DNA from: Pyrinomonadaceae bacterium
GTDB lineage: Bacteria > Acidobacteriota > Blastocatellia > Pyrinomonadales > Pyrinomonadaceae
Length of the DNA: 64,000 bases
Direction of reading: 5' to 3'
Assembly: GCA_026129865.1 (NCBI GenBank)
Contig: JAHCHG010000004.1
Coordinates: 310,001 to 374,000, forward strand
Part shown: one piece after another, positions 1-64,000 of the stretch
Layout of the letters: every line of letters starts with the position of its first letter
Position numbering within the stretch: the first letter of the stretch is position 1
The notes under the pieces: model-generated
What the model saw: the letters and a program-made list of their open reading frames with translations, nothing else
Told to the model about the DNA's origin: nothing
Database searches by the model: none
Program-made: the position numbers and the translations under genes

Positions 1-161
1 TATCTTTTTTCTAGAGAAAAATTCCGGCAAAATTATAAATCAAATAAGTTTGCGGGAACCGCTGTTGTTGACTGCTCCGCCGGTATTCGCCGCTGACAAA
101 TTGTTCATAGCGACAAATTCCGGGATTCAAACGTATGGTCAATGCGAAAAAACCGGAAAAT

Positions 162-191
162 AAGAAAGGCGCCAACATTTGACGCCTTCTT
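162..191 (-). terminator. Probable intrinsic terminator after the YdcH-like gene
   Basis: On the minus strand AAGAAGGCG and CGCCTTTCTT pair (one bulged T) around a short loop, 12 bases after the stop codon at 204, followed by a T-rich stretch. On the plus strand a T run also lies a few bases beyond, so it could work both ways. Bases 1-161 show no gene that I can support. Confidence 0.55.
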
Positions 192-203
192 GATAATCCT
201 TTT

Positions 204-434
204 TTAATGCCCGACGGAATGTTCCGTCATCATCGCATAAATTTCATCTTTTAATAGCAGCTTTTTCTTCTTAAGTTTCGTTTCTTCAAGCATTTCATCT
301 TCGTTCGGGTAAGTTAATTCGGCTAATTCAGACAGTCGCTTTTCGTAATTTTGATGTTTCTGAACCAGTTCACGAAAAGTCGCATTGTCTTTAAACAGGT
401 CATCGTGAACCGCGTCACTTACTGAAATATCCAT
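204..434 (-). CDS. YdcH-like (DUF465) small coiled-coil protein
   Basis: Small 76-residue protein, almost entirely charged helix. The C-terminal stretch KLKKKKLLLKDEIYAMM matches the lysine-rich end of the DUF465/YdcH family, a group of short helical proteins of unknown function. The reading frame is open further upstream to 503, but the ATG at 434 has a good ribosome site (TGAGGAAA) about 8 bases before it, and the extra N-terminus looks unlike the family, so I use the inner start. It is the last gene of the leftward tsaB-rimI group and is followed by a terminator-like hairpin. The role cannot be stated. Confidence 0.7.
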   Translation of the reverse strand: MDISVSDAVHDDLFKDNATFRELVQKHQNYEKRLSELAELTYPNEDEMLEETKLKKKKLLLKDEIYAMMTEHSVGH

Positions 435-577
435 AATGTTGTTTTCCTCACTTATTGAAATTTTACAGCGAATTTTGCAAAATTTTTCCTTAAAATTTGC
501 CAAGCTCCTGTGATTACGATGTTATATCAGCCGGCGCTGATTAATCAAGTTTTTAATCGTCATTGTAAATTTACGCA

Positions 578-1051
578 TTACTTAACATAACTGCGCATGA
601 TTATGGCGTTTTCTGTCGGATCGGTGAAGTAATTTCGCCGGGTCGACATCGGTTCGAAACCGTGTCTTCGATAAAAATTTATCGCCGAAAAATTTGATTC
701 CCGCACTTCGAGCCACAGTTCGTCGATCTTTAATTTTTTTAATTGCCTGGTCGATTCATAGAAAATCCTTGAACCGACTCCGTTTCGTTGAAATTTTTTC
801 GAAACGGCAAAATTTAAGATCTCCGCCTCCCGGAAATCGTTCCCGTCTCCCGCTAGAAGTCTAATAACGATGAACCCCGCCACGACGGAATCGACTTCCG
901 CCGACAACCCGATCGAATCCGTTTGTCCGATCTCTCGGCTATAATCCGTCTCTGACCAAAAACTCAAACCTGTTTCGGATTGGATCGACAAAACTTGCGG
1001 AATATCATCCAGAGTCATTTCGCGAACGATCAATGCGCCGGTCGTTTTCAT
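578..1051 (-). CDS. rimI: Ribosomal protein S18 alanine N-acetyltransferase (RimI-like GNAT)
   Basis: A 157-residue GNAT-fold acetyltransferase. The acetyl-CoA binding loop FQRNGVGSRI lies near residues 88-97, and the C-terminal part ends with the INFYRRHGFEP element typical of RimI-type enzymes. RimI acetylates the N-terminal alanine of ribosomal protein S18 in the cytoplasm, using acetyl-CoA. The gene sits 6 bases downstream of tsaB on the same strand, the usual tsaB-rimI arrangement, which is the main reason for choosing RimI over a generic GNAT. The substrate is inferred from context. Confidence 0.8.
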   Translation of the reverse strand: MKTTGALIVREMTLDDIPQVLSIQSETGLSFWSETDYSREIGQTDSIGLSAEVDSVVAGFIVIRLLAGDGNDFREAEILNFAVSKKFQRNGVGSRIFYESTRQLKKLKIDELWLEVRESNFSAINFYRRHGFEPMSTRRNYFTDPTENAIIMRSYVK

Positions 1052-1057
1052 CGCAGG

Positions 1058-1678
1058 TTAAATATATTGGAAAAGATCATTGTCCGACAGCGGTTCCGAA
1101 ATTGCCGTCCTGCCAATGATCTCCGCAAGGTTACTACCGATATTTTGCACGCTGATGTCAAGATCTTGAATCCGCTCACTCAGAAGATCATTCACGACGG
1201 CGTGTTTAATTGACGAGTTTCGAATTTCGTCCAGAAATTGGTCGATATCAACCAGCCGCGGTTGAAAGGGCAGTTCATCGGGTCCGTTTTTGAAAATATG
1301 GAAGAAAATATGCCTTTCGCTTGAAGCCGCGGCGCAGATATAGTTCGATTTGTTAGATGTTCGGCTCGCCATCGCTTTTAGAAGGGAAACTCCCGCAACC
1401 CGGCAATTTAGCGCTGCTTTTAAGCCCAAAGCAGTGGAGATGCCGATTCGAAGCCCGGTACGGCTGCCGCAATCGTTCGCGACCGCTACCAGATCGATAT
1501 CGTTTCGATCTATGGAACAGGAATCGATCAAATTCGAAATTTCTAAAAGAAGATCTTCCGAGCGCGATACTTTTCGCGTACCGATCCAGTTTGCAAGAAG
1601 CGTTTCACCCCGAAAAACAGCGAGACTTCCGCCGCCGACCGCTGATTCTATTGCGAGTGTTATTTGATATGATGACAT
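1058..1678 (-). CDS. tsaB: tRNA threonylcarbamoyladenosine synthesis protein TsaB
   Basis: A 206-residue protein of the ASKHA fold. The N-terminus (LAIESAVGGGSLAVF) fits the first phosphate-loop region of TsaB, and the middle part has the GSRTGLRIGISTALGLK helix that in TsaB forms the interface with TsaD. TsaB is a non-catalytic partner of TsaD and TsaE in making t6A at position 37 of ANN-decoding tRNAs. TsaD and TsaE are not in this window. The gene starts just after the nucleotidyltransferase stop, so it may share transcripts with the PqqD-kinase operon although its function is unrelated. Confidence 0.85.
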   Translation of the reverse strand: MSSYQITLAIESAVGGGSLAVFRGETLLANWIGTRKVSRSEDLLLEISNLIDSCSIDRNDIDLVAVANDCGSRTGLRIGISTALGLKAALNCRVAGVSLLKAMASRTSNKSNYICAAASSERHIFFHIFKNGPDELPFQPRLVDIDQFLDEIRNSSIKHAVVNDLLSERIQDLDISVQNIGSNLAEIIGRTAISEPLSDNDLFQYI

Positions 1679-1683
1679 TTCGC

Positions 1684-2526
1684 CTAACGCTTCCCTTCCC
1701 GTTCACGACGCATTCTGAAGCGTTTAACAATATCACGGATCTGGTAAATGATTCGCGTCCTCGAGTCGAAATCGCCCTCACAATCGATGGTTGCCATTAT
1801 CGGATTCGGCGGCAGGCGTTTCCAAATCTGTTGCAGAAACGTTTTCCAAGAGTGTTTTGCCTGTGAAAGAGGAATGAGCGGAATATTGCGTTTCCATTCT
1901 TTTTCGACACGTTTCGTCAACCATTTAGGAAGGTCCTTTGCATCTTCCTCGATCGGAGTTCCGCGAAGATCAAGCCCCAAATATCGATGCGCCAGCCCGA
2001 TCGTACAAACTATCCACCTCCGACGTCGTTTGCTAACGACATTCAAACATCTATCCCAATCAAAATCCGCCGGACGGTTCTTGACCATGTAATAAATGTC
2101 CCAAAGCCTATGTCTGTTTTCACCACCATCGGTGAGCCAGTGGACACAAACGACACGTAAATGATCTTCAGGTGACAATATTCGAATTGATCCTAACTCT
2201 TTTTCAGTTACGATGCTGCCGTCGAATAGTATACTCCAAGGTGCCGAATCTAGATTCCTTAAACCAATATGGAGATCGATTAGCGAACCGCTTAATTGGG
2301 GTTCGTAACGAACTATATCGTCGGCGCGATTCGGATCTATGACAATATCAAAATCGCCTAAGGTGCGAGTATGCGATTTCGGAAAAAATTGCGCGGTCGC
2401 CCAGCCTTTAATTAGAATTGGATCAAAACCCTTTAACTGCTCAAATAATTTAATTAATTTAAGCTCGTGGACCCTAAAATGGATCATTTTAATCTTAGTT
2501 TTTAATTTAGAATTCTCCATGATCAT
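1684..2526 (-). CDS. Nucleotidyltransferase family protein (NTP_transf_5 type) of the PqqD/HprK-related cassette
   Basis: About 280 residues. The N-terminal third has LIKGWATAQFF followed by RTLGDFDIVID, i.e. the G-x-A and paired aspartates (GDFD) of the minimal nucleotidyltransferase fold; this matches the 'uncharacterised nucleotidyltransferase' family. Members sit beside HPr-kinase-like and PqqD-like genes in exopolysaccharide loci and in some lasso-peptide clusters. The frame overlaps the end of the upstream kinase gene; a TTG at 2535 and ATGs at 2526, 2520 and 2487 are all possible starts and none has a clear ribosome site. The transferred nucleotide and acceptor are unknown. A C-terminal basic stretch (RFRMRREREGKR) is notable. 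Confidence 0.75.
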   Translation of the reverse strand: MIMENSKLKTKIKMIHFRVHELKLIKLFEQLKGFDPILIKGWATAQFFPKSHTRTLGDFDIVIDPNRADDIVRYEPQLSGSLIDLHIGLRNLDSAPWSILFDGSIVTEKELGSIRILSPEDHLRVVCVHWLTDGGENRHRLWDIYYMVKNRPADFDWDRCLNVVSKRRRRWIVCTIGLAHRYLGLDLRGTPIEEDAKDLPKWLTKRVEKEWKRNIPLIPLSQAKHSWKTFLQQIWKRLPPNPIMATIDCEGDFDSRTRIIYQIRDIVKRFRMRREREGKR

Positions 2527-3322
2527 TTTGATCAAGTCGCGTCAGCAGCCACTCAACAAGCTCGGAAGCCTCGCCGCGTATGCCGCTATAATACGGAACT
2601 GACTTTATGATATCGGAAACCGATTTCCACGTCTCAGCCGGATCGATTGCAAGGAAAGCGTGATAAATAAAATTTGTCGTGAGCATCCAAACCGCTTGAG
2701 CTTGGGATTGATTAGACGGCGTCCAAGTCGATCCAGGCGAATACGGTGCGTGCAAAATCAACCCTAGCGGGACAGATACCTTCCCATGTTGGGCTCCGAA
2801 AACGGAGGGGGAGACGATCGAACGTTTAGACGAATTATCACGAATGGACAAAGAATTATTAAAAGGGTGGAGAAAGCCGTTGCGGTCAACTACTGCCACA
2901 TCGTCAGAATAATAAACGGCGCCCGATTTCAGCAAGCTTTTAACCAATGAGGTTTTACCGGAAAAAGATGGACCGACAATAATCACTCCGGTGCCGCATA
3001 TCGACACCGCGCCTGCATGAAAAAAATATTTTTGCGGAGCCAGTACAAAAGCGAATACCGAAATGAGTTTGTCCGTCAAATGAGAAAAAACCTCATCATT
3101 CAAGTTGTAAAAAGTTGTAATTTGATTATCGTCGAAAATCAGCGAACCGGAAGCACCGTCAAATACAAGCTCAATGGTGGAAAGCGTTTCGTCGATAAAG
3201 TCTACTTCAGTGAAAGACGAAAAAGCAGGAGCAATCCTACTCAATAATTTTTTAGACCGCCCATCAGAACAAATAAAGTTTAATCGAGCTTCGTATCCTT
3301 TTAAGAGAAAAGTTGTCGGCAC
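2507..3322 (-). CDS. HPr kinase/phosphorylase-related protein (HprK-rel type)
   Basis: A 271-residue protein with the C-terminal catalytic part of HPr kinase. The phosphate loop GPSFSGKTS is at about 117-125, a conserved-looking FHAGAV lies just before it at 101-106, and YYSDDVAVV at 137-145 matches the second acidic motif of HprK. True HprK phosphorylates Ser46 of HPr; this short relative lacks the usual N-terminal domain and resembles the HprK-related kinases found with PqqD-like proteins, and PadeK of the paeninodin lasso-peptide cluster, which phosphorylates a peptide. The start is GTG at 3322, 18 bases after the PqqD-fusion stop. The likely substrate (inference) is the neighbouring cysteine-rich polypeptide or a sugar/peptide intermediate. 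Confidence 0.78.
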   Translation of the reverse strand: MPTTFLLKGYEARLNFICSDGRSKKLLSRIAPAFSSFTEVDFIDETLSTIELVFDGASGSLIFDDNQITTFYNLNDEVFSHLTDKLISVFAFVLAPQKYFFHAGAVSICGTGVIIVGPSFSGKTSLVKSLLKSGAVYYSDDVAVVDRNGFLHPFNNSLSIRDNSSKRSIVSPSVFGAQHGKVSVPLGLILHAPYSPGSTWTPSNQSQAQAVWMLTTNFIYHAFLAIDPAETWKSVSDIIKSVPYYSGIRGEASELVEWLLTRLDQNDHGEF

Positions 3323-3340
3323 TTATACGAGATTGTGAAG

Positions 3341-3877
3341 TCAAAAATCGGACTTTGGCTTGATGTTCGCAGGAGGTGCACATGGTGCCCCACAAGTAGT
3401 CTGATCAGGTTGGCAACTCCCACGGCAACAATAGGTCATGCCCGACGGGCAGGTTCCTGGAAGATCCCCACAAATTGACGGTCCACAAGTGAATGCCAAC
3501 GCAGAGTTCGGAAAACTTAACATCGAGACTATCGGCAGCGCGGCAGCTGACATCAACCCAACTTTTCTGATGAGACTTCTTCGCGACATTCCTGAAAACT
3601 GCTCAGGCAAAGATTCTTCAAAAAGCTCAAATTCCGACAACTGGTCTAGTGCAAGTGATACAAATTCTTCCGAAACAGCAGTTCCGGTTTCGAGAACAAA
3701 CGCCTCCCGCAAATCACTAATGCTGCGAGTACCATCGCAAAATCGCCAGATTAACGAAGCGCTTTCGTTTAAGCAATGGGCATGGTTAGTTTTAAGATCG
3801 TAAACCAAAAACTCTCCATCCAACTCCTGAACAACCAAATCTTGTTTCTTTGCTAGTGGCTTTAACGCTCGCATCAT
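3341..3877 (-). CDS. PqqD-domain protein fused to an internal Tat-like signal and an eight-cysteine tail
   Basis: A 178-residue three-part protein. Residues about 10-92 form a PqqD/RRE-like winged-helix domain (LVVQELDGEFLVYDL, then NESASLIWRFCDGT and SISDLREAF), the fold that binds leader peptides in peptide-modification systems. Residues 98-128 look like a twin-arginine export signal: SRRSLIRK, a hydrophobic stretch GLMSAAALPIVSML and an A-L-A cleavage-like end. The last 50 residues contain eight cysteines (131, 136, 143, 150, 151, 155, 162, 166) with many Gly and Pro. It is the first gene of an operon with an HprK-like kinase and a nucleotidyltransferase, and a promoter-like sequence lies upstream. 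One reading is a self-contained precursor: recognition domain, export signal and modified core. This is inference. Confidence 0.75.
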   Translation of the reverse strand: MMRALKPLAKKQDLVVQELDGEFLVYDLKTNHAHCLNESASLIWRFCDGTRSISDLREAFVLETGTAVSEEFVSLALDQLSEFELFEESLPEQFSGMSRRSLIRKVGLMSAAALPIVSMLSFPNSALAFTCGPSICGDLPGTCPSGMTYCCRGSCQPDQTTCGAPCAPPANIKPKSDF

Positions 3878-3974
3878 AGCTGATGATTCAAACTCCTTGG
3901 AACTACCGTGATTTATAAGTTTTGTCGCCTAGGGGATTGACCAAAGTACAATACTGCAGGCTTCAGCAACACGA

Positions 3975-4003
3975 AGTATTACATTGATTTAAATTCAATG
4001 CAA
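3975..4003 (-). promoter_or_regulatory. Candidate promoter with operator-like palindrome for the PqqD-fusion operon
   Basis: On the minus strand TTGCAT (3998-4003) and AATACT (3975-3980) are 17 bases apart, about 100 bases upstream of the PqqD-fusion start. The spacer contains CATTGA-N7-TCAATG (3982-4000), a 19-base inverted repeat in the position of a repressor site. It suggests this operon is controlled separately from the polysaccharide locus that ends at 4132. Confidence 0.4.
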
Positions 4004-4131
4004 GGACTTATTAAAAATTTATCGTGATGAGAAAAGTGCCTGTTTTGAGTAAAAATATACGTTCAATAAAAAGCTTAATCGACCGTTTATCATCAAGTCT
4101 GGACAGCCATATTTTGAAAACTGAAAGTTGC

Positions 4132-5052
4132 TCAACTTAGCAAAACCAGGACGGCACATGAGATCGCAATCGATACGCAGCTGTAGATCATAGTGACCGA
4201 GCGATGCGACCATCCCCGTAGAACGAGATATTGATAAAAATGTTCGCGATGCGGTTCCCACACTTTTTCGCGACGGAAAAGTCGTTTGAAAAAAGTAATA
4301 ATTGAATCTGCAAAGAAGCAAAAAACCAAAAGTACGGTTATCCACGGCATTTTTGGTTGTGTTCCCGCTTCGGAAAGCAGCGGGATACAAGCAAAACCGA
4401 ATCCAAGAAAAGCGCTTCCGACGTCGCCCATGAAGATCTTTGCGGGTTCCCAGTTGTGGACGAGGAAGCCGAGACTTGAAGAAGCCAAAATTCCGCCGAG
4501 GATCGAAGTTTCGGGCATTTGCAGCATTTTTCCGATAATGAGCCAGCCGATTCCGGCGGTTACAGCCTGGAGCCCGGCGATGCCGTCGATGCCGTCCATG
4601 AAGTTAAACGCGTTTGTCATCCAGACGATCCAGCAAAAGCTGAAGAACGCGCCGAAAACCCCGAAATCGACGACGCCGAAATACGGAAAATAGATCTCGC
4701 GCCAAAATCCGACTCCGAAAATGATGATCACCGCCGCAGCTACGTGGACAAGGAAACGCCAGCCGAACCCGATGTTTACTATGTCATCCAGCCAACTGAT
4801 GGCGGCGATCAATAACGCGGCGAGGAAAAACCACCAGTTAAAACCGATCGGGAAAAACAGCGACGCAAAGAAATATGCCGTCAGCGAAACAGCGACGATC
4901 ACCAATCCGCCCCCCCGCGGTGTTGGCGTTGAATGAGAACTCCGCTCATTTGGAATATCGAGAATGTCCTTCCGAACGATCCAGCGGCGGAGTAATTCGA
5001 CGCCGATCAGCGAAACAAAGAAAACTGTAATATATGCAACGGTTTCGATCAC
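4132..5052 (-). CDS. Undecaprenyl-phosphate sugar-1-phosphate transferase (WbpL/WecA family)
   Basis: A 306-residue polytopic membrane enzyme of the MraY/WecA family that starts polysaccharide assembly by moving an N-acetylated sugar-1-phosphate from a UDP-sugar to undecaprenyl phosphate at the inner membrane. Visible family motifs in order: SSHSTPTPRGGG (about 39-50), the acidic pair in WLDDIV (about 91), NAFNFMDGIDG (about 145-155), IFMGDVGSAF (about 206-215) and HREHFYQYL near the C-terminus. It starts with GTG and overlaps the upstream epimerase stop by 4 bases. The pairing with that epimerase is as in WbjF-WbpL, which points to D-FucNAc or D-QuiNAc as first sugar rather than GlcNAc. Confidence 0.88.
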   Translation of the reverse strand: MIETVAYITVFFVSLIGVELLRRWIVRKDILDIPNERSSHSTPTPRGGGLVIVAVSLTAYFFASLFFPIGFNWWFFLAALLIAAISWLDDIVNIGFGWRFLVHVAAAVIIIFGVGFWREIYFPYFGVVDFGVFGAFFSFCWIVWMTNAFNFMDGIDGIAGLQAVTAGIGWLIIGKMLQMPETSILGGILASSSLGFLVHNWEPAKIFMGDVGSAFLGFGFACIPLLSEAGTQPKMPWITVLLVFCFFADSIITFFKRLFRREKVWEPHREHFYQYLVLRGWSHRSVTMIYSCVSIAISCAVLVLLS

Positions 5053-5999
5053 GTTTTATAATAATCGACTTCACGTCGAATTGCGTCAAGAGCCGGAATT
5101 TCAGAAACAAAGTCGTATTTTCGCCTTAACAGATCGGCAGAATAAATATCGTCCGCCAGCCATTTTTCAATGGTCTCAGCAATGGTCCCGAAACCGATTA
5201 TTCGACTAAATTTTGCAAATGCAAGCGCCACCTGTGAAGGAACAAAAACCCGCCGAATCCGTTTTCCTAGAGTCTGTTCGATAGTTCCCACAACGTCTTT
5301 CATTTCAACAGCTTCCGCGGAACAGTTAAGAACTTCGTTTAACTCAGTTGATGTTTCCAACACGGTTGCACAGGCGTTCGAGACGTCTGTCCGGTGGATC
5401 AGGCTTTTTCGGTTAGTTCCCTTTCCTATCCAGAAAAAACGACCGCGGTCGATCGCGCGGATCAGCCTGAAAACATTTCCGCGATCGCCCTCGCCGATAA
5501 CGGTTGCCGGACGAATTATGGAAAGAGCTATACCGCTTTCCGCACAAATTTCCGCCGCAGCGGCTTCCGATTCGTACTTGCTTTTCGCATAAGCGCTTTC
5601 CGGAAAACATTCCGACGTTTCATCAACCGCTTTGCCTTTCGAGCGTTCGACCGACCCATACACCGCGACCGAACTCAATAAAATAACACGACGGACTCCG
5701 ATCTCCGATGAAACCCGGCAAATATTCCGCGTTCCTTCAACATTGATTCGAAAAAATTCTTCGTCCGGTGTTGACCCGAATTGATGCGCAAGCCCTGCGG
5801 AATGAATCACTGCATCTATATCTTTAAAATTTCCTAACTTTTCGAAAACATCGCGTTTGTCGGCAATATTTACGCAAATACCGTTTTTTGCATCTGCATG
5901 AATGCTGAAAACAGGAATTACCTCGTGTCCGCGCTGCGCAAAAACCCGGACGATTTCCGACCCGATAAATCCTCCAGCTCCGGTAACCAAAATGTTCAT
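5049..5999 (-). CDS. NAD-dependent epimerase/reductase (WbjF/WbpV-like)
   Basis: A 316-residue extended short-chain dehydrogenase. The NAD(P) loop TGAGGFIG is at residues 6-13 and the catalytic YxxxK as YAKSK near 137-141 after the LLSSVAVYG strand. The position directly before a WbpL-like transferase matches WbjF or WbpV, which reduce UDP-4-keto-6-deoxy-GlcNAc to UDP-D-QuiNAc or UDP-D-FucNAc, the sugar then used by WbpL. The exact epimer made cannot be read from sequence. Translationally coupled with the downstream gene (4-base overlap). Confidence 0.8.
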   Translation of the reverse strand: MNILVTGAGGFIGSEIVRVFAQRGHEVIPVFSIHADAKNGICVNIADKRDVFEKLGNFKDIDAVIHSAGLAHQFGSTPDEEFFRINVEGTRNICRVSSEIGVRRVILLSSVAVYGSVERSKGKAVDETSECFPESAYAKSKYESEAAAAEICAESGIALSIIRPATVIGEGDRGNVFRLIRAIDRGRFFWIGKGTNRKSLIHRTDVSNACATVLETSTELNEVLNCSAEAVEMKDVVGTIEQTLGKRIRRVFVPSQVALAFAKFSRIIGFGTIAETIEKWLADDIYSADLLRRKYDFVSEIPALDAIRREVDYYKT

Positions 6000-6013
6000 T
6001 TAAATAAACTCTT

Positions 6014-7276
6014 TTAATTTAAACATTTGCGATAATTTTGTACGGCGGACTCGAGCGAATATTTCCCCAATGCGGCATTTCTTGCATTTTGGGATTTGTC
6101 CGAAATTGTATCGCGCTCCGCATAGATCTGTTCGATCGCTGCAAGAAGATCTTCTTTATGATCGGGCGCGACCGACCACCCGACATTCTCTTCGCGAACA
6201 ACGCGGTCCAATTCGGAATCCTTTTCCGTTATCGCAAGCATCGGTTTGCCGGCTGCTAATATATTATAGGTTCGGCTCGGCATAGAAACGCCCCACATTT
6301 TTTTGACCAGAGAGACTAATGCAACGTCGCAGGCGTTTAGAAAAATGTTTTGCTCTTCGCGCGGACGCGGCGCAAGCAGCGTTACGTTCGTCAGGTTATT
6401 TTCCGAAACTTCCCGTTCGAGCCATTTCTTCTTTACGCCAGCGCCGAGAAATACAAACTGAAATCGGGGATCGTTCTTGAGCTTTTCCGCACACCAGATT
6501 ATGCTCTCGATATCGTTTGGATAACCCATGTTTCCCGCATAGAGAAATACAAATTTTTCCGTCAATTCTAGTTCTTTAAGAAGCCGATTTTCAGCACGCG
6601 GAAAGGGTTTAACGGTTTCAAGTTCAGCCCAGTTAGGGATCGTTTCGATCGGTATATCCAGTCCTTGGGTCTTTTCTCCGACAAGCTCGCGCATATCGCG
6701 TCCGACGACAATGATCTTTGCGGCGTACTTGTAAAGCCAACGGTTGCAGAAGTTTAGAAATTTAACCGAAATAGACCGCGAGTCCGCTTTTCCCGCGGCG
6801 ATCAATATTTCGGGATAGTTGTCGTGGATCAGCAAAGTGTAACTGCAGCCCTTAAAAAGCGACGCAAAGGCGGCGATGAACGGAAGACTCGGCGGTGTAG
6901 TAACGACCAGAACACGGTCGCCTTTCTTAAATTTCGTGATCGCCTTTAGAAAGATTGAAAAGCTCAAGGTGAGCATATTGATCAGGCGAAAAGCAATGAC
7001 GTTTTTGTCAAAGGTTGTGCCGAACGCACGAAAGATCGAAACTTTTTTATGAATCTCAAATTTCGGAGCGCGCGTTCCGCGGGCGGAATAGTTCGGCTGC
7101 CCGCAGATCGCCTTTACATTAAAATCATTTACTAAACCTTCGGCGATCCGGGTCAGATAATAGCCGGTCGAGGTTTCTTCCGGGTAATAAAGTTCCGTGA
7201 TAACCCAAAGCGTTTTGTTTGTTTCCGATCGATCGGCGAGCGATACGTTTGATTTAACTGGTGTGTTTTCTGACAC
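6014..7276 (-). CDS. Glycosyltransferase family 4 (WbuB/WbjE-like)
   Basis: A 420-residue GT-B glycosyltransferase. The N-terminal acceptor domain has ITELYYPEETSTGYYL and GQPNYS motifs typical of the WbuB/WbjE group, and the C-terminal domain has FLYAGNMGYPNDIE followed by the E-x7-E region (CDVALVSL, MPSRTYNILAAGKP). In the P. aeruginosa O11 locus the equivalent gene is proposed to add L-FucNAc to the lipid-linked first sugar. It begins at a GTG at 7276 that overlaps the 2-epimerase gene by 23 bases. It acts on the cytoplasmic face of the membrane. The sugar specificity is inferred from the neighbours. Confidence 0.82.
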   Translation of the reverse strand: MSENTPVKSNVSLADRSETNKTLWVITELYYPEETSTGYYLTRIAEGLVNDFNVKAICGQPNYSARGTRAPKFEIHKKVSIFRAFGTTFDKNVIAFRLINMLTLSFSIFLKAITKFKKGDRVLVVTTPPSLPFIAAFASLFKGCSYTLLIHDNYPEILIAAGKADSRSISVKFLNFCNRWLYKYAAKIIVVGRDMRELVGEKTQGLDIPIETIPNWAELETVKPFPRAENRLLKELELTEKFVFLYAGNMGYPNDIESIIWCAEKLKNDPRFQFVFLGAGVKKKWLEREVSENNLTNVTLLAPRPREEQNIFLNACDVALVSLVKKMWGVSMPSRTYNILAAGKPMLAITEKDSELDRVVREENVGWSVAPDHKEDLLAAIEQIYAERDTISDKSQNARNAALGKYSLESAVQNYRKCLN

Positions 7277-8354
7277 TTAAATAACCCAAGACAATTTTGC
7301 TGACGGTTTCGGAAACGTTGTCGATCAGATAATCTGCCGGAGCCGTCCATTTTGAACGGTTCGAAACCGCGAGTTCGGTTGACCGGACGATCATATCTTC
7401 ACTCGCACCGCTCAAGATATTGCTGCCGCATTCTATCGTTTCCGGGCGTTCCGTCACGTCGCGAAGCGTAACGTTCGGAATTCCGAAAATGGCGCATTCT
7501 TCCTGAACCGTTCCGCTATCGCTGAGAACTGCAAAAGCATTCTTTTCAAGCTTCACAAAATCGAAAAAGCCCATCGCGTCCAAAAGTTTTATTTTGTCAG
7601 GTTCGATCCTGATGTCAAAAGTTCTAATCTTTTCAGCCGTCCGCGGATGAACGCTTATTAAAACAGGTCGGTTAAATTTATCCGCGATCGCAGAAAAACC
7701 GCGAAAAATGCTTTTTAAACGTTCCGGCACATCGACATTTTCAGCACGATGGAGCGTAACAAGAAAATATCCGTTCGGTATGACTCCAAAATCGTCAAGC
7801 GAAGGACTTGAATCGATCTTGACTTCAAAATTGTCGAGAACCTCCTTGATAGGATTTCCCGTTACGAGAATTCGCTCGCGCTCGATGCCTTCATTTACCA
7901 GATTTTCCTTGCTCCGCTGCGTATAAGGCAGCAGGATCGTGCTGGAATGATCGATGATCCGCCGATTTACTTCCTCCGGAACGCGATTGTCGTAGCAGCG
8001 GTTTCCCGCTTCCATATGATAAACCGGAATTCCCCGCCGGGCGGCAATTATCGCAGAAAGCGCGCTGTTCGTATCGCCGAGAATGAGAATGCGGTCCGGC
8101 TTGTGTTCTTCCAAGATCTCATCGGTCCGCGATAGGATCTGCCCAACCTGGCTCCCAAAGTTCTTCGCACGTATGCCGAAATGAACGTCCGGCGTTCGAA
8201 CTTCCAGATCCCTGATAAAAATATCGCTTAGACTTTCATCGTAATTTTGCCCGGTATGCACCGTGATCTGTTCGCAATGATCATCCAGCTTTTTCATGAT
8301 CAGGCTCAAACGAATAATTTCCGGTCGAGTCCCGAAGATCGTCATTATCTTCAT
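7254..8354 (-). CDS. UDP-N-acetyl-sugar 2-epimerase (WecB family, WbjD/FnlC-like)
   Basis: A 366-residue non-hydrolysing 2-epimerase. Family motifs visible: FGTRPEIIRL at the start, HTGQNYDESLSD near 34-45, GDTNSAL, then HMEAGNRCYDNRVPEEVNRR and SDSGTVQEECA. The NRCYDNRVPEE version of the motif is like FnlC/WbjD rather than plain WecB (which makes UDP-ManNAc). FnlC/WbjD makes the final epimerisation at C2 to give UDP-L-FucNAc, UDP-L-QuiNAc or a related L-sugar. It lies directly after the CapE-like and RmlD-like genes, completing a three-enzyme route from UDP-GlcNAc. Confidence 0.85.
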   Translation of the reverse strand: MKIMTIFGTRPEIIRLSLIMKKLDDHCEQITVHTGQNYDESLSDIFIRDLEVRTPDVHFGIRAKNFGSQVGQILSRTDEILEEHKPDRILILGDTNSALSAIIAARRGIPVYHMEAGNRCYDNRVPEEVNRRIIDHSSTILLPYTQRSKENLVNEGIERERILVTGNPIKEVLDNFEVKIDSSPSLDDFGVIPNGYFLVTLHRAENVDVPERLKSIFRGFSAIADKFNRPVLISVHPRTAEKIRTFDIRIEPDKIKLLDAMGFFDFVKLEKNAFAVLSDSGTVQEECAIFGIPNVTLRDVTERPETIECGSNILSGASEDMIVRSTELAVSNRSKWTAPADYLIDNVSETVSKIVLGYLSVRKHTS

Positions 8355-8356
8355 AA

Positions 8357-9403
8357 TTAATTAAGAAATCGTGCTATTTCATCGCTGGCGCCGGCAAACA
8401 ATGTTCGAAGTTCTTCGACGGAAATATTGTCATCTTTTGATGAATACTCATTTTCGAGCGTATTCTGAGCTTCCATGTCATCACGAAGTTCCGGCAAAAC
8501 CGGAAGTATTACGTAATATCCATCGCGCTCAACGGTTCGAAAACATTCTTCCTCGGAAACCATTATCTCGTGAATCTTTTCGCCCGGGCGAATTCCCGTG
8601 TAAACGATCTCAAGATCCTTGTCGCCCATCAGACATTTTGCGACATCTGTTATTCTGGCTGCGGGCACTTTCGGAATATAGGTTTCACCGCGCTTTCCGC
8701 TGCCGATCGCTGCAAAAACCGTGTCGACCGCGCGGTCGAGCGAGAGCAAAAAGCGCGTCATTTCCGGCAGAGTAACCGTCAACGGCTGGTTATTTTTAAC
8801 TTGCTCAACGAACAGCGGAACGATAGAACCGCGCGAAGCGATCACATTTCCATACCGCACGCACGTGATGTTCGTTTTCGAACAATCGCGATTTCCCTCG
8901 ATCAAAATTCGTTCCTGCAAAGCCTTTGTCATGCCCATCACATTGATCGGCTTACATGCTTTGTCGGTTGAAATTCCGACTACTCTTTCTATCGGAAGAT
9001 CGTTTTCGCGGATCGCTTTGACAACATTTTCTGCGCCGATAATGTTGGTTAAAACCGCCTCGTACGGAAAATATTCACACGACGGAACCTGTTTTAATGC
9101 AGCAGCGTGAAATACAACGTCAACATCGCGCATCGCCGATAACAAAGATGACGGGTCGCGAACGTCGCCGATACGAAAATTCAAAACGTCGAGCGAATTT
9201 TCGTAGATAACATCGTCGGTCGCCGCCGTCTTGTGAAGATATTCCAAACGCATGAAATGCTGCTTCGCTTCATCGCGCGAAAAAACCGTTATTTTTTCCG
9301 GTCGCCCCATTTCGCCGGTCAAGAGCCGGCGAACCAATGTTTTGCCGAGCGACCCCGTGCCGCCCGTAACCAATATTCGTTTTCCTTCTAAATTGTTCTT
9401 CAT
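8357..9403 (-). CDS. UDP-GlcNAc 4,6-dehydratase/5-epimerase (CapE/WbjB/WbvB-like)
   Basis: A 348-residue extended short-chain dehydrogenase. The NADP loop TGGTGSLG is at about 13-20, STDKACKPINVMGMTKA lies near 150-166. In this group methionine replaces the usual catalytic tyrosine (MxxxK, here MGMTK), the hallmark of inverting dehydratases that also epimerise C5 and so feed L-sugar pathways. The product would be UDP-2-acetamido-2,6-dideoxy-L-arabino-4-hexulose. It overlaps the upstream RmlD-like gene by 4 bases and the 2-epimerase follows after 2 bases, so the three enzymes are made together. Confidence 0.88.
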   Translation of the reverse strand: MKNNLEGKRILVTGGTGSLGKTLVRRLLTGEMGRPEKITVFSRDEAKQHFMRLEYLHKTAATDDVIYENSLDVLNFRIGDVRDPSSLLSAMRDVDVVFHAAALKQVPSCEYFPYEAVLTNIIGAENVVKAIRENDLPIERVVGISTDKACKPINVMGMTKALQERILIEGNRDCSKTNITCVRYGNVIASRGSIVPLFVEQVKNNQPLTVTLPEMTRFLLSLDRAVDTVFAAIGSGKRGETYIPKVPAARITDVAKCLMGDKDLEIVYTGIRPGEKIHEIMVSEEECFRTVERDGYYVILPVLPELRDDMEAQNTLENEYSSKDDNISVEELRTLFAGASDEIARFLN

Positions 9404-10275
9404 ATTTTGCTTAAGTAAGGTAATTTATCGTCCGCCATTTTGCGGATCATTGTGTCCCATGATTCCGGTATAAAATCGGTTTCTGCACGAAATTTGCCGG
9501 AATCTAAACTCCTGTCCAACTTAAATTCTTCATCCCTTTCGATTTGAATGTCCAAATCGAAATGCTTCCGCACAAGTTGAAGCAGGTCGAATTTTGAGAT
9601 CGGATCGCTGGAAATATGGTATAAACCTTTGATTTCCGGATGATTTCTCATTAAATCGCCGATAATTTCGGCTAAAACTACGGTGGGAAAACCCGAGTAA
9701 ATTGCATTTGCGAAACCTTTTACGGTCTTTCCGCGGTTCGATAAAAACCATTCGATCAAACTATGTGCGCTCCCAAGTTCGCGCCCGATGATCGAAGTTC
9801 TGATCGTTAAATGGTCGCCGTTTACGACTTCACCTAAATTTTTCGATTTGCCGTAAAGGTCCGTTGCGTCCGGAAGATCTGTTTCGCTGTACATTCCTTT
9901 TCTGCCGTCAAAAACGCAGTCGGTGCTTATCGAAATAAGCCGTGCGTTGTGATTTTCAGCAATTTGCGCAAGTTGGTGCGGCAGCAACGAGTTGATCGTT
10001 ATCGTTTTCACCGCATTTTTCGCGCTTGGGAGCTGTTTTATGATCCCGACCGCGTTAATCAGATAATCCGGCGAAACTTCAGCAGCAACGCGTTCGACGG
10101 TTTCGATGGATTCAACGTCTATATTTTCAAATATTGTTTCCGCGCTGAAGATCTCACGATCGGAGATCGGTTCCGCAGAGCCGCGCACGGTGGCAAAGAC
10201 TTCAAAATCGCGTGAAAGGCATTGAACGAGCTTGTGCCCGAGCATTCCGGTTCCGCCGATGATCAAAGCTTTCAT
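9400..10275 (-). CDS. RmlD-like sugar nucleotide reductase (WbjC/WbvR-like)
   Basis: A 291-residue protein of the dTDP-4-dehydrorhamnose reductase family: the N-terminal GGTGMLGHKLV loop, ISTDCVFDGRKGMY (the RmlD STDYVFDG motif with Cys for Tyr), and catalytic YGKSK near residue 140. Because the neighbours are a CapE-like dehydratase/5-epimerase and an FnlC-like 2-epimerase, it most likely reduces the 4-keto group of the UDP-L-sugar rather than dTDP-4-keto-rhamnose; the plain RmlD form rather than the longer WbjC/CapF favours the WbvR (UDP-L-RhaNAc/QuiNAc) route. This is inference; no RmlA, RmlB or RmlC is seen here. Confidence 0.8.
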   Translation of the reverse strand: MKALIIGGTGMLGHKLVQCLSRDFEVFATVRGSAEPISDREIFSAETIFENIDVESIETVERVAAEVSPDYLINAVGIIKQLPSAKNAVKTITINSLLPHQLAQIAENHNARLISISTDCVFDGRKGMYSETDLPDATDLYGKSKNLGEVVNGDHLTIRTSIIGRELGSAHSLIEWFLSNRGKTVKGFANAIYSGFPTVVLAEIIGDLMRNHPEIKGLYHISSDPISKFDLLQLVRKHFDLDIQIERDEEFKLDRSLDSGKFRAETDFIPESWDTMIRKMADDKLPYLSKI

Positions 10276-10297
10276 TTAGTTCGATTAAAGTAGTTGT

Positions 10298-10323
10298 TGA
10301 ACTGTCTGCATTTCGACAGTTCA
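10298..10323 (+). repeat. Interspersed palindromic repeat, copy A
   Basis: Perfect 9-base inverted repeat TGAACTGTC / GACAGTTCA around the loop TGCATTTC, in the gap between two minus-strand genes. It shares the core TGTCTGCANNNCGACA with copies near 20312 and 30397, all in the same orientation. Confidence 0.55.
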
Positions 10324-10363
10324 TTAAAAATCTAAAGCTGTAAAGAGTAAATATGTCAGCGAT

Positions 10364-11554
10364 TTACGCTGCCGTAGTTGAAGTGACGGGTAACGCCTCA
10401 TCAAGTACTTGTTTTGTGTCTTTCTCGACGGAATCATCCGCAAGCCACTCTACGACAAATTCACGCGCCTGCTTTGACAGGACTGAAAATTGGTCCTGCT
10501 CCATATCGACACATTCTTGAATTACCGATTTCCATTTGTCCGGATCTTCGAGCGGAATATCCCAACCGACACCTTTTTTTTCCAGATTCAGCCACGGCGT
10601 CCGATCGCTGATCACTAGCGGGCAACCGGCAGCCATCGCCTCGAGAAAAACATGACCAAAATTTTCGGAAAATGTCGGAAGAACAAAGAAATGGTATCCA
10701 AGCAAAAGATCGCCCACAAGTTCATAGGCGACCGAACCGCGATATTCGACATTGATGTTCGGCGGGAGCTTTTTGATCGCGGCTTCGCAAATTTTCCAAT
10801 ATTCCGGAGTATCGATCGGACCGACAATATCCAACTGAAGAGCGCCTTTGATCGATCTTAACTCATCGATTAGCCAATCCAGATTTTTCTTGTCGCACAC
10901 ACGCGATAAATAGATCATTTTGGCAGCACCGCTTTTCTTGACGGGTTTTTTCTCGGGCGCATATTGATCGCAAAGAGAAATTGGCGGAAGATCCGGCGCA
11001 ATAAAGATCTTTCCTCCGGAACCTTTAATTTCCGCGATCTCATCCGACTCAAGCTGCGACGATGCTTTCCAGATTATGTTTTTATAAAGTCCCGATAGCT
11101 TTGCTAAATTTAAAAAGACCTTTTTCTTTTTCGCACGAAAGCGCAGCGACGCATCTGAAAGCTCGCCGCACGGCGCGATAACAATATTTTTCTGAGGTAT
11201 TAGTCGAAGTTTTCTAAGTTTTACAAGAAAGATCGCGGGTGTCGCGAAAAAACTATTTGTGTAATACACATCCGGTTTTACTTCCTGAACCAATGTCCGA
11301 AGTTTTGAAATCCGCATGTTTTCTTTTGAAAGATAGTACACCCGTGCGTTTCGAATCTCGTTCCAGTCATTTATCTTAACGTTGTCATAAGGTTCAGGAT
11401 TGTTCCTTCCGTCGTGATCGCGCGTTATTACAAAAAAGTCGTACTGATCGTGGAAACGGTCGACCATATTGACGATCGTTCGCATTCCGCCGCCGCTTTT
11501 ATAGCCCGGCAGATAGTAGTTGCAAACGATCAGTATCTTTGGTTTTTTCTCCAT
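10364..11554 (-). CDS. Glycosyltransferase family 4
   Basis: A 396-residue GT-B glycosyltransferase. It starts ILIVCNYYLPGYKSGGG, typical of the GT4 acceptor domain, and carries MIYLSRVCDKKNLDWL (start of the nucleotide-sugar domain, about residue 215) and the family E-x7-E region in FSENFGHVFLEAMAAGCP (about 300). It will add one sugar to the lipid-linked repeat unit on the cytoplasmic side. Donor and linkage cannot be predicted. It stands between the heptose genes and the UDP-L-sugar block. Confidence 0.85.
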   Translation of the reverse strand: MEKKPKILIVCNYYLPGYKSGGGMRTIVNMVDRFHDQYDFFVITRDHDGRNNPEPYDNVKINDWNEIRNARVYYLSKENMRISKLRTLVQEVKPDVYYTNSFFATPAIFLVKLRKLRLIPQKNIVIAPCGELSDASLRFRAKKKKVFLNLAKLSGLYKNIIWKASSQLESDEIAEIKGSGGKIFIAPDLPPISLCDQYAPEKKPVKKSGAAKMIYLSRVCDKKNLDWLIDELRSIKGALQLDIVGPIDTPEYWKICEAAIKKLPPNINVEYRGSVAYELVGDLLLGYHFFVLPTFSENFGHVFLEAMAAGCPLVISDRTPWLNLEKKGVGWDIPLEDPDKWKSVIQECVDMEQDQFSVLSKQAREFVVEWLADDSVEKDTKQVLDEALPVTSTTAA

Positions 11555-11569
11555 TAGCTAGATAATTTA

Positions 11570-12547
11570 TCAACAGTCTTGGGGTTCAGTTCGATGTGCC
11601 GAGTCGATCAGTTCCGTTCTATTAATAACAGTAGTTCCTATCTGTTCGATCACGATCCCTGCTGCGATATTTGCAAGCCGGGCGGATTCTTCAAGCGTTT
11701 TGCCGGAACCCAGAGCCACCGCGACTGTTGCGATAAAAGTATCGCCTGCGCCCGTTACATCATAAACATCGCGCGGCAGCGCTTCGATATGCAGAGGCGC
11801 AACGCCATCTTGAAAGAGCGTAACGCCGTCTTCTCCTTGAGTAATCAGGATCGCGTCAGTTTCAACCTCACGTAAAAGCTGTTCACCTGCAATCTCTACA
11901 ACCCGTTGACCGTTCTCTTCCAGTTTACAAGCCTCCGCAGCCTCTTTGCGGTTAGGCGTCAGCAGCGTAGCGCCGCGATATTTTTGATAATCCTTTCCTT
12001 TCGGATCGACTAAAATTTTAATATCGTTCGTTTTACCAAAATCAATGACGAATTTCAGCAGATCGTTTGTCAGAATCCCTTTGGCATAATCGGAAATTAC
12101 GATAATATCCGCTTCCGCCAATTTTGATTCAAGGCGCTCTTGTACGATCGATTCTTCCGCCGCATTGAATTCGCCCTCGCTTTCCTGATCAAGCCGGACG
12201 ATCTGCTGACTATGCGCGACAACGCGGGTTTTTACGGTTGTCGGTCGGTCATTCAGCTTTATCAAATGATCGGCGGAAATTCCTGACTTCGCCAAGATAT
12301 CCGGAAACATCGCGCCGCCTTCGTCGTTTCCGATCGCTCCGAAGAGCATGACGCTGGCGCCGAGAGCTGAAACATTGGCAGCAACATTTGCGGCGCCGCC
12401 CGCGGTCACCGTGGTTTTATTAAGCCGTACAACCGGAACAGGTGCTTCCGGCGAGATTCGATCAACGGATCCCCACCAGTAACGATCAAGCATTACGTCG
12501 CCGAAAACCAAGACATTCAGCCGTGAAAATTCTTCGAATCCGTCCAT
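11570..12547 (-). CDS. D-glycero-beta-D-manno-heptose-7-phosphate kinase (HldE kinase domain, RfaE1)
   Basis: A 325-residue PfkB-family sugar kinase. The N-terminal FGDVMLDRYWWG and SPEAPVPVV are diagnostic for the RfaE/HldE kinase half, and DVTGAGDTFIA near residue 260 carries the catalytic aspartate. It phosphorylates heptose-7-phosphate at C1 on the way to ADP-L-glycero-D-manno-heptose, the inner-core LPS sugar. The frame is open to a GTG at 12586, but the ATG at 12547 gives the normal family N-terminus and sits 2 bases after the stop of the preceding gene. Unlike E. coli HldE, the adenylyltransferase half is not fused here but is in the upstream gene. Confidence 0.88.
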   Translation of the reverse strand: MDGFEEFSRLNVLVFGDVMLDRYWWGSVDRISPEAPVPVVRLNKTTVTAGGAANVAANVSALGASVMLFGAIGNDEGGAMFPDILAKSGISADHLIKLNDRPTTVKTRVVAHSQQIVRLDQESEGEFNAAEESIVQERLESKLAEADIIVISDYAKGILTNDLLKFVIDFGKTNDIKILVDPKGKDYQKYRGATLLTPNRKEAAEACKLEENGQRVVEIAGEQLLREVETDAILITQGEDGVTLFQDGVAPLHIEALPRDVYDVTGAGDTFIATVAVALGSGKTLEESARLANIAAGIVIEQIGTTVINRTELIDSAHRTEPQDC

Positions 12548-12549
12548 TT

Positions 12550-13569
12550 TTATTGATCGATAAATCGCTCGTCGATTATCTCGCACCAGATATGAGCAAC
12601 CGTGATATGTGCCTCCTGAATGCGCGCCGTGCGTTCGGACGGCGCCATAAATGTCAGATCACACAGCGATGCGAGTTTTTTGCCTTTTGCACCGGTCATT
12701 CCCAAAGTTTTGCAGCCGATGTCGCGTGCCGCCATTACTGCGGCGATCACATTTGGCGAATTGCCGCTTGTACTGATCGCGATCAAGAGATCGTCTTTTG
12801 CTGCGAGAGCTTCGACCTGCCGCGCAAAAACGCGCTCAAAACTATAATCATTCGCAAGTGCCGTAAGTGCTGATGTATCAGTCGTTAAAGCTATTGCAGG
12901 TAAACCTTTACGTTCACTTTCATATCGTCCCACGAATTCGGCAGCCAGATGCTGAGCATCCGCCGCGCTTCCTCCGTTTCCGCAGATCAGAAGTTTTTTT
13001 CCTGCCTTTAATGTTGAATAAATTAGATCGGCGCAATCACGAATTGACGTTTTGTGATCCTTCGCCAAGACGGAAAAAACGGAACTATGTTCATCCAGCG
13101 ACCGATCAACAGCATCGTGACCGACATCTGCCGCAGCAGACTTATTTTCAGCGGCTTCGCCAGATCGTTTTATCACGTTGACGATCGAGCTTGATGAATA
13201 CCCGTCTTTTAATGGAAGCGAATAAACTTTGCCGCCGTTTGCTTCAACAAAATCGGCTCCGATTATCTCACCCGTTTTCCAATCGCCGCCTTTTACCAAA
13301 ACGTCGGGTTTAATGTCTTTGATCAAATTCTCCGGCGTAGTTTCATCAAAAACGACCACTTCATCGACCGACGCAAGCGCAAGAAGCACGGACTTTCTGT
13401 CGTCCTGATTCATAAACGGGCGCGGCGCACCCTTTATCGAACGAACCGAACGGTCGCTGTTGATGCCAACGACGAGCCTGTCGCCCAACGCCCGCGCCCG
13501 CTCAAGCAGATCGACATGTCCAGGATGAAGCAGATCGAAGCATCCATTTGTAAAAACTGTAACCGACAT
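12550..13569 (-). CDS. Fusion of heptose-1-phosphate adenylyltransferase (RfaE2) and phosphoheptose isomerase (GmhA)
   Basis: A 339-residue two-domain protein. Residues 1-135 are a cytidylyltransferase-like domain with FTNGCFDLLHPGH (HxGH at 15-18) and GYSSSSIV, as in the RfaE2 half of HldE, which moves AMP onto heptose-1-phosphate. Residues about 160-335 are a SIS-domain isomerase with CGNGGSAADAQHLAAEF (196-212), STSGNSPNV (267-275) and RIQEAHITVAH (316-326), which has the Glu/His residues of GmhA. GmhA turns sedoheptulose-7-phosphate into heptose-7-phosphate. So one polypeptide has the first and a late step of the pathway. The start is ATG 13569 rather than the GTG at 13581. The GmhB phosphatase is not in the window. 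Confidence 0.88.
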   Translation of the reverse strand: MSVTVFTNGCFDLLHPGHVDLLERARALGDRLVVGINSDRSVRSIKGAPRPFMNQDDRKSVLLALASVDEVVVFDETTPENLIKDIKPDVLVKGGDWKTGEIIGADFVEANGGKVYSLPLKDGYSSSSIVNVIKRSGEAAENKSAAADVGHDAVDRSLDEHSSVFSVLAKDHKTSIRDCADLIYSTLKAGKKLLICGNGGSAADAQHLAAEFVGRYESERKGLPAIALTTDTSALTALANDYSFERVFARQVEALAAKDDLLIAISTSGNSPNVIAAVMAARDIGCKTLGMTGAKGKKLASLCDLTFMAPSERTARIQEAHITVAHIWCEIIDERFIDQ

Positions 13570-13716
13570 TTTATTCAGCACTTATACATTGTTTCGATAA
13601 AGACGAAAGCTTAGTAAAGCACATTCAAATCGTTGAATCAAAACTGTCTTCGATCGAAAAAACACGCCCGTCGACGACGACCGCAGGTCGTTATCGAAAT
13701 GAGCTAAAAATTTCCT

Positions 13717-14475
13717 TTAGAAAATGATCTCATGGTCCTTCAGGAAAAATAAATGAATGCCCCAATGTCCGTGATCGCTAAAGCGAACAAAACATTTATG
13801 ACAGCCATTGCGCTGAAGTATCCGAAAAATTTTATTTAAATCGTACGTGTGTACGGGAATCAGAGGCTCTTGCTTTTTTTGAAGCAGCAGATTTCTAAGC
13901 GAAAAGACGAACGGCAGCTTCATATAGAGATTGTATTTCAGCACCGAACTACGTTTCCCCGGATGATCGTAAGTTAAATGAAGTGCGCCGATTCCGCCGT
14001 CTTCCAGCTTTTCGATCATCTTTTCAAAGATCGTTTCGCCGATAGAAGGATCGATGTGCTGAATTACGATAAACGAGTGAATGAAGTCGAATTTCCCCGA
14101 AACTCTGGAAATGTTGTCGTCGCTTTGAACAAACGAAATGTTATTAACGTTTGCCTTCACCGCGTTTCGTTCGGCTTCTTCGAGCATTCGTTTCGAAATA
14201 TCGACGGCGACCAATTCTCCGCTTCGCCGGGCGATGGGTATCGAAAGTCTGCCGACGCCGCAGCCGAAATCCAGCGAGCGCTTTGGACGGAAATCTGAGA
14301 CCAGATTAGTTTCTATTTCCTTCCAAACCGTTTCCGTGTAACGACTTCCGCTCTCGAAAAATTCAGCCAAAACATCTTCGCTAAGATTTTCCTTCTCAAA
14401 CTGATCAAGCGTAACAACGGCAAAATACGGATTTTCCTCGCCGAAATGTTCCCAAGTTTTTTGAATTTTACTCAT
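13717..14475 (-). CDS. Class I SAM-dependent methyltransferase
   Basis: A 252-residue Rossmann methyltransferase. Motif I SLDFGCGVGRLSIPIA is near residues 68-83, followed by VAVDISKRMLEEAERN (acidic motif II) and FDFIHSFIVIQHI (motif post-II). The substrate is unknown; within a polysaccharide locus an O-methylation of a sugar is likely. It follows the membrane polymerase gene directly on the same strand. No membrane segment or signal peptide. Confidence 0.78.
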   Translation of the reverse strand: MSKIQKTWEHFGEENPYFAVVTLDQFEKENLSEDVLAEFFESGSRYTETVWKEIETNLVSDFRPKRSLDFGCGVGRLSIPIARRSGELVAVDISKRMLEEAERNAVKANVNNISFVQSDDNISRVSGKFDFIHSFIVIQHIDPSIGETIFEKMIEKLEDGGIGALHLTYDHPGKRSSVLKYNLYMKLPFVFSLRNLLLQKKQEPLIPVHTYDLNKIFRILQRNGCHKCFVRFSDHGHWGIHLFFLKDHEIIF

Positions 14476-15993
14476 TTAGATAATTCGCCGCTGACTTCCA
14501 ACCATTAACCTGATCAGCAAAATGCCAAGGATCGAAACGGCGCCGACCTTGATCATATACGGCAGGATCGAACCGTAAAAACTTTCATAAGAAACGCTGG
14601 TTAAAAGCATGTAAAACAAAACGACGCGCCAGTAAGAAAAATCCTGGTCTTCGATAAAGGTCGAATAAAGAATTCGTAGTAAAAATCCCAGCAGGATCAT
14701 CCCGATCGGAACGCCGATTGGTCCGAAATTTCGAAGCAGATCGCCCATCGGCGTGATCGTGAAAGAATTTTCGCCGTAATCAAAATAAAGATCGCCGTAT
14801 TTTCTCGGTTCGGACGCGACCGGTTTGTCCGCCCACATAACCCGTGGAATTACAAAGGTTACGGTGTCTTTGTAAATGTTGTTATCTAACCCGTAACTCT
14901 CTTCATAAGGTTTCAGCTTTTCATAATTTGCAACCACGACCGCAAGAGAACTGACGGCTTCAATTCGTTCGGCAAAGGCTGAAAAACCGCGCTCTAGCGT
15001 CACGCTAAGATCCTGTTCGGACACGCGATCGATCGTCTTTCCGACATATTCAGCGTATTGTTCCATACTGACCTGCGCTTCCGTTTGTTTGATCGAACGA
15101 AAAGTCGTCCCGTAGATCATTCCGATCAAAAGCGCCAGCGTGATAGTCACGCCTGCGTAAACGCGGTGCTGGATCTTAATGGTTCGCCCTGAAAGCACAA
15201 ACGCAAACGCGATCAAAATGAAGATCTGAAAGAGGCTCCCGCGATTTCCCTGAAACGCTGCCTTCACGAACGAGACCGATATCAAGATCGACATCACCAG
15301 GTAATGATTTACGTTCCACCTTTTAACCCGAAAAACGCAGAGCCAGAGAAGAAAACTCGCCTGGAGCCAAAATAGCGAAAGCAGAAAGATCAATCCGTCA
15401 TAGGAATTAATTTCGTCAACCTTTTGAAATCCGAGCAGACCGTTGACGAAAGCGACGATCATATTAACCAGACCAAAACCGAACAACGCCAATCCCGGCA
15501 AAAGAAGATCGCTGCTTTTCCATTTCCATTCCGGAAGCCAGGAACCGACCTTCGCCCCAACGCTTTTTCCATATGGAATGAAGAAACCGACGGCTAAAGC
15601 GGCATAGCCGATCATTACGTAAACCAGCGTCAGAGGCAGGTTATATCTTTGATCATCAATGAATGAAAGGAAATACGGTTCGGAGATTCCGCTTGCTAAC
15701 ACGAGCCCGCCGACGAAAAATGCAGGGAAAAAATAAGACCAGGCAGCGAAAACCAGCGGATGAAAAACGTTAAATTTGCCTTTGTAGTAGAGATAGAGAC
15801 TCGGCGCGGCAATGACCAAACCTGTGGCGAAAACCCACGGCATGAGGTACATTTCGCGAAATGGATTAAAGCTGTCGGTCGTCAGAACAAGAAGCGTAAA
15901 TAACCCGATAAGGACAAGCGCAAGAAGTCCGAACGCCGGAATTAACAACGCTTTATCGTGATCCATTGTAAATTTGCCGTTTCTTCTTTCCAT
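14476..15993 (-). CDS. Polytopic membrane protein, probable Wzy-type repeat-unit polymerase
   Basis: About 505 residues with roughly twelve hydrophobic segments and a large extracytoplasmic loop around residues 295-410 containing RSIKQTEAQ and the conserved-looking RVMWADKP. This topology, length and low motif content fit O-antigen/exopolysaccharide polymerases, which join lipid-linked repeats on the periplasmic face. It is the only candidate polymerase in the locus, near the Wzx-like gene. I take ATG 15993; the TTG before it and an ATG at 15966 are alternatives. Assigned by topology and context, not by a sharp motif. Confidence 0.7.
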   Translation of the reverse strand: MERRNGKFTMDHDKALLIPAFGLLALVLIGLFTLLVLTTDSFNPFREMYLMPWVFATGLVIAAPSLYLYYKGKFNVFHPLVFAAWSYFFPAFFVGGLVLASGISEPYFLSFIDDQRYNLPLTLVYVMIGYAALAVGFFIPYGKSVGAKVGSWLPEWKWKSSDLLLPGLALFGFGLVNMIVAFVNGLLGFQKVDEINSYDGLIFLLSLFWLQASFLLWLCVFRVKRWNVNHYLVMSILISVSFVKAAFQGNRGSLFQIFILIAFAFVLSGRTIKIQHRVYAGVTITLALLIGMIYGTTFRSIKQTEAQVSMEQYAEYVGKTIDRVSEQDLSVTLERGFSAFAERIEAVSSLAVVVANYEKLKPYEESYGLDNNIYKDTVTFVIPRVMWADKPVASEPRKYGDLYFDYGENSFTITPMGDLLRNFGPIGVPIGMILLGFLLRILYSTFIEDQDFSYWRVVLFYMLLTSVSYESFYGSILPYMIKVGAVSILGILLIRLMVGSQRRII

Positions 15994-15996
15994 CAA

Positions 15997-16887
15997 TTAA
16001 ACCGATCTCAGTTGCTTTTTAACCGGAATACATAAAACATTGGCTCCGCGATCTTCGTTTCGAAAGGATTTTAGCGGTTCAAGTTTCCCATTCTCTTCAT
16101 TGATCGCAAAGTATTCAAAATCGCCATGCGCTTTAAAAAATTCCAATATATCGTTCGGCAAATAACCGAATCCGCGAGTCGTGTCGAGAGCCATTTCAAT
16201 TTCAAAAACAGGAAGCTGTTCGAGTTCGAAAAGCCGCGTTGCGCCTTTAAGCATCATCAATTCTGCGCCTTCGATATCGATCTTTACAAAATCGACCGAA
16301 TCGATCGCGTTCTGCTCCATGTATGAATTCAGCGTTCTTACCGGACATTCAAACGTACGTTTTTCCGACCGCCCAAAATCCGCCATCGAAGCGTGCCCGT
16401 CGGGCAGATCGTCAAAAACATTCATCAAAACAACACCTTCGCTTTCCGAAAGCGCAAAATTGTTAAGTTTTACGACCTCGCTGTTCGCATTCGATTTTAC
16501 ATTTTCCTGCAAAATCTCAAAAGTTGCGGGAATCGGTTCAAAAGAATGAACCTGCCCGTTTTTGCCGACCAGTTGCTGCAGCAATGTAGTATACCAACCG
16601 ATATTCCCGCCGATATCGAAACAAACAAATCCCGGTTTAACAATAGATCTGATTATTTTCGTGATCTCCGGCTCATATTCGCCCAAAAAATAAAGAAAAT
16701 AGGCGGAATCGTTGTTAAAGTTTGTCTTTAAGCTGCGTCCGTCGATAGTTTCAATGCGTAACCGCTTCGGCAAGTGCTCTTCAAGACGCAAACTTGCCAG
16801 AGCCAGACGGTACTTACCTTTTCTGATCGGAGAATTAAACGTATAGAACCGCGCAAGACGCGGCAAAATTCCAAGCTGTTCCGCCAC
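15997..16887 (-). CDS. FkbM-family methyltransferase
   Basis: A 296-residue SAM-dependent methyltransferase. The FkbM signature is visible: VCFDIGGNIGWYTTLL (motif I, about 107-122), VHSFEPIPATFEIL (motif II) and DFVKIDIEGAELMMLKGA (about 205-222). FkbM-type enzymes O-methylate sugar hydroxyls in polysaccharides and natural products. The start is a GTG at 16887. It is spaced 3 bases from the next methyltransferase gene, so the locus decorates its glycan with more than one methyl group. Confidence 0.85.
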   Translation of the reverse strand: MAEQLGILPRLARFYTFNSPIRKGKYRLALASLRLEEHLPKRLRIETIDGRSLKTNFNNDSAYFLYFLGEYEPEITKIIRSIVKPGFVCFDIGGNIGWYTTLLQQLVGKNGQVHSFEPIPATFEILQENVKSNANSEVVKLNNFALSESEGVVLMNVFDDLPDGHASMADFGRSEKRTFECPVRTLNSYMEQNAIDSVDFVKIDIEGAELMMLKGATRLFELEQLPVFEIEMALDTTRGFGYLPNDILEFFKAHGDFEYFAINEENGKLEPLKSFRNEDRGANVLCIPVKKQLRSV

Positions 16888-16890
16888 AAA

Positions 16891-17565
16891 TTATTCCTTT
16901 TCAAGCCCGCAAATCGCTATGATGCCGTCAGAAAGTTGAGGTGATACTTTAACTGCAAGATCGTTTGCCAGATTGTAATACCACGGATTAAATTTCCGAT
17001 GATCGCTGCCAATGTCGTAGAAATAAAATCGATTGATATGCAGTCCCGATTTTTCAACCATCAATTTAAGCGTCCGATATGAAAAATAAGTAACATGATC
17101 GGGATGGACCGGTTCATTTTCGCCGCCATTTCCCCGAAGTCCGTAAAGAACAAAACGAAGTGCACAGTACGCGTTTATCGTTGTAATGACGAGCTCCGTC
17201 CCGGAATGCATAAATCTCTGAATCCCTTCAAGAAACAATCCGGGATTTAAAAGATGTTCGATGATCTCGCCGGCAATAATAACGTCGAAGGTTTTATTAA
17301 GCTTAACATTTTCAAGCTTTTCCAGATCGGCTTGAAATAGATTTTTTGTTCCCGAACCTTCCAGGATGTCGATCCCTTCGCGGTCGAAATCGAATCCGTA
17401 AAGTTCCCGCACGTTTTTTCCGAGTTGATCGTGAAGAAGCATGTCATTATCCAACGCTTCTTTTGTAAACGGGTAATTTGTACATCCCAAATGAAGGACA
17501 GACCGGTCGTCCGCTATTTCTTTAATGAGTTCAACTCGCTGAACAAGCTCAAATTTTCGTGCCAT
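16891..17565 (-). CDS. Class I SAM-dependent methyltransferase
   Basis: A 224-residue Methyltransf_23-type protein. VLHLGCTNYPFT near residue 23 is a variant of motif I with Cys-Thr in place of the usual second glycine pattern, then YGFDFDREGIDIL (motif II) and FDVIIAGEIIEHLLNPGLFL (motif post-II). It lies between the flippase gene and the FkbM methyltransferase in the same leftward run. Substrate unknown; glycan or glycolipid methylation is inferred from context. Confidence 0.75.
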   Translation of the reverse strand: MARKFELVQRVELIKEIADDRSVLHLGCTNYPFTKEALDNDMLLHDQLGKNVRELYGFDFDREGIDILEGSGTKNLFQADLEKLENVKLNKTFDVIIAGEIIEHLLNPGLFLEGIQRFMHSGTELVITTINAYCALRFVLYGLRGNGGENEPVHPDHVTYFSYRTLKLMVEKSGLHINRFYFYDIGSDHRKFNPWYYNLANDLAVKVSPQLSDGIIAICGLEKE

Positions 17566-17568
17566 TCT

Positions 17569-19074
17569 TTATCGCGCAAACAGTCCTTTAACCATTGCCC
17601 GTTCCTCTTTGGTAACTAATCCCATTATCCACACCAAAAATAGGTAAACAACTCCGCCTGTGCCGACCGATATTAAATAATAGATCCATGAAAGCGGCAG
17701 CCGCGACGAAACTATGTATTCGACCGCACCAGCCGCGGCACCGGCGATCAGCAAAGTTGCGAGTACACGCAGCCAAAACCTCCATTGGATATTGCCGAAA
17801 AACCAATTTTCAATATAGAAGATCGAGCCCGTAATTGCAGCAAAGCCCGCCAATCGGGACAGAGCAATGCCTGTATTTCCATACAGATCGGCAGTCAGCA
17901 CAAATCCCGAAACCGCAATGATCAAACATACGGAGAACATCTTGAAAATATAGTTTGGAAACCCGAGCCCTTCAGTCATTTGCCACGAAACGATCTGAAC
18001 CGCGAGGATCGAGAACGTGATCGTGTGAATTATCAATAAAATAGCCGAGCGGTCGGCAAATTCGGCGCCCAGCCAAAGCGTCAGGAAAGTCTTGCTCAAA
18101 ACGATCAGCGTCACCGCCAAAAAGCAGGTGAAAATGCAAACGATCTTCGTAGCCTTTAGATAAAGGCGCAAAAGCTTTTTCCTGTTCTCGTTGAGTTCGC
18201 TGGCAAGCGGAAAAACTATGATCATCAGGCTGGAAATAAAACTGTGTATATAAAGCGCAAGCATCATCGGGACGACGTAATAGGTCAGCGCTTCTGTTCC
18301 CAATTTCCGCGTTATCCATCCGCGTTCGAAAAGCAAAAGAAAATTTGCCAGGATCTGATAGCCGATAACGCCGTAACTGAACTTTAAAACGAGTTTCAGC
18401 GACTCTTTTGAGAATCCAAATCCGATCCCAAATTCCGGCAGCAGAATTCTTGCAGCTATAAAATAGATAGCGCACGTGAGTCCAGAAATTATCAAATTCC
18501 AAACGAGCAGAGTTAACAGACCATAGCCAAGTAAAGCAAGAGCGATGTTTCCCGCGATCAGACCGATGATATTGAAGTTATAGATCTTCGAATAAACATC
18601 GAAACGCTGAATTCCCTGCAGAACTGCGCTGAAAACCTGGATCAGCATCGATGAAAAGATGATTCCAGTCGATAGATAAAGTGCGTAAACCGTTTTTGTT
18701 TGAAACTCCGGCTCTATCTTAAAAACATCGGCGACAAGCCATTTTGATATCGAAACGATTATTACGCTTCCGATCAGCCCGACGGCAAAATTTAGAAGAA
18801 AAGTAGCGGATAGTATCTCGCGGATACGGTCGTCCTGTCCTGTCGCGCGAAATTCGGCGATGTATTTTGTAACAGCCCGTCCGATTCCAAAATTGAAGGA
18901 ATAGGCAATAAATCCAAGCACCAGTGCGTAAATACCGTAATCGCTGTCCCCAAGTGCCTTAACCAAAATAGGCGTCGCAAAAAAGCTCAGTCCGAGCGGC
19001 AGGATCCAGGTTGAAAATCCGTAAAGTGAGTTCCGAACTATGCTTTTTCCGCTGCCGGCGTTTTCGCTGTTCAT
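17569..19074 (-). CDS. Wzx-like lipid-linked oligosaccharide flippase
   Basis: A 501-residue membrane protein with about twelve to fourteen hydrophobic segments. The N-terminus (SLYGFSTWILPLGLSFFATPILVKALG) and the GIYALVLGF stretch match the polysaccharide-synthase/MOP exporter family that flips undecaprenyl-linked repeat units across the inner membrane. With the Wzy-like polymerase, the Wza export protein and the BY-kinase, it makes this a Wzx/Wzy-dependent pathway. It overlaps the upstream glycosyltransferase gene by 4 bases. Confidence 0.85.
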   Translation of the reverse strand: MNSENAGSGKSIVRNSLYGFSTWILPLGLSFFATPILVKALGDSDYGIYALVLGFIAYSFNFGIGRAVTKYIAEFRATGQDDRIREILSATFLLNFAVGLIGSVIIVSISKWLVADVFKIEPEFQTKTVYALYLSTGIIFSSMLIQVFSAVLQGIQRFDVYSKIYNFNIIGLIAGNIALALLGYGLLTLLVWNLIISGLTCAIYFIAARILLPEFGIGFGFSKESLKLVLKFSYGVIGYQILANFLLLFERGWITRKLGTEALTYYVVPMMLALYIHSFISSLMIIVFPLASELNENRKKLLRLYLKATKIVCIFTCFLAVTLIVLSKTFLTLWLGAEFADRSAILLIIHTITFSILAVQIVSWQMTEGLGFPNYIFKMFSVCLIIAVSGFVLTADLYGNTGIALSRLAGFAAITGSIFYIENWFFGNIQWRFWLRVLATLLIAGAAAGAVEYIVSSRLPLSWIYYLISVGTGGVVYLFLVWIMGLVTKEERAMVKGLFAR

Positions 19075-20291
19075 TTTCGCGCTCCTACCGCGCGTCGATA
19101 TTCGATTAAGGCGATCTCCGCCACAGCTATTTCGTTAAATTCCTTCAAAACAAACTTTTGCCCGTCGTTAGCAAGCCGCTTTCGCAGCGCATCGTCATTT
19201 AGCAAAGTTTCGACCGCATCGGCAAGCGCGGGCGCGTCGTTCGGTTCGATCAGCCAAGCCGTTTCAAGATGATGAACCGCCTCCGGAATAGCATTAACGT
19301 TTGTCGAAATTGACGCGATGCCCAGCGCCATCGCTTCCAAAAGCGAGATCGGCAAGCCTTCCTGAGTGCTTGCCAGGACGAATAAGTCCGCTAACCGCAG
19401 TAATTTAAAGAGATCTAAATGTTCCTTTCCGACTTCTTCGGAAAGGATCAGAAAAAAATTGTCTTCCAGACCGTACGACCGGGCTTTTGCAAGATCTTCG
19501 TCGCTCGGTTTCGAATTTGCGATCCAAACGAACGCTGTGTCGCTTCGTTTTTCGGTAACACGCCGGGCGGCGTCAAGAAATGTCCAGCGACCTTTTCTAT
19601 CAATAAACTGACCGACGCAAAACACCAGCGATCTATTCTTTGGAAGACCAAACTTTTCGCGCAGCAAATCTTTATCAATTTTGGAGGTCAAAGCCTGTGC
19701 GATCTCGTCCGGGTCGACATTCGTATAGGTAACTTTCGTCCTGTCGAGAAATTCTTGGGTCACATAAGGTTTTAGAGCATTCTTCGCGTCGTTATTCGAC
19801 GGGAAAATATGAAAATTATCATTTCTCGAGATCAAGGCAAATTTTGCCTTCCAGATCGCTTTTCGCCATCCGGGGACCGGCGGAAACGAATTATGCATTG
19901 TGATGAAAACGTTTGAACGGCGGCACAGACGGATAAGGGAATAAAGCGACTGCCACGGTGCAAGTTCGACATGGACGATCGCGCCCGCCAGATCGTGCCG
20001 AAATAATGCTTTCAAAAGTGCGCGTTCGGCGGCAAATTTTCCAAGATGCAGGCGCGGTTTGTCGAAGATCGATGTTGTCGACTTGCGATAGTTTTCAACC
20101 GGGAAAAAATAGGTTTCGACACCGAGGTTTTCAATAAAAGTGATCAACTGTTTGTCGGAATTTTCCGGCAATACAATAGTGATGTCTGCGTGTTCGCGGA
20201 TTCGTCTTATCAATCCAAAAAAATAGATCTGCGCGCCGCCCCACTCAAAATAGTTCCACGCATAAATGATTTTCAGCTTTTCGGATCCCAT
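19071..20291 (-). CDS. Glycosyltransferase family 4
   Basis: A 406-residue GT-B glycosyltransferase. The N-terminus IIYAWNYFEWGGAQIYF is the glycine-rich acceptor loop; LVFCVGQFIDRKGRWTFL begins the donor domain (about residue 217), and STQEGLPISLLEAMALGIA carries the E-x7-E motif near 310. It is the first gene after a 103-base gap that contains palindromic repeat copy B. The sugar transferred is not predictable. Confidence 0.85.
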   Translation of the reverse strand: MGSEKLKIIYAWNYFEWGGAQIYFFGLIRRIREHADITIVLPENSDKQLITFIENLGVETYFFPVENYRKSTTSIFDKPRLHLGKFAAERALLKALFRHDLAGAIVHVELAPWQSLYSLIRLCRRSNVFITMHNSFPPVPGWRKAIWKAKFALISRNDNFHIFPSNNDAKNALKPYVTQEFLDRTKVTYTNVDPDEIAQALTSKIDKDLLREKFGLPKNRSLVFCVGQFIDRKGRWTFLDAARRVTEKRSDTAFVWIANSKPSDEDLAKARSYGLEDNFFLILSEEVGKEHLDLFKLLRLADLFVLASTQEGLPISLLEAMALGIASISTNVNAIPEAVHHLETAWLIEPNDAPALADAVETLLNDDALRKRLANDGQKFVLKEFNEIAVAEIALIEYRRAVGARK

Positions 20292-20311
20292 TACGATTGT
20301 TGAATGATTAC

Positions 20312-20340
20312 TTCAAGTGTCTGCAATCCGACAGTTAAAC
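20312..20340 (+). repeat. Interspersed palindromic repeat, copy B
   Basis: TTCAAGTGTCTGCAATCCGA followed by CAGTTAAAC: same core TGTCTGCANNNCGACA as copies A and C, with one arm mismatch. It lies in the gap between two glycosyltransferase genes on the minus strand. Confidence 0.5.
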
Positions 20341-20394
20341 AAGCGTCTCAGCAGTGCGCTAACGCCAATAAGTGCAGAGGTTAACCCGATCGAC

Positions 20395-21330
20395 TTAATC
20401 CGACACTACACGGTGTGAGAAGCTCGATTTCAGAGGTTCTTCCTTTTCCGAGTCGCCCCACGCTGCGCTTTCGGTATTTTTGCCAAGCAAAAGGCGGCAA
20501 AAGAAGATGCAAAATGCTGCGAAACCGGAAATCTTATTGGGCGCCCCGTCGAGGTTTGAATACAGCCGCCGCCGAAGATTATGAATATGACCGAGATCAA
20601 TGAAAAGCGAGTTAAACTTCTGACCCAAAGTCAGCTTCGTAACCTTAGCCGGAATGTTATTCGGTTGGCAAAAAACTCTGGCGCGCGGCTCAATCAAAAG
20701 TTTCCATCCGCGTTTCCGAAGCCGAGGGGTATATTCGGCGTCTCCGAAGTTCGGGTAACGCTTGCTGTCCATCAAACCGACTTCCCTGATCGCCTCTACA
20801 GGAAACAAAACACAGTTTCCAACGATCAGATCGACTTCCCACGGTTTCTCGGGTATCGTCCAAACCGTCTGCTGATACCAGTGACGCCAGCCTCCAAGTT
20901 TTGTACTCCATTGCGGAGAAACCTGAAAAAGCTTGTGCGGCGTGTCCCAAAGAAGAAGAAGCGAACCGACGATTGCCCGGTCGTGCTTTTCTGCGGTTTC
21001 GATCAAAAATTTCAGAGACTGCGGATCAAAAACCTGATCATCGTTGATCGTCAGAATATAATCAGGCTGATGCTTCAAAGCAGCGCGGACGCCGACATTG
21101 GTTCCTTCCGTAAACCATAAGTTACCGTCGCCAGCGACAATTTGGACACTCGGATGATCGCGCTTTATCGCCTCGGCGGTTCCATCCGTCGAACCGTCGT
21201 CGACGACGATCGTATGAACTTCTAAACCGTCAGAATCGAGTTTTTCTATGCTTCGTAAACATTGGAGCGTGATTCCCCTTCGGTTATGAACGGGCGTAAC
21301 AATTTCAACTCGGATATTGGAAGATCGCAT
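20395..21330 (-). CDS. Glycosyltransferase family 2
   Basis: A 311-residue GT-A glycosyltransferase. VEIVTPVHNRRG at the start, VVDDGSTDGT near 40-49 and ILTINDDQVF (DxD-like) near 93-102 are the GT2 nucleotide-sugar and metal sites; YTPRLRKRGWKLL is the usual C-terminal helix of the rhamnosyltransferase-like subgroup. A soluble or membrane-associated cytoplasmic enzyme adding one sugar of the repeat. It starts 7 bases after the dehydrogenase stop. Confidence 0.85.
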   Translation of the reverse strand: MRSSNIRVEIVTPVHNRRGITLQCLRSIEKLDSDGLEVHTIVVDDGSTDGTAEAIKRDHPSVQIVAGDGNLWFTEGTNVGVRAALKHQPDYILTINDDQVFDPQSLKFLIETAEKHDRAIVGSLLLLWDTPHKLFQVSPQWSTKLGGWRHWYQQTVWTIPEKPWEVDLIVGNCVLFPVEAIREVGLMDSKRYPNFGDAEYTPRLRKRGWKLLIEPRARVFCQPNNIPAKVTKLTLGQKFNSLFIDLGHIHNLRRRLYSNLDGAPNKISGFAAFCIFFCRLLLGKNTESAAWGDSEKEEPLKSSFSHRVVSD

Positions 21331-21337
21331 CGGTTAC

Positions 21338-22723
21338 TTACGCAGAAACGGTTGCCGCAGCGCCCCACAGATCGTTTAATCGTTCTTGATTAGCCAGATC
21401 ATCACTGCTTGTTCCAACGGCGAAATAATTGATCGACGAGTTTCCTTTCAATTCGTTCGAAAGAATTCTCCAAAAATCGACAACTGTGACGGTTTCGCCT
21501 TCCTTTACCAGATCTTCAACTTTCAACCGCTTAAATTCGTCGTCGGTGGTCGTTATCAAAACAACAGTCGCCTGATCGAGACAATCTTTCAACGATTCTA
21601 AAATGACGACATTGCCTGTTAACGCAGCGCGAGCAGATTCGTTTGCAAGCGGATCATACGCAACTACTCTAGCGCCCGCTTTGGAAAGTGTATCTGCAAG
21701 GTAAACTCCCGGCGATTCTTCAACAACATGCGACATCGGTTTGTACGCAAGTCCCAGAACTGCAACCGTATCTCCCGTTTTGATCAGCGGACGAATCTTT
21801 TCGACGATCTTTTCGGACATCGCCCGATTGCAGCGATCGGTTGTTTCCGCCAGTTCAGTTCGGAGTCCGAGTTTTTTCGCTATATAACTCAAGGCGACGT
21901 TATCTCTCGGAAAACACGGTCCTCCGTACCCGATAGCGCCCGTCAAATATCGTCTGCCAATGCGTTTATCGGTTCCGAGAGCATCGGAAACGACGTCAAT
22001 ATCACCGCCGGGTATTTTTTCACACAGATCGGCAAGCATATTGGCAAACGTAATTTTTGTAGTAACAAATGTGTTTACAGAAATTTTTGTGAGCTCTGCG
22101 TTTTCAAGACTCATCCGTTTGCACGGTGCGTCGTTCATCATAACGCGAGAATATATCTCTTCGATCTGATCGCCGCTTTTTTTATCAAATTCTCCCAGCA
22201 GCGTGAAATCCGGATGAAGAAAATCCTGAATAATGCTTCCCAGCGCAATAAATTCCGGACTGTAACAAACCCCGAATCCTTCGCCAGCTTTTTTTCCCGA
22301 TTCTTTTTCCAATATCGGGATCAGCCCATGGCGCGTAGCGCCTGGAAGCACAGTGCTCGTCAGAACAACATTGTGGTAGCCTTCCTTTTTGCCGATCGCC
22401 TTACCAATTTCCTTAAATGCCCAAGAGGCATATTGAAGCGAAAATGATCCGTTTTCGTCGCTCGGCGTAGGAACAATGACAAATGAAACGTCGGAACTGA
22501 GTACCGCTTCTTCATGACTCATTGTTGCCTTAATGCGGTCTTTATTCTCCGAAATATATTTTTCGAGATCTGTTTCCTGAACCGGTTCTTTTCCCTGGTT
22601 TACAAGTTCAACCGCGCGTTCGTTCACGTCGACACCGATAACATTAAAACCGCGGTAAGCAAAAACCGCCGCCATGCTTGCGCCAAGCTTCCCCAAACCG
22701 ATGACAGATACGTCTTTAATCAT
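21338..22723 (-). CDS. Nucleotide-sugar (UDP-glucose/GDP-mannose family) dehydrogenase
   Basis: A 461-residue NAD-dependent four-electron dehydrogenase producing a uronic acid nucleotide sugar. VSVIGLGKLGASMAAVFA is the N-terminal NAD loop, FVIVPTPSDENGSF the usual 'P-T-P' segment, and GYGGPCFPRDNVAL near residues 268-281 carries the catalytic cysteine. The C-terminal NAD-binding-like domain starts at VAVLGLAYKP. Whether the substrate is UDP-Glc, UDP-GlcNAc/ManNAc or GDP-Man is not clear. Next to a GDP-mannose epimerase-like gene, a GDP-sugar is possible. The product would make the polymer acidic. Confidence 0.82.
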   Translation of the reverse strand: MIKDVSVIGLGKLGASMAAVFAYRGFNVIGVDVNERAVELVNQGKEPVQETDLEKYISENKDRIKATMSHEEAVLSSDVSFVIVPTPSDENGSFSLQYASWAFKEIGKAIGKKEGYHNVVLTSTVLPGATRHGLIPILEKESGKKAGEGFGVCYSPEFIALGSIIQDFLHPDFTLLGEFDKKSGDQIEEIYSRVMMNDAPCKRMSLENAELTKISVNTFVTTKITFANMLADLCEKIPGGDIDVVSDALGTDKRIGRRYLTGAIGYGGPCFPRDNVALSYIAKKLGLRTELAETTDRCNRAMSEKIVEKIRPLIKTGDTVAVLGLAYKPMSHVVEESPGVYLADTLSKAGARVVAYDPLANESARAALTGNVVILESLKDCLDQATVVLITTTDDEFKRLKVEDLVKEGETVTVVDFWRILSNELKGNSSINYFAVGTSSDDLANQERLNDLWGAAATVSA

Positions 22724-22802
22724 AATTAAATAAAGATGCGCGATATTCTCAACGCGCGCGATTTGCGATGTTGTACCTTTTGAAAATCAAAGTTGAGTCT
22801 TT

Positions 22803-23813
22803 TTAACCCATACCGGCGTTCGATAAGCTCTGTTCGCTCTTGCCGTATTGTTTTTGAACTTCCGATTCGATCCATTTGTAGGTCGTTGATAAACCGTCTT
22901 CGAGCGAGATCTCAGGCTCCCAGCCGAGAACTTCCCGGAGTTTGTCGTTGTCTGAGTTTCTGCCGCGAACGCCTTGTGGACCGTCGATATGTTTCTTTTC
23001 AAGGGAAATTCCGGCAATTTCTGCGACGATATCGGCAAGCTGGTTGATCGTTACCATTCGATCCTGACCCAGGTTAAGCGGCTCGTGAAAATCGGAGCGC
23101 ATTAATCTGAAAAGTCCTTCGACACAGTCGTCAATGTAACAAAAAGACCGTGTTTGTTCGCCGTCGCCCCAAATTTCAATCTCATGATCGCCGGTAAGTT
23201 TTGCCATCGCGACCTTGCGGCACATTGCCGCCGGAGCCTTTTCGCGACCGCCTTCCCACGTTCCTTTTTCTCCGAAAATGTTATGGAAGCGCACCGTTCG
23301 GGTCTCAATGCCGTAATCTTCACGGTAATGCATGCAAAGCCGTTCGGAAACAAGCTTTTCCCATCCGTAAGCGTCCTGCGGGTAAGCCGGATAGGCGTCT
23401 TCTTCTTTCAGCGGTTTAACGTTCGTTTCTTCCTGAAGATGTTCAGGATAAATACAAGCCGAACTCGTGTAAAGATAGCGCTTTACATTGTTAACCCGAG
23501 CCGCTTCCAAAGTATGCAGATTGATAAGCGAGTTGTTATAAAGGATCTGTGCGTGATGAGCCGAAATAAATCCCATTCCGCCCATATCTGCTGCCAGCGC
23601 ATAAACTTCTTCTACTCCGCGAGTCGCCTGTAGACACGCATCCCAACGGCGAAGATCGAGAATTTCAAACTCGTCGGCATCGGACTCCGCAAACTCGGGA
23701 TATTTAAGATCGACACCGCGAACCCAGTAACCTTTTTCTTTTAAATAAGTGCAAAGATGGCTGCCAATGAAGCCGCCCGCGCCTGTAACCAACACTTTTG
23801 TTTTCGATTCCAT
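22803..23813 (-). CDS. GDP-mannose 3,5-epimerase-like NAD-dependent epimerase
   Basis: A 336-residue extended short-chain dehydrogenase strikingly like plant GDP-mannose 3,5-epimerase. After the NAD loop TGAGGFIGSHL come ADMGGMGFIS, TSSACIYPE, YGWEK (catalytic YxxxK), RFHNIFGEKGTWEGGREKAP, GDGEQTRSFCYIDDCVEG and GPQGVRGRNSDN, each close to the plant GME motif I know. GME converts GDP-D-mannose to GDP-L-galactose and GDP-L-gulose. Here it would supply an L-hexose for the polysaccharide; the plant role (vitamin C) is not implied. The GDP-mannose source (ManC) is not obvious in the window. Confidence 0.8.
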   Translation of the reverse strand: MESKTKVLVTGAGGFIGSHLCTYLKEKGYWVRGVDLKYPEFAESDADEFEILDLRRWDACLQATRGVEEVYALAADMGGMGFISAHHAQILYNNSLINLHTLEAARVNNVKRYLYTSSACIYPEHLQEETNVKPLKEEDAYPAYPQDAYGWEKLVSERLCMHYREDYGIETRTVRFHNIFGEKGTWEGGREKAPAAMCRKVAMAKLTGDHEIEIWGDGEQTRSFCYIDDCVEGLFRLMRSDFHEPLNLGQDRMVTINQLADIVAEIAGISLEKKHIDGPQGVRGRNSDNDKLREVLGWEPEISLEDGLSTTYKWIESEVQKQYGKSEQSLSNAGMG

Positions 23814-23836
23814 AAATTATTTAAATTCACCCGAAC

Positions 23837-23882
23837 GCCGGGCAGTAAAATAGAGTAAAAACTGCAAGCGAAAATGCCCGGC
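23837..23882 (-). other. GC-rich hairpin in the leader between the BY-kinase and the epimerase gene
   Basis: GCCGGGCA (23837-23844) and TGCCCGGC (23875-23882) are perfect complements around a 30-base AT-rich loop, 24 bases before the epimerase start. It may stabilise or partly terminate the long transcript. It lacks a T run on the minus strand right after the stem, so a full terminator is unlikely. Confidence 0.4.
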
Positions 23883-23907
23883 AAACGGTTTTTACCCAAA
23901 ATAATCT

Positions 23908-26394
23908 TTATTCTTCGTCAATGTCCGATTCGCGATGATAATAACTTTGATAATAATGATAGTAATTATCGGCACCGCGAAGATTTGCGTTGTTCAATAC
24001 AACCCCGAAGATCTTCGATCCAATGTCGTGGAGCAGCTGTTTCGATCTCCGAACCACGTGCCGCGAGCTTTTTCCTGCGTGAACCACAAGAATCACGCCG
24101 TCAACCATCGATGCTATCAGGACACCGTCGGTGAACGATGCGATCGGCGGCGAATCAACAACAACATGGGTAAACTTTTCTTCTAAACTCTTCAAAAGTT
24201 TGGACATCTGTTCGGAACCGATCAGCTCAGCCGGATTCGGAGGAACCGGACCTGACGGAAGCAGGTGGAGCTTTGCGGCTTCGTCAAACTGGACGGCGTC
24301 CAAAATGTCTTGTTCCGAAAGTTTCGTCGAAAGAAGTGTGCTTAAACCCTCCGAATTGGAAATATTAAATACGCTGTGCAGCCGCGGTCGGCGCATGTCC
24401 GCGTCAATTATCAGAACCTTTGCTCCGGTCTGTGCAAGACTGATCGCAGTGTTAATCGCGGTCGTCGTTTTACCTTCCGCCGGCAAGCTTGAAGTGATCA
24501 AAAGCGATTTCGGCGCATGTCCGGCGGTCGAAAGCAATATCGATGTTCGTAATTGTCGAAAAGCTTCCGACAGCGATGAACGCGTGTCCATATGAATAAG
24601 AAGCTCGGATTCCGGAGACCGCACTTCTTCATCCGAATCGGACGCTCCCACGAGCAGCAATCTTCGCTTCGGAACGGAATCGATCGTCGGGATCGCTGCC
24701 AGAGCCGGAAGCTGAAGATAATTTTCGATCTCTTCGGTCGTTCTGATCGTGTCGTCGAGATATTCAAGGAAGAGCGCCAAGCCCATTCCAAACAAGGTCG
24801 AAAGGAATAAAGCTGCGGCAACGGTCGTCAAACGGCGCGGAGACACCGGAGTGTCCGGCGGAATCGCTATCTCCGCAACACTTATATTGTTCTCGGTTCC
24901 GGACGCGATGACGTCGTTCTGGCTTTGATTATCGATCAAATTCTTTAAAAAGCCTTTTTTGGTGTCGATTTCCTGCTGAAGCAGGCTGATCGAAACCGCG
25001 GATTGGTTTTGTCCGGACGCGAGATTATATTGTTGATCGTAAGCCGAACGGATCTTGTCTTCAGTCGCTTTTGCCTGTAAATACTTCGTTTGAAGATTAT
25101 CGAGAATTACCCGCGTCGATCTTCCGCGAAACTCTTCGAGCGCTTTTTCATTTCGCTCGCGCGCTTTTGCGATCTCGCTTTCCAGCGTTTTTATCTGTCG
25201 ATCGTATTCACGAATTTCCGGGGCAGTTTCGACATATTCTTCCAGCAACTTTGCACGAGTCGCCTTTAATCTTGCAATTTCCTTTGCCGTGTCGTTTACA
25301 AGGCTGCGAATGTCGTTTTCGCGTTCGGTAAGAAAACGGATGTTTTGTTCTTCGGTCAAACTTTTTATTTTGTCCGGCGAATCCTTAACGGAAAAATAGA
25401 TAGATTCCGCATTCTTTCGCTCATTTTCCGCTTCCAGCAGTTTTTTATTCAATTCTGCCAAACGGCTCATTGCGATCGATGGCTGATCGTCCGGCTTTAA
25501 AATTCCCGCCTGGCGGTTTAAAAGCTCCAGTCGAAGTTCGCCGGCTTTGATCTCTGATTGAAGACTTGCGATTCGATCTTCGAGAAACTGATTCGATTTT
25601 TTCGAAGAGCCGAATTTCTTTTCCTGGTTTGATTTTGTAAATGTGCCCGCGATTCCGTTGACGATCAACGCGGCGAGTTGCCGATCGGTATTTCGATACG
25701 TTATTTCAATCAAGCGCGTCTCTTTGATCGTCGCACGAGATTCCCGAACCGGTTCGACGCCCAGGTTTTTCCGGAGTATTTCAACGTAGGGTGCTAGTCT
25801 GATAGCTTCCTCTATTTCGTCCGACGATGCGATATCGGAATCCGCCGCAACGGAAACTTCCGCAATTCCCTTTTCTTCCTTCTTTTCTCCATCGCTCGCC
25901 AAACCGATCGCTTTTAGAATCGAATGCGTTGTGGAGGTCGACTGGTTCGATTTTTCGACTTGAAATGCCTTATTGCTGTCGAGACTCAATTCTTTTACGA
26001 CACGTCTGAGTAATCCCTCGCTGTTTAAAAGCTGGAGCTGCGTGTTGAAATATGACGGATCGGGATTTGCAGACGGAAGTCTTCTGTTATCGGTAACCAG
26101 GTCGGGATTTGCCTGCTCAAGATCAACCTGAACAGTCCCTTTTGCGAGGTAAATATCAGGCTTTCGCGCCATGTAAATTGCCGCGAGAGTGGTCACAAGA
26201 ACCGCAATGCCGATTACCAGCCAAAGTCTTTTTCGAATCGCGCGCCAGTAATCTTTTAACTGAAAGCCTTCCTGCGCGTAAATATCGCGATAGCCCGGGT
26301 AGCGCGCACCTGCGACAGTCGCGGCGTCGAACGGGATCTCAAGCTCGACGGCTTCAGCCACCGGCTTTTTTATAATTTCTCGACTATCTTTCAT
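23908..26394 (-). CDS. Polysaccharide co-polymerase / bacterial tyrosine autokinase (Wzc-like)
   Basis: An 828-residue inner-membrane protein. The Wzz-type region has membrane segments near residues 55-75 and about 520-545, with long periplasmic coiled coils between. The cytoplasmic BY-kinase domain has Walker A SSLPAEGKTTT (about 635-645), Walker A' VLIIDADMRRP and Walker B VVVDSPPI. The C-terminus has a tyrosine cluster with six Tyr at 811, 812, 814, 815, 818 and 819, the autophosphorylation site of this family. It controls chain length and export with Wza. The gene follows the Wza-type gene by 3 bases. No low-molecular-weight tyrosine phosphatase (Wzb) is seen in the window. Confidence 0.92.
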   Translation of the reverse strand: MKDSREIIKKPVAEAVELEIPFDAATVAGARYPGYRDIYAQEGFQLKDYWRAIRKRLWLVIGIAVLVTTLAAIYMARKPDIYLAKGTVQVDLEQANPDLVTDNRRLPSANPDPSYFNTQLQLLNSEGLLRRVVKELSLDSNKAFQVEKSNQSTSTTHSILKAIGLASDGEKKEEKGIAEVSVAADSDIASSDEIEEAIRLAPYVEILRKNLGVEPVRESRATIKETRLIEITYRNTDRQLAALIVNGIAGTFTKSNQEKKFGSSKKSNQFLEDRIASLQSEIKAGELRLELLNRQAGILKPDDQPSIAMSRLAELNKKLLEAENERKNAESIYFSVKDSPDKIKSLTEEQNIRFLTERENDIRSLVNDTAKEIARLKATRAKLLEEYVETAPEIREYDRQIKTLESEIAKARERNEKALEEFRGRSTRVILDNLQTKYLQAKATEDKIRSAYDQQYNLASGQNQSAVSISLLQQEIDTKKGFLKNLIDNQSQNDVIASGTENNISVAEIAIPPDTPVSPRRLTTVAAALFLSTLFGMGLALFLEYLDDTIRTTEEIENYLQLPALAAIPTIDSVPKRRLLLVGASDSDEEVRSPESELLIHMDTRSSLSEAFRQLRTSILLSTAGHAPKSLLITSSLPAEGKTTTAINTAISLAQTGAKVLIIDADMRRPRLHSVFNISNSEGLSTLLSTKLSEQDILDAVQFDEAAKLHLLPSGPVPPNPAELIGSEQMSKLLKSLEEKFTHVVVDSPPIASFTDGVLIASMVDGVILVVHAGKSSRHVVRRSKQLLHDIGSKIFGVVLNNANLRGADNYYHYYQSYYHRESDIDEE

Positions 26395-26397
26395 AGT

Positions 26398-27492
26398 TTA
26401 TAGCGGAAATCTGTAAAACAAATTTCCAAGTCCACCGGTCAAAGCTTTTATCAAACTGTTTGTAACCGCTTTCGTCCGATTTGTAGCAACAATGACAATG
26501 TCGTTCGGCTGCAAAAGCGGGTCGGGAATCTTTTTGTCGCGAATATCTTTTAAGCTGTAAACAAGTTCGGTTTTGACCGGACTGTCGGAGTTTTGCCGCT
26601 CGATCGTAACCTTATCGGTCTGTGCGTTCTTCTCAAACCCTTTCGCCATAGCAATGGCACGTGTAAGCGAAGTCGGTCCGCGAAGTTCGATCTTCGACGG
26701 TTCGACAACGTCGCCCACGACGTAGATCTCGTCGGCGCGTTTCACCGTAACGACATCGCCGGGTTCCATCCAGGGATTTTCACGACCCTCAAGAATATCG
26801 TCCAGATTAAAGCTTAAAAATTCGATCTTTGCGTCTTCGTCCAAAGCCGGGTCTTGCGATTCGGTGCAGCCCGCCAGATTTCCTATTCGCGCAACCTGAA
26901 CCTTCATTCCGGCATTTTCTACATCAAACCCGCCGGCTAAGGATAAGAGCTGAATTAACCTAACCTTTTTGTTTAGAAAAAAGCTGCCCGGTTTTTCGAC
27001 AGCGCCCATTACAGCGAACGGCTGCGAGCGCTGTTCGACCGCGCGAACGTTAACCTGCGGAGTTCGCAAATAGTTTTTGTATAGAGTTTCGATGGTATAT
27101 GCAAGTTCACGTTCTGTTTTACAGACCGCAGTTACCGGATTATCAATACGGAACAGACGGATCGTTCCGTCGGGGTTTACACTCAGAGTTTGAGAAAGTT
27201 CCGGATGCCGGTATACCTGAATATCAAGCGTGTCCTGAAAACCGATCCGGTAACGGTCGTCGCCGCGGTTGTCGTAAACAACCTGGTTAGATTCGATCGC
27301 TTTGATCTCCTTTAGAGTAGAAACCGAGACGCCGTCGTTTCCGGTTTCGGAAACGGCGGCTTCACCAGTCGTTGTTTCGGTTTTTTCCGTAGTTTTCGAC
27401 GAATCCGCAACCTGTGCAGACAATTCGCCTACGGCTAGATTTCCGCATAAAAATAACGCTCCAACACTCAATAAAATTCTATTTGTTCTCAT
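26398..27492 (-). CDS. Outer-membrane polysaccharide export protein (Wza-like, SLBB domains)
   Basis: A 364-residue exported protein. The N-terminal signal (ILLSVGALFLCGNLAVGELSA) is followed by a low-complexity linker, then the Poly_export domain with YRIGFQDTLDIQVYRHPELS (about 82-101) and VNPDGTIRLF, and two SLBB regions starting near VMGAVEKPGSF and VVGDVVEPSKI. Wza-type proteins form the outer-membrane exit channel for the polymer. It appears to be the first gene of the leftward polysaccharide locus; TTGGAG about 9 bases before the ATG is a fair ribosome site. A second, shorter-context copy is at 36379. Confidence 0.9.
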   Translation of the reverse strand: MRTNRILLSVGALFLCGNLAVGELSAQVADSSKTTEKTETTTGEAAVSETGNDGVSVSTLKEIKAIESNQVVYDNRGDDRYRIGFQDTLDIQVYRHPELSQTLSVNPDGTIRLFRIDNPVTAVCKTERELAYTIETLYKNYLRTPQVNVRAVEQRSQPFAVMGAVEKPGSFFLNKKVRLIQLLSLAGGFDVENAGMKVQVARIGNLAGCTESQDPALDEDAKIEFLSFNLDDILEGRENPWMEPGDVVTVKRADEIYVVGDVVEPSKIELRGPTSLTRAIAMAKGFEKNAQTDKVTIERQNSDSPVKTELVYSLKDIRDKKIPDPLLQPNDIVIVATNRTKAVTNSLIKALTGGLGNLFYRFPL

Positions 27493-27724
27493 AAAACCGG
27501 CTCCAACCTAAATTACAGTTTGAAAAATTTCGTAACCCTCAGATTCTATTCTGTTTGGAAAAGTTTATTTCTTTTTTGAAGATCTTTTTTACAAAACTAC
27601 TTTAAAGGGGGCATTTTAGCAAATGTATCGACGGATTAACACCCGCAAAAGAATCGTCTTTCCGGTTTTAAAAGCGCGACCACTTTAGGATAATATTCCT
27701 TTCCGTTCACATCTGCCAAATCTT

Positions 27725-30388
27725 ATGGAAAACGCTACTCCTATGCTTCGGCAATATTTGGAGATCAAAAAACAATATCCCGGAACCTTACTTTTCTTTC
27801 GGCTCGGCGATTTTTACGAATTGTTCAATGAAGATGCCGTTGTCGGCGCGCGCGAACTCGAAATTACGCTGACGGCAAGGCACAAGAAAAGTGAAAACCC
27901 GATTCCGATGTGCGGAGTGCCGCATCACGCTGCATCAAATTACATAAGCAAATTAGTCAAAAAGGGTTTTCGCGTCGCGATCTGTGAACAGACGGAAGAC
28001 GCGACGGCAGGAAAAAAATTAGTGCGGCGCGAAGTTGTCCGGGTGATAACGCCCGGCACGGCGATCGATCCGCAGCTTCTTGATTCTAAAGAAGCAGTTT
28101 ACCTTAGCTCGATCTGCGGAACAGGAGAGAAATTCGGGACAGCCTTTCTTGATCTTTCGACCGGCGAATTTTTTACAACACAGTTCGAAGGGCGGTCGGC
28201 TTTTTCTGACGTCATCAGTGAGATCGAGAGTTTTTCACCTCGCGAACTGCTGTTTCCTGAAAGTTTGCGGGCAGTGGTCGAAAATGCGTTTACAAAGCAT
28301 TCGGGACGCGATTCGGCTTTTAGCGAAGGAAATGCCGGTGCTCCGGCGTTGACGGCGCTCGAAGATCAAAGTTTTCATTTTGGCGATGCGGAGCGGAACT
28401 TAAAGCTCCAATTAAAGGTAAAAGAACTGACCGGCTTTGGCTTGGAGAACAAAACTGAGGCTGTCCGCGCCGCGGGCGCATGTCTCGCATACGCGCGCGA
28501 AACTCAGAAAATGTCTGTGGAGCATATTTCCGAGCTTAACTATTATGAAACCGCCGATCATATGGTTCTCGATCCGGTGACGCTGCGCAATTTAGAGATC
28601 GTTGAGTCTCGTGATCCATCTAAGTCGAACAAACGCAGTGTGTTGTCCATAATTGATGAAAGTGTTACCGGAATGGGATCGCGATTGCTCCGTCAATGGA
28701 TCGTGCGACCCTCTTTAAAACGGAGTGAGATTCAAACCCGTCAGTCGGCGGTTGCCGAACTTACCGACACGATCATGCGCGACAAGATCAGGCATCTTCT
28801 AAAAAATGTTTCCGATCTTGAGCGTTTGATCGGGCGATTGAATTTAGGAACTGCAACGCCGAGAGACTTTCTCGCGCTAAACGCTTCGCTGTCGCAGACG
28901 CCCGAAATCAACTTTGTGCTTTCGGACGCGAAAAGCCTTTTGCTGCAGGTGCTTGCGGAAAATATATTCGAACTTCCGGAGATCAGAAAATTGATCTCAG
29001 ATTCGATCGACGATGAACCGCCGGTCAATTTAGCTGACGGCGGCGTCATTCGAACCGGATTTAATGCCGAACTCGACGAACTGCGCGAACTTAGCAGATC
29101 GGCAAAACAGACCATTGCGAGTTTTGAGGCGAATGAACGCGAACGGACAGGGATCGGAAATCTCCGGATCAAATTCAATAATGTTTTCGGTTATTTTATA
29201 GAAGTTTCAAAAGGTAATGTTTCACGCGTTCCCGAAGACTATGAGCGGCGGCAAACCTTGACCAACGCCGAAAGGTACACGACGCCGCAGTTGAAAGAGT
29301 GGGAACATAAAGTTCTCGGAGCCGAAGAACGTATTAAAGAGATAGAAACAGATCTCTTTAAACAGGTAAGGAAAGAGATCGCTGCGGAAACGCAAAAACT
29401 GCAGTCAACCGCGCGCGCTTTGGCAGCGCTCGACTCGCTTGGAGCACTTGCCGAGGCGGCTGCGCTGCGAAATTTCACGGCACCGACGCTCCATGATGGG
29501 GACGAGATCGAAATAAAAGCAGGAAGACATCCGATAGTAGAGGCGTTCACCGATGAACCTTTTGTTCCCAACGATCTTAAATTAAATAACTCCACCGACC
29601 GCCTATTGATCATAACCGGTGCGAACATGTCGGGAAAATCAACGATCATGCGGCAGGTTGCGATAATTCAAATACTCGGGCAGATCGGCTCGTTCGTTCC
29701 CGCTTCATCTGCGAAACTTCCTGTTGTTGACCGCATTTGGACGCGCGTCGGCGCTTCCGACGACCTGTCGAGCGGGCGTTCGACCTTTATGGTTGAAATG
29801 ACGGAAACTGCAGCGATCCTACATAATGCATCGCCGCGAAGTCTGATCCTGCTCGACGAGATCGGTCGCGGCACGTCTACATTTGACGGGCTTTCGATCG
29901 CGTGGGCGGTCGCCGAGTATCTGCATAATTCTCCGGAACATTCGGCGAAAACTCTTTTTGCGACTCACTACCATGAATTGACCGAGCTTGCCGAAAAGCT
30001 TCCGGGAGCAAAGAATTATCAGGTTTTGGCGTCCGAGAAGGACGGCGATGTCGTTTTTCTGCACAAGCTTGAAAAGGGAAAAGCTTCAAAATCCTACGGC
30101 ATTGCGGTGGCGAAACTTGCGGGTTTGCCGCAGCGAACGATCTTGCGGGCGCGCGAAGTTCTCTCGAAGCTTGAACAATATGAACTCGCCGTTTTTAAGG
30201 ATGCCCAGATCGCGCCGAAGCATGACAACGCCGGTGCGGTGACGGAACAAAAGGAGATTCCGCAGTTTTCGCTTTTTTCTGCCGCGAATGAAAATGTAGT
30301 TGAAGAACTTCGTCAGGTCGACACTGACAACCTTTCTGCAGAGGAAGCGCTGGCGTTGTTAAAATCAATGCGTTCCCGAATTGTTTAA
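27725..30388 (+). CDS. mutS: DNA mismatch repair protein MutS
   Basis: An 887-residue full-length MutS. The N-terminal mismatch-binding domain has the FYE element in FRLGDFYELF (about 25-34). The ATPase has Walker A TGANMSGKST (about 633-642), Walker B LILLDEIGRGTST (about 708-720) and the ATHYHELT switch. It recognises mismatches and recruits MutL, which is not in the window. It is divergent from the polysaccharide locus across a 232-base gap; I see no strong promoter there, only TAGGATAAT about 30 bases before the ATG. Confidence 0.97.
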   Translation: MENATPMLRQYLEIKKQYPGTLLFFRLGDFYELFNEDAVVGARELEITLTARHKKSENPIPMCGVPHHAASNYISKLVKKGFRVAICEQTEDATAGKKLVRREVVRVITPGTAIDPQLLDSKEAVYLSSICGTGEKFGTAFLDLSTGEFFTTQFEGRSAFSDVISEIESFSPRELLFPESLRAVVENAFTKHSGRDSAFSEGNAGAPALTALEDQSFHFGDAERNLKLQLKVKELTGFGLENKTEAVRAAGACLAYARETQKMSVEHISELNYYETADHMVLDPVTLRNLEIVESRDPSKSNKRSVLSIIDESVTGMGSRLLRQWIVRPSLKRSEIQTRQSAVAELTDTIMRDKIRHLLKNVSDLERLIGRLNLGTATPRDFLALNASLSQTPEINFVLSDAKSLLLQVLAENIFELPEIRKLISDSIDDEPPVNLADGGVIRTGFNAELDELRELSRSAKQTIASFEANERERTGIGNLRIKFNNVFGYFIEVSKGNVSRVPEDYERRQTLTNAERYTTPQLKEWEHKVLGAEERIKEIETDLFKQVRKEIAAETQKLQSTARALAALDSLGALAEAAALRNFTAPTLHDGDEIEIKAGRHPIVEAFTDEPFVPNDLKLNNSTDRLLIITGANMSGKSTIMRQVAIIQILGQIGSFVPASSAKLPVVDRIWTRVGASDDLSSGRSTFMVEMTETAAILHNASPRSLILLDEIGRGTSTFDGLSIAWAVAEYLHNSPEHSAKTLFATHYHELTELAEKLPGAKNYQVLASEKDGDVVFLHKLEKGKASKSYGIAVAKLAGLPQRTILRAREVLSKLEQYELAVFKDAQIAPKHDNAGAVTEQKEIPQFSLFSAANENVVEELRQVDTDNLSAEEALALLKSMRSRIV

Positions 30389-30396
30389 GTTTTAAA

Positions 30397-30427
30397 TGAG
30401 CTGTCTGCAAGGCGACAATTGAACAAA
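30397..30427 (+). repeat. Interspersed palindromic repeat, copy C
   Basis: TGAGCTGTCTGCAAGGCGAC followed by AATTGAACAAA: shares TGTCTGCANNNCGACA with copies A and B. It lies in the 87-base gap between mutS and nagZ. The arms are less perfect here. Confidence 0.5.
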
Positions 30428-30475
30428 TACTTTAAGAAATATCAAATTATTTGAAGTAGAAAAGCATATTTTCTT

Positions 30476-31600
30476 ATGAATTTAAATGAAGTTTTATCGC
30501 AGCCGATAGAAAAAAAGATCGGGCAAATGTTTTTCATCGGGATTTCCGGTACGGAGATCGACTCGGGAGTTGGAGATCTTTTGTCAGATATCGAACCGGG
30601 CGGCATCTGTTTTTTTTCAAGAAATGTTCGCTCCGCCGGGCAGGTGCGGAAATTTACCGACGATTTGCGCTCGCGTGCTCAAATTGAACCGCTGCTCAGC
30701 ATCGATCAGGAAGGGGGACTGGTCGATCGTTTGCGGCGAATTTCAACGCCGATGCCGGCGGCGAGCGCGATAAATGACCCGTCAAATGCTGCGGTTCTGG
30801 CGGAACTTACCGCAGAGATTCTGCGAATCTTGGGATTTAACATGAATTTTGCTCCCGTCGTTGACGTTGTCAATGAAGAGCGGTCGAAGTATTCAAACGG
30901 CGCGCTTAATTCCAGAGCGTTTGGAAGATCGAAAGAAGATGTCGTTTTGTTAGCAGGAAAATATCTCGAAACTCTTCAGAACGGCGGAGTCGCGGGATGC
31001 TTAAAGCATTTTCCGGGACTCGGCGGCGCCAAGAAAGACGCTCATGACGAACTTCCCTTTATTGAGATCACAGAACAGGAATTCGATGAAACGGATCTTT
31101 TTCCATACAAAGTACTGTTTGATAAACAGAAGATCCAGGCTGTTATGGCTGCCCACGCCTGTTTTCCGGGAAGTCATTTGCAAGAAACCGGTCAAGATGG
31201 CAAACTTTTACCGTCTTCATTGAGTTTTAACTTTGTTACTACTTTGCTCCGCGAGAAATTGAATTTTGAAGGTCTGGCGATTACGGACGACCTGGAAATG
31301 GGTGCGATCGTCAACGATTACGGGATCGGAAAAGCGTCCGTAATGGCGGTGAAAGCCGGACATGATCTGCTCGCCATTTGCGCAAACGAATCGGCGGTTC
31401 GCGAAGGATTTTCAGCCGTTTTTAATGCCGTACAGAGCGGCGAGATCCCGGAATCACGAATCGACGCTTCGCTTCGGCGAATTGTTAAAGTAAAATCTCA
31501 ACTGAAGAAACCATTGCCTTTTGATTCCGCGCGATTAACAGAACTCTCCGAAAAGGTCGCGGAATTGAATAATCAACTTAAATATCAATACGGAGGATAG
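30476..31600 (+). CDS. nagZ: Beta-N-acetylhexosaminidase NagZ (GH3)
   Basis: A 374-residue glycoside hydrolase family 3 enzyme. KHFPGLGGAKKDAHDELP (about 176-193) is the NagZ loop with the Asp-His acid/base pair, and ITDDLEMGAI near 269-278 has the catalytic aspartate nucleophile. NagZ removes GlcNAc from GlcNAc-anhydroMurNAc peptides in the cytoplasm during cell-wall recycling. There is no signal peptide. The next gene encodes a peptide-type binding protein, and a MurU/AmgK-like pair further right suggests a working recycling route. The length is near the usual 340-380. Confidence 0.9.
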   Translation: MNLNEVLSQPIEKKIGQMFFIGISGTEIDSGVGDLLSDIEPGGICFFSRNVRSAGQVRKFTDDLRSRAQIEPLLSIDQEGGLVDRLRRISTPMPAASAINDPSNAAVLAELTAEILRILGFNMNFAPVVDVVNEERSKYSNGALNSRAFGRSKEDVVLLAGKYLETLQNGGVAGCLKHFPGLGGAKKDAHDELPFIEITEQEFDETDLFPYKVLFDKQKIQAVMAAHACFPGSHLQETGQDGKLLPSSLSFNFVTTLLREKLNFEGLAITDDLEMGAIVNDYGIGKASVMAVKAGHDLLAICANESAVREGFSAVFNAVQSGEIPESRIDASLRRIVKVKSQLKKPLPFDSARLTELSEKVAELNNQLKYQYGG

Positions 31601-31606
31601 TTTACT

Positions 31607-33154
31607 TTGCGCTATTTTTTAATCATCTTGCTGGCTTCGCTGACATTTTCACTTGCCTGCCGGTCTCAGAACAGCGAGATCGTTACGATCGGTCTTTCAG
31701 ATAAATTTGCGACTCTAAACTCGCTAACTACCAAGGAATCGGGTGCCGCAGGTGAACGCATCCGCAATCTAATGTTCAATTCACTCGTTAAGAAAAATGA
31801 GAAATTTGAATATGTTGGTGAGTTGGCTAAAGAGATCGTTGTTTCGGACGATCAAAAAACGATTACTTTTAATTTACTCGATAATGTGAAGTTTCATAAC
31901 GGCAAATTATTGACTTCCGCCGATGTTAAATACACTTTTGATCAACTAATGGCGAGCGATGGTTTCAAACGTGGAGCATTTGTCGAAACTATCGAAGGCA
32001 AAGTAGTGCCGTTGGTCGCTTCGATCGAAACGCCTAATCCACAGACTGCGGTTTTTAATTTGAGCCGATCCGGAATCAAGAACCAGGTTATGTCGAATCT
32101 TGTGCCCGTACCGATCATTCCTGAAGGAACGATCGAGCAGCAAAACGAAAAACCTGTCGGTTCGGGACCATTTAAGTTCGTGAGCTTCGATTCAGGACAG
32201 AGCATTACCGAATTTGAAGCTTTTCCCGATTATTGGGAAGGCGCGCCAAAAGTGGAAAAGATCCGTGTAAAAACTATTGTCGACGCAAATTCGATGCAGG
32301 CAGAACTTCAAAGCGGCGGCGTAGACCTGGCACCGCTTCCGACAAATTTGGCTCCCGATTCGATAAAATCGCTTGGAGCTAACCCCAACTTAAAGGTGGA
32401 ACAGTTCCCCGGATCAAACATTCAATATCTTCAGTTTAATACCGCGAACGCTCCGCTAGATAAGGTAAAACTTCGCCAGGCTGTCGCTTACGCCATCAAC
32501 CGCGAAGAAATAATCAACAAATTGCTCTCCGGACAGGCAACTATTGCACATTCAATTTTGCCTGCGGAATCGTGGGCTTATTATGCTCCGGTCAAATATT
32601 CCTACGATCTTGAGAAAGCTAAACAACTCGTTAAAGAGTCCGGTTATAACAATGAATTGTTAAAATTCAAATTCAATGCCGGCAGCGCTGCGACCAGTCA
32701 GTATGCTCAGGTTATTCAAAATTCGTTGAAAGAGGTCGGGTTAAACGTCGAGATCGAGACGTTGGAGATCGGAACATTGCGCGAACAGTTGGCAAAAGGT
32801 CAATTTCAAATGAATACGGGAATTTGGATCGGAGGAAATCAAGATCCGATATTTTTGAAAGATCTTTTTGCGACGGGCGCAATTCCCGGTGAAAAGATAA
32901 AATGCTGCAACCGGTCGCGTTACAGTAATCCCGAGTTCGACAAAATCATCGAACAGGCGCTCAACGCACAATCTCAGGAAGAAGCAAAAACTTATTATTT
33001 TAAGGCGCAGGAAATAGTTGCGAACGATGTTCCGATGCTTCCGCTTTGGTACCCGGCAAATATCGTTATCTCAAACAAAAGAATTGGCAATATTAAGATC
33101 GGCGCGAGCGGAGAATGGAATTTTGTAAAAGACATAACGCTTGAAAAGAAATAA
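31607..33154 (+). CDS. ABC transporter substrate-binding protein, family 5 (peptide type)
   Basis: A 515-residue exported solute-binding protein. It starts with TTG; GGAGGA 10 bases upstream, inside the end of nagZ, fixes that start and suggests coupling. The leader ILLASLTFSLAC ends in Cys, so lipid attachment is possible though the lipobox is not ideal. FHNGKLLTSADVKYTFDQL, PVGSGPFKF, LRQAVAYAINREEI are signatures of the OppA/DppA family. No permease or ATPase gene is adjacent. Together with nagZ it might bind murein peptides (inference). Confidence 0.88.
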   Translation: MRYFLIILLASLTFSLACRSQNSEIVTIGLSDKFATLNSLTTKESGAAGERIRNLMFNSLVKKNEKFEYVGELAKEIVVSDDQKTITFNLLDNVKFHNGKLLTSADVKYTFDQLMASDGFKRGAFVETIEGKVVPLVASIETPNPQTAVFNLSRSGIKNQVMSNLVPVPIIPEGTIEQQNEKPVGSGPFKFVSFDSGQSITEFEAFPDYWEGAPKVEKIRVKTIVDANSMQAELQSGGVDLAPLPTNLAPDSIKSLGANPNLKVEQFPGSNIQYLQFNTANAPLDKVKLRQAVAYAINREEIINKLLSGQATIAHSILPAESWAYYAPVKYSYDLEKAKQLVKESGYNNELLKFKFNAGSAATSQYAQVIQNSLKEVGLNVEIETLEIGTLREQLAKGQFQMNTGIWIGGNQDPIFLKDLFATGAIPGEKIKCCNRSRYSNPEFDKIIEQALNAQSQEEAKTYYFKAQEIVANDVPMLPLWYPANIVISNKRIGNIKIGASGEWNFVKDITLEKK

Positions 33155-33179
33155 TTTAGCGGATTTTCTTCGCATTCGC

Positions 33180-33207
33180 TTGACAAAAAAACGTCAATTA
33201 GTAGAAT
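33180..33207 (+). promoter_or_regulatory. Sigma-70-type promoter for tRNA-Gly
   Basis: TTGACA (33180-33185) and TAGAAT (33202-33207) with a 16-base spacer, 15 bases before the first tRNA base. Near-consensus and placed as expected for a stable-RNA promoter. Confidence 0.75.
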
Positions 33208-33222
33208 CGTTATTTGCAGTCT

Positions 33223-33297
33223 GCGGGAGTAGCTCAGTGGTAGAGCGCGACCTTGCCAAGGTCGAAGTCGCGAGTTCAAATCTCGTCTCCCGCTCCA
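33223..33297 (+). tRNA. tRNA-Gly (GCC)
   Basis: Acceptor arms GCGGGAG and CTCCCGC pair fully; the anticodon arm is CGACC-TTGCCAA-GGTCG, giving anticodon GCC. The T arm has GTTCAAATC. The 3' CCA is encoded (33295-33297). Confidence 0.96.
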
Positions 33298-33393
33298 AAG
33301 TTTTCAAAAGCGGCGCGTTTGGAACATACCGAATTCGTCGCTTTCCTCGATTTTAGGATGTCTGAGATTCGATCGACGATCCAAGATCGATTC

Positions 33394-33468
<75 letters not shown>

Positions 33469-33569
33469 ATCTTCCTTCTAAACAAAATTCTTTCTATTTT
33501 CCCGCTCTTCGTTTATTATCGAAAAGGCTGTTTTATTTTCTTGCCTCGTTATTCCCAACTTCAAATTTT

Positions 33570-34457
33570 ATGCTTCAAACGACCTTTGAATCTGTCACAG
33601 GAATGCCGAATTTTGTTGGCTATATTTTCTTTTTTGTTATCGGATCTGCGATAGGAAGTTTTCTAAATGTTGTAATTCATCGCGTTCCGCGCGAAGAATC
33701 TATTGTTTTTCCAAATTCCGCATGCCCGAAATGTTCGGCTTCCATCAAAGCGTACGACAACGTACCGATCCTTGGCTGGCTTATGCTTCGCGGAAAATGC
33801 CGCAATTGTAAGGAACCGATTTCTTACCGGTACCCTGCGGTCGAATTATTTACGGGTTTGTTGTTTGTTTTGATCTTTTGGCAGATCGGTTTTAACCCGT
33901 TTCTGCCGGTTGTTTTGATATTCTGCGCTGTTGTCGTCTCACTGATCTTTATCGACGCGGAACATATGATCTTGCCGGATGTCATCAATTTTCCATTACT
34001 TTTTTTCGCTGTTCTCGTCCGAATTTCTTTTCCGCTTCTCGGTTACGCCGAATATTTCACTGATCTGAAAAAGTATCCGCTAACGGAGATCGGCGAAATG
34101 CCGGTCTGGTTGATTTCTTTGCTCGGTGCGCTGCTTGGCGGTTTGCTGGGCGGCGGCTCTCTTTGGCTTTTCGGGAAGATATGGAAAATTCTACGCGGAA
34201 TTGACGCTATGGGGTTTGGGGACGTAAAAATGATGTTCGCCGTCGGCGCACTGCTTGGACCGCAGCTTGTTTTGCTTTCGATCTTTTTAGGAGCTTTTAC
34301 CGGCGCATTTGCCGGGATTTTTGTGATCCTCGGGCAGAAAGAAAAAGACCTTCAGGCACAGATTCCGTTTGGTATCTTCCTTGGGATCGGTTCGATAATT
34401 GCGATCCTTTTCGGCGACCAGTTGATCGCCTGGTACCTCGGCAGATTCTCGATCTAA
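33570..34457 (+). CDS. pilD: Prepilin peptidase (type IV, A24 family)
   Basis: A 295-residue polytopic membrane protease/methylase. The N-terminal cytoplasmic domain has the two CxxC pairs CPKC and CRNC with YDNVPILGWLMLRGKC between, a zinc site. The catalytic aspartates are in FIDAEHMILPD and GFGDVKMMFA (the GxGD motif). It cleaves the leader of type IV prepilins or pseudopilins and methylates the new N-terminus. The frame is open upstream through the tRNA-Cys gene, so the start must be later; ATG 33570 gives a normal N-terminus and ATG 33603 is an alternative. No pilin genes are in the window. Confidence 0.92.
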   Translation: MLQTTFESVTGMPNFVGYIFFFVIGSAIGSFLNVVIHRVPREESIVFPNSACPKCSASIKAYDNVPILGWLMLRGKCRNCKEPISYRYPAVELFTGLLFVLIFWQIGFNPFLPVVLIFCAVVVSLIFIDAEHMILPDVINFPLLFFAVLVRISFPLLGYAEYFTDLKKYPLTEIGEMPVWLISLLGALLGGLLGGGSLWLFGKIWKILRGIDAMGFGDVKMMFAVGALLGPQLVLLSIFLGAFTGAFAGIFVILGQKEKDLQAQIPFGIFLGIGSIIAILFGDQLIAWYLGRFSI

Positions 34458-34750
34458 TACCGGTTAGTGGCTTTTTTTATCGCAATTGCCTCATCGACAC
34501 ATTCCTGCGAGCAAAACTTCTCTACGGAATTCAGCAATGCCGCATTTTCGAACGGCGTCCAAGTTCCGCAGGCGGCGCATTTTATCATTTCGAACGACCT
34601 TTCAGGTTTTCCAACATTTATTTTTGATTTAGTTGATGAGAGATCGTTTGAACGGAAAGCAACGATCAGTTCGTTGATCTGTCGCCGAAAACGCGTTGTC
34701 AGCCAGATAAGGACGACCGCCGAGATCAAAAATAACAGGACGAATTTCAT
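34454..34750 (-). CDS. Small membrane protein with C-terminal zinc-finger-like motif (PP0621-like)
   Basis: A 98-residue protein: one membrane helix (about residues 3-19) at the N-terminus, a short linker, then MIKCAACGTWTPFENAA and a second CxxxC in KFCSQEC, which looks like a four-cysteine zinc site. This layout resembles the PP0621 family, whose function is unknown. Its stop overlaps the stop of the convergent prepilin peptidase by 4 bases. It follows the TPR gene by 2 bases and is probably cotranscribed. Confidence 0.65.
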   Translation of the reverse strand: MKFVLLFLISAVVLIWLTTRFRRQINELIVAFRSNDLSSTKSKINVGKPERSFEMIKCAACGTWTPFENAALLNSVEKFCSQECVDEAIAIKKATNRY

Positions 34751-34752
34751 TG

Positions 34753-35490
34753 TTAATTTGTCGGGCGTGCTGCGGCGAGACGGCGTTTTAGTTCCGGAAG
34801 CTGGGCGTAGTTCGGATCGAGCGATTCGATCTTCGCGATGGCAGATTCCGCCTTATCAAACTCTTGTTTTCCGGTATAAACCTGCGCCAGAGCGCTGAGG
34901 GTTTTTTCGTGCTTCGGATCTTGTTTTATCGACTTTTCAAGTTCGATGAGCGCGCTGTCATAATCCGGCGGTTCGGAAAGAACAAAAGTAAGCGCGAGAT
35001 CGGTTCGGATTTCAGTATCGTCCGGTTTTAATTTTAACGCTTCGGTATAAATCGGACGGGATCGCAGAAAAACCTCGTTGTTTTCGGTGAGAAGCCCGGC
35101 GTCAAAATATGAATGTCCCAGCGCGACAATGCTTTCGTAATCTTTCGGATCGCTTTTGTAAACACGCTCAAGCAACCGTGATACTTCCAGCAAAAGTTTG
35201 CCGTCCTGACGCATTCCAGCGTACTTAAACAGCGCCATTCCCAGGTTTTTCTGAAATGAAATATCGGACGGATTCCGGTCCGCTTCAGCCAATCGAGCCT
35301 GAATCTCATCGTCCGTCAAAACCGCCTGCTCCTGTCGTGCCGCAGCCGGTTGAGAAGGAGAAACGGCAGTCGATCCTCCTTTCCGTAGTTTATCCAGCTC
35401 AGCCCGGTTCAGAAAATTTGCCAGCAAAAATCCGCCGGCAAAACTTAGGATAACCGAAGCGATCGAAATTGCTAAAAATTTTGGCTTCAT
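34753..35490 (-). CDS. Membrane-anchored TPR protein
   Basis: A 245-residue protein with one N-terminal membrane anchor (FLAISIASVILSFAGGFLLA), a linker, then several tetratricopeptide repeats from about residue 80 to 235, e.g. ESIVALGHSYFDAGL, TEIRTDLALTFVL, EKTLSALAQVYTGKQEF. This resembles NrfG/CcmH-type scaffold proteins, but no cytochrome assembly genes are nearby, so I only call it a TPR scaffold of the cell envelope. ATG 35490 is preferred to the TTG at 35508. Confidence 0.75.
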   Translation of the reverse strand: MKPKFLAISIASVILSFAGGFLLANFLNRAELDKLRKGGSTAVSPSQPAAARQEQAVLTDDEIQARLAEADRNPSDISFQKNLGMALFKYAGMRQDGKLLLEVSRLLERVYKSDPKDYESIVALGHSYFDAGLLTENNEVFLRSRPIYTEALKLKPDDTEIRTDLALTFVLSEPPDYDSALIELEKSIKQDPKHEKTLSALAQVYTGKQEFDKAESAIAKIESLDPNYAQLPELKRRLAAARPTN

Positions 35491-35575
35491 CCAGAAGATC
35501 AGTCTCAAAATGACTTCAGGATCGCAAATTCCGATCCTGAAAAAGTCGACATGCAGATATTAATGAATGCGGAAT

Positions 35576-35851
35576 CTATTTTTTTCCGCGTCCGTCATCA
35601 GGTGAAATAAATGGCAAATCTTCAGATCTGCGGCGCGGCAAGGGGTCGGTCGCGCGTCTGCGCGGAATAGTGTTGTTGTTGCGACGGTCAACGCTGCCGG
35701 CAGGTAAACCTTGTCCGTGAACGGCTTCGACCAAAATTCTTGTAATTTCCTGAGACAGCGTTCTGTGCTCCGCCGCAGCCCGGCGCCTCAAAGACTCTTT
35801 GAGTTCATTCGGCACGTAAGCGCCAATGAAAACGCCTTTTCGATTTGCCAT
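35576..35851 (-). CDS. Small ribbon-helix-helix-like protein with arginine-rich tail
   Basis: A 91-residue protein. VFIGAYVPNELKESLRRRAAAEHRTLSQEITRILVEAV fits the Arc/MetJ-type strand-helix-helix fold (strand near residues 6-11, then two helices), and the tail has three basic clusters (VDRRNNN, PRRRATD, PRRRSED). The start ATG 35851 has a strong ribosome site AAGGAGA 9-10 bases before; a longer frame to 35905 would run into rnpB. It could bind DNA, perhaps as an antitoxin-like regulator, but no toxin gene is beside it. It lies directly downstream of rnpB. Confidence 0.65.
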   Translation of the reverse strand: MANRKGVFIGAYVPNELKESLRRRAAAEHRTLSQEITRILVEAVHGQGLPAGSVDRRNNNTIPRRRATDPLPRRRSEDLPFISPDDGRGKK

Positions 35852-35894
35852 AAAATATGATTCTCCTTGAAAATCTCTAATTTCGTTTTTGATG

Positions 35895-36302
35895 CCTTGC
35901 AGCAAAATCCGATCTATAAGCCGAATTTTGTACTTTGAAAAACAAAGCGGTAATCATTCATCTAGGCGATTCGTTGCCGAACCGCTCGAGCGACCTACCC
36001 GAATGCGTTTTTCGGATCGCTCCGAAAATAAAAGAGCGGGCAGCCCTTGTTTGAAACACATTCCTATTTGGTCTTGCACCGCGAGGAGTTTACCCAGCCG
36101 CGATTGTTACCAACCGCGCCGGTGCGCTCTTACCGCACCATTTCACCCATCACCCTGTTAGAGGCTGGTCTGTTTTCTGTTGCACTTGTCGTCGCTTAAT
36201 TAAATTAAACTCCCGGACGTTATCCGGCTCGCTGCCCTTCGGTGTTCGGACTTTCCTCTTCAAAAGTATGAAGCGATTACCCAATAGAATTCTGATGCAA
36301 GG
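35895..36302 (-). ncRNA. rnpB: RNase P RNA (class A)
   Basis: Minus strand. The universally conserved GAGGAAAGTCCG lies near 36249-36261 and the 3' landmark ACAAAATTCGGCTTATAGATC near 35910-35930. The P1 stem can be traced: CCTTGCA at the 5' end (36296-36302) pairs with TGCAAGG at the 3' end (35895-35901), and the next bases CAGAATTC pair with GGATTTTG. Length about 408, as expected for a bacterial class A RNA. It processes the 5' ends of tRNAs. The RnpA protein gene is not in the window. Confidence 0.93.
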
Positions 36303-36378
36303 CAGGCATATTTTAGCAAAGAATGTTCAACAATTACAATTTAGTTTTACATTTTCCGCCGCCAAAATTCGACCAAAT

Positions 36379-37455
36379 TCAATCGATTATCTCGATCGTA
36401 TCTCCGGCGTCGAGAATCGGGTCAGGGACCTTTCCATTCTTGATGGCGTCGAGGTCAAAACTTTCCGATTCAAGCAGCCCTTCGGAGTTTTTTCGGCGAA
36501 TAATGATTTCTCTTACTTTCGGCTTTTTCAAACCGCCTGAAGCCAAAATCGCCTGCGTCAGAGTCATTCCGGGATAAAAATCCTTTTGACCGACGCTCGC
36601 AATGTTCCCTCCGATGTAAAAGAACTGCGGAACTTCAATTGTTACTTTAGGTTTTTCGCGCCGAACAAATTCAACAATATCTCCCGGAAAGATCAAAACC
36701 TTTTCGTCGTTCTCAAAGTTTAGATCGTAAGATTCGGCAGCCGAATTTGCCCGGCGAATTACGACGCTGTCGGCATCCTGCCGCACGATTGCTTCCGCCC
36801 GGATGACAAATAGCGGAACTGCCTCGCGCTGAAGAAATTTTTCTCCGGGCTTTTCAACCAAGCCGAGAACCGAGATCGTATGACTCGAATGTTCGCGGAC
36901 ACGCACGACAAACTGCGGATCTTCAAAAACCTTTACGAAACCGACGAGTTTTTCTTCGATCTCGTCGGTCGTTAAACCTTTGACGAAAACCGTTTCCGAC
37001 GCGAGCGGATAATCTATCGTTCCGTCATTAAGAACCGTAAAATATGTCGTACTTCCGGAAGGCGCACCTTGGAGACTGATAAATAAGATGTCGCCTATCC
37101 CGACCTTATAAATTTCAGTCGGCGGCATATTTGCCATAGATGCCCGATCGGCGATGACAACGTTTTTTTCCCCGACCGTCGGTTTTTCCGGCTCGGCAGC
37201 ATCGCCCGATAATTTAGCTTCGGAACGCGCCGGCTGGGAATTTTCTAAATTTCTAGCCGTTTCCACACGCGCCGGAGATTCGCCGGATGTCGAACTTTCC
37301 GGAGCGACGCTCGACCGCGTTTTCGGGTTCTGCGAATAACGGAAATTTACAACTTTTGGCGTCGCGTCGGGAGTTTGTGCGTCTAATTTTACAAATGGCG
37401 CAGCAAACAGTACTGCAAAAGCGGCGCAAAATGTAATGCTTAGTTTTCTGACCAT
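36379..37455 (-). CDS. Second polysaccharide export protein (Wza-like, SLBB)
   Basis: A 358-residue exported protein: signal peptide (LSITFCAAFAVLFAAPFVKLDA), a low-complexity linker rich in Ser, Ala and Glu, then YKVGIGDILFISL (Poly_export start, about 116-128), VLGLVEKPGEKF and FYIGGNIASVGQKDFYPG (SLBB elements). It has the same architecture as the protein at 26398 but no kinase, flippase or glycosyltransferase partner beside it. It may serve another export system or be an orphan. It lies between rnpB and ptsI. Confidence 0.85.
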   Translation of the reverse strand: MVRKLSITFCAAFAVLFAAPFVKLDAQTPDATPKVVNFRYSQNPKTRSSVAPESSTSGESPARVETARNLENSQPARSEAKLSGDAAEPEKPTVGEKNVVIADRASMANMPPTEIYKVGIGDILFISLQGAPSGSTTYFTVLNDGTIDYPLASETVFVKGLTTDEIEEKLVGFVKVFEDPQFVVRVREHSSHTISVLGLVEKPGEKFLQREAVPLFVIRAEAIVRQDADSVVIRRANSAAESYDLNFENDEKVLIFPGDIVEFVRREKPKVTIEVPQFFYIGGNIASVGQKDFYPGMTLTQAILASGGLKKPKVREIIIRRKNSEGLLESESFDLDAIKNGKVPDPILDAGDTIEIID

Positions 37456-37565
37456 TTTAAAAACGAGGCTGCAAAAAAATAAAATTTGGAATAACCGGAC
37501 GTCGTTTTACCGCGCCGTTCTAATTATAGTACTAACATCGCATGATTTTTAATTATTTTATCTCG

Positions 37566-39371
37566 CTACCGTGAATTCAGCAGCTGAGCGTCGAACAAAT
37601 GCGACCATTTGTCGATAAAACTCTTTCGAATAAAATCTTCGATCTCCGCACTGGTCGAAAAAGTTTTTATCTCATTCGCTATCTCGCGCGCTTCTTCGTA
37701 TGCAATTCCGACAATAGTATTCCGCACGCGCATTATCGAATTAATGTTCATGCTGAGTTCGACCGCGCCGAGACCGATAAGGATCGGTGCGTAAAAAGGC
37801 GAGCCGCCCATTTCGCCGCATACGATCAACGGGATATTTGCGTTTTCTGCAGCACCGATCACTCTTTCGATCGACCGCAAAACTGCAGGGTGAAGTGTTT
37901 TAAACCAATCTGCAACCGACTCATTATCCCGGTCAACGGCAAGCAGATATTGAACGAGATCGTTGGTTCCGAGATTCAAGAAATCGACTTCGGCAGCGAT
38001 CTCTTCAACGGTCATAACGGCTGCCGGTAGTTCGATCATCGCACCTATTTTTGGATCTCCGACACGAATTCCCTTCTTTCCTAACGATCTTTTTTCCGAA
38101 TCAATTATCTTTTTAACTTCGCGAATCTCCAACAGATCGGAGATCATCGGCAGAACGATGTCGATACTATGATCCGAAGACGCCTGCAGTATCGCGCGAA
38201 TCTGTGCGCGAAACTCGGCTTCATGCGAAAGTCCCAGTCGAATTCCGCGAAGCCCGAGCGCTGGATTCTTCTCCTTTTCCGAAGTTTCTTCCGCCAGCTG
38301 ATCGACGCTTATGTCAAATGTCCTGATTCGGACCCCATCTTCGCCAACCAGTTCTCCGATCGCACGATATGCTTCGACCTGCTCGGCTTCGCCGGGAAAG
38401 CCGCGGTACTGGTTGAACAAGAACTCCGAACGGTAAAGCCCGATCCCCTTTGCACCAAGCTTTTTCGCTCGCCCGTAGATCGAGTGCAGATCCAGATTTG
38501 CCCGAATTATTATCTCTCGTCCATCAAGAGTTTTAGGATTTCCGGAAACCGCTTTTATAGGCACATGTCTGACTTTTTTAAATTGCTTCGCAGCTTCTTT
38601 GTATTTTCTTAAAGTTTCGTCTTCCGGATTTAGGATCACCAATCCGTTGTACCCGTCGACGATAACGTTGTCGCCGGTTCGAGCTTGCCGTAAAATATTT
38701 TTCGTACCGGTAACAGCTGGCAGATTCAGTTCTCTAGCAAGAATAAATGTATGCGAAGTCCATCCGCCGTTCTCTGAGACTATTGCCTTCGGCATATTTT
38801 CGTTAAGCTCGATCAATGTCGAAGGCTTTACTTCGCGGGCAACGATTACCGAATTTTTCTTAAGGTGGATCGAAGGTTTTCCACCGCCGCCGAGTGCATT
38901 GAGCAGCCGGTCCGAAATATCCTGAATATCGATATACCGATCGCGTAGGTGCTCGTCAGAGATCGATTTATATGTCGATATATATTCATCGAGAACGATC
39001 TTGACCGCCCATTCGGCATTTACCTTTTGGTCGCGAATCTTGGATTCTACCTTTCCGATCAGCGATTTATCTTCGAGGATCAGTAAATGAACATCGAAAA
39101 TGCTCGCAGATTTTCCGTTTCCGAGCTCCAGATTTGAACGTTCGATCGCTTTGATCTGTTTTTTTGTTAGCCGAATGGCTGCTGAAAGGCGCCGCAGTTC
39201 ACGATCGATCTGCGAATCGGCGAGATTTAACCGGTAAAATTGTCGGGTCTGCCCGTGCAGACAAACGACCTTTCCGATCGCAACTCCCCGCGAGACAGCC
39301 CGCGAGGAAAGCCGTATCTCACCATTTTTTTCTGAAGAGCCAGGTGTGTGCTTATTATCAAAAACTATCAT
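37566..39371 (-). CDS. ptsI: Phosphoenolpyruvate-protein phosphotransferase (PTS enzyme I)
   Basis: A 601-residue enzyme I. The active-site histidine is in ENGGWTSHTFILAREL (about residue 190), NPALGLRGIRLGL and LNLGTNDLVQYLLAVDRDN (about 455) are PEP-domain signatures, HPAVLRSIE and VCGEMGGSPF (Cys near 505) complete the PEP site. The RTxDxGGDK motif reads RTFDISVDQ here, losing two glycines and the lysine. Enzyme I passes phosphate from PEP to HPr; no HPr or EII gene is near, so a regulatory rather than sugar-transport role is possible. ATG 39371 is used; the TTG at 39380 is an alternative. Confidence 0.88.
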   Translation of the reverse strand: MIVFDNKHTPGSSEKNGEIRLSSRAVSRGVAIGKVVCLHGQTRQFYRLNLADSQIDRELRRLSAAIRLTKKQIKAIERSNLELGNGKSASIFDVHLLILEDKSLIGKVESKIRDQKVNAEWAVKIVLDEYISTYKSISDEHLRDRYIDIQDISDRLLNALGGGGKPSIHLKKNSVIVAREVKPSTLIELNENMPKAIVSENGGWTSHTFILARELNLPAVTGTKNILRQARTGDNVIVDGYNGLVILNPEDETLRKYKEAAKQFKKVRHVPIKAVSGNPKTLDGREIIIRANLDLHSIYGRAKKLGAKGIGLYRSEFLFNQYRGFPGEAEQVEAYRAIGELVGEDGVRIRTFDISVDQLAEETSEKEKNPALGLRGIRLGLSHEAEFRAQIRAILQASSDHSIDIVLPMISDLLEIREVKKIIDSEKRSLGKKGIRVGDPKIGAMIELPAAVMTVEEIAAEVDFLNLGTNDLVQYLLAVDRDNESVADWFKTLHPAVLRSIERVIGAAENANIPLIVCGEMGGSPFYAPILIGLGAVELSMNINSIMRVRNTIVGIAYEEAREIANEIKTFSTSAEIEDFIRKSFIDKWSHLFDAQLLNSR

Positions 39372-39417
39372 CAGATCCAACTTGCTGAACTGAAAAAGAG
39401 TGAGTGTAAAACAAGAA

Positions 39418-40296
39418 TCAATTACCTAAATTGAGATTGAAGCCTCCGCCGCTGCCGCCTTGCGTCGGAAAGAACGGTTTCAGCAATCCGGCAAAGGCGC
39501 GAAGATTTCTCGTTTGTATCAATAATTCTCCCGGTCCCGAAAATTCGGCTACCATTCCTTCGCCGCTCAAAAAGCTGCGGAAAAACCCGCTTTTCGCGGC
39601 TTTTCGCAAATTGTATTGCATATGACCTTCCCAGGCAACAAGGTGTCCGGTGTCGACAACATATCTTTCGCCCGGTGCCAATGTCCGACGGTGAATAGCA
39701 CCAAATGACGAGATCAGCAGCAGACCGCTGCCCGAAACTTCAAGTAAAAACAAGCCTTCGCCGCCGATCCAGGACTTTGCACCGCCAAATTTCGTGTCGA
39801 CCGTCAAACTAACATCGCCAGCCAGATACGAACTGGATTGAACAAAGAATGTCTGATTGGTCATTTCGATTCCGACGACATCGCCCGGAGCTCCGGGAGC
39901 AAACGTTACATCGCCCGGTCCGCCTTTTGCGGTAAAGGTAGATACGAATGCAGATTCGCCGCCGACCGCACGCTTAAGCGCGCCAAAAACGCCGCCTTTC
40001 AATTCGGAATGAAGATCGACATTAGCGGACATTGAAACCATCGCGCCGGCTTCTGCCGAAATTGAGCTTTCCGCTTGCAGATTAACGATCGCAAGAGCAA
40101 AAGATCCGGCATGTTTAATTTCCCAGGTGTAACCTCGCCCCGCGCCTTTTCCGTCCGAATCAAAGCGAAATGAACCCGCTTGGGGATCTACGGGTGCAGT
40201 TTGTTGAGCCGGCGTTTGCGCCGTCATTTGAAAACCGCAGGAACCGCAGAACTTTGCATTGGGCAAAAGGGCGGCACTGCATTGCGGACAATTCAT
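39418..40296 (-). CDS. AIM24-family protein with N-terminal zinc ribbon
   Basis: A 292-residue protein. Residues 3-20 form a zinc ribbon (CPQC ... CGSC). After a Gln/Pro/Ala-rich linker, the AIM24 domain begins near residue 55 (TWEIKHAGSFALAIVNL) and shows the usual glycine-rich beta pattern ending in GPGELLIQTRNLRAFAGLL. AIM24/TIGR00266 proteins have a beta-helix or trimeric fold of unknown bacterial role. It overlaps the upstream LOG-like gene by 4 bases. No signal peptide, so probably cytoplasmic. Confidence 0.85.
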   Translation of the reverse strand: MNCPQCSAALLPNAKFCGSCGFQMTAQTPAQQTAPVDPQAGSFRFDSDGKGAGRGYTWEIKHAGSFALAIVNLQAESSISAEAGAMVSMSANVDLHSELKGGVFGALKRAVGGESAFVSTFTAKGGPGDVTFAPGAPGDVVGIEMTNQTFFVQSSSYLAGDVSLTVDTKFGGAKSWIGGEGLFLLEVSGSGLLLISSFGAIHRRTLAPGERYVVDTGHLVAWEGHMQYNLRKAAKSGFFRSFLSGEGMVAEFSGPGELLIQTRNLRAFAGLLKPFFPTQGGSGGGFNLNLGN

Positions 40297-40847
40297 ACGA
40301 CAACTCCTTCCGACTTTTTCTTAATAATATCGACAGCTTCTTGAGCTGAAGCTGCAAAATCTAACAGCGAAAGATCGGCTTTGTTGACCTCAAGGTTCTT
40401 TTCCCAGGCATCGACAACTTCCTTCCAGCAATTTCCGAGCAGGACAAGCGGTCGCCGCGATAACACGCCCGTTTGCAGTTTGTTCCAAACGAGAGAGATC
40501 TCCGTCACCGTTCCCATTCCGCCGCGAAGTGCGATGAAACCGACCGAACGTGTGATCAGATTTTGCAAACGGTCGTAAAAATGATCCGTTGCGACTTTAT
40601 CGGTCAAATATCGATTCGGTTCGCTCTTAAATTGATTCATCACAATACCGAAAACACGTCCGCCTCTTTCGCGCGCGCCGCGCGATGCGGCTTCCATTAC
40701 GCCGAGATAGCCGCCGGTGCAGATCGTAAATCCGGATTCTGCCAAAATGGCGCCAACCTCTTTAGCCTGGCGGTATTCGTCGGAATTTTCTCCGAAGCGA
40801 GAACCTCCAAAAATTGTTACGATTTTGTCTGTTGAAGTGTCGATCAC
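40293..40847 (-). CDS. LOG-like protein (TIGR00725/TIGR00730 type)
   Basis: A 184-residue Rossmann-fold protein of the 'lysine decarboxylase-like' or LOG group: IFGGSRFGENSDEY at the start, TICTGGYLGVMEAASRGARERGG in the middle, and ALRGGMGTVTEI, which corresponds to the PGGxGTxxE motif but with Arg for Pro. LOG enzymes release cytokinin-type bases from nucleoside monophosphates; many bacterial relatives are nucleotide hydrolases of uncertain role. It starts with GTG and is coupled to the AIM24 gene. The exact activity is unknown. Confidence 0.78.
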   Translation of the reverse strand: MIDTSTDKIVTIFGGSRFGENSDEYRQAKEVGAILAESGFTICTGGYLGVMEAASRGARERGGRVFGIVMNQFKSEPNRYLTDKVATDHFYDRLQNLITRSVGFIALRGGMGTVTEISLVWNKLQTGVLSRRPLVLLGNCWKEVVDAWEKNLEVNKADLSLLDFAASAQEAVDIIKKKSEGVVV

Positions 40848-40903
40848 GATTTTTCTATTTCCCGGGAGAATGACTAGGATTTTATTATATACATGCGAGT
40901 AAA

Positions 40904-42271
40904 TTAGACAACCGGTTCTATCGATTCAGCCTCTTCCGGCGTAAGATTTCCGGCTTCGTGAATCGCCTTGGTCGTATCGGTTAAAAGGAGAACGATGCTG
41001 CCGGCAACAAAGAAAAATATCAATGCCAGAATAGCCTGTCTGAACGACCCGGTAATTCCGACGACGATCGTAAAAACAAGCTGTCCCAGCCACGATGTCC
41101 CTTTTTCGGAAATTTCATAAAGACCGAAGAACGATGACTCTCGTCCGCGCGGGATCATTTGCGAATAAAGTGAGCGCGAAAGCGCCTGCGCGCTGCCGAG
41201 AACTAAGCCGATGAAAAAGCCCATAATATAGGCTTGGACTTTATTGTTAAGAAATCCGTAAGCAAAGATCACGATCGCGCACCAGATCGCGAGCGAGATC
41301 AGTATTGTCCGCTTGGCTCCGATAACGCGGGCGATCCGCTCGAACCCGAGCGATCCGATCAATGCAGCAAATTGGGCAATGATAAAGATCATTACGAGAA
41401 AACTGCTGTCGTCGGAAATTTCCTGAGAAAGAAATGCCGACGATGAAAGTATCACCGTCTGAATTCCGTCGTTGTAAAGAAGATACGCGCCGAGGAACAT
41501 CATCGTGTACTTAAGTCCCTTCAGTTGTTTAAGCGTTACAAGAAGTTCGCTAAATCCGATGGTGATTATGTTTTTTCCATCGTCAATTGATTTTTCAGGC
41601 GCACGCGATTTGATCCTGTAGAAGGAAAAGACCGCAAAAATTCCCCACCAGAGCGAAGCTCCGAGGATAGAAAGCCGGACCGCCATACCGGTCGATAAAC
41701 CGAGTGCTTCGGCGTTATTTATCAAAAGAAGGTTGAGAACGAGCATGATAACGCCGCCGATGTACCCGGAAGCAAATCCATAGCTCGAAACCCGGTCGCG
41801 CCGGTCTTCCGTGGTTATATCGTTCAAAAACGCGTTATAAAAAACGTTTGCGGCGGCGAAACACATATTCGCAATCATCAAAGCTATAGCGCCGATCACA
41901 AATTTATCGCCGGTTATCAAGAACAGCGATGAACTCGCCAAAACTCCGGCGTAACAAAAAACTGCCATCAGTTTCTTTTTCAGATGTGTATAATCGGCGA
42001 TCGCGCCAAGTACCGGAAGAAAAAAGATCTGAAGAAAAACCGACAGCCCGAGACAAAACGACGGCAGCGATTCGGCAGTAACCGAACCGATCGGACCGAC
42101 GGTGAAAACGATGCCGCCTTTGCCAAGCTCGTCCTGCGCGAGCGAGATCAGATACGGCTGGATCAAAACTCCGATGACGGTGGTGTAAAAGGCGGAATTC
42201 GCCCAATCGTAAACCATCCAGCCGAAGATCTCTTTCTTGTCGTTTTTCGGGAACGATGTTTCGTTATTCAT
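40904..42271 (-). CDS. UMF1/Atg22-type major facilitator transporter
   Basis: A 455-residue membrane protein with about twelve segments. The N-terminus IFGWMVYDWANSAFYTTVIG is the diagnostic UMF1 motif, and LPVLGAIADYTHLKKK is the loop between the second and third segments of the major facilitator fold. Substrates of bacterial UMF1 proteins are not well established (the yeast relative Atg22 exports amino acids from the vacuole). It overlaps the upstream phosphatase-superfamily gene by 8 bases. Confidence 0.88.
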   Translation of the reverse strand: MNNETSFPKNDKKEIFGWMVYDWANSAFYTTVIGVLIQPYLISLAQDELGKGGIVFTVGPIGSVTAESLPSFCLGLSVFLQIFFLPVLGAIADYTHLKKKLMAVFCYAGVLASSSLFLITGDKFVIGAIALMIANMCFAAANVFYNAFLNDITTEDRRDRVSSYGFASGYIGGVIMLVLNLLLINNAEALGLSTGMAVRLSILGASLWWGIFAVFSFYRIKSRAPEKSIDDGKNIITIGFSELLVTLKQLKGLKYTMMFLGAYLLYNDGIQTVILSSSAFLSQEISDDSSFLVMIFIIAQFAALIGSLGFERIARVIGAKRTILISLAIWCAIVIFAYGFLNNKVQAYIMGFFIGLVLGSAQALSRSLYSQMIPRGRESSFFGLYEISEKGTSWLGQLVFTIVVGITGSFRQAILALIFFFVAGSIVLLLTDTTKAIHEAGNLTPEEAESIEPVV

Positions 42272-43148
42272 CTGCTAATAAACTGAGAACAGAAGGCGTA
42301 ATATCCGTAAGATCCTTTATTTTCTGTGCGATCTGATGTCGATTTCGTCCCCAAACAATGGTCGGTACATCATTCAATGTATGAGTTCGGATTGACAAAT
42401 CTTCTATGTTCCCATGGTCGCTTGTCAAGATAAATGTGGTTGTTGATAGATCGATCCGTGAAACTGTATCTCGAACAAACTCTGCAAGAATCGGAAGATG
42501 CGCGCGAGCCGCCGTGAAATCTTGAGCGTGCCCGATCTTGTCGGTAATAAAATGTTCGTAAAGAACGAATCTGTGATCTTCCGATAGCGAAGCAAGTGTT
42601 TTAGCTGCGTCCTGTGCGGTCAACAAAGGAATATCAAATCCGTTCTCGATCAGCCATCGATTGGTAAAATCATGAAACAAAGCCTTTTTGCCCAGAAGAT
42701 CGCTAAATCTTCGAAATTGAATGCCGGCTGCTTCGACAGCACAGGTTGTCGCGGATTTCCATCTCGGAGTTTCGCTAAAGAATTTCGGAGTGTAAGCGTT
42801 CGCAAAGATAGAGTCCTCAATTCCCTTTTGTTTGAGCTGAAGAAAAAGCGACTTTTCATTGATCAATCCGCGAAGCGCTTCGTTTGGAAAACCCTGCTTA
42901 TGTTTCCCTAAATACTTTGGCGCATTAACACCTGTCAAGATCGTAGTTTGACCCGACGCGCTTTGCGGTCGTCCATCAACCCCGAGGCGCGGATCTGTCC
43001 GCGCGACAACTCCATCAAACGGAAGATCGCTCGAAACGCCCCGAAAATGCGCGAGAGGTTCCGCGCCCGGCAGGTCAAAAAACGGATTCGATTGTTGATT
43101 TGTTCCGATCCCGAGACCGTCAATGAAGAAAAGGATCACAGAATTCAT
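42264..43148 (-). CDS. Alkaline phosphatase superfamily metalloenzyme (phosphoglycerate mutase-like)
   Basis: About 294 residues. ILFFIDGLGIG at the start supplies the first metal aspartate, SASGQTTILTG near residues 65-75 sits where this superfamily has its Ser/Thr nucleophile, and LTSDHGNIEDLS near 255 is the second metal motif also seen in cofactor-independent phosphoglycerate mutase. It is much shorter than that mutase (about 510), so the insert domain is reduced. Substrate unknown. ATG 43148 is preferred over ATG 43163 and TTG 43169. Confidence 0.72.
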   Translation of the reverse strand: MNSVILFFIDGLGIGTNQQSNPFFDLPGAEPLAHFRGVSSDLPFDGVVARTDPRLGVDGRPQSASGQTTILTGVNAPKYLGKHKQGFPNEALRGLINEKSLFLQLKQKGIEDSIFANAYTPKFFSETPRWKSATTCAVEAAGIQFRRFSDLLGKKALFHDFTNRWLIENGFDIPLLTAQDAAKTLASLSEDHRFVLYEHFITDKIGHAQDFTAARAHLPILAEFVRDTVSRIDLSTTTFILTSDHGNIEDLSIRTHTLNDVPTIVWGRNRHQIAQKIKDLTDITPSVLSLLADE

Positions 43149-43258
43149 TCGTTTAGTCCGCATTTTCAAAAACTGTAACAGACCGGTGTCAGATTTTACA
43201 TAATTCTAAAGTAGGAAAGTTATAGCATTTCCCCGTTTGAGTCAGCTGCGAATACTCA

Positions 43259-43287
43259 TTGACATCATCTTGAAAAGAGTTTAAATT
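43259..43287 (+). promoter_or_regulatory. Promoter of the first P-domain/VCBS gene
   Basis: TTGACA (43259-43264) and TAAATT (43282-43287), 17-base spacer, about 150 bases before the start codon. The second paralogue has TTGACT-N17-TAAATT in the same place, which supports both. Confidence 0.6.
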
Positions 43288-43437
43288 CATCACACTATTC
43301 GATTTAATGGTCATTCTTGGGTTTGATCATTCCGAGTTAAATTCTTTAATTTAGATTCTGAAATGTACGCCCGCTCCCTGAAGCGGATGTTTTTGCATTG
43401 TTTCGTTTTTGACCCAGTAGGAGGGATTTTTACCTTT

Positions 43438-45168
43438 ATGTTTAGAAATAAAATGAGAGAGTCGGCAAGATTGCTGTATTCCGTCTCGATTGTCAGTGTT
43501 TTCGCGCTTGCCCTTTGGTTCGGCGGCGGCATAAGTTCAACGTCAGCAAACAGCGAAAAGACTGCAAATGCAGTACCGGCAGCGACTTTTCCTGCAAACG
43601 CGGCAACGCTCGGTGCGATACCGGACAATGCTCCGGCATCGCCGCGAGACGTAACATTTACGGTGTCGGGAATTACCGGACATCCGAGCAATGTTGAGGT
43701 AAGCCATACATACGGTGGTCCGATCCATACATGGGCTGGGGATGTCAACGTTTGGCTGATTGCGCCGAACGGCAATTCTTTCGTTATTTATGGTCGAACC
43801 GGACAAACCGGAGCAAGTGCCGGGGATTCATCCGATCTTGCAGGACCTTATAACATGAAAGACTCGGCTTCAGGGACAAACTGGTGGACGGCTGCGAATA
43901 TCGCGACAGGTGCGGTTCCTATACCGGCAGGCGATTACAGAACGACCGAATCGGGACCGCAGCCGGTCATAACAACTTCTCCGGAAACGAATCTGACGGC
44001 GGCATTCAGCGGCGTTACAAATGCTAACGGAACGTGGACACTTCGTTTCACAGACAATGCCAGCGGAGATACCGGTGCCGTCAGTGCTGCCAGCTTGACC
44101 TTGGAAAGCGCGGGTTCTGCACCTGTGCGGAAAAAGAATGTCGACTTCGACGGCGACAGCAAGAGTGATTTCAGTATCGTTCGCGACGATTCTCCGGCAT
44201 TCGCCGGTTCGCAGCCCAGATTTGAATCAATCCGCGAAAAACTTCGGTTTCTTCACGATAATCCGACTGAAAACCTCGGCGGCGGACAGGGAAACACCGC
44301 TACCTGGTACATCCATAACAGTTCCGATAATACTGATACGGTCGCCGGATTCGGAGATCCGATCGCAGATTTCATCGTTCCTTCGGATTACGACGGCGAC
44401 GGAAAAGCCGATATCGCTGTTTGGAGACCCGGATCGCCGACAGTCGCGGCATTTTATATTTTCCAGAGCTCGACAAATACTTTGCGAACAGAAGCATTTG
44501 GACAGACGGGAGACGATCCCGCCATCACCGGTGATTATGACGGCGACGGCAGATCTGACATCGCCGTCTATCGCTGTCCGCCTCTTGGCGGCGGCGACGG
44601 GCAGTGCTACTTTTACTTCCGCGGATCGAACAATAATCCAAACGGAAATTTAACGGTAATTCCCTGGGGATATGGAGAACAATTCGACTTTTTCGTAAAT
44701 CCCGGTGATTTCGACGGCGACGGAAAATTCGATTTCTGTATTCAGCGCCAGCGTCCAAATGCGCCGACCGAAGGTCAATTTGCCCTTTTAAGATCTTCGG
44801 ATTTTGGAGTGGAGTTTATAGATTGGGGAAGAGCTACCGATTTGATCGTACCCGGCGATTACGACGGCGACGGCAAGTATGATTTTATGGTTTCGCGAAC
44901 AAACGTTTCGAATCAGCGCGAATACTACTTACTTGAGCGCGACGGCGGCGGTACGGGCGGTTCTCCGATCCATTGGGGAATCGGCGGCGATATTCGGACA
45001 CCGGGCGATTATGACGGCGACGGTAAAACGGATGTCGCGGTTTGGCGACCGAACATCGATCCCAATCAAAACTATTTCTATGTTCTCCTTTCGTCAGGAG
45101 GCGGTTTTACAAGCTTTGAGTACGGCGTAGGGTCCGACATTCCGACGGCTAGTTGGAATGTGCATTAA
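43438..45168 (+). CDS. Secreted P-domain / VCBS (FG-GAP-like) repeat protein, copy 1
   Basis: A 576-residue exported protein. The signal/anchor is SVSIVSVFALALWFGGGI. Residues about 50-215 are a proprotein-convertase P-domain-like region (FTVSGITG ... WAGDVNVWLIAPNG ... GTWTLRFTDNASGD). The rest has six Asp-rich calcium-type repeats of the form DYDGDGKxDIAVWRP spaced 50-60 residues, as in VCBS/FG-GAP beta-propellers. Probably a surface or secreted adhesion-type protein. The start ATG 43438 has AGGAGGG upstream and matches the start of the paralogue; the longer frame to 43363 is not needed. The C-terminus ends SWNVH. Confidence 0.8.
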   Translation: MFRNKMRESARLLYSVSIVSVFALALWFGGGISSTSANSEKTANAVPAATFPANAATLGAIPDNAPASPRDVTFTVSGITGHPSNVEVSHTYGGPIHTWAGDVNVWLIAPNGNSFVIYGRTGQTGASAGDSSDLAGPYNMKDSASGTNWWTAANIATGAVPIPAGDYRTTESGPQPVITTSPETNLTAAFSGVTNANGTWTLRFTDNASGDTGAVSAASLTLESAGSAPVRKKNVDFDGDSKSDFSIVRDDSPAFAGSQPRFESIREKLRFLHDNPTENLGGGQGNTATWYIHNSSDNTDTVAGFGDPIADFIVPSDYDGDGKADIAVWRPGSPTVAAFYIFQSSTNTLRTEAFGQTGDDPAITGDYDGDGRSDIAVYRCPPLGGGDGQCYFYFRGSNNNPNGNLTVIPWGYGEQFDFFVNPGDFDGDGKFDFCIQRQRPNAPTEGQFALLRSSDFGVEFIDWGRATDLIVPGDYDGDGKYDFMVSRTNVSNQREYYLLERDGGGTGGSPIHWGIGGDIRTPGDYDGDGKTDVAVWRPNIDPNQNYFYVLLSSGGGFTSFEYGVGSDIPTASWNVH

Positions 45169-45200
45169 GCAAGCCCTTTAACAAAAGACTGCAAAAGTCG

Positions 45201-45237
45201 AAAAGCGGATCGCATTTGATGTGGTCCGCTTTTTTTT
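45201..45237 (+). terminator. Intrinsic terminator after the first P-domain gene
   Basis: AAAAGCGGATC pairs with GGTCCGCTTTT (one G-T pair), 11-base loop, followed by a run of T to 45237. Confidence 0.85.
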
Positions 45238-45293
45238 AATGTTTTAACAATTTTTATTTTGAATGTTCACAAAAAATGGTTCGGACGAATTCG

Positions 45294-45322
45294 TTGACTT
45301 CTTGCCCGAAAAGTTGTAAATT
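45294..45322 (+). promoter_or_regulatory. Promoter of the second P-domain/VCBS gene
   Basis: TTGACT (45294-45299) and TAAATT (45317-45322), 17-base spacer. A leader of about 130 bases follows and ends with ACCCAAGAGGAGGG before the ATG, like ACCCAGTAGGAGGG in copy 1. Confidence 0.6.
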
Positions 45323-45457
45323 GCAGAAACTATTCTAATTAGTGATCATTTGATGCAAACTTTTATTTATGACCATCTCGATGCGGGGCGGTCAATTTGT
45401 GCGAAAGCAGTTGCATCTTTTTGCAAAAAGAACCCAAGAGGAGGGAAATAAATCTAT

Positions 45458-47206
45458 ATGTTTAGGACAAAATTGAAAGAGTCCGCAGCATTGGTCTATT
45501 CGGTCTCTGTCCTTTCCATTCTGGCGCTTGCGCTTTGGTATGGAGCAAGTTTGAATTCGTCTGCAGCGAGTTCCGACAAGACAGCGAACGCAGTACCGGC
45601 AGCGACTTTTCCTGCAAACGCGGCAACGCTCGGTGCGATACCGGACAATGCTCCGGCATCGCCGCGAGACGTAACATTTACGGTGTCCGGAATTACCGGA
45701 CCTCCGAGCAATGTTGAGGTAAGCCATACATACGGTGGTCCGATCCATACATGGGCTGGGGATGTCAACGTTTGGCTGATTGCGCCGAACGGCAATTCTT
45801 TCGTTATTTATGGTCGAACCGGACAAACCGGAGCAAGTGCCGGAGATTCATCCGATCTTGCAGGACCTTATAACATGAAAGACTCGGCTTCAGGGACAAA
45901 CTGGTGGACGGCTGCGAATATCGCGACGGGTGCCGTTCCTATACCGGCAGGCGATTACAGAACGACCGAATCGGGACCGCAGCCGGTCATAACAACTTCT
46001 CCGGTAACAAATCTGACGGCTGCATTCAGCGGCGTTACAAACGCTAACGGAACCTGGACGCTTCGATTCACAGATAATGCCGCAGGAGACACCGGAGCAG
46101 TAAGTGCTGCCAGTCTAACTTTGGAAAGCGCTTCGACCGTTACAAGAAAGCGTAATGTTGATTTCACCGGTGACGGTAAATCGGATTATGTTTTGGGAAG
46201 AAACGTCGCCCCTGTATTAAGCGGATCTAATGAATTCTTCAGGATCGAAAGCGTTCGTGAAAAGCTTCGCTATCTGGCGGATAATCCGAATAGCAGTCCG
46301 GATTCATTAGCGCCGGGAAACACTATTCGGTGGTTTGTTAACAGCAGCGAAAACACAGCAAACAATACTATCGTTGACTTCGGAACCGCGGCAACGGACT
46401 TTTTCGTACCGTCCGATTATGACGGTGACGGTAAATCGGACATTGCCGTTTGGCGTCCGGGAGCACCGACGGTTGCTACTTTCTACATTCTTCAAAGTTT
46501 TGACAATACCGTTAGATCGGAAGCATTCGGACAAACCAACGACGATCCTGCGATCGTCGGCGACTATGACGGCGACGGTAAATCTGACCCCGCTGTTTAT
46601 AGATGTCCTGCGTTAGGTGCCGGGGACGGTCAGTGCTTCTTCTTCTATCGCGGATCGAACGCTAATCCGAGCGGAAACATAACATATGTTCCGTGGGGAT
46701 TTGGCGAAACTTCCGATTTCTTCGTTAGCCCCGGCGATTTTGACGGGGACGGAAAATTCGATTTCTGTATTCAGCGAACCGATCCGAATACGGCGGGAGC
46801 GGGACAATTCGTTCTTCGCAGATCGTCCGACGGCGGCGTGGAATATGTTAACTGGGGTCGAAATTCCGATCTAATCGTTCCGGGCGACTACGACGGCGAT
46901 GGAAAATATGATTTTATGGTTTCGCGAACGGAAACAATTTCCGGAACGCCGGGACGATCATATTATCTATTGGAGCGTGACGGCGGCGGCACCGGCGTTT
47001 CGCCTATTCGTTGGGGAGTAGCGGGTGACGTACGCGCACCCGGCGATTATGACGGCGACGGTGCAACGGATATCGCTATCTGGCGTCCGGATGCCGATCC
47101 GAATAATAATTACTTTTACGTTCGGCGTTCATCCGACGGCATGCTTCAGACGTTCGAATATGGACAAAACGGCGATTTTGCCGCTGCGTCGTGGTGGGTA
47201 CATTAA
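45458..47206 (+). CDS. Secreted P-domain / VCBS (FG-GAP-like) repeat protein, copy 2
   Basis: A 582-residue paralogue of the previous gene with the same order: signal segment (SVSVLSILALALWYGASL), P-domain-like region and six DxDGDG repeats, ending SWWVH. DNA from 45591 to 46000 differs from copy 1 (43571-43980) at only 5 of 410 positions by my count, while the first 40 codons and the repeat half have diverged clearly. That pattern suggests gene conversion of the P-domain or a recent partial duplication. Ribosome site GAGGAGGG, about 12 bases before the ATG. Confidence 0.8.
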   Translation: MFRTKLKESAALVYSVSVLSILALALWYGASLNSSAASSDKTANAVPAATFPANAATLGAIPDNAPASPRDVTFTVSGITGPPSNVEVSHTYGGPIHTWAGDVNVWLIAPNGNSFVIYGRTGQTGASAGDSSDLAGPYNMKDSASGTNWWTAANIATGAVPIPAGDYRTTESGPQPVITTSPVTNLTAAFSGVTNANGTWTLRFTDNAAGDTGAVSAASLTLESASTVTRKRNVDFTGDGKSDYVLGRNVAPVLSGSNEFFRIESVREKLRYLADNPNSSPDSLAPGNTIRWFVNSSENTANNTIVDFGTAATDFFVPSDYDGDGKSDIAVWRPGAPTVATFYILQSFDNTVRSEAFGQTNDDPAIVGDYDGDGKSDPAVYRCPALGAGDGQCFFFYRGSNANPSGNITYVPWGFGETSDFFVSPGDFDGDGKFDFCIQRTDPNTAGAGQFVLRRSSDGGVEYVNWGRNSDLIVPGDYDGDGKYDFMVSRTETISGTPGRSYYLLERDGGGTGVSPIRWGVAGDVRAPGDYDGDGATDIAIWRPDADPNNNYFYVRRSSDGMLQTFEYGQNGDFAAASWWVH

Positions 47207-47234
47207 TTCGATCTTTGTCGAATTGATCTAAACG

Positions 47235-47267
47235 AAGCGGGTGGGAGAGATCTCATCCGCTTTTTTA
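47235..47267 (+). terminator. Intrinsic terminator after the second P-domain gene
   Basis: AAGCGGGTG pairs with CATCCGCTT (one G-T pair) followed by TTTTTT. The end overlaps the stop codon of the convergent hemD gene. Confidence 0.8.
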
Positions 47268-47987
47268 TTTTGTCAGATAAGAAGGCTTGAGACCGGCTTC
47301 CGCGGCAGATCGAAACTCAGCCGGACCGGTAACAAGAATTTCGATCTCTAGGTTAATTAAATTCAACTTTGATCTCTCCAAAATGAGGTGTAATGCAACG
47401 ACGTCGCCAGGAGTACAGATGATAAACCGGTCGATCGCACCGCCGGAAAGAAGAGCAGCCGAACGCCCTGCATTTTCAATGAAAAGCTCGGACACTTCGT
47501 AAACTTCTATTCGCTCGACCTGACCGCCGGAAATTTCAATTTCCTCCGCAAGAATGTTTTTGCTGTTCTTTCCTCCAAGACTGAGAAATCTATTTTCGGC
47601 AAAGCGTTCCCTGCCGATATATTCCATCAACGGAATTACCGCATCTTTAGCATGCGGAAATGGAAGGATCACATCGGAATGAATCTGCGAGTAACGGAGT
47701 ACGTCGGAAGCAGCTTCGCCAACGGCGCAGATCCGGACAGAGTCAAGCATCAAATGATCGAAACCGCTTGCTTCAAGCGATAAAAGAAAGTGTTCGGCAG
47801 ACAAAACATCGGAAACTATTATCCAATCAAATCGATCAAGAAGATTCGCAATGACATCGTCCTCGACCGCAATCGAGGCGGTCGAAAACTTCGGGAACTC
47901 ATGCAGATCCGCTCCGTTTTCGAGCAGCCGATTAAAAATTTGCGGGTTCGTTCCCGATGCAAAAAATCCGTAGGTGATCTTGTTCAT
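47265..47987 (-). CDS. hemD: Uroporphyrinogen-III synthase (HemD-like)
   Basis: A 240-residue two-lobe protein. WIIVSDVLSAEHFL, VRICAVGEAASDVL (about 85-98), FLSLGGKNSKNILAEEI and RIEVYEVSELF are in the order seen in HemD, where the enzyme closes hydroxymethylbilane with ring-D inversion for heme, siroheme and cobalamin. HemD proteins have weak sequence conservation, so the call rests on overall pattern and length. No other heme gene is adjacent, which lowers confidence somewhat. Confidence 0.75.
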   Translation of the reverse strand: MNKITYGFFASGTNPQIFNRLLENGADLHEFPKFSTASIAVEDDVIANLLDRFDWIIVSDVLSAEHFLLSLEASGFDHLMLDSVRICAVGEAASDVLRYSQIHSDVILPFPHAKDAVIPLMEYIGRERFAENRFLSLGGKNSKNILAEEIEISGGQVERIEVYEVSELFIENAGRSAALLSGGAIDRFIICTPGDVVALHLILERSKLNLINLEIEILVTGPAEFRSAAEAGLKPSYLTK

Positions 47988-48130
47988 AAAGCTTAGCTGA
48001 TGTTAATACGACGGGCTCACGCCGTCTAACCTTCCGTTTGCATTCAATCTTCAAAAAAAGTAAGGTTTTCAATTGAAATAAGTGATTTTTGGGCTTACCT
48101 TTTTACGCCTATCGTTAGATAATTTTACGC

Positions 48131-49114
48131 ATGAAAGCAATGATCTTAGCCGCCGGATTTGGTACGCGGCTTTTTCCGTTAACAATTGACCGGACGAAAC
48201 CCGCGATCCCTTTTTTGGGAAAGCCGCTTGTCGGATACGTCGCCGAATACATTGCAAAATTTGGTTTTACCGAGATCGTCGTCAATCTTCATCATCAGCC
48301 GGAGTCCGTAAAAACAGCGCTCGGCGACGGCAGCGATTTTGGAGTTAAGATCGAATATACACTCGAAGAACCTCAGATCTTCGGAACCGCCGGCGCGCTC
48401 GATAACGCCCGCGAACATTTGGAAAACGACACATTTTTGATCATCAACGGAAAGATCATTACCGATATCGACATCAGCGCTGCGCTTGAAACTCATAAAC
48501 GAACCGGAGCGTTAGCGACGATGGTACTGAAACCGAATCCCGATTTTGAAAAGTTTACGGAAGTCCATGTTGAAAATAAACGGATAACGGGTTTCGATTC
48601 CGGTTTTCCGGTCATGAATGAAAATTCACCGGTTCCGTTCATGTTTACCGGAATCCATATCCTCGAACCGCGTGTTTTCGATTATATTCCGCGCGGTGTC
48701 TATTCCGACATCGTTCCTACATTCTACCGTCCGGCGATCGCCGATGGCGAGATAATTTCCGCGCATATCGCTGACGGTAAATGGTTTGAGCTTTCAACCA
48801 TCCCAAGATATCTGGAAATTAGTTTGAAAATGCTGAACGGTCGGCAGCCGAAACTTTTTGTCGGAAAAGATTCGATCATCTCAAGCGATGCGCATGTTGA
48901 GGATTCAGTCATCTGGGACGGCGTTTCGATAAACAAGAACGTCGAAATCGTGCGCTCGATCGTCGGTGACGGTGTTTCGATACAAAGCGGAAGCCGCTAC
49001 GAAAACGTTGCGATCGTTCGCGCCGACATGGTCCGTGCCCATCCGGAAATACCGCAAAAAGCGCTCAAGGGCGCCTTTGACGGCGATAATTATGTTGTCC
49101 CGCTTGATCAATAA
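48131..49114 (+). CDS. Sugar-phosphate nucleotidyltransferase (MurU-like with C-terminal beta-helix)
   Basis: A 327-residue nucleotidyltransferase. MILAAGFGTRLFPLT is the pyrophosphorylase signature with TKPAIPFLGKPL, and INGKIITDIDISA contains the metal aspartate (NGKI replaces the common NGD). Residues about 240-325 add a left-handed beta-helix (SIISSDAHVEDSVIWDGVSI), which standard MurU (about 225 residues) lacks but GDP-mannose pyrophosphorylases have. The next gene is an AmgK-like kinase, 12 bases on. The AmgK-MurU pair makes UDP-MurNAc from recycled MurNAc in Pseudomonas. A mannose-type substrate remains possible. Confidence 0.82.
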   Translation: MKAMILAAGFGTRLFPLTIDRTKPAIPFLGKPLVGYVAEYIAKFGFTEIVVNLHHQPESVKTALGDGSDFGVKIEYTLEEPQIFGTAGALDNAREHLENDTFLIINGKIITDIDISAALETHKRTGALATMVLKPNPDFEKFTEVHVENKRITGFDSGFPVMNENSPVPFMFTGIHILEPRVFDYIPRGVYSDIVPTFYRPAIADGEIISAHIADGKWFELSTIPRYLEISLKMLNGRQPKLFVGKDSIISSDAHVEDSVIWDGVSINKNVEIVRSIVGDGVSIQSGSRYENVAIVRADMVRAHPEIPQKALKGAFDGDNYVVPLDQ

Positions 49115-49126
49115 TTAAATGCATTT

Positions 49127-50131
49127 ATGAACGATGCTCTCGAACGCCTGAATTCATTTTTGTCAAAAAATGGACGAACTGCCGATAAAGTTCAGCAGCT
49201 AACACCGGACGCTTCCACGCGCGAATATTTTCGCGTAATTTATTCAAACAACAGCGCGATCGCCTGTGTTTATCCCGAACCTTTTACGGCGTCGGAACAA
49301 ACATATCTCGACGTTACAAATGTTTTCCGCCGATCCTCAATTCCTGTCGCCGAAGTTTTCGAATACGACGAGAGTCTGGGAATAATTATTCTTGAAGATT
49401 TCGGCGATACGATTTTGCGCGATGTTCTTGCCGCATCCGATCCGCAGCAATTTGAAAAGTTGCTGAATAGCGCCATCGATATAATCGCTCAAATTCAGCT
49501 TGCGACTAAAACTGCATTTGAACTTAATTCGATCGCGTCGCAGCTAAAGTTTGACGTTGAGAAACTTTCCTGGGAACTCGAATTTTTCAAGACTCATTAT
49601 TTTCAAAGCCTTAAGAAGATAGAACTCGACCCGGAACTTAGCAGCGGATTAACCCTTGAATTTTTAGAGCTTGCGAAAGTTCTCGAAGATCGGGCTAAGG
49701 TGTTGTGCCATCGAGATTTTCATGCTGCAAATATAATGGTTAGCGGAGATTCGTTGAAGATCATAGATCATCAGGATGCAAGGATCGGTTCCGCGGCGTA
49801 CGACCTTGTGTCGCTTTTGCTCGACCGCGTTCTCGATGTTCCCGATCGTTCACTGCTCGACAGGCAGATCGGATATTTTCTCGATGCTCGTGAAAAATGC
49901 GTTTTACCGCGCTTTGATCATCAGGAGTTTATGATCGAATTTGACCTCGTTTCGGTTCAGCGCTGTCTAAAAGCGATCGGAACCTTTTCGAATCAAACGG
50001 CAAACTGTGGTAAAACTAATTATGTTCAATACATTCGCCCGATGTTTCGCATAGTTCTCGACGCGTGTCAGCGCCTCGACCGATTCCCTGCTCTGCAAAC
50101 TGCTATAAAAGGCGAATTGCAAATACCTTAA
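49127..50131 (+). CDS. AmgK-like anomeric sugar kinase (aminoglycoside phosphotransferase family)
   Basis: A 334-residue kinase of the APH fold. The catalytic loop is CHRDFHAANIM (about 202-212), the metal site IIDHQDARIGSAAYDLVSLL (about 222-241). The DHQDA and YDLVSL version matches AmgK, which phosphorylates MurNAc and GlcNAc at C1. Adjacent to a MurU-like uridylyltransferase, it would feed UDP-MurNAc synthesis and bypass the early MurA/MurB steps; bacteria with this route can resist fosfomycin (known from Pseudomonas). No signal peptide. Confidence 0.82.
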   Translation: MNDALERLNSFLSKNGRTADKVQQLTPDASTREYFRVIYSNNSAIACVYPEPFTASEQTYLDVTNVFRRSSIPVAEVFEYDESLGIIILEDFGDTILRDVLAASDPQQFEKLLNSAIDIIAQIQLATKTAFELNSIASQLKFDVEKLSWELEFFKTHYFQSLKKIELDPELSSGLTLEFLELAKVLEDRAKVLCHRDFHAANIMVSGDSLKIIDHQDARIGSAAYDLVSLLLDRVLDVPDRSLLDRQIGYFLDAREKCVLPRFDHQEFMIEFDLVSVQRCLKAIGTFSNQTANCGKTNYVQYIRPMFRIVLDACQRLDRFPALQTAIKGELQIP

Positions 50132-50154
50132 AATTTATTGGAGGAATTCAAACG

Positions 50155-51276
50155 ATGCTGATTGGAGTCCCAAAAGAGCTTCAGGCGGGAGAAAACCGTG
50201 CTCCTCTTGTGCCTTTCCATGTGAAGAAACTCGTCCAGCTCGGCGCCGAAGTTCACGTCGAGAGCGGCGTTGGCGCTGGATCTGGTTTTTCCGACGAAGA
50301 GTACGAAGCCGCCGGCGCTTCGGTCGTGGTTTTTCGGGATAATTTGCTGGCTCATTCAGATATTATCCTCCGATTGCGTAAACCTCCGATTTACGAGATA
50401 GGCGATTTGAAGCCGGGTTCGATACACGTCAGCTATCTTGATCCATTCAACGAAAACGAACTGCTGGAAGAACTTAAACGCGCAACGATCACTTCAATTT
50501 CAATGGAAATGATCCCGCGAACAACGCGTGCCCAGAAAATGGATGCACTCAGTTCACAGGCAAATCTTGCGGGCTACATTACGGTTATCCTTGCAGCAGA
50601 AAAACTTCCGCGAATCCTGCCGATGATGATGACGCCAGCCGGAACGATCAAACCTGCGAATGTGTTTGTGATAGGCGTCGGGGTCGCCGGACTTCAGGCG
50701 ATCGCGACCGCAAAACGTCTCGGCGCGAAAGTTACTGCGTTCGACACGCGCTCCGAATGCGCGGAGCAGGTTAAATCTCTTGGTTCGAAATTTCTGGAGA
50801 TCGACCTCGGAACAACCGGACAGACAAAAGACGGTTATGCTGTTGAGCTATCGCCCGAACAGATCGAAATTCAGCGGCAAGCGCAAAAAGATCAGATCGC
50901 AAAATCGGACGTTGTCATCACAACCGCACAGGTTTTTGGAAGAAAACCGCCTGTTCTGGTTACACGGGACATGATCGCGGAAATGCAGCCGGGCAGCGTA
51001 ATTGTCGATATGGCAGCGGAAACCGGCGGAAATGTCGAAGGCTCTGTGCCCGGCGAAACGGTCGAAGTCGATGGAGTTACGATCGTCGGCGACGGAAATT
51101 GGTCAAATTTCGTCGCCCGCGACGCAAGTCAGATGTATTCATCCAATCTTTTTAATCTTTTGGAAGAATTTTGGGACAAGGAAAAGAAAGAATTTGTATT
51201 GAATTTGGAAGACGAGATCTTAAAAGGCTGCGTAATTACGCACGACGGAAAAACCGTTAATGAGAGGATAAAGTAG
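50155..51276 (+). CDS. pntA: NAD(P) transhydrogenase subunit alpha, part 1 (NAD-binding)
   Basis: A 373-residue soluble alpha-1 subunit. MLIGVPKELQAGENRAPLVP is the alanine dehydrogenase/transhydrogenase N-terminus, VIGVGVAGLQAIATAKRLGA is the NAD loop (about 165-184) and DMAAETGGNVEGS the mobile-loop region. With the next two genes it forms the proton-pumping enzyme that exchanges hydride between NADH and NADP+. The start ATG 50155 has GGAGG 11 bases before; the frame extends into the AmgK gene but that part is not coding here. Three-gene split as in Rhodospirillum-type systems. Confidence 0.93.
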   Translation: MLIGVPKELQAGENRAPLVPFHVKKLVQLGAEVHVESGVGAGSGFSDEEYEAAGASVVVFRDNLLAHSDIILRLRKPPIYEIGDLKPGSIHVSYLDPFNENELLEELKRATITSISMEMIPRTTRAQKMDALSSQANLAGYITVILAAEKLPRILPMMMTPAGTIKPANVFVIGVGVAGLQAIATAKRLGAKVTAFDTRSECAEQVKSLGSKFLEIDLGTTGQTKDGYAVELSPEQIEIQRQAQKDQIAKSDVVITTAQVFGRKPPVLVTRDMIAEMQPGSVIVDMAAETGGNVEGSVPGETVEVDGVTIVGDGNWSNFVARDASQMYSSNLFNLLEEFWDKEKKEFVLNLEDEILKGCVITHDGKTVNERIK

Positions 51277-51321
51277 CACGCGCTTGTCTCTATTTAATGA
51301 GTCAAAAACGGAGAGAAAACG

Positions 51322-51612
51322 ATGGAAGCAATTTTTTTGACATTTATTTTAATGCTCTCGATCTTTCTGGGATTTGAGCTGATCAACAAGGTTCCGGCGT
51401 CTCTGCACACGCCGCTGATGTCCGGCGCGAACGCGATCTCGGGGATAACGCTCGTAGGGGCGGTGATCTCCGCGGGCGAGGGTAATAATACGTTTACGAT
51501 CGTTCTTGGAACGCTTGCCGTCGTGTTCGCAACTGTCAACGTCGTCGGCGGTTATCTTGTTACCGACCGAATGCTTGCGATGTTCAAAAAGAAAGAAGGC
51601 GGTGCTAAATAA
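51322..51612 (+). CDS. NAD(P) transhydrogenase subunit alpha, part 2 (membrane)
   Basis: A 96-residue membrane subunit with three hydrophobic segments: FLTFILMLSIFLGFELI, then TPLMSGANAISGITLVGAVI (the well conserved alpha-2 motif) and TIVLGTLAVVFATVNVVGGYLV. It anchors the complex and helps form the proton path. Its stop codon overlaps the beta gene start by one base (TAATG). Confidence 0.92.
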   Translation: MEAIFLTFILMLSIFLGFELINKVPASLHTPLMSGANAISGITLVGAVISAGEGNNTFTIVLGTLAVVFATVNVVGGYLVTDRMLAMFKKKEGGAK

Positions 51613-52976
51613 TGAACATACTTTTTCTGATCAATTTGTCCTATGTCGCCGCCGCGATCCTCTTTATTTACGGTTTGAAAGAACTCGGTTCGCCCGCGAC
51701 CGCACGGCGCGGAAATATGCTCTCGTCTGCCGGAATGTTCATCGCCGTTGTCGTAACACTTCTCGATAAACAGATTCTCGATTACAAATGGATTCTGCTC
51801 GGCGTCGTTATCGGTTCCATCATCGGCGCATTTGCCGCGCGTACGGTCGCAATGACCGGAATGCCCGAAATGGTTGCGCTTTTCAACGGTTCGGGCGGTC
51901 TTTCGAGTCTTCTGGTGGGATTCGCCGCGATCTTTCTGGAATCAAACTCGACCTTTACATTGATCACGATCATTCTTTCGATCCTGATCGGCGGCGTTAC
52001 ATTTACGGGAAGTATGGTCGCTTACGGCAAACTGAGCGAGAAGATCTCAGGAAAACCCGTATTATTTACCGGTCAGCAGATCTTGAACATTTTGCTGGTA
52101 GTCGGGATCGTGATCTGCGGCGTGATGTTTGAATTGAATCCCGACAATCTTAATTTTATTTATGGTGTGATTGCACTATCGTTCCTTTTAGGAATTATGG
52201 TCGTGATACCGATCGGCGGTGCCGATATGCCGGTCGTCATTTCCCTTTTGAACAGTTATTCCGGTCTTGCCGCGTGTGCCGCCGGTTTTGCGATCAATAA
52301 CATAATTTTGATCGTCGCCGGCTCACTGGTCGGCGCAAGCGGAATCATTCTTACGAACATTATGTGTAAGGCAATGAACCGGTCATTGTCGAATGTTCTA
52401 TTTAGCGGATTCGGTTCTGCTAAACAGATCGCCGGAGCGGTCGAGGGTGAAGTAAAACCGATCTCGGCAGAAGACGCATTTTATATTCTTGAAGCCGCAT
52501 CAAACGTTTTGATCGTTCCGGGATACGGTATGGCGGTCGCACAGGCGCAGCATGTCGTCAAAGAATTGCAGGAATTATTGGAAAAAAACGGCGCGGAAGT
52601 TTATTACGCCGTCCATCCGGTTGCCGGACGTATGCCCGGGCATATGAATGTTTTGCTTGCCGAAGCCGATGTTTCGTACGATCTTCTTCTTGAGATGGAA
52701 CAGGCAAATCCGCGAATGGAATCTTTTGACGTTGCGATGGTCATTGGCGCAAACGACGTCGTAAATCCCGACGCGCGGGAAAACGAAGCAAGCCCGATCT
52801 ATGGAATGCCGATCATAAATGTCGATCATGCAAGTACGGTCTTTGTATTAAAAAGATCGATGGCGTCAGGTTTTGCAGGCATCGAAAACCCGTTGTTTTT
52901 CAAGCCGAATACACGAATGCTGTTCGGCGATGCGAAGGAATCGATCAGTACGGTGATTCGGGAATTCGGAAGTTAA
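51612..52976 (+). CDS. pntB: NAD(P) transhydrogenase subunit beta
   Basis: A 454-residue subunit: about nine membrane segments in residues 1-260, then the NADP-binding domain III with VPGYGMAVAQAQH (about 300-312), HPVAGRMPGHMNVLLAEA and GANDVVNPDARE (about 375-386), all strongly conserved in PntB. It carries the proton channel and the NADP(H) site. Translationally coupled to the upstream subunit. Confidence 0.95.
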   Translation: MNILFLINLSYVAAAILFIYGLKELGSPATARRGNMLSSAGMFIAVVVTLLDKQILDYKWILLGVVIGSIIGAFAARTVAMTGMPEMVALFNGSGGLSSLLVGFAAIFLESNSTFTLITIILSILIGGVTFTGSMVAYGKLSEKISGKPVLFTGQQILNILLVVGIVICGVMFELNPDNLNFIYGVIALSFLLGIMVVIPIGGADMPVVISLLNSYSGLAACAAGFAINNIILIVAGSLVGASGIILTNIMCKAMNRSLSNVLFSGFGSAKQIAGAVEGEVKPISAEDAFYILEAASNVLIVPGYGMAVAQAQHVVKELQELLEKNGAEVYYAVHPVAGRMPGHMNVLLAEADVSYDLLLEMEQANPRMESFDVAMVIGANDVVNPDARENEASPIYGMPIINVDHASTVFVLKRSMASGFAGIENPLFFKPNTRMLFGDAKESISTVIREFGS

Positions 52977-52994
52977 AAACTAAAGCTCATACAT

Positions 52995-53071
52995 CGGAAT
53001 AGATCAGAAATTATAGGTGTTAGATTAAAGATAATCTATCGGTTAAAATCTAGTATCTCTGATCTATTCCG
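52995..53071 (+). promoter_or_regulatory. Long leader hairpin before asnS
   Basis: CGGAATAGATCAGA (52995-53008) is perfectly complementary to TCTGATCTATTCCG (53058-53071). Inside it TAGATTA-AAGA-TAATCTA forms a second hairpin. The outer stem ends 17 AT-rich bases before the asnS ATG, and no Shine-Dalgarno sequence is visible there. It could end pntB transcription, act as an attenuator, or shape asnS translation. T-box landmarks are absent. Confidence 0.55.
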
Positions 53072-53088
53072 AATTATTTTTAAATTTT

Positions 53089-54402
53089 ATGAATCAAACA
53101 TATATTAACCAATTAAAAGACCATATAGGTGAGGAAGTAACATTAAAAGGCTGGCTCTATAACTCGCGGTCGAGTGGAAAGCTGGCGTTTCTGCAGCTTC
53201 GCGACGGAACGGGAATCGTACAATGCGTCGTTTTTAAGCCAAACGATGAAGCACTTTTCGAAAACGCGAAATCGCTCGGACAGGAATCTTCGATAATTAT
53301 AAAAGGAAAGGTAAAGGAAGACGCTCGTTCTCCGATCGGCGTTGAGCTTGATGTAACAGGACTCGAAGTCATTCAGAACGCAAGTGAATATCCGATAACG
53401 CCGAAAGAACATGGAACGGAATTTTTGATGGATAACCGTCATCTCTGGATTCGCTCGAAAAAGCAGCATGCCGTTTTGAGCGTTCGGCATACGATTATCA
53501 AAGCAACGCGCGATTTTTTTGATGAGAACGGTTTTATCCTGGCGGACACGCCGATCTTTACTCCCGCCGCGTGCGAAGGAACGACCACGCTTTTTGAAGT
53601 CGATTATTTTGACGACGATAAAGCTTATTTGACGCAGTCGGGACAGCTTTATAATGAAGCGACCGCGGCTGCATTCGGGCGCTCATATGCCTTCGGTCCG
53701 GTCTTTCGTGCGGAAAAATCGAAGACACGCCGTCATTTGACGGAATTCTGGATGGTCGAACCGGAAATGGCTTATGCACAACTTGACGATGTGATGACCT
53801 TGGGCGAGGCTTTGATCAAATTTATCGTCAAACGGGTTTTGGACGACCGCCGCGCAGAACTTGAAGTTTTGGAACGCGACATAACGAAGCTCGAAGCCAT
53901 TATTGAAAGCGGGTTTCCCCGTGTGCATTACGACGAAGCCGTGAAGATCCTTAAAGAAGGATTTTCAAAAGGCGAATTGGAAAACGATTTCGAATGGGGC
54001 GGCGATTTCGGCGCGCCTGACGAAACCTATATTTCCAAACAATTTGACGCGCCGGTTTTCGTCCATCATTTCCCTGCCGTTATCAAGGCATTTTATTTTG
54101 AACGCGACAAGGACCGTCCCGAACTTGCGTTGGGAGCAGATCTGCTCGCGCCCGAAGGTTACGGCGAGATAATCGGCGGCGGCGAGCGCGCTTTTGATCT
54201 GGAGTTTCTCGAAAAACAGATCGAAGAACACGATCTGCCGCGCGAATCGTTCGAATGGTATCTTGATCTGCGAAGATTCGGCGCCGTTCCGCATGCCGGA
54301 TTCGGGATGGGAATCGAGCGCTGCGTCGCCTGGATGTGCGGCATCGAACATGTGCGCGAGACCATTCCGTTTCCGCGAATGCTTTACAGGCTCAAGCCAT
54401 AG
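53089..54402 (+). CDS. asnS: Asparaginyl-tRNA synthetase
   Basis: A 437-residue class IIb synthetase. The N-terminal OB fold has [23 protein letters not shown] and binds the anticodon. The catalytic core has motif 2 [21 protein letters not shown] (about 205-225; HLTEF with Glu/Trp typical of AsnRS) and motif 3 [15 protein letters not shown] (about 401-415). It charges tRNA-Asn with asparagine. It is preceded by the long hairpin leader and no clear ribosome site. Confidence 0.95.
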
Positions 54403-54408
54403 TCAGTT

Positions 54409-55038
54409 ATGAAAAAGTTGGTTTATCTTGCATCGATTTGTATCTTTTTGCTCCCGTTTACTTCGTTGGGTCAAAGCCGGACGGATGTCATCGACGGCTC
54501 GTCCGGTTTGATCGTTTATGACTCCGATAGTTTTACGAAAGGCGATTTTATCGAGATCTTCAATGCAGACGGCAGCCTATGGCACCGCTTTACGTATTTT
54601 TACGATGATTCGGACGGAGATTTCGAATACGCGAATGACGATTTTGTTCCATTTTCCTTTCATCCTGATTATTTCATTCTGGCGATGAAAGTGGTCAACG
54701 AGGACGCTTCTCGCTATGAAGTCATTGTTAATGAGGGAACGGGAAAGACCAAATTTGTCTTAAAAGATTCGAAAGGGCTGAAGTTTTCAAATTGGTCGGA
54801 ATATGTGGTCCGAATGTTCGCAGTTGGATTCGATCAGAATATAAATCCCGTCCGCCGCGCGCCGGCTGGCGCGATTCTCGATCCGCAGCCGCAAAGCGAT
54901 TTATTCCATCCGAAAGAAACAAAGGGCGATTGGATGCGGGTTGAGTTCGGCAGCAGCCGTTCGGAAGCGGATAAAGGCGGCTGGATCCGTTGGCGGGAGA
55001 ACGGCAAATTGATAATTGAGTTATTTCCCCTTTGCTAA
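54409..55038 (+). CDS. Secreted protein of unknown function with SH3-like C-terminus
   Basis: A 209-residue protein with a signal peptide (LVYLASICIFLLPFTSLG). I do not recognise a family. The middle is rich in Asp, Tyr and Phe; the last 40 residues (DWMRVEFG ... GGWIRWRENGKLIIEL) resemble the end of a bacterial SH3-type fold. It starts 6 bases after asnS and ends 9 bases before the phosphodiesterase gene, so the three may be cotranscribed. No lipobox. Confidence 0.6.
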   Translation: MKKLVYLASICIFLLPFTSLGQSRTDVIDGSSGLIVYDSDSFTKGDFIEIFNADGSLWHRFTYFYDDSDGDFEYANDDFVPFSFHPDYFILAMKVVNEDASRYEVIVNEGTGKTKFVLKDSKGLKFSNWSEYVVRMFAVGFDQNINPVRRAPAGAILDPQPQSDLFHPKETKGDWMRVEFGSSRSEADKGGWIRWRENGKLIIELFPLC

Positions 55039-55047
55039 AACGAACCT

Positions 55048-56310
55048 ATGAGACGAACTTGGCTTATTTTTTCAGCGCTAATTCTGATCCTGATCTCTTT
55101 TGCTGCGAACGGTACCGCGCAGTCAGCCATCGCCGATCTTAAACCGACCGTCGTACTGATATCTCTCGACGGTTTTCGCGCCGATTATCTTGAAAAATAC
55201 GACCCGCCGATGCTAAAAAAGCTGGCAAAAAACGGCGTCCGTGCAAAATGGATGATTCCTTCATTTCCCACGAAAACCTTCCCGAATCATTACACGGTCG
55301 CAACAGGACTTTATCCGGACAATCACGGCATAATCGAAAATAATATGTACGATCCGGAAATGGACGCGTTATTTTCACTGGGTAATCGGGAAGCGGTTCA
55401 GGATCCCCGCTGGTGGGGCGGCGAACCGATCTGGGTTACGGCGGAAAAACAAGGTCAGACCGCCGCTTCGTTCTTTTTTCCCGGAACCGAAACTGAGATA
55501 AAAGGCGTTCGCCCGACATATTGGAAAGATTACGACGGTAAGATTCCCAACGAAGTGCGCGTCGATACGATCCTCAGCTGGTTCGACCTTCCGGTCGAGA
55601 AACGACCGACGATCTTTACGCTGTATTTTTCAGATGTAGACGATGCCGGACACGGATTTTCACCGGATTCGCCCGAGAATAAGGCTGCCGTTCTTAAAGT
55701 AGATTCTGAACTCAAACGTCTCTACGACGGATTAAAAAAGCGCAGGATCGAGAAAAAAGTGAATCTGATAATAGTTTCCGACCACGGAATGGCGTCGTAT
55801 AAACCGCGCGACGCAATAATTTTGGACGAAATGTTCAACGTAAATGATGCTGAAAAGATCTTTTGGGTAAGCGAATTTACTCAGATCTTTCCAAAAGAAG
55901 GAATGGAAGAATCTATCTATCGGTCGATCAAGTCTAAACTTCCAGCCACTGCGAATGTTTACCGGCGAAATGAATTTCCCGAACGATTTAATTTCGGTTC
56001 CAATAAGCGTATCGCTCCGATCGTTGTTGTGCCAAACGCCGGAACGACGATCACAAACCGCGAACGATTTGCAAAAATGGAAAGGGACGGCAACCTCGAC
56101 AAAATGCGCGGTGCGCATGGTTTCGACAATCTTATTCCTGAAATGCGCGCGACCTTTATCGCTCACGGAAAGGCTTTTAGAAAAGGTTTGACGATAGAAC
56201 CTTTTCAAAACATCCACATCTATAACCTGATGTGCGAGATTCTTAATCTAAAATGTGCGCCCAACGACGGCGATGACCGGCTTGTCAAAATTTCCCTAAA
56301 GAAACACTAG
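55048..56310 (+). CDS. Exported nucleotide pyrophosphatase/phosphodiesterase (ENPP-like)
   Basis: A 420-residue enzyme of the alkaline phosphatase superfamily. After a signal peptide (IFSALILILISFAANGTA), VVLISLDGFRADYL gives the first metal Asp, PTKTFPNHYTVATGLYP has the Thr nucleophile of the NPP group, YFSDVDDAGHGFSP and IVSDHGMASYK supply the remaining metal ligands, and GAHGFDN the last His. NPP enzymes split phosphodiester bonds of nucleotides or lipids outside the cytoplasm. The substrate here is unknown. Confidence 0.87.
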   Translation: MRRTWLIFSALILILISFAANGTAQSAIADLKPTVVLISLDGFRADYLEKYDPPMLKKLAKNGVRAKWMIPSFPTKTFPNHYTVATGLYPDNHGIIENNMYDPEMDALFSLGNREAVQDPRWWGGEPIWVTAEKQGQTAASFFFPGTETEIKGVRPTYWKDYDGKIPNEVRVDTILSWFDLPVEKRPTIFTLYFSDVDDAGHGFSPDSPENKAAVLKVDSELKRLYDGLKKRRIEKKVNLIIVSDHGMASYKPRDAIILDEMFNVNDAEKIFWVSEFTQIFPKEGMEESIYRSIKSKLPATANVYRRNEFPERFNFGSNKRIAPIVVVPNAGTTITNRERFAKMERDGNLDKMRGAHGFDNLIPEMRATFIAHGKAFRKGLTIEPFQNIHIYNLMCEILNLKCAPNDGDDRLVKISLKKH

Positions 56311-56317
56311 AACTTAA

Positions 56318-56338
56318 AGTTAAGCAACAACCTTAACT
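56318..56338. other. Hairpin between convergent genes
   Basis: AGTTAAG and CTTAACT pair perfectly around CAACAAC, between the ENPP stop and the metallophosphoesterase stop. No T run follows, so a weak or factor-dependent terminator at best. Confidence 0.3.
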
Positions 56339-57254
56339 ATCCATCTCGTGAAATTGTCAGAACGGCGATTTCGGGAGGAACCAGGAACCTGATCGGAAGA
56401 ATGCTCGTGCCGATTCCTGTCGTTACAAACATATCCATTCCATCTTCGTTAATATGCCCGAACGCATATTTTTGACCAAAGCTCGACGGTACGATCAGCG
56501 ATCCGACAACAGGAAACCACACTTGTCCGCCGTGAGTATGCGCGGCGAGCATTAATCCAAAGTCGTTTCCGAGAGTCTTGTGGTAATCAATGACCTGAAG
56601 AATATCCGGATGATGTTCCAGCACGACGATCTTCCCGACCTGTTCGCTCCTTGAAATTACCCCGCGAATATCCGAGTCGAACGTGTACCACGAATTAAGT
56701 TTTAAATGGTCTTTTAGACCAAGAATTCGAAACTTATGCCCACCTTTTTCAATAACAGCGATCTCGTTCTGCAGGACGGTTATTCCCGCAGATGCCAATG
56801 CGGCTGCTATTTTCTCATCGCCGTATTCTCCGTCGTGGTTTCCCAGAACGGCGTAAACTCCAAGATCTGCACGCAAACCTTTCAAGTTCGCAGCAACCGT
56901 TTCAATGGGCATTTTCAGACTGCTGCGATCGAAGCTCGACTGAGAAACGTAATCGCCGAGAAGAACGATCACATCTGCGTTTTCTTTGTTCGCAGTTTCA
57001 ACAACTTTGCGCAGCTTTTCTTCCGTCACACCCCGCGACCCGCCGTGTATATCGCCAATCGCCGCTATTTTCAAACCGTTCAATTCGGGCTGCCAGTTCT
57101 TTATCCTGAGCTCCTGGCGGTTTACGACAAGTCGGAACGGCTCGACAAGATAAGCGTACGCCAGACACGCGAAACCGAACGCAGTAAACAGTACGACCGA
57201 CCACTTAATCGGTTTTCGGTTCGATCTTGCAAAGTGAATTACGGATTGAAACAT
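56337..57254 (-). CDS. Membrane-anchored metallophosphoesterase (YkuE/YaeI-like)
   Basis: A 305-residue calcineurin-like phosphoesterase. One N-terminal hydrophobic segment ([19 protein letters not shown]) and then the metal motifs in order: AIGDIHGGS (DxH), LLGDYVS (GD), [10 protein letters not shown] (GNHD) and [12 protein letters not shown] (HxH). Such enzymes act on phospholipid or nucleotide substrates at the membrane; YkuE binds the outer face via export. Substrate unknown. It is 24 bases after the UbiD-family gene. Confidence 0.85.
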
Positions 57255-57278
57255 CTTGCGGGATTGAAAACGACGACA

Positions 57279-59033
57279 TTAGCCGGGAAAATATTCGCGC
57301 CATCGGTCGTCGACAAGTTTTACGATATCGTCGCGCGGTTCGACTTCCTTCGGATACCAAGGCTTCATTCGTGCATCAATGAGGATCGGCGCCCTGTACA
57401 CGATATGATTGTTCTCGATCTTTGATTCTGCCGCGTAAATATCGGTCGACGGATTAAATCGTGTCCAGGTCGCCCAGAGAAATTTATCGACGGAATCGGC
57501 GTACGAAATTGAATCATGCAAAACGACGACCTGAAAATCATTGAAATAATTGAGCCTGGCGATCCGTTCGGGCAGCGAAGTGTCTTTTTCGTATTCGGTA
57601 CCTTCAACCGCCAGACAGCCGCCGCAAAAAACTTTTGAAGCGGTCAAACCAACCGGCAGATTACCGGTAAATTCACGCTTCAGTTCTCGAACTTTATCGC
57701 CGACACCGACGAGCATCGCTTTCGAACCGTGATTTATTTTTCCGCTGGCGTAATCGAGAGTGTCAAAAGATGTCCGGTCAAAGATGAAGAAATCGCTTTC
57801 CCAGTTTACCCGCTCGAGAATATATTCAAACAGCGAGCGAAAATCGCGAAGGTCCTGCGGTTTATCTGTCAGCATCAAGAATTTAGTTAACGAAAGCTGA
57901 CCTTCGCCAAGAATTCGAAAACCCGCGCCGAGCGCTTCGCGTGAATATCGCTCCTTCACAACCGCCGCCGCTAGGCTGTGAAAACCGGTTTCGCCGTAAC
58001 TCCAGAGATCTTTTACCGCCGGCATCACCAACGGAAAAAGCGGCGACAGCAATTCTTGAAGATAATCTCCGATAAAAAAGTCTTCCTGCCGCGGTTTTCC
58101 GACGACGGTCGCCGGATAAATTGCGTCTTTTCGATGAAAGACAGCCTGCGCTTCAAAAACCGGATAATCGTGCGTCAGCGAATAATAACCGTAATGATCG
58201 CCGAACGGACCTTCCGGTCTTCTAATTTTTGGCGCGACATTGCCGCAAATAGCAAATTCGGCTTCAGCGATAAGACGATGATGGTCCGTCAGAGGATTTT
58301 CCGCGGTCCCGATCTTTCCGTCCGCAAGAACCGAAGCCAGAACGAGTTCCGGCACATCTTCCGGCAGCGGGGCTATCGCGGACAAGATCATCGCCGGCGG
58401 ACCGCCGAGAAAGATGGTTACCGGTAGATCGCGATTCATCCGTTCGGCTTCCGTATAATGAAAACCGCCGCCCTTATGAATCTGCCAATGAATTCCGGTG
58501 GTTGTTTTATCGTAACGCTGTATTCGATACATGCCGAGGTTATGCTTGCCCGACACTGGGCTTTCGGTGTAAACCAGCGGAAGCGTAACAAAATGCCCGC
58601 CGTCTTCGTGCCAGAGCTGAAGGAGCGGCAGTTTTTCAAGATCGACGGGAGATTGCCGTCTTTCCAGAACCGGGGCATTTGCGACCTTTTTTGTTCCAAG
58701 TTTCAACGCCGTGAAGGCGAGATCGCGAAACTGCCAGAGCTCCTTCGGCTTCGGCGGCAAAAGCACTTCGACCATTTCTACCGCTCTTTTTACCAACTCC
58801 TGCGGCTTTTTTCCAAATCCGAGATCGATCCGTTTCGCCGTTCCGAAAAGATTTGTAACGACCGGAAAGTCGGACCCTTTTACGTTTTTGAAAAGGAGAG
58901 CTTTTCCCTTCTCCTCTATAACCCGGCGATGGATCTCGGCGATCTCAAGATACGGGTCAACTTCGGCATCGATCTCGACCAGATCGTTCTCTCTTCGCAA
59001 TACATCAATAAATGATCGAAGGTTTTTATGCAT
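57279..59033 (-). CDS. UbiD-family decarboxylase (prenyl-FMN dependent)
   Basis: A 584-residue UbiD-type decarboxylase. Family features: LLFKNVKGSDFPVVTNLFG near the N-terminus, MYRIQRYDKTTTGIHWQIHKGGG (about 170-192), the acidic region AEAEFAICGNVAPKIRRPEGPFGDHYGYYSL (about 250-280) with the E-R-E type catalytic set, and GAMIELPA-like absent. It may act in quinone synthesis (UbiD in ubiquinone, or the related decarboxylase of the futalosine menaquinone route) or on another unsaturated acid. UbiX, which makes the prenylated cofactor, is not in the window, so the pathway is left open. Confidence 0.82.
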   Translation of the reverse strand: MHKNLRSFIDVLRRENDLVEIDAEVDPYLEIAEIHRRVIEEKGKALLFKNVKGSDFPVVTNLFGTAKRIDLGFGKKPQELVKRAVEMVEVLLPPKPKELWQFRDLAFTALKLGTKKVANAPVLERRQSPVDLEKLPLLQLWHEDGGHFVTLPLVYTESPVSGKHNLGMYRIQRYDKTTTGIHWQIHKGGGFHYTEAERMNRDLPVTIFLGGPPAMILSAIAPLPEDVPELVLASVLADGKIGTAENPLTDHHRLIAEAEFAICGNVAPKIRRPEGPFGDHYGYYSLTHDYPVFEAQAVFHRKDAIYPATVVGKPRQEDFFIGDYLQELLSPLFPLVMPAVKDLWSYGETGFHSLAAAVVKERYSREALGAGFRILGEGQLSLTKFLMLTDKPQDLRDFRSLFEYILERVNWESDFFIFDRTSFDTLDYASGKINHGSKAMLVGVGDKVRELKREFTGNLPVGLTASKVFCGGCLAVEGTEYEKDTSLPERIARLNYFNDFQVVVLHDSISYADSVDKFLWATWTRFNPSTDIYAAESKIENNHIVYRAPILIDARMKPWYPKEVEPRDDIVKLVDDRWREYFPG

Positions 59034-59119
59034 AAGAATTACGTTCTAGATTATATTTTCGATTTAACGACGGCAAACCTTAAAACTCCGGAAAATGTTC
59101 ATACGACAGAATAATTAGA

Positions 59120-59147
59120 TTGACCGATTCCGCAATCGGAATATAAT
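59120..59147 (+). promoter_or_regulatory. Promoter with palindromic spacer before the winged-helix methyltransferase
   Basis: TTGACC (59120-59125) and consensus TATAAT (59142-59147), 16-base spacer. The spacer holds ATTCCG-CAAT-CGGAAT (59127-59142), a perfect inverted repeat that would place a bound repressor on the promoter. Confidence 0.65.
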
Positions 59148-59206
59148 AGCGGAATTAACCTTCCATACTGAACAAAGAACCTTTTACTGCTATTTAGGAG
59201 GTCGAT

Positions 59207-60277
59207 ATGCAGCAAGCAGTTTCCACGATCAATGAAGAAAAAATTCATGACTTTTTAGGAAAAGTTGTCACAGATTTCGGTGCGTCTTTAAGTTCCGTTT
59301 TGGGCTATATGGGCATTAAGCTTGGGATCTACAAGGCTCTCGCGGATTCCTCGGGATTGAGTTCTGCGGAATTAGCCGGTAAAACCGGTCTAACCGAACG
59401 CTATATCCGCGAATGGCTTTTAAATCAGGCGTCAGGCGGATATGTCGAGTACGATTCGGCAACAGGAAGATATTCGATGACGCCGGAACAAAATGTCGCG
59501 CTGACGGATGAAACGAGCCCGTTTTATGTCGGCGGAGGATTTTACGTAGTCAAAGCGATGATGCATGCGCAGGAGCGAATTTCCGATTCGTTTATGAACG
59601 GCGGCGGCATGCTCTGGGGCGAACACGATCCGGATCTTTTCGTCGGAACCGAGAAGTTTTTCCGACCCGGTTACACGGCGCATCTGGTCAACGAATGGAT
59701 TCCGGCGTTGACCGGAATAAAGGAAAAACTCGAAAAAGGCGTAAAAGTCGCGGACATCGGCTGCGGGCACGGTGCTTCGACCGTGATCATGGCGCAGGCA
59801 TTTCCAAATTCCGAGTTTCACGGTTTCGATTATCATCAACCTTCGGTCGACAACGCGAAGAAAAACGCGGAAAGCGCAAACGTCTCCGACCGCGTGCATT
59901 TCGACGCTGCTAAATCGACCGAATTTCCCGGCGACGATTATGCGCTAGTATGTTTTTTCGATTGTCTCCACGACATGGGCGATCCGGTTGGCGCATTAGA
60001 ACACGCACGGCAAACGCTCGCCGATGACGGCAGCGTAATGATCGTCGAACCAATGGCGGGAAACAATGTTGAGGACAACTTCAATCCGGTCGGTCGAACA
60101 TTTTCTGCAGCGTCAACGCTTTGCTGTACGGCAAACGCGATCGCACAGGGCGGCGAAGCGCTCGGCGCGGTTGCGACCGAAGACGCATTGCGAAACGTCG
60201 CGAAAGACGCGGGCTTCAGCCATTTTGAAAGATGCGCAGAAACGCCGTTCAATCGCATCTTTGAAGCCCGCAAATGA
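59207..60277 (+). CDS. Class I SAM methyltransferase with N-terminal winged helix
   Basis: A 356-residue protein. Residues 20-95 form a winged-helix-like dimerisation domain (LSSAELAGKTGLTERYIREWL), and the Rossmann part starts at VADIGCGHGASTVIMAQAFP (about 182-201), with FHGFDYHQPSVDNAKKN and VCFFDCLHDMGDP after it. This layout matches Rv2258c-like methyltransferases, of unknown physiological substrate. It has a good ribosome site (TAGGAGG) and its own promoter, and ends at a strong terminator. Confidence 0.82.
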   Translation: MQQAVSTINEEKIHDFLGKVVTDFGASLSSVLGYMGIKLGIYKALADSSGLSSAELAGKTGLTERYIREWLLNQASGGYVEYDSATGRYSMTPEQNVALTDETSPFYVGGGFYVVKAMMHAQERISDSFMNGGGMLWGEHDPDLFVGTEKFFRPGYTAHLVNEWIPALTGIKEKLEKGVKVADIGCGHGASTVIMAQAFPNSEFHGFDYHQPSVDNAKKNAESANVSDRVHFDAAKSTEFPGDDYALVCFFDCLHDMGDPVGALEHARQTLADDGSVMIVEPMAGNNVEDNFNPVGRTFSAASTLCCTANAIAQGGEALGAVATEDALRNVAKDAGFSHFERCAETPFNRIFEARK

Positions 60278-60295
60278 TGGTCGGATCATAAAACC

Positions 60296-60328
60296 AAAAG
60301 AGCCTTCTGAAAATCAGAAGGCTCTTTT
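60296..60328. terminator. Strong bidirectional terminator
   Basis: AAAAGAGCCTTCTGA and TCAGAAGGCTCTTTT form a perfect 15-base stem with a three-base loop. T runs on both strands let it serve the methyltransferase gene and the convergent M16 peptidase gene. Confidence 0.92.
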
Positions 60329-60353
60329 TAATTGTTCAGCTATTCCGTACGAA

Positions 60354-61904
60354 TCATTTCTTCCGAAGATCTTCCTTCGTAATATCGAGCTCGTCCGCTC
60401 TGACGACGGTTACAGGAATTTTCGGAAAACGCTTTGCCAGATCGTCTTTGAAGATCGAATAATCGCCGACAATTATGATATCGCCGCCGTTGAAATTTTC
60501 AGCGGCAAATTTCTTAACGTCTTTGTCCGTTACCTTCATAACGCCGTTCATATACGAATTAAGATTGTCCGGCGACAGCTCGAACGCGTAAAGTTCGCCG
60601 AGCGCGCTCGTAAGTCCTTCATTAGTTTCCAAATTGCGTCCAAAGCTTCCGGTCAGAACCATTCTTCGCGGGTTTAACTCGTTTTCGGGAATCTCGCCTT
60701 CACTGAGCTTTTTCAATTCGGTCGTTACAAGTTCCGCGACCTCGGCTGCGGACTCATTTTTTGTCTGCGTCCGAGTTCCGAAATCTGAACTGTAATATTG
60801 CCAGTTAAAGCTGCTTCCTGCACCGTAGCTCAATCCACGTTTTATTCGAATCTCCTGGTTTAGTCGGGATGAATAACCGCCGCCGAGCAGCGAATTCATC
60901 ACGATAGCCGGAAAATAAGTCTTGCTCACGACACCACCGTTTTTCTTATCATCCCAGTAGATTCGCCCGTTATGCTGCATATTTCGCGCGAACGAAACCG
61001 CAGCCTGACCGGAATTTGGGAGATCGACAACTAGAATTCTATTAAGTAGCGGCGCCTTAGCGTCTTCCTTCTTTCGAGATTCGACGGATTCCGGAGATTC
61101 CATGATATTCGTAATTCCCGGGAGCGAAGATTCCGTAATCTCATTGATGCCATTGTCATTCCCCATCTTCCCGAAATATTTCTGCGCCAATTCCTTTGCA
61201 TTCGCCGCCGTAATATCGCCCGTAAAGATCAAAACCGAATTGTCCGCAATGAAAAACGAATTATAAAAATCAACGATATCATTGCGCTTAATATTGGTAA
61301 TGCTTTCAATGGTTCCGCCCGCGGGATGTTTGTTAAAGCTATAAACGGACGCGACATAATTTGCCAGAAATCCGGGCTGAGTCAAGTTGTAACTTAAGCC
61401 GTCAAGCGTTTGCGATCTTAACAGTTCTATTTCCGATTCTTTGAATGCGGGATTTAAGACCGCATCGGACATAAGTTCGAGTCCTTTGTCCAATTTATCG
61501 GACATGATATTCATTGAAACGCCGGACGATTTCCAGTTTGCACCGGCGTCAAGATCCGCACCGAGAAAATCCAGAGCTTCGGCAATTTCGGTCGCCGAAC
61601 GCGTTTTGGTTCCCTTTGTCAGCAGCGAAGCCGTCATATCGGCGAGTCCTGCTTTTTCTTCGTCTTCCATTTCCGCGCCGGTCTTTACCATCAGCATCGC
61701 GCTGACAAGCGGCACGCCCGGGCGTTCGACAACGGCGACTTTTAATCCGTTCTTAAGTGTAAATTCTTTAACCGCAGGAATCTTTACGGATTTCGGGGCG
61801 CCCGGTTTTGGTTCGGTCGATTGCGCAAAGATGCCAACGCAAAGCGCGCCTATCAAAAAAAGAATTTTCATGCTTTTCGTTAATTTACTAATTTCGTATT
61901 TCAT
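60354..61904 (-). CDS. M16-family peptidase-like protein, non-catalytic subunit
   Basis: A 516-residue exported M16 protein. Signal peptide ILFLIGALCVGIFAQ. The usual zinc motif HxxEH is replaced: the equivalent helix reads GLADMTASLL, so the zinc-binding residues are lost, while the GGYSSRLNQEIRIKRGLSYG motif of the C-terminal half is kept. This matches the inactive partner of two-gene M16 systems. Its ATG overlaps the stop of the active subunit by 4 bases, so the two are made together; a second ATG at 61871 is possible. Confidence 0.88.
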   Translation of the reverse strand: MKYEISKLTKSMKILFLIGALCVGIFAQSTEPKPGAPKSVKIPAVKEFTLKNGLKVAVVERPGVPLVSAMLMVKTGAEMEDEEKAGLADMTASLLTKGTKTRSATEIAEALDFLGADLDAGANWKSSGVSMNIMSDKLDKGLELMSDAVLNPAFKESEIELLRSQTLDGLSYNLTQPGFLANYVASVYSFNKHPAGGTIESITNIKRNDIVDFYNSFFIADNSVLIFTGDITAANAKELAQKYFGKMGNDNGINEITESSLPGITNIMESPESVESRKKEDAKAPLLNRILVVDLPNSGQAAVSFARNMQHNGRIYWDDKKNGGVVSKTYFPAIVMNSLLGGGYSSRLNQEIRIKRGLSYGAGSSFNWQYYSSDFGTRTQTKNESAAEVAELVTTELKKLSEGEIPENELNPRRMVLTGSFGRNLETNEGLTSALGELYAFELSPDNLNSYMNGVMKVTDKDVKKFAAENFNGGDIIIVGDYSIFKDDLAKRFPKIPVTVVRADELDITKEDLRKK

Positions 61905-63253
61905 TTCGATTCTTTCTCCTCGGCAGCCTGATTGTAATAAATGACGACCCGGTTGTTATCGGTGAAGTATTTCTTCATCACCCGTTGAATATCGGCAGCG
62001 GAAACTGCTTGCAGTTTCTGAATCTCGGTATTTACCGCCAATGGATCGCCTTGAAAAGCGATGGCTCGCTCGATCGCGATAGCTTTCCCGTCGTTATTTT
62101 CCCGACGCTGTAGCGTTTGGGTGATCAGCTGATTTTTCGCTTTTTCAAGTTCTTTTGCGTCAACCGGTTTTTCCTGAATTTTCTTTAATTCCGCGAGAAA
62201 CGCCTTTTCCAGTTCTGATGACGTGTGCCCTTCAGACGCGATGCCGATGAACGAAAGCAAACCGCCGTCTAGCTTTAGATCAAGATTGAACGAAGCTTCC
62301 TGTGCGATCTGTTGGTTTCTGACCATTTCCTGGTAAAGCCGCGAGCTTTCGCCGCCGGAAAGGATGACCTCGGCGAGCCGAATCGCAGGAACATCGGCGC
62401 TGTTCGACGGCGGCGCCATATAATTTATAGCGGTCGCCGGAAACGGTACGATCGGACCGGTCTTTTCATAACGCCGTTCGGCGGTCCATTCCGGTTCTTT
62501 TATCGTTACACGCGGAATTTTTCCATCAGGCTTTTTGATCGAGCCAAAATATTTATCGACCCATCCGTCGAGCTGTTTTTGATCGAAATCACCGACGACG
62601 ATTAAAACAGCGTTATCCGGACGGTAAAACGTCTTGTAAAATTCGTTCGCATCCTTCGTCGTCGCCGCCTGAAGTTCATCTAAATTGCCTATAACACCGC
62701 GCTTATACGGATGTTTTTGATACGAGAGGCTGCTTAAATATTCGTAAAATCTTCCGTACGGCTGAGCCAGGACACCTTGGCGAAATTCTTCCTTGACGAC
62801 GTCGCGTTCGGAAGCAAAATTTGTCTCATCGACATTCAGATTCTGCATTCGGTCGGCTTCCGCCCAGAGCAGAACTTCAAGATGATTGGACGGCACGACC
62901 TCGTAGTAATTCGTGAAATCGTCCCATGTGGAAGCGTTGTTAAATCCTCCGACGTCTTCCGTCAGGCGGTCCATCTTTTCGTTCGGCATGTTCTTTGTCG
63001 ATTTGAACATCATATGTTCGAACATATGTGCGAAGCCCGAACGCCCTTCGGGATCGTTCTTGCCGCCGACGTCGTACCAGACATGAATGGCGACGGTCGG
63101 CGAAGAATTATCCTGAAGCGTTACGATCTTCATGCCGTTTTTCAATGTCCGCTGCTTGATGTCCATCGGCTTGACCTTGATCTGCGCAAACGCGCCGGCG
63201 GCAAGGCTCAAAACGAGGATCAAGATCAGAGCAATCTTTGAATGATTTCGCAT
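61901..63253 (-). CDS. M16-family zinc peptidase, catalytic subunit
   Basis: A 450-residue exported metallopeptidase. Signal peptide IALILILVLSLAAGAFA. FAHMFEHMMF (about 74-83) is the inverted zinc motif HxxEH and the distal Glu is in ERDVVKEEFRQG (about 150-161). The substrate-binding Arg/Tyr pair is partly visible in ESSRLYQEMVR. Acting in the periplasm, it probably degrades peptides as a dimer with the inactive subunit encoded next. The N-terminal half is typical of PqqL/M16B enzymes. AAAGGAACAAACT precedes the ATG. Confidence 0.9.
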   Translation of the reverse strand: MRNHSKIALILILVLSLAAGAFAQIKVKPMDIKQRTLKNGMKIVTLQDNSSPTVAIHVWYDVGGKNDPEGRSGFAHMFEHMMFKSTKNMPNEKMDRLTEDVGGFNNASTWDDFTNYYEVVPSNHLEVLLWAEADRMQNLNVDETNFASERDVVKEEFRQGVLAQPYGRFYEYLSSLSYQKHPYKRGVIGNLDELQAATTKDANEFYKTFYRPDNAVLIVVGDFDQKQLDGWVDKYFGSIKKPDGKIPRVTIKEPEWTAERRYEKTGPIVPFPATAINYMAPPSNSADVPAIRLAEVILSGGESSRLYQEMVRNQQIAQEASFNLDLKLDGGLLSFIGIASEGHTSSELEKAFLAELKKIQEKPVDAKELEKAKNQLITQTLQRRENNDGKAIAIERAIAFQGDPLAVNTEIQKLQAVSAADIQRVMKKYFTDNNRVVIYYNQAAEEKESK

Positions 63254-63390
63254 AGTTTGTTCCTTTTGAAAGATTTAGCGTTTTATACGCGCTGAGACGC
63301 GAATATGTTTACGATTCGAAAAATGCCGTTTCGGGATGTCCCGCTTAAACCCGCTAAATGAGCACAGCAATCGGCGAAATATCTGAAAAT

Positions 63391-63470
63391 ATTCGTATTC
63401 CGCGTGAAAAATTCATATTCCGTGTGAAAGTTCCATATTCCGCGTGAAAGCTTCACATTCCGCAGAAAAG
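63391..63470. repeat. Four tandem 20-base imperfect repeats
   Basis: Units start at 63391, 63411, 63431 and 63451; the consensus is ATTCATATTCCGCGTGAAAG. Each unit differs by one to five bases. It lies in the intergenic region between the M16 catalytic gene and the dehydrogenase terminator. No spacers, so not a CRISPR. The rest of 63254-63543 holds no convincing gene. Confidence 0.75.
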
Positions 63471-63504
63471 ATTTTAATTCACGAAGATCTTGCAGATATT
63501 CCAA

Positions 63505-63536
63505 TAAAAAGACCGCGTCAATTTCACGCGATCTTT
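63505..63536 (-). terminator. Intrinsic terminator of the hydroxyacyl-CoA dehydrogenase gene
   Basis: On the minus strand AAAGATCGCGT pairs with ACGCGGTCTTT (one G-T pair) around GAAATTG and is followed by TTTTTATT. It begins 8 bases after the stop codon. Confidence 0.85.
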
Positions 63537-63543
63537 GCCTAGT

Positions 63544-64000
63544 TTATTTATTGTAGTCGTAAAACCCTTTTCCGCTCTTACGCCCGAGCCATCCGGCGTC
63601 AACGTATTTTTTCAGCAGCGGGCATGGACGATATTTCGGGTCGCCCAATCCTTCGTGAAGCACGTTCAGGATTGCGAGACAGACGTCCAAGCCGATAAAA
63701 TCGGCGAGCGTCAGCGGACCCATCGGATGGTTCATGCCGAGTTTCATGATCTCGTCGATCGATTCCGGCGTGGCAACGCCTTCGTGAAGACAGAAGATCG
63801 CCTCGTTGATCATCGGCATCAAAACGCGGTTCGAAACGAATCCGGGCGAATCGTTGCACTCGACCGGCGTTTTGCCCAATTTTTCCGAAAGTTCCTTTAC
63901 CTTTGCATAGGTTTCGTCCGAAGTCGCAATCCCGCGAATCACTTCGACAAGCTTCATCAGCGGAACAGGATTAAAGAAATGCATTCCGATAACCTTGTCC
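63544..64000 (-). CDS. 3-hydroxyacyl-CoA dehydrogenase (3-hydroxybutyryl-CoA type), C-terminal part, cut by window edge
   Basis: Partial gene continuing past base 64000. The visible 151 residues begin [20 protein letters not shown], the end of the NAD-binding domain with the catalytic His in HFFNPV, then [20 protein letters not shown] and [19 protein letters not shown], and end [13 protein letters not shown], all standard for HbdA/PaaH-type short dehydrogenases. The enzyme oxidises 3-hydroxyacyl-CoA with NAD+, in beta-oxidation or butyrate-type pathways. The missing N-terminal NAD loop lies outside the window, not a deletion. Confidence 0.93.

Follow-up and report, generated by a model that had tools for sequence, protein, structure and literature searches.

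Does one gene in this Pyrinomonadaceae bacterium encode two non-consecutive, usually separate enzymes that make ADP-heptose, an activated cell-surface sugar of bacteria, or have two neighboring genes been merged by an error in the sequence? The route to ADP-heptose has five steps, carried out in turn by GmhA, a kinase, GmhB, an adenylyltransferase, and HldD (PMC10221265, a review). In the window, i.e., the whole stretch of 64,000 nucleotides that was analyzed, an earlier note had described an adenylyltransferase fused to a GmhA isomerase and followed immediately by a stand-alone kinase gene. We found that positions 12550-13581 of the reverse strand form one open reading frame of 343 amino acids, counted from the GTG, with zero internal stop codons, and that profile matches support both domain assignments (Table 1). 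The kinase was also recovered: the likely ATG of HldA lies at position 12547, 2 nt past the stop codon of the fusion.

Table 1. Coordinates of the fusion gene, its parts, and genes of the surrounding locus in the window
Feature	Position	Strand	Details
hldC-gmhA fusion gene	12550..13569	(-)	ATG start; possible GTG start at 13581
HldC/RfaE-II adenylyltransferase domain	13168..13560	(-)	aa 8-138; TNG, HPGH, NSD, KG, ETTP, KGG motifs
Variable linker	13108..13167	(-)	aa 139-158; nearby in-frame internal-start candidates weak: GTG aa 136, TTG aa 172
GmhA-type SIS isomerase domain and stop codon	12550..13107	(-)	aa 159-343; H211, E215, Q322, H330
HldA, stand-alone heptose-7-phosphate kinase	11570..12547	(-)	TIGR02198 388.6 (cut-off 345); longer GTG frame to 12586
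Oligosaccharide repeat-unit polymerase	14476..15996	(-)	TIGR04370; upstream of fusion; syntenic in most fused genomes
UDP-GlcNAc 4,6-dehydratase-like gene	8357..9403	(-)	same polysaccharide locus as fusion
WecB-type UDP-GlcNAc 2-epimerase	7254..8354	(-)	same polysaccharide locus as fusion

The N-terminal half (residues 8 to 138) scored 183.3 bits against TIGR02199, the model of RfaE domain II/HldC, and passed its cut-off of 181.5, as did nine of ten scanned relatives. A Pfam match to CTP_transf_like was also well over its cut-off. The nearest solved structure is 5x9q (E = 9e-31), which is labelled "putative cytidylyltransferase" and which we take to be HldC of B. pseudomallei. The substrate motifs of B. 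pseudomallei HldC, TNG, NSD, KG, EXTP, and KGG (PMC7993394), are all found in the fusion, at residues 11-13, 41-43, 50-51, 80-83 (as ETTP), and 97-99, respectively, and these positions are conserved in at least 36 of 37 aligned fusions. The HxGH motif is present as HPGH.

The C-terminal half (residues ~159 to 340) reached 207.8 bits over residues 184 to 336 against the GmhA model TIGR00441, 1.65 bits short of the cut-off of 209.45; the scores of ten scanned relatives ranged from 196.6 to 210.1, and one of the ten passed. The Pfam match to SIS_2 (PF13580) is well over its cut-off, and the nearest solved structure is the phosphoheptose isomerase GmhA of C. jejuni (1tk9, E = 1.4e-54). The zinc site of GmhA is formed by H61, E65, and H183 of one monomer and Q175 of its neighbor (N. 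gonorrhoeae numbering; PMC5387315). Alignment with a solved GmhA places their counterparts in the fusion at H211, E215, H330, and Q322, respectively, so that the residues on which the earlier note had made the isomerase assignment depend are present; they are conserved in at least 36 of the 37 aligned fusions. This half could instead be a DiaA-like regulator, given that DiaA belongs to the same SIS subgroup and that its model matches the half at 138.8 bits. That score, however, lies far below the DiaA cut-off of 352, the GmhA models score much better, every zinc/catalytic residue is kept, and the half is the sole GmhA of its genome, in which we found no second recognizable one; we regard a regulatory role as very improbable. 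Each half of the fusion looks like an ordinary enzyme. Two fused genomes carry an extra GmhA-like copy (G111:C107:98498-99037 and G099:C2:60716-61336); the match in G099 crosses a TAA and lies beside a 576-aa open frame.

A sequencing or assembly frameshift that merged two overlapping genes deserves consideration because other phyla often have gmhA next to hldC/hldE or overlapping with it. Both domains occur in this order and in a single frame in 57 of the 119 genomes of the source family and in 11 of its 29 genera; in several further members, a contig end cuts the fusion or a draft assembly breaks it. This conserved open frame excludes a local frameshift, an error whose probability is further reduced to almost nil by linker lengths that differ among the 37 aligned fusions. 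The fusion is therefore a real conserved gene that joins two known enzymes of one pathway, and the search for its domain order in other genomes, proposed in the earlier note, revealed a family-level trait. Full-length fusions were found in no other family among the 162 class genomes and 396 phylum genomes searched, at a limit that a fused relative should exceed by a wide margin. The best 80 loci outside the fused group, which come from many phyla, have, with one exception, a gmhA gene distinct from hldE/hldC, and the two are often neighbors or overlap; other phyla were sampled through these 80 loci, and rare same-order fusions there could be missed. Carriage of the fusion by phage or plasmid was rejected: no same-order fusion was seen among 80 viral-contig loci, and the plasmid matches listed hold two pieces or one half only.

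The one exception (L056:5917-7017) is a frame of 367 aa in a Candidatus Methylomirabilis MAG (Methylomirabilota), seen once. It likewise encodes both domains in a single frame and has an adjoining kinase gene, directly upstream, but the opposite domain order, GmhA then HldC. It clusters with the family fusions in neither of the trees of the two halves and is apparently independent in origin. No account of an HldC-GmhA fusion was found in the literature searched, limited to open-licence papers; as far as these searches reach, the domain combination is new, its components are known enzymes, and no new chemistry is expected.

In quick maximum-likelihood trees, a single branch separates the fused sequences from all others, for the C half (support 87) as well as for the N half (support 96), and the fusion apparently had a single origin. 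The fused C half has as its sister the free GmhA found in two further genera of this family (joint branch support 95), which lies near Wza/Wzc-like polysaccharide-export genes. In its tree, the N half is positioned nearer to other phyla. The AU test, however, does not reject its grouping with the HldC of the class (P = 0.46) or of the family (P = 0.37), and the N half may, but need not, have come by lateral transfer. In the three unfused relatives that were traced (G009, G028, and G033), the kinase, adenylyltransferase, and isomerase genes lie on different contigs; given this scatter, both the fusion and its clustering with HldA appear to be derived.

Between the two domains, the linker varies from 13 to 25 residues over the counted stretch in the 37 aligned fusions. 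The dN/dS ratio, obtained from two close pairs only, is 0.85 for the linker, against 0.05 and 0.03 for the two domains. In this small sample of two pairs, the pattern is that of two domains under constraint, joined by an unconstrained tether. An internal start in the linker might yield a free GmhA in addition to the fusion, and two in-frame codons of the window copy, GTG at aa 136 and TTG at aa 172, do lie nearby. Nevertheless, no internal start codon is common to the linkers of the 37 fusions: the positions of ATG, GTG, and TTG differ among them, three have none at all, and a Shine-Dalgarno-like stretch occurs in few. We consider a second product from the same frame improbable.

The fusion is located in an O-antigen/exopolysaccharide cluster, which includes WecA-like, WecB, 4,6-dehydratase, and RmlD-like reductase genes, glycosyltransferases, the repeat-unit polymerase, Wzc/Wza-like export genes, and a flippase-like gene (a label assigned from sequence alone). 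In 32 of 37 loci, HldA is the gene directly after the fusion; it was not found beside the fusion in the other five (L280, L281, L282, L158, and L283). The next recognized gene in four of these five is RmlD-like, and the polymerase and RmlD-like flanks are otherwise kept in four of the five. All five genomes have a kinase match elsewhere, which is partial in G118.

The earlier note had reported that GmhB is missing from the locus, and we found none there; the search of the rest of the genome that it suggested detected one at G000:C1:249449-249880 (PRK08942, 181.6 bits against a cut-off of 178; under the TIGR00213 cut-off), with a heptosyltransferase II gene close upstream (198 bits against a cut-off of 134.6). 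No HldD over the cut-off was found in the genome (best match of 132 bits against 274.6), which is about 96% complete, so that this absence is not proof. HldD passes the cut-off in only 3 of 60 relatives, a distribution which suggests that the L,D-heptose step was gained or lost patchily. The relatives with a true HldD (L277, L278, and L279) include two fused genomes, G022 and G008. The failure to detect HldD here and its rarity among the relatives suggest that ADP-D,D-heptose is the usual product, and it may be the end product in the source genome. The statement that the fusion joins the first and last-but-one steps consequently applies when the pathway has all five steps, HldD included, but possibly not to this bacterium, in which the adenylyltransferase may act last.

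The genome has a second kinase and adenylyltransferase pair, encoded by overlapping genes at G000:C3:47.5-49.0 kb (L124:5541-7008). Most genomes across the class likewise hold two such sets, and in two relatives (L267 and L270) the second set shares a gene run with the genes for GmhB and for a homologue of heptosyltransferase II. The second set might therefore make the core ADP-heptose, with the N half of the fusion having drifted to another sugar-1-phosphate or nucleotide and the fusion producing another activated sugar. Against this division, it is the fused N half that exceeds the heptose-adenylyltransferase cut-off and the second-set enzyme that falls below it (169.7 bits against 181.5). 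The kinases compare likewise, with 388.6 bits for HldA and 275.7 for the second-set kinase against a cut-off of 345, and the fused N half retains all HldC substrate motifs. We find such a drift in substrate unlikely.

We propose that the fusion is a genuine bifunctional GmhA/HldC for heptose-containing O-antigen or exopolysaccharide and probably also for the LPS core, and we put the probability of this reading at about 0.85. It is no higher mainly because the second set leaves the division of labor uncertain: that pair could perform step 4, and the substrate of the N half could have shifted. The narrow miss of the C half at the TIGR00441 cut-off, which one of the ten scanned relatives passes, and the lack of an HldD match over the cut-off in the genome also weigh against it. 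Under the proposed scheme, the fusion would carry steps 1 and 4 of the pathway. After the isomerase step, the adjacent HldA would produce the 1,7-bisphosphate, the GmhB encoded elsewhere would remove the 7-phosphate, and the N-terminal half would adenylate heptose-1-phosphate to ADP-D,D-heptose. The sugar would then go to the polysaccharide of the surrounding locus and probably to the LPS core as well; as the only recognizable GmhA of the genome, the fusion likely supplies both.

GmhA tetramers share active sites, to which the neighboring monomer contributes the glutamine, and the fusion is therefore most likely a GmhA-type tetramer, from which the adenylyltransferase domains would hang on flexible tethers. 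Because steps 1 and 4 are non-consecutive, direct channelling is not expected, and the benefit probably lies in co-expression and a fixed stoichiometry. A more elaborate arrangement, in which the fusion would be a tetrameric hub that recruits HldA and GmhB into a heptose complex dedicated to O-antigen or exopolysaccharide and physically separate from the second set, which would serve the LPS core, is conceivable but doubtful.

Among known systems, HldE (RfaE) likewise has an adenylyltransferase of the same family fused to an enzyme of the pathway. Its partner, however, is the kinase, whereas here GmhA is the partner and follows the adenylyltransferase in the chain, and the kinase has a gene of its own; the chain is thus not an HldE. 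The HldA and HldC of Burkholderia and Neisseria resemble the present case in their separate kinase and in an HldC-type domain with TNG/NSD/KG/EXTP/KGG motifs, but their HldC is free. The GmhA enzymes of C. jejuni (1tk9) and B. pseudomallei (2x3y) belong to the same SIS family and have the same zinc/catalytic H, E, Q, and H; unlike them, the fusion bears an N-terminal adenylyltransferase and a linker.

The known chemistry of the ADP-heptose pathway is unchanged by the fusion, while the pathway gains a new arrangement. The fusion described so far is that of kinase and adenylyltransferase; a union of the adenylyltransferase with the isomerase can now be added, and it apparently arose at least twice and in both orders. 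The HldC-GmhA fusion marks part of one bacterial family, and it is a candidate reagent for the one-pot synthesis of ADP-heptose.
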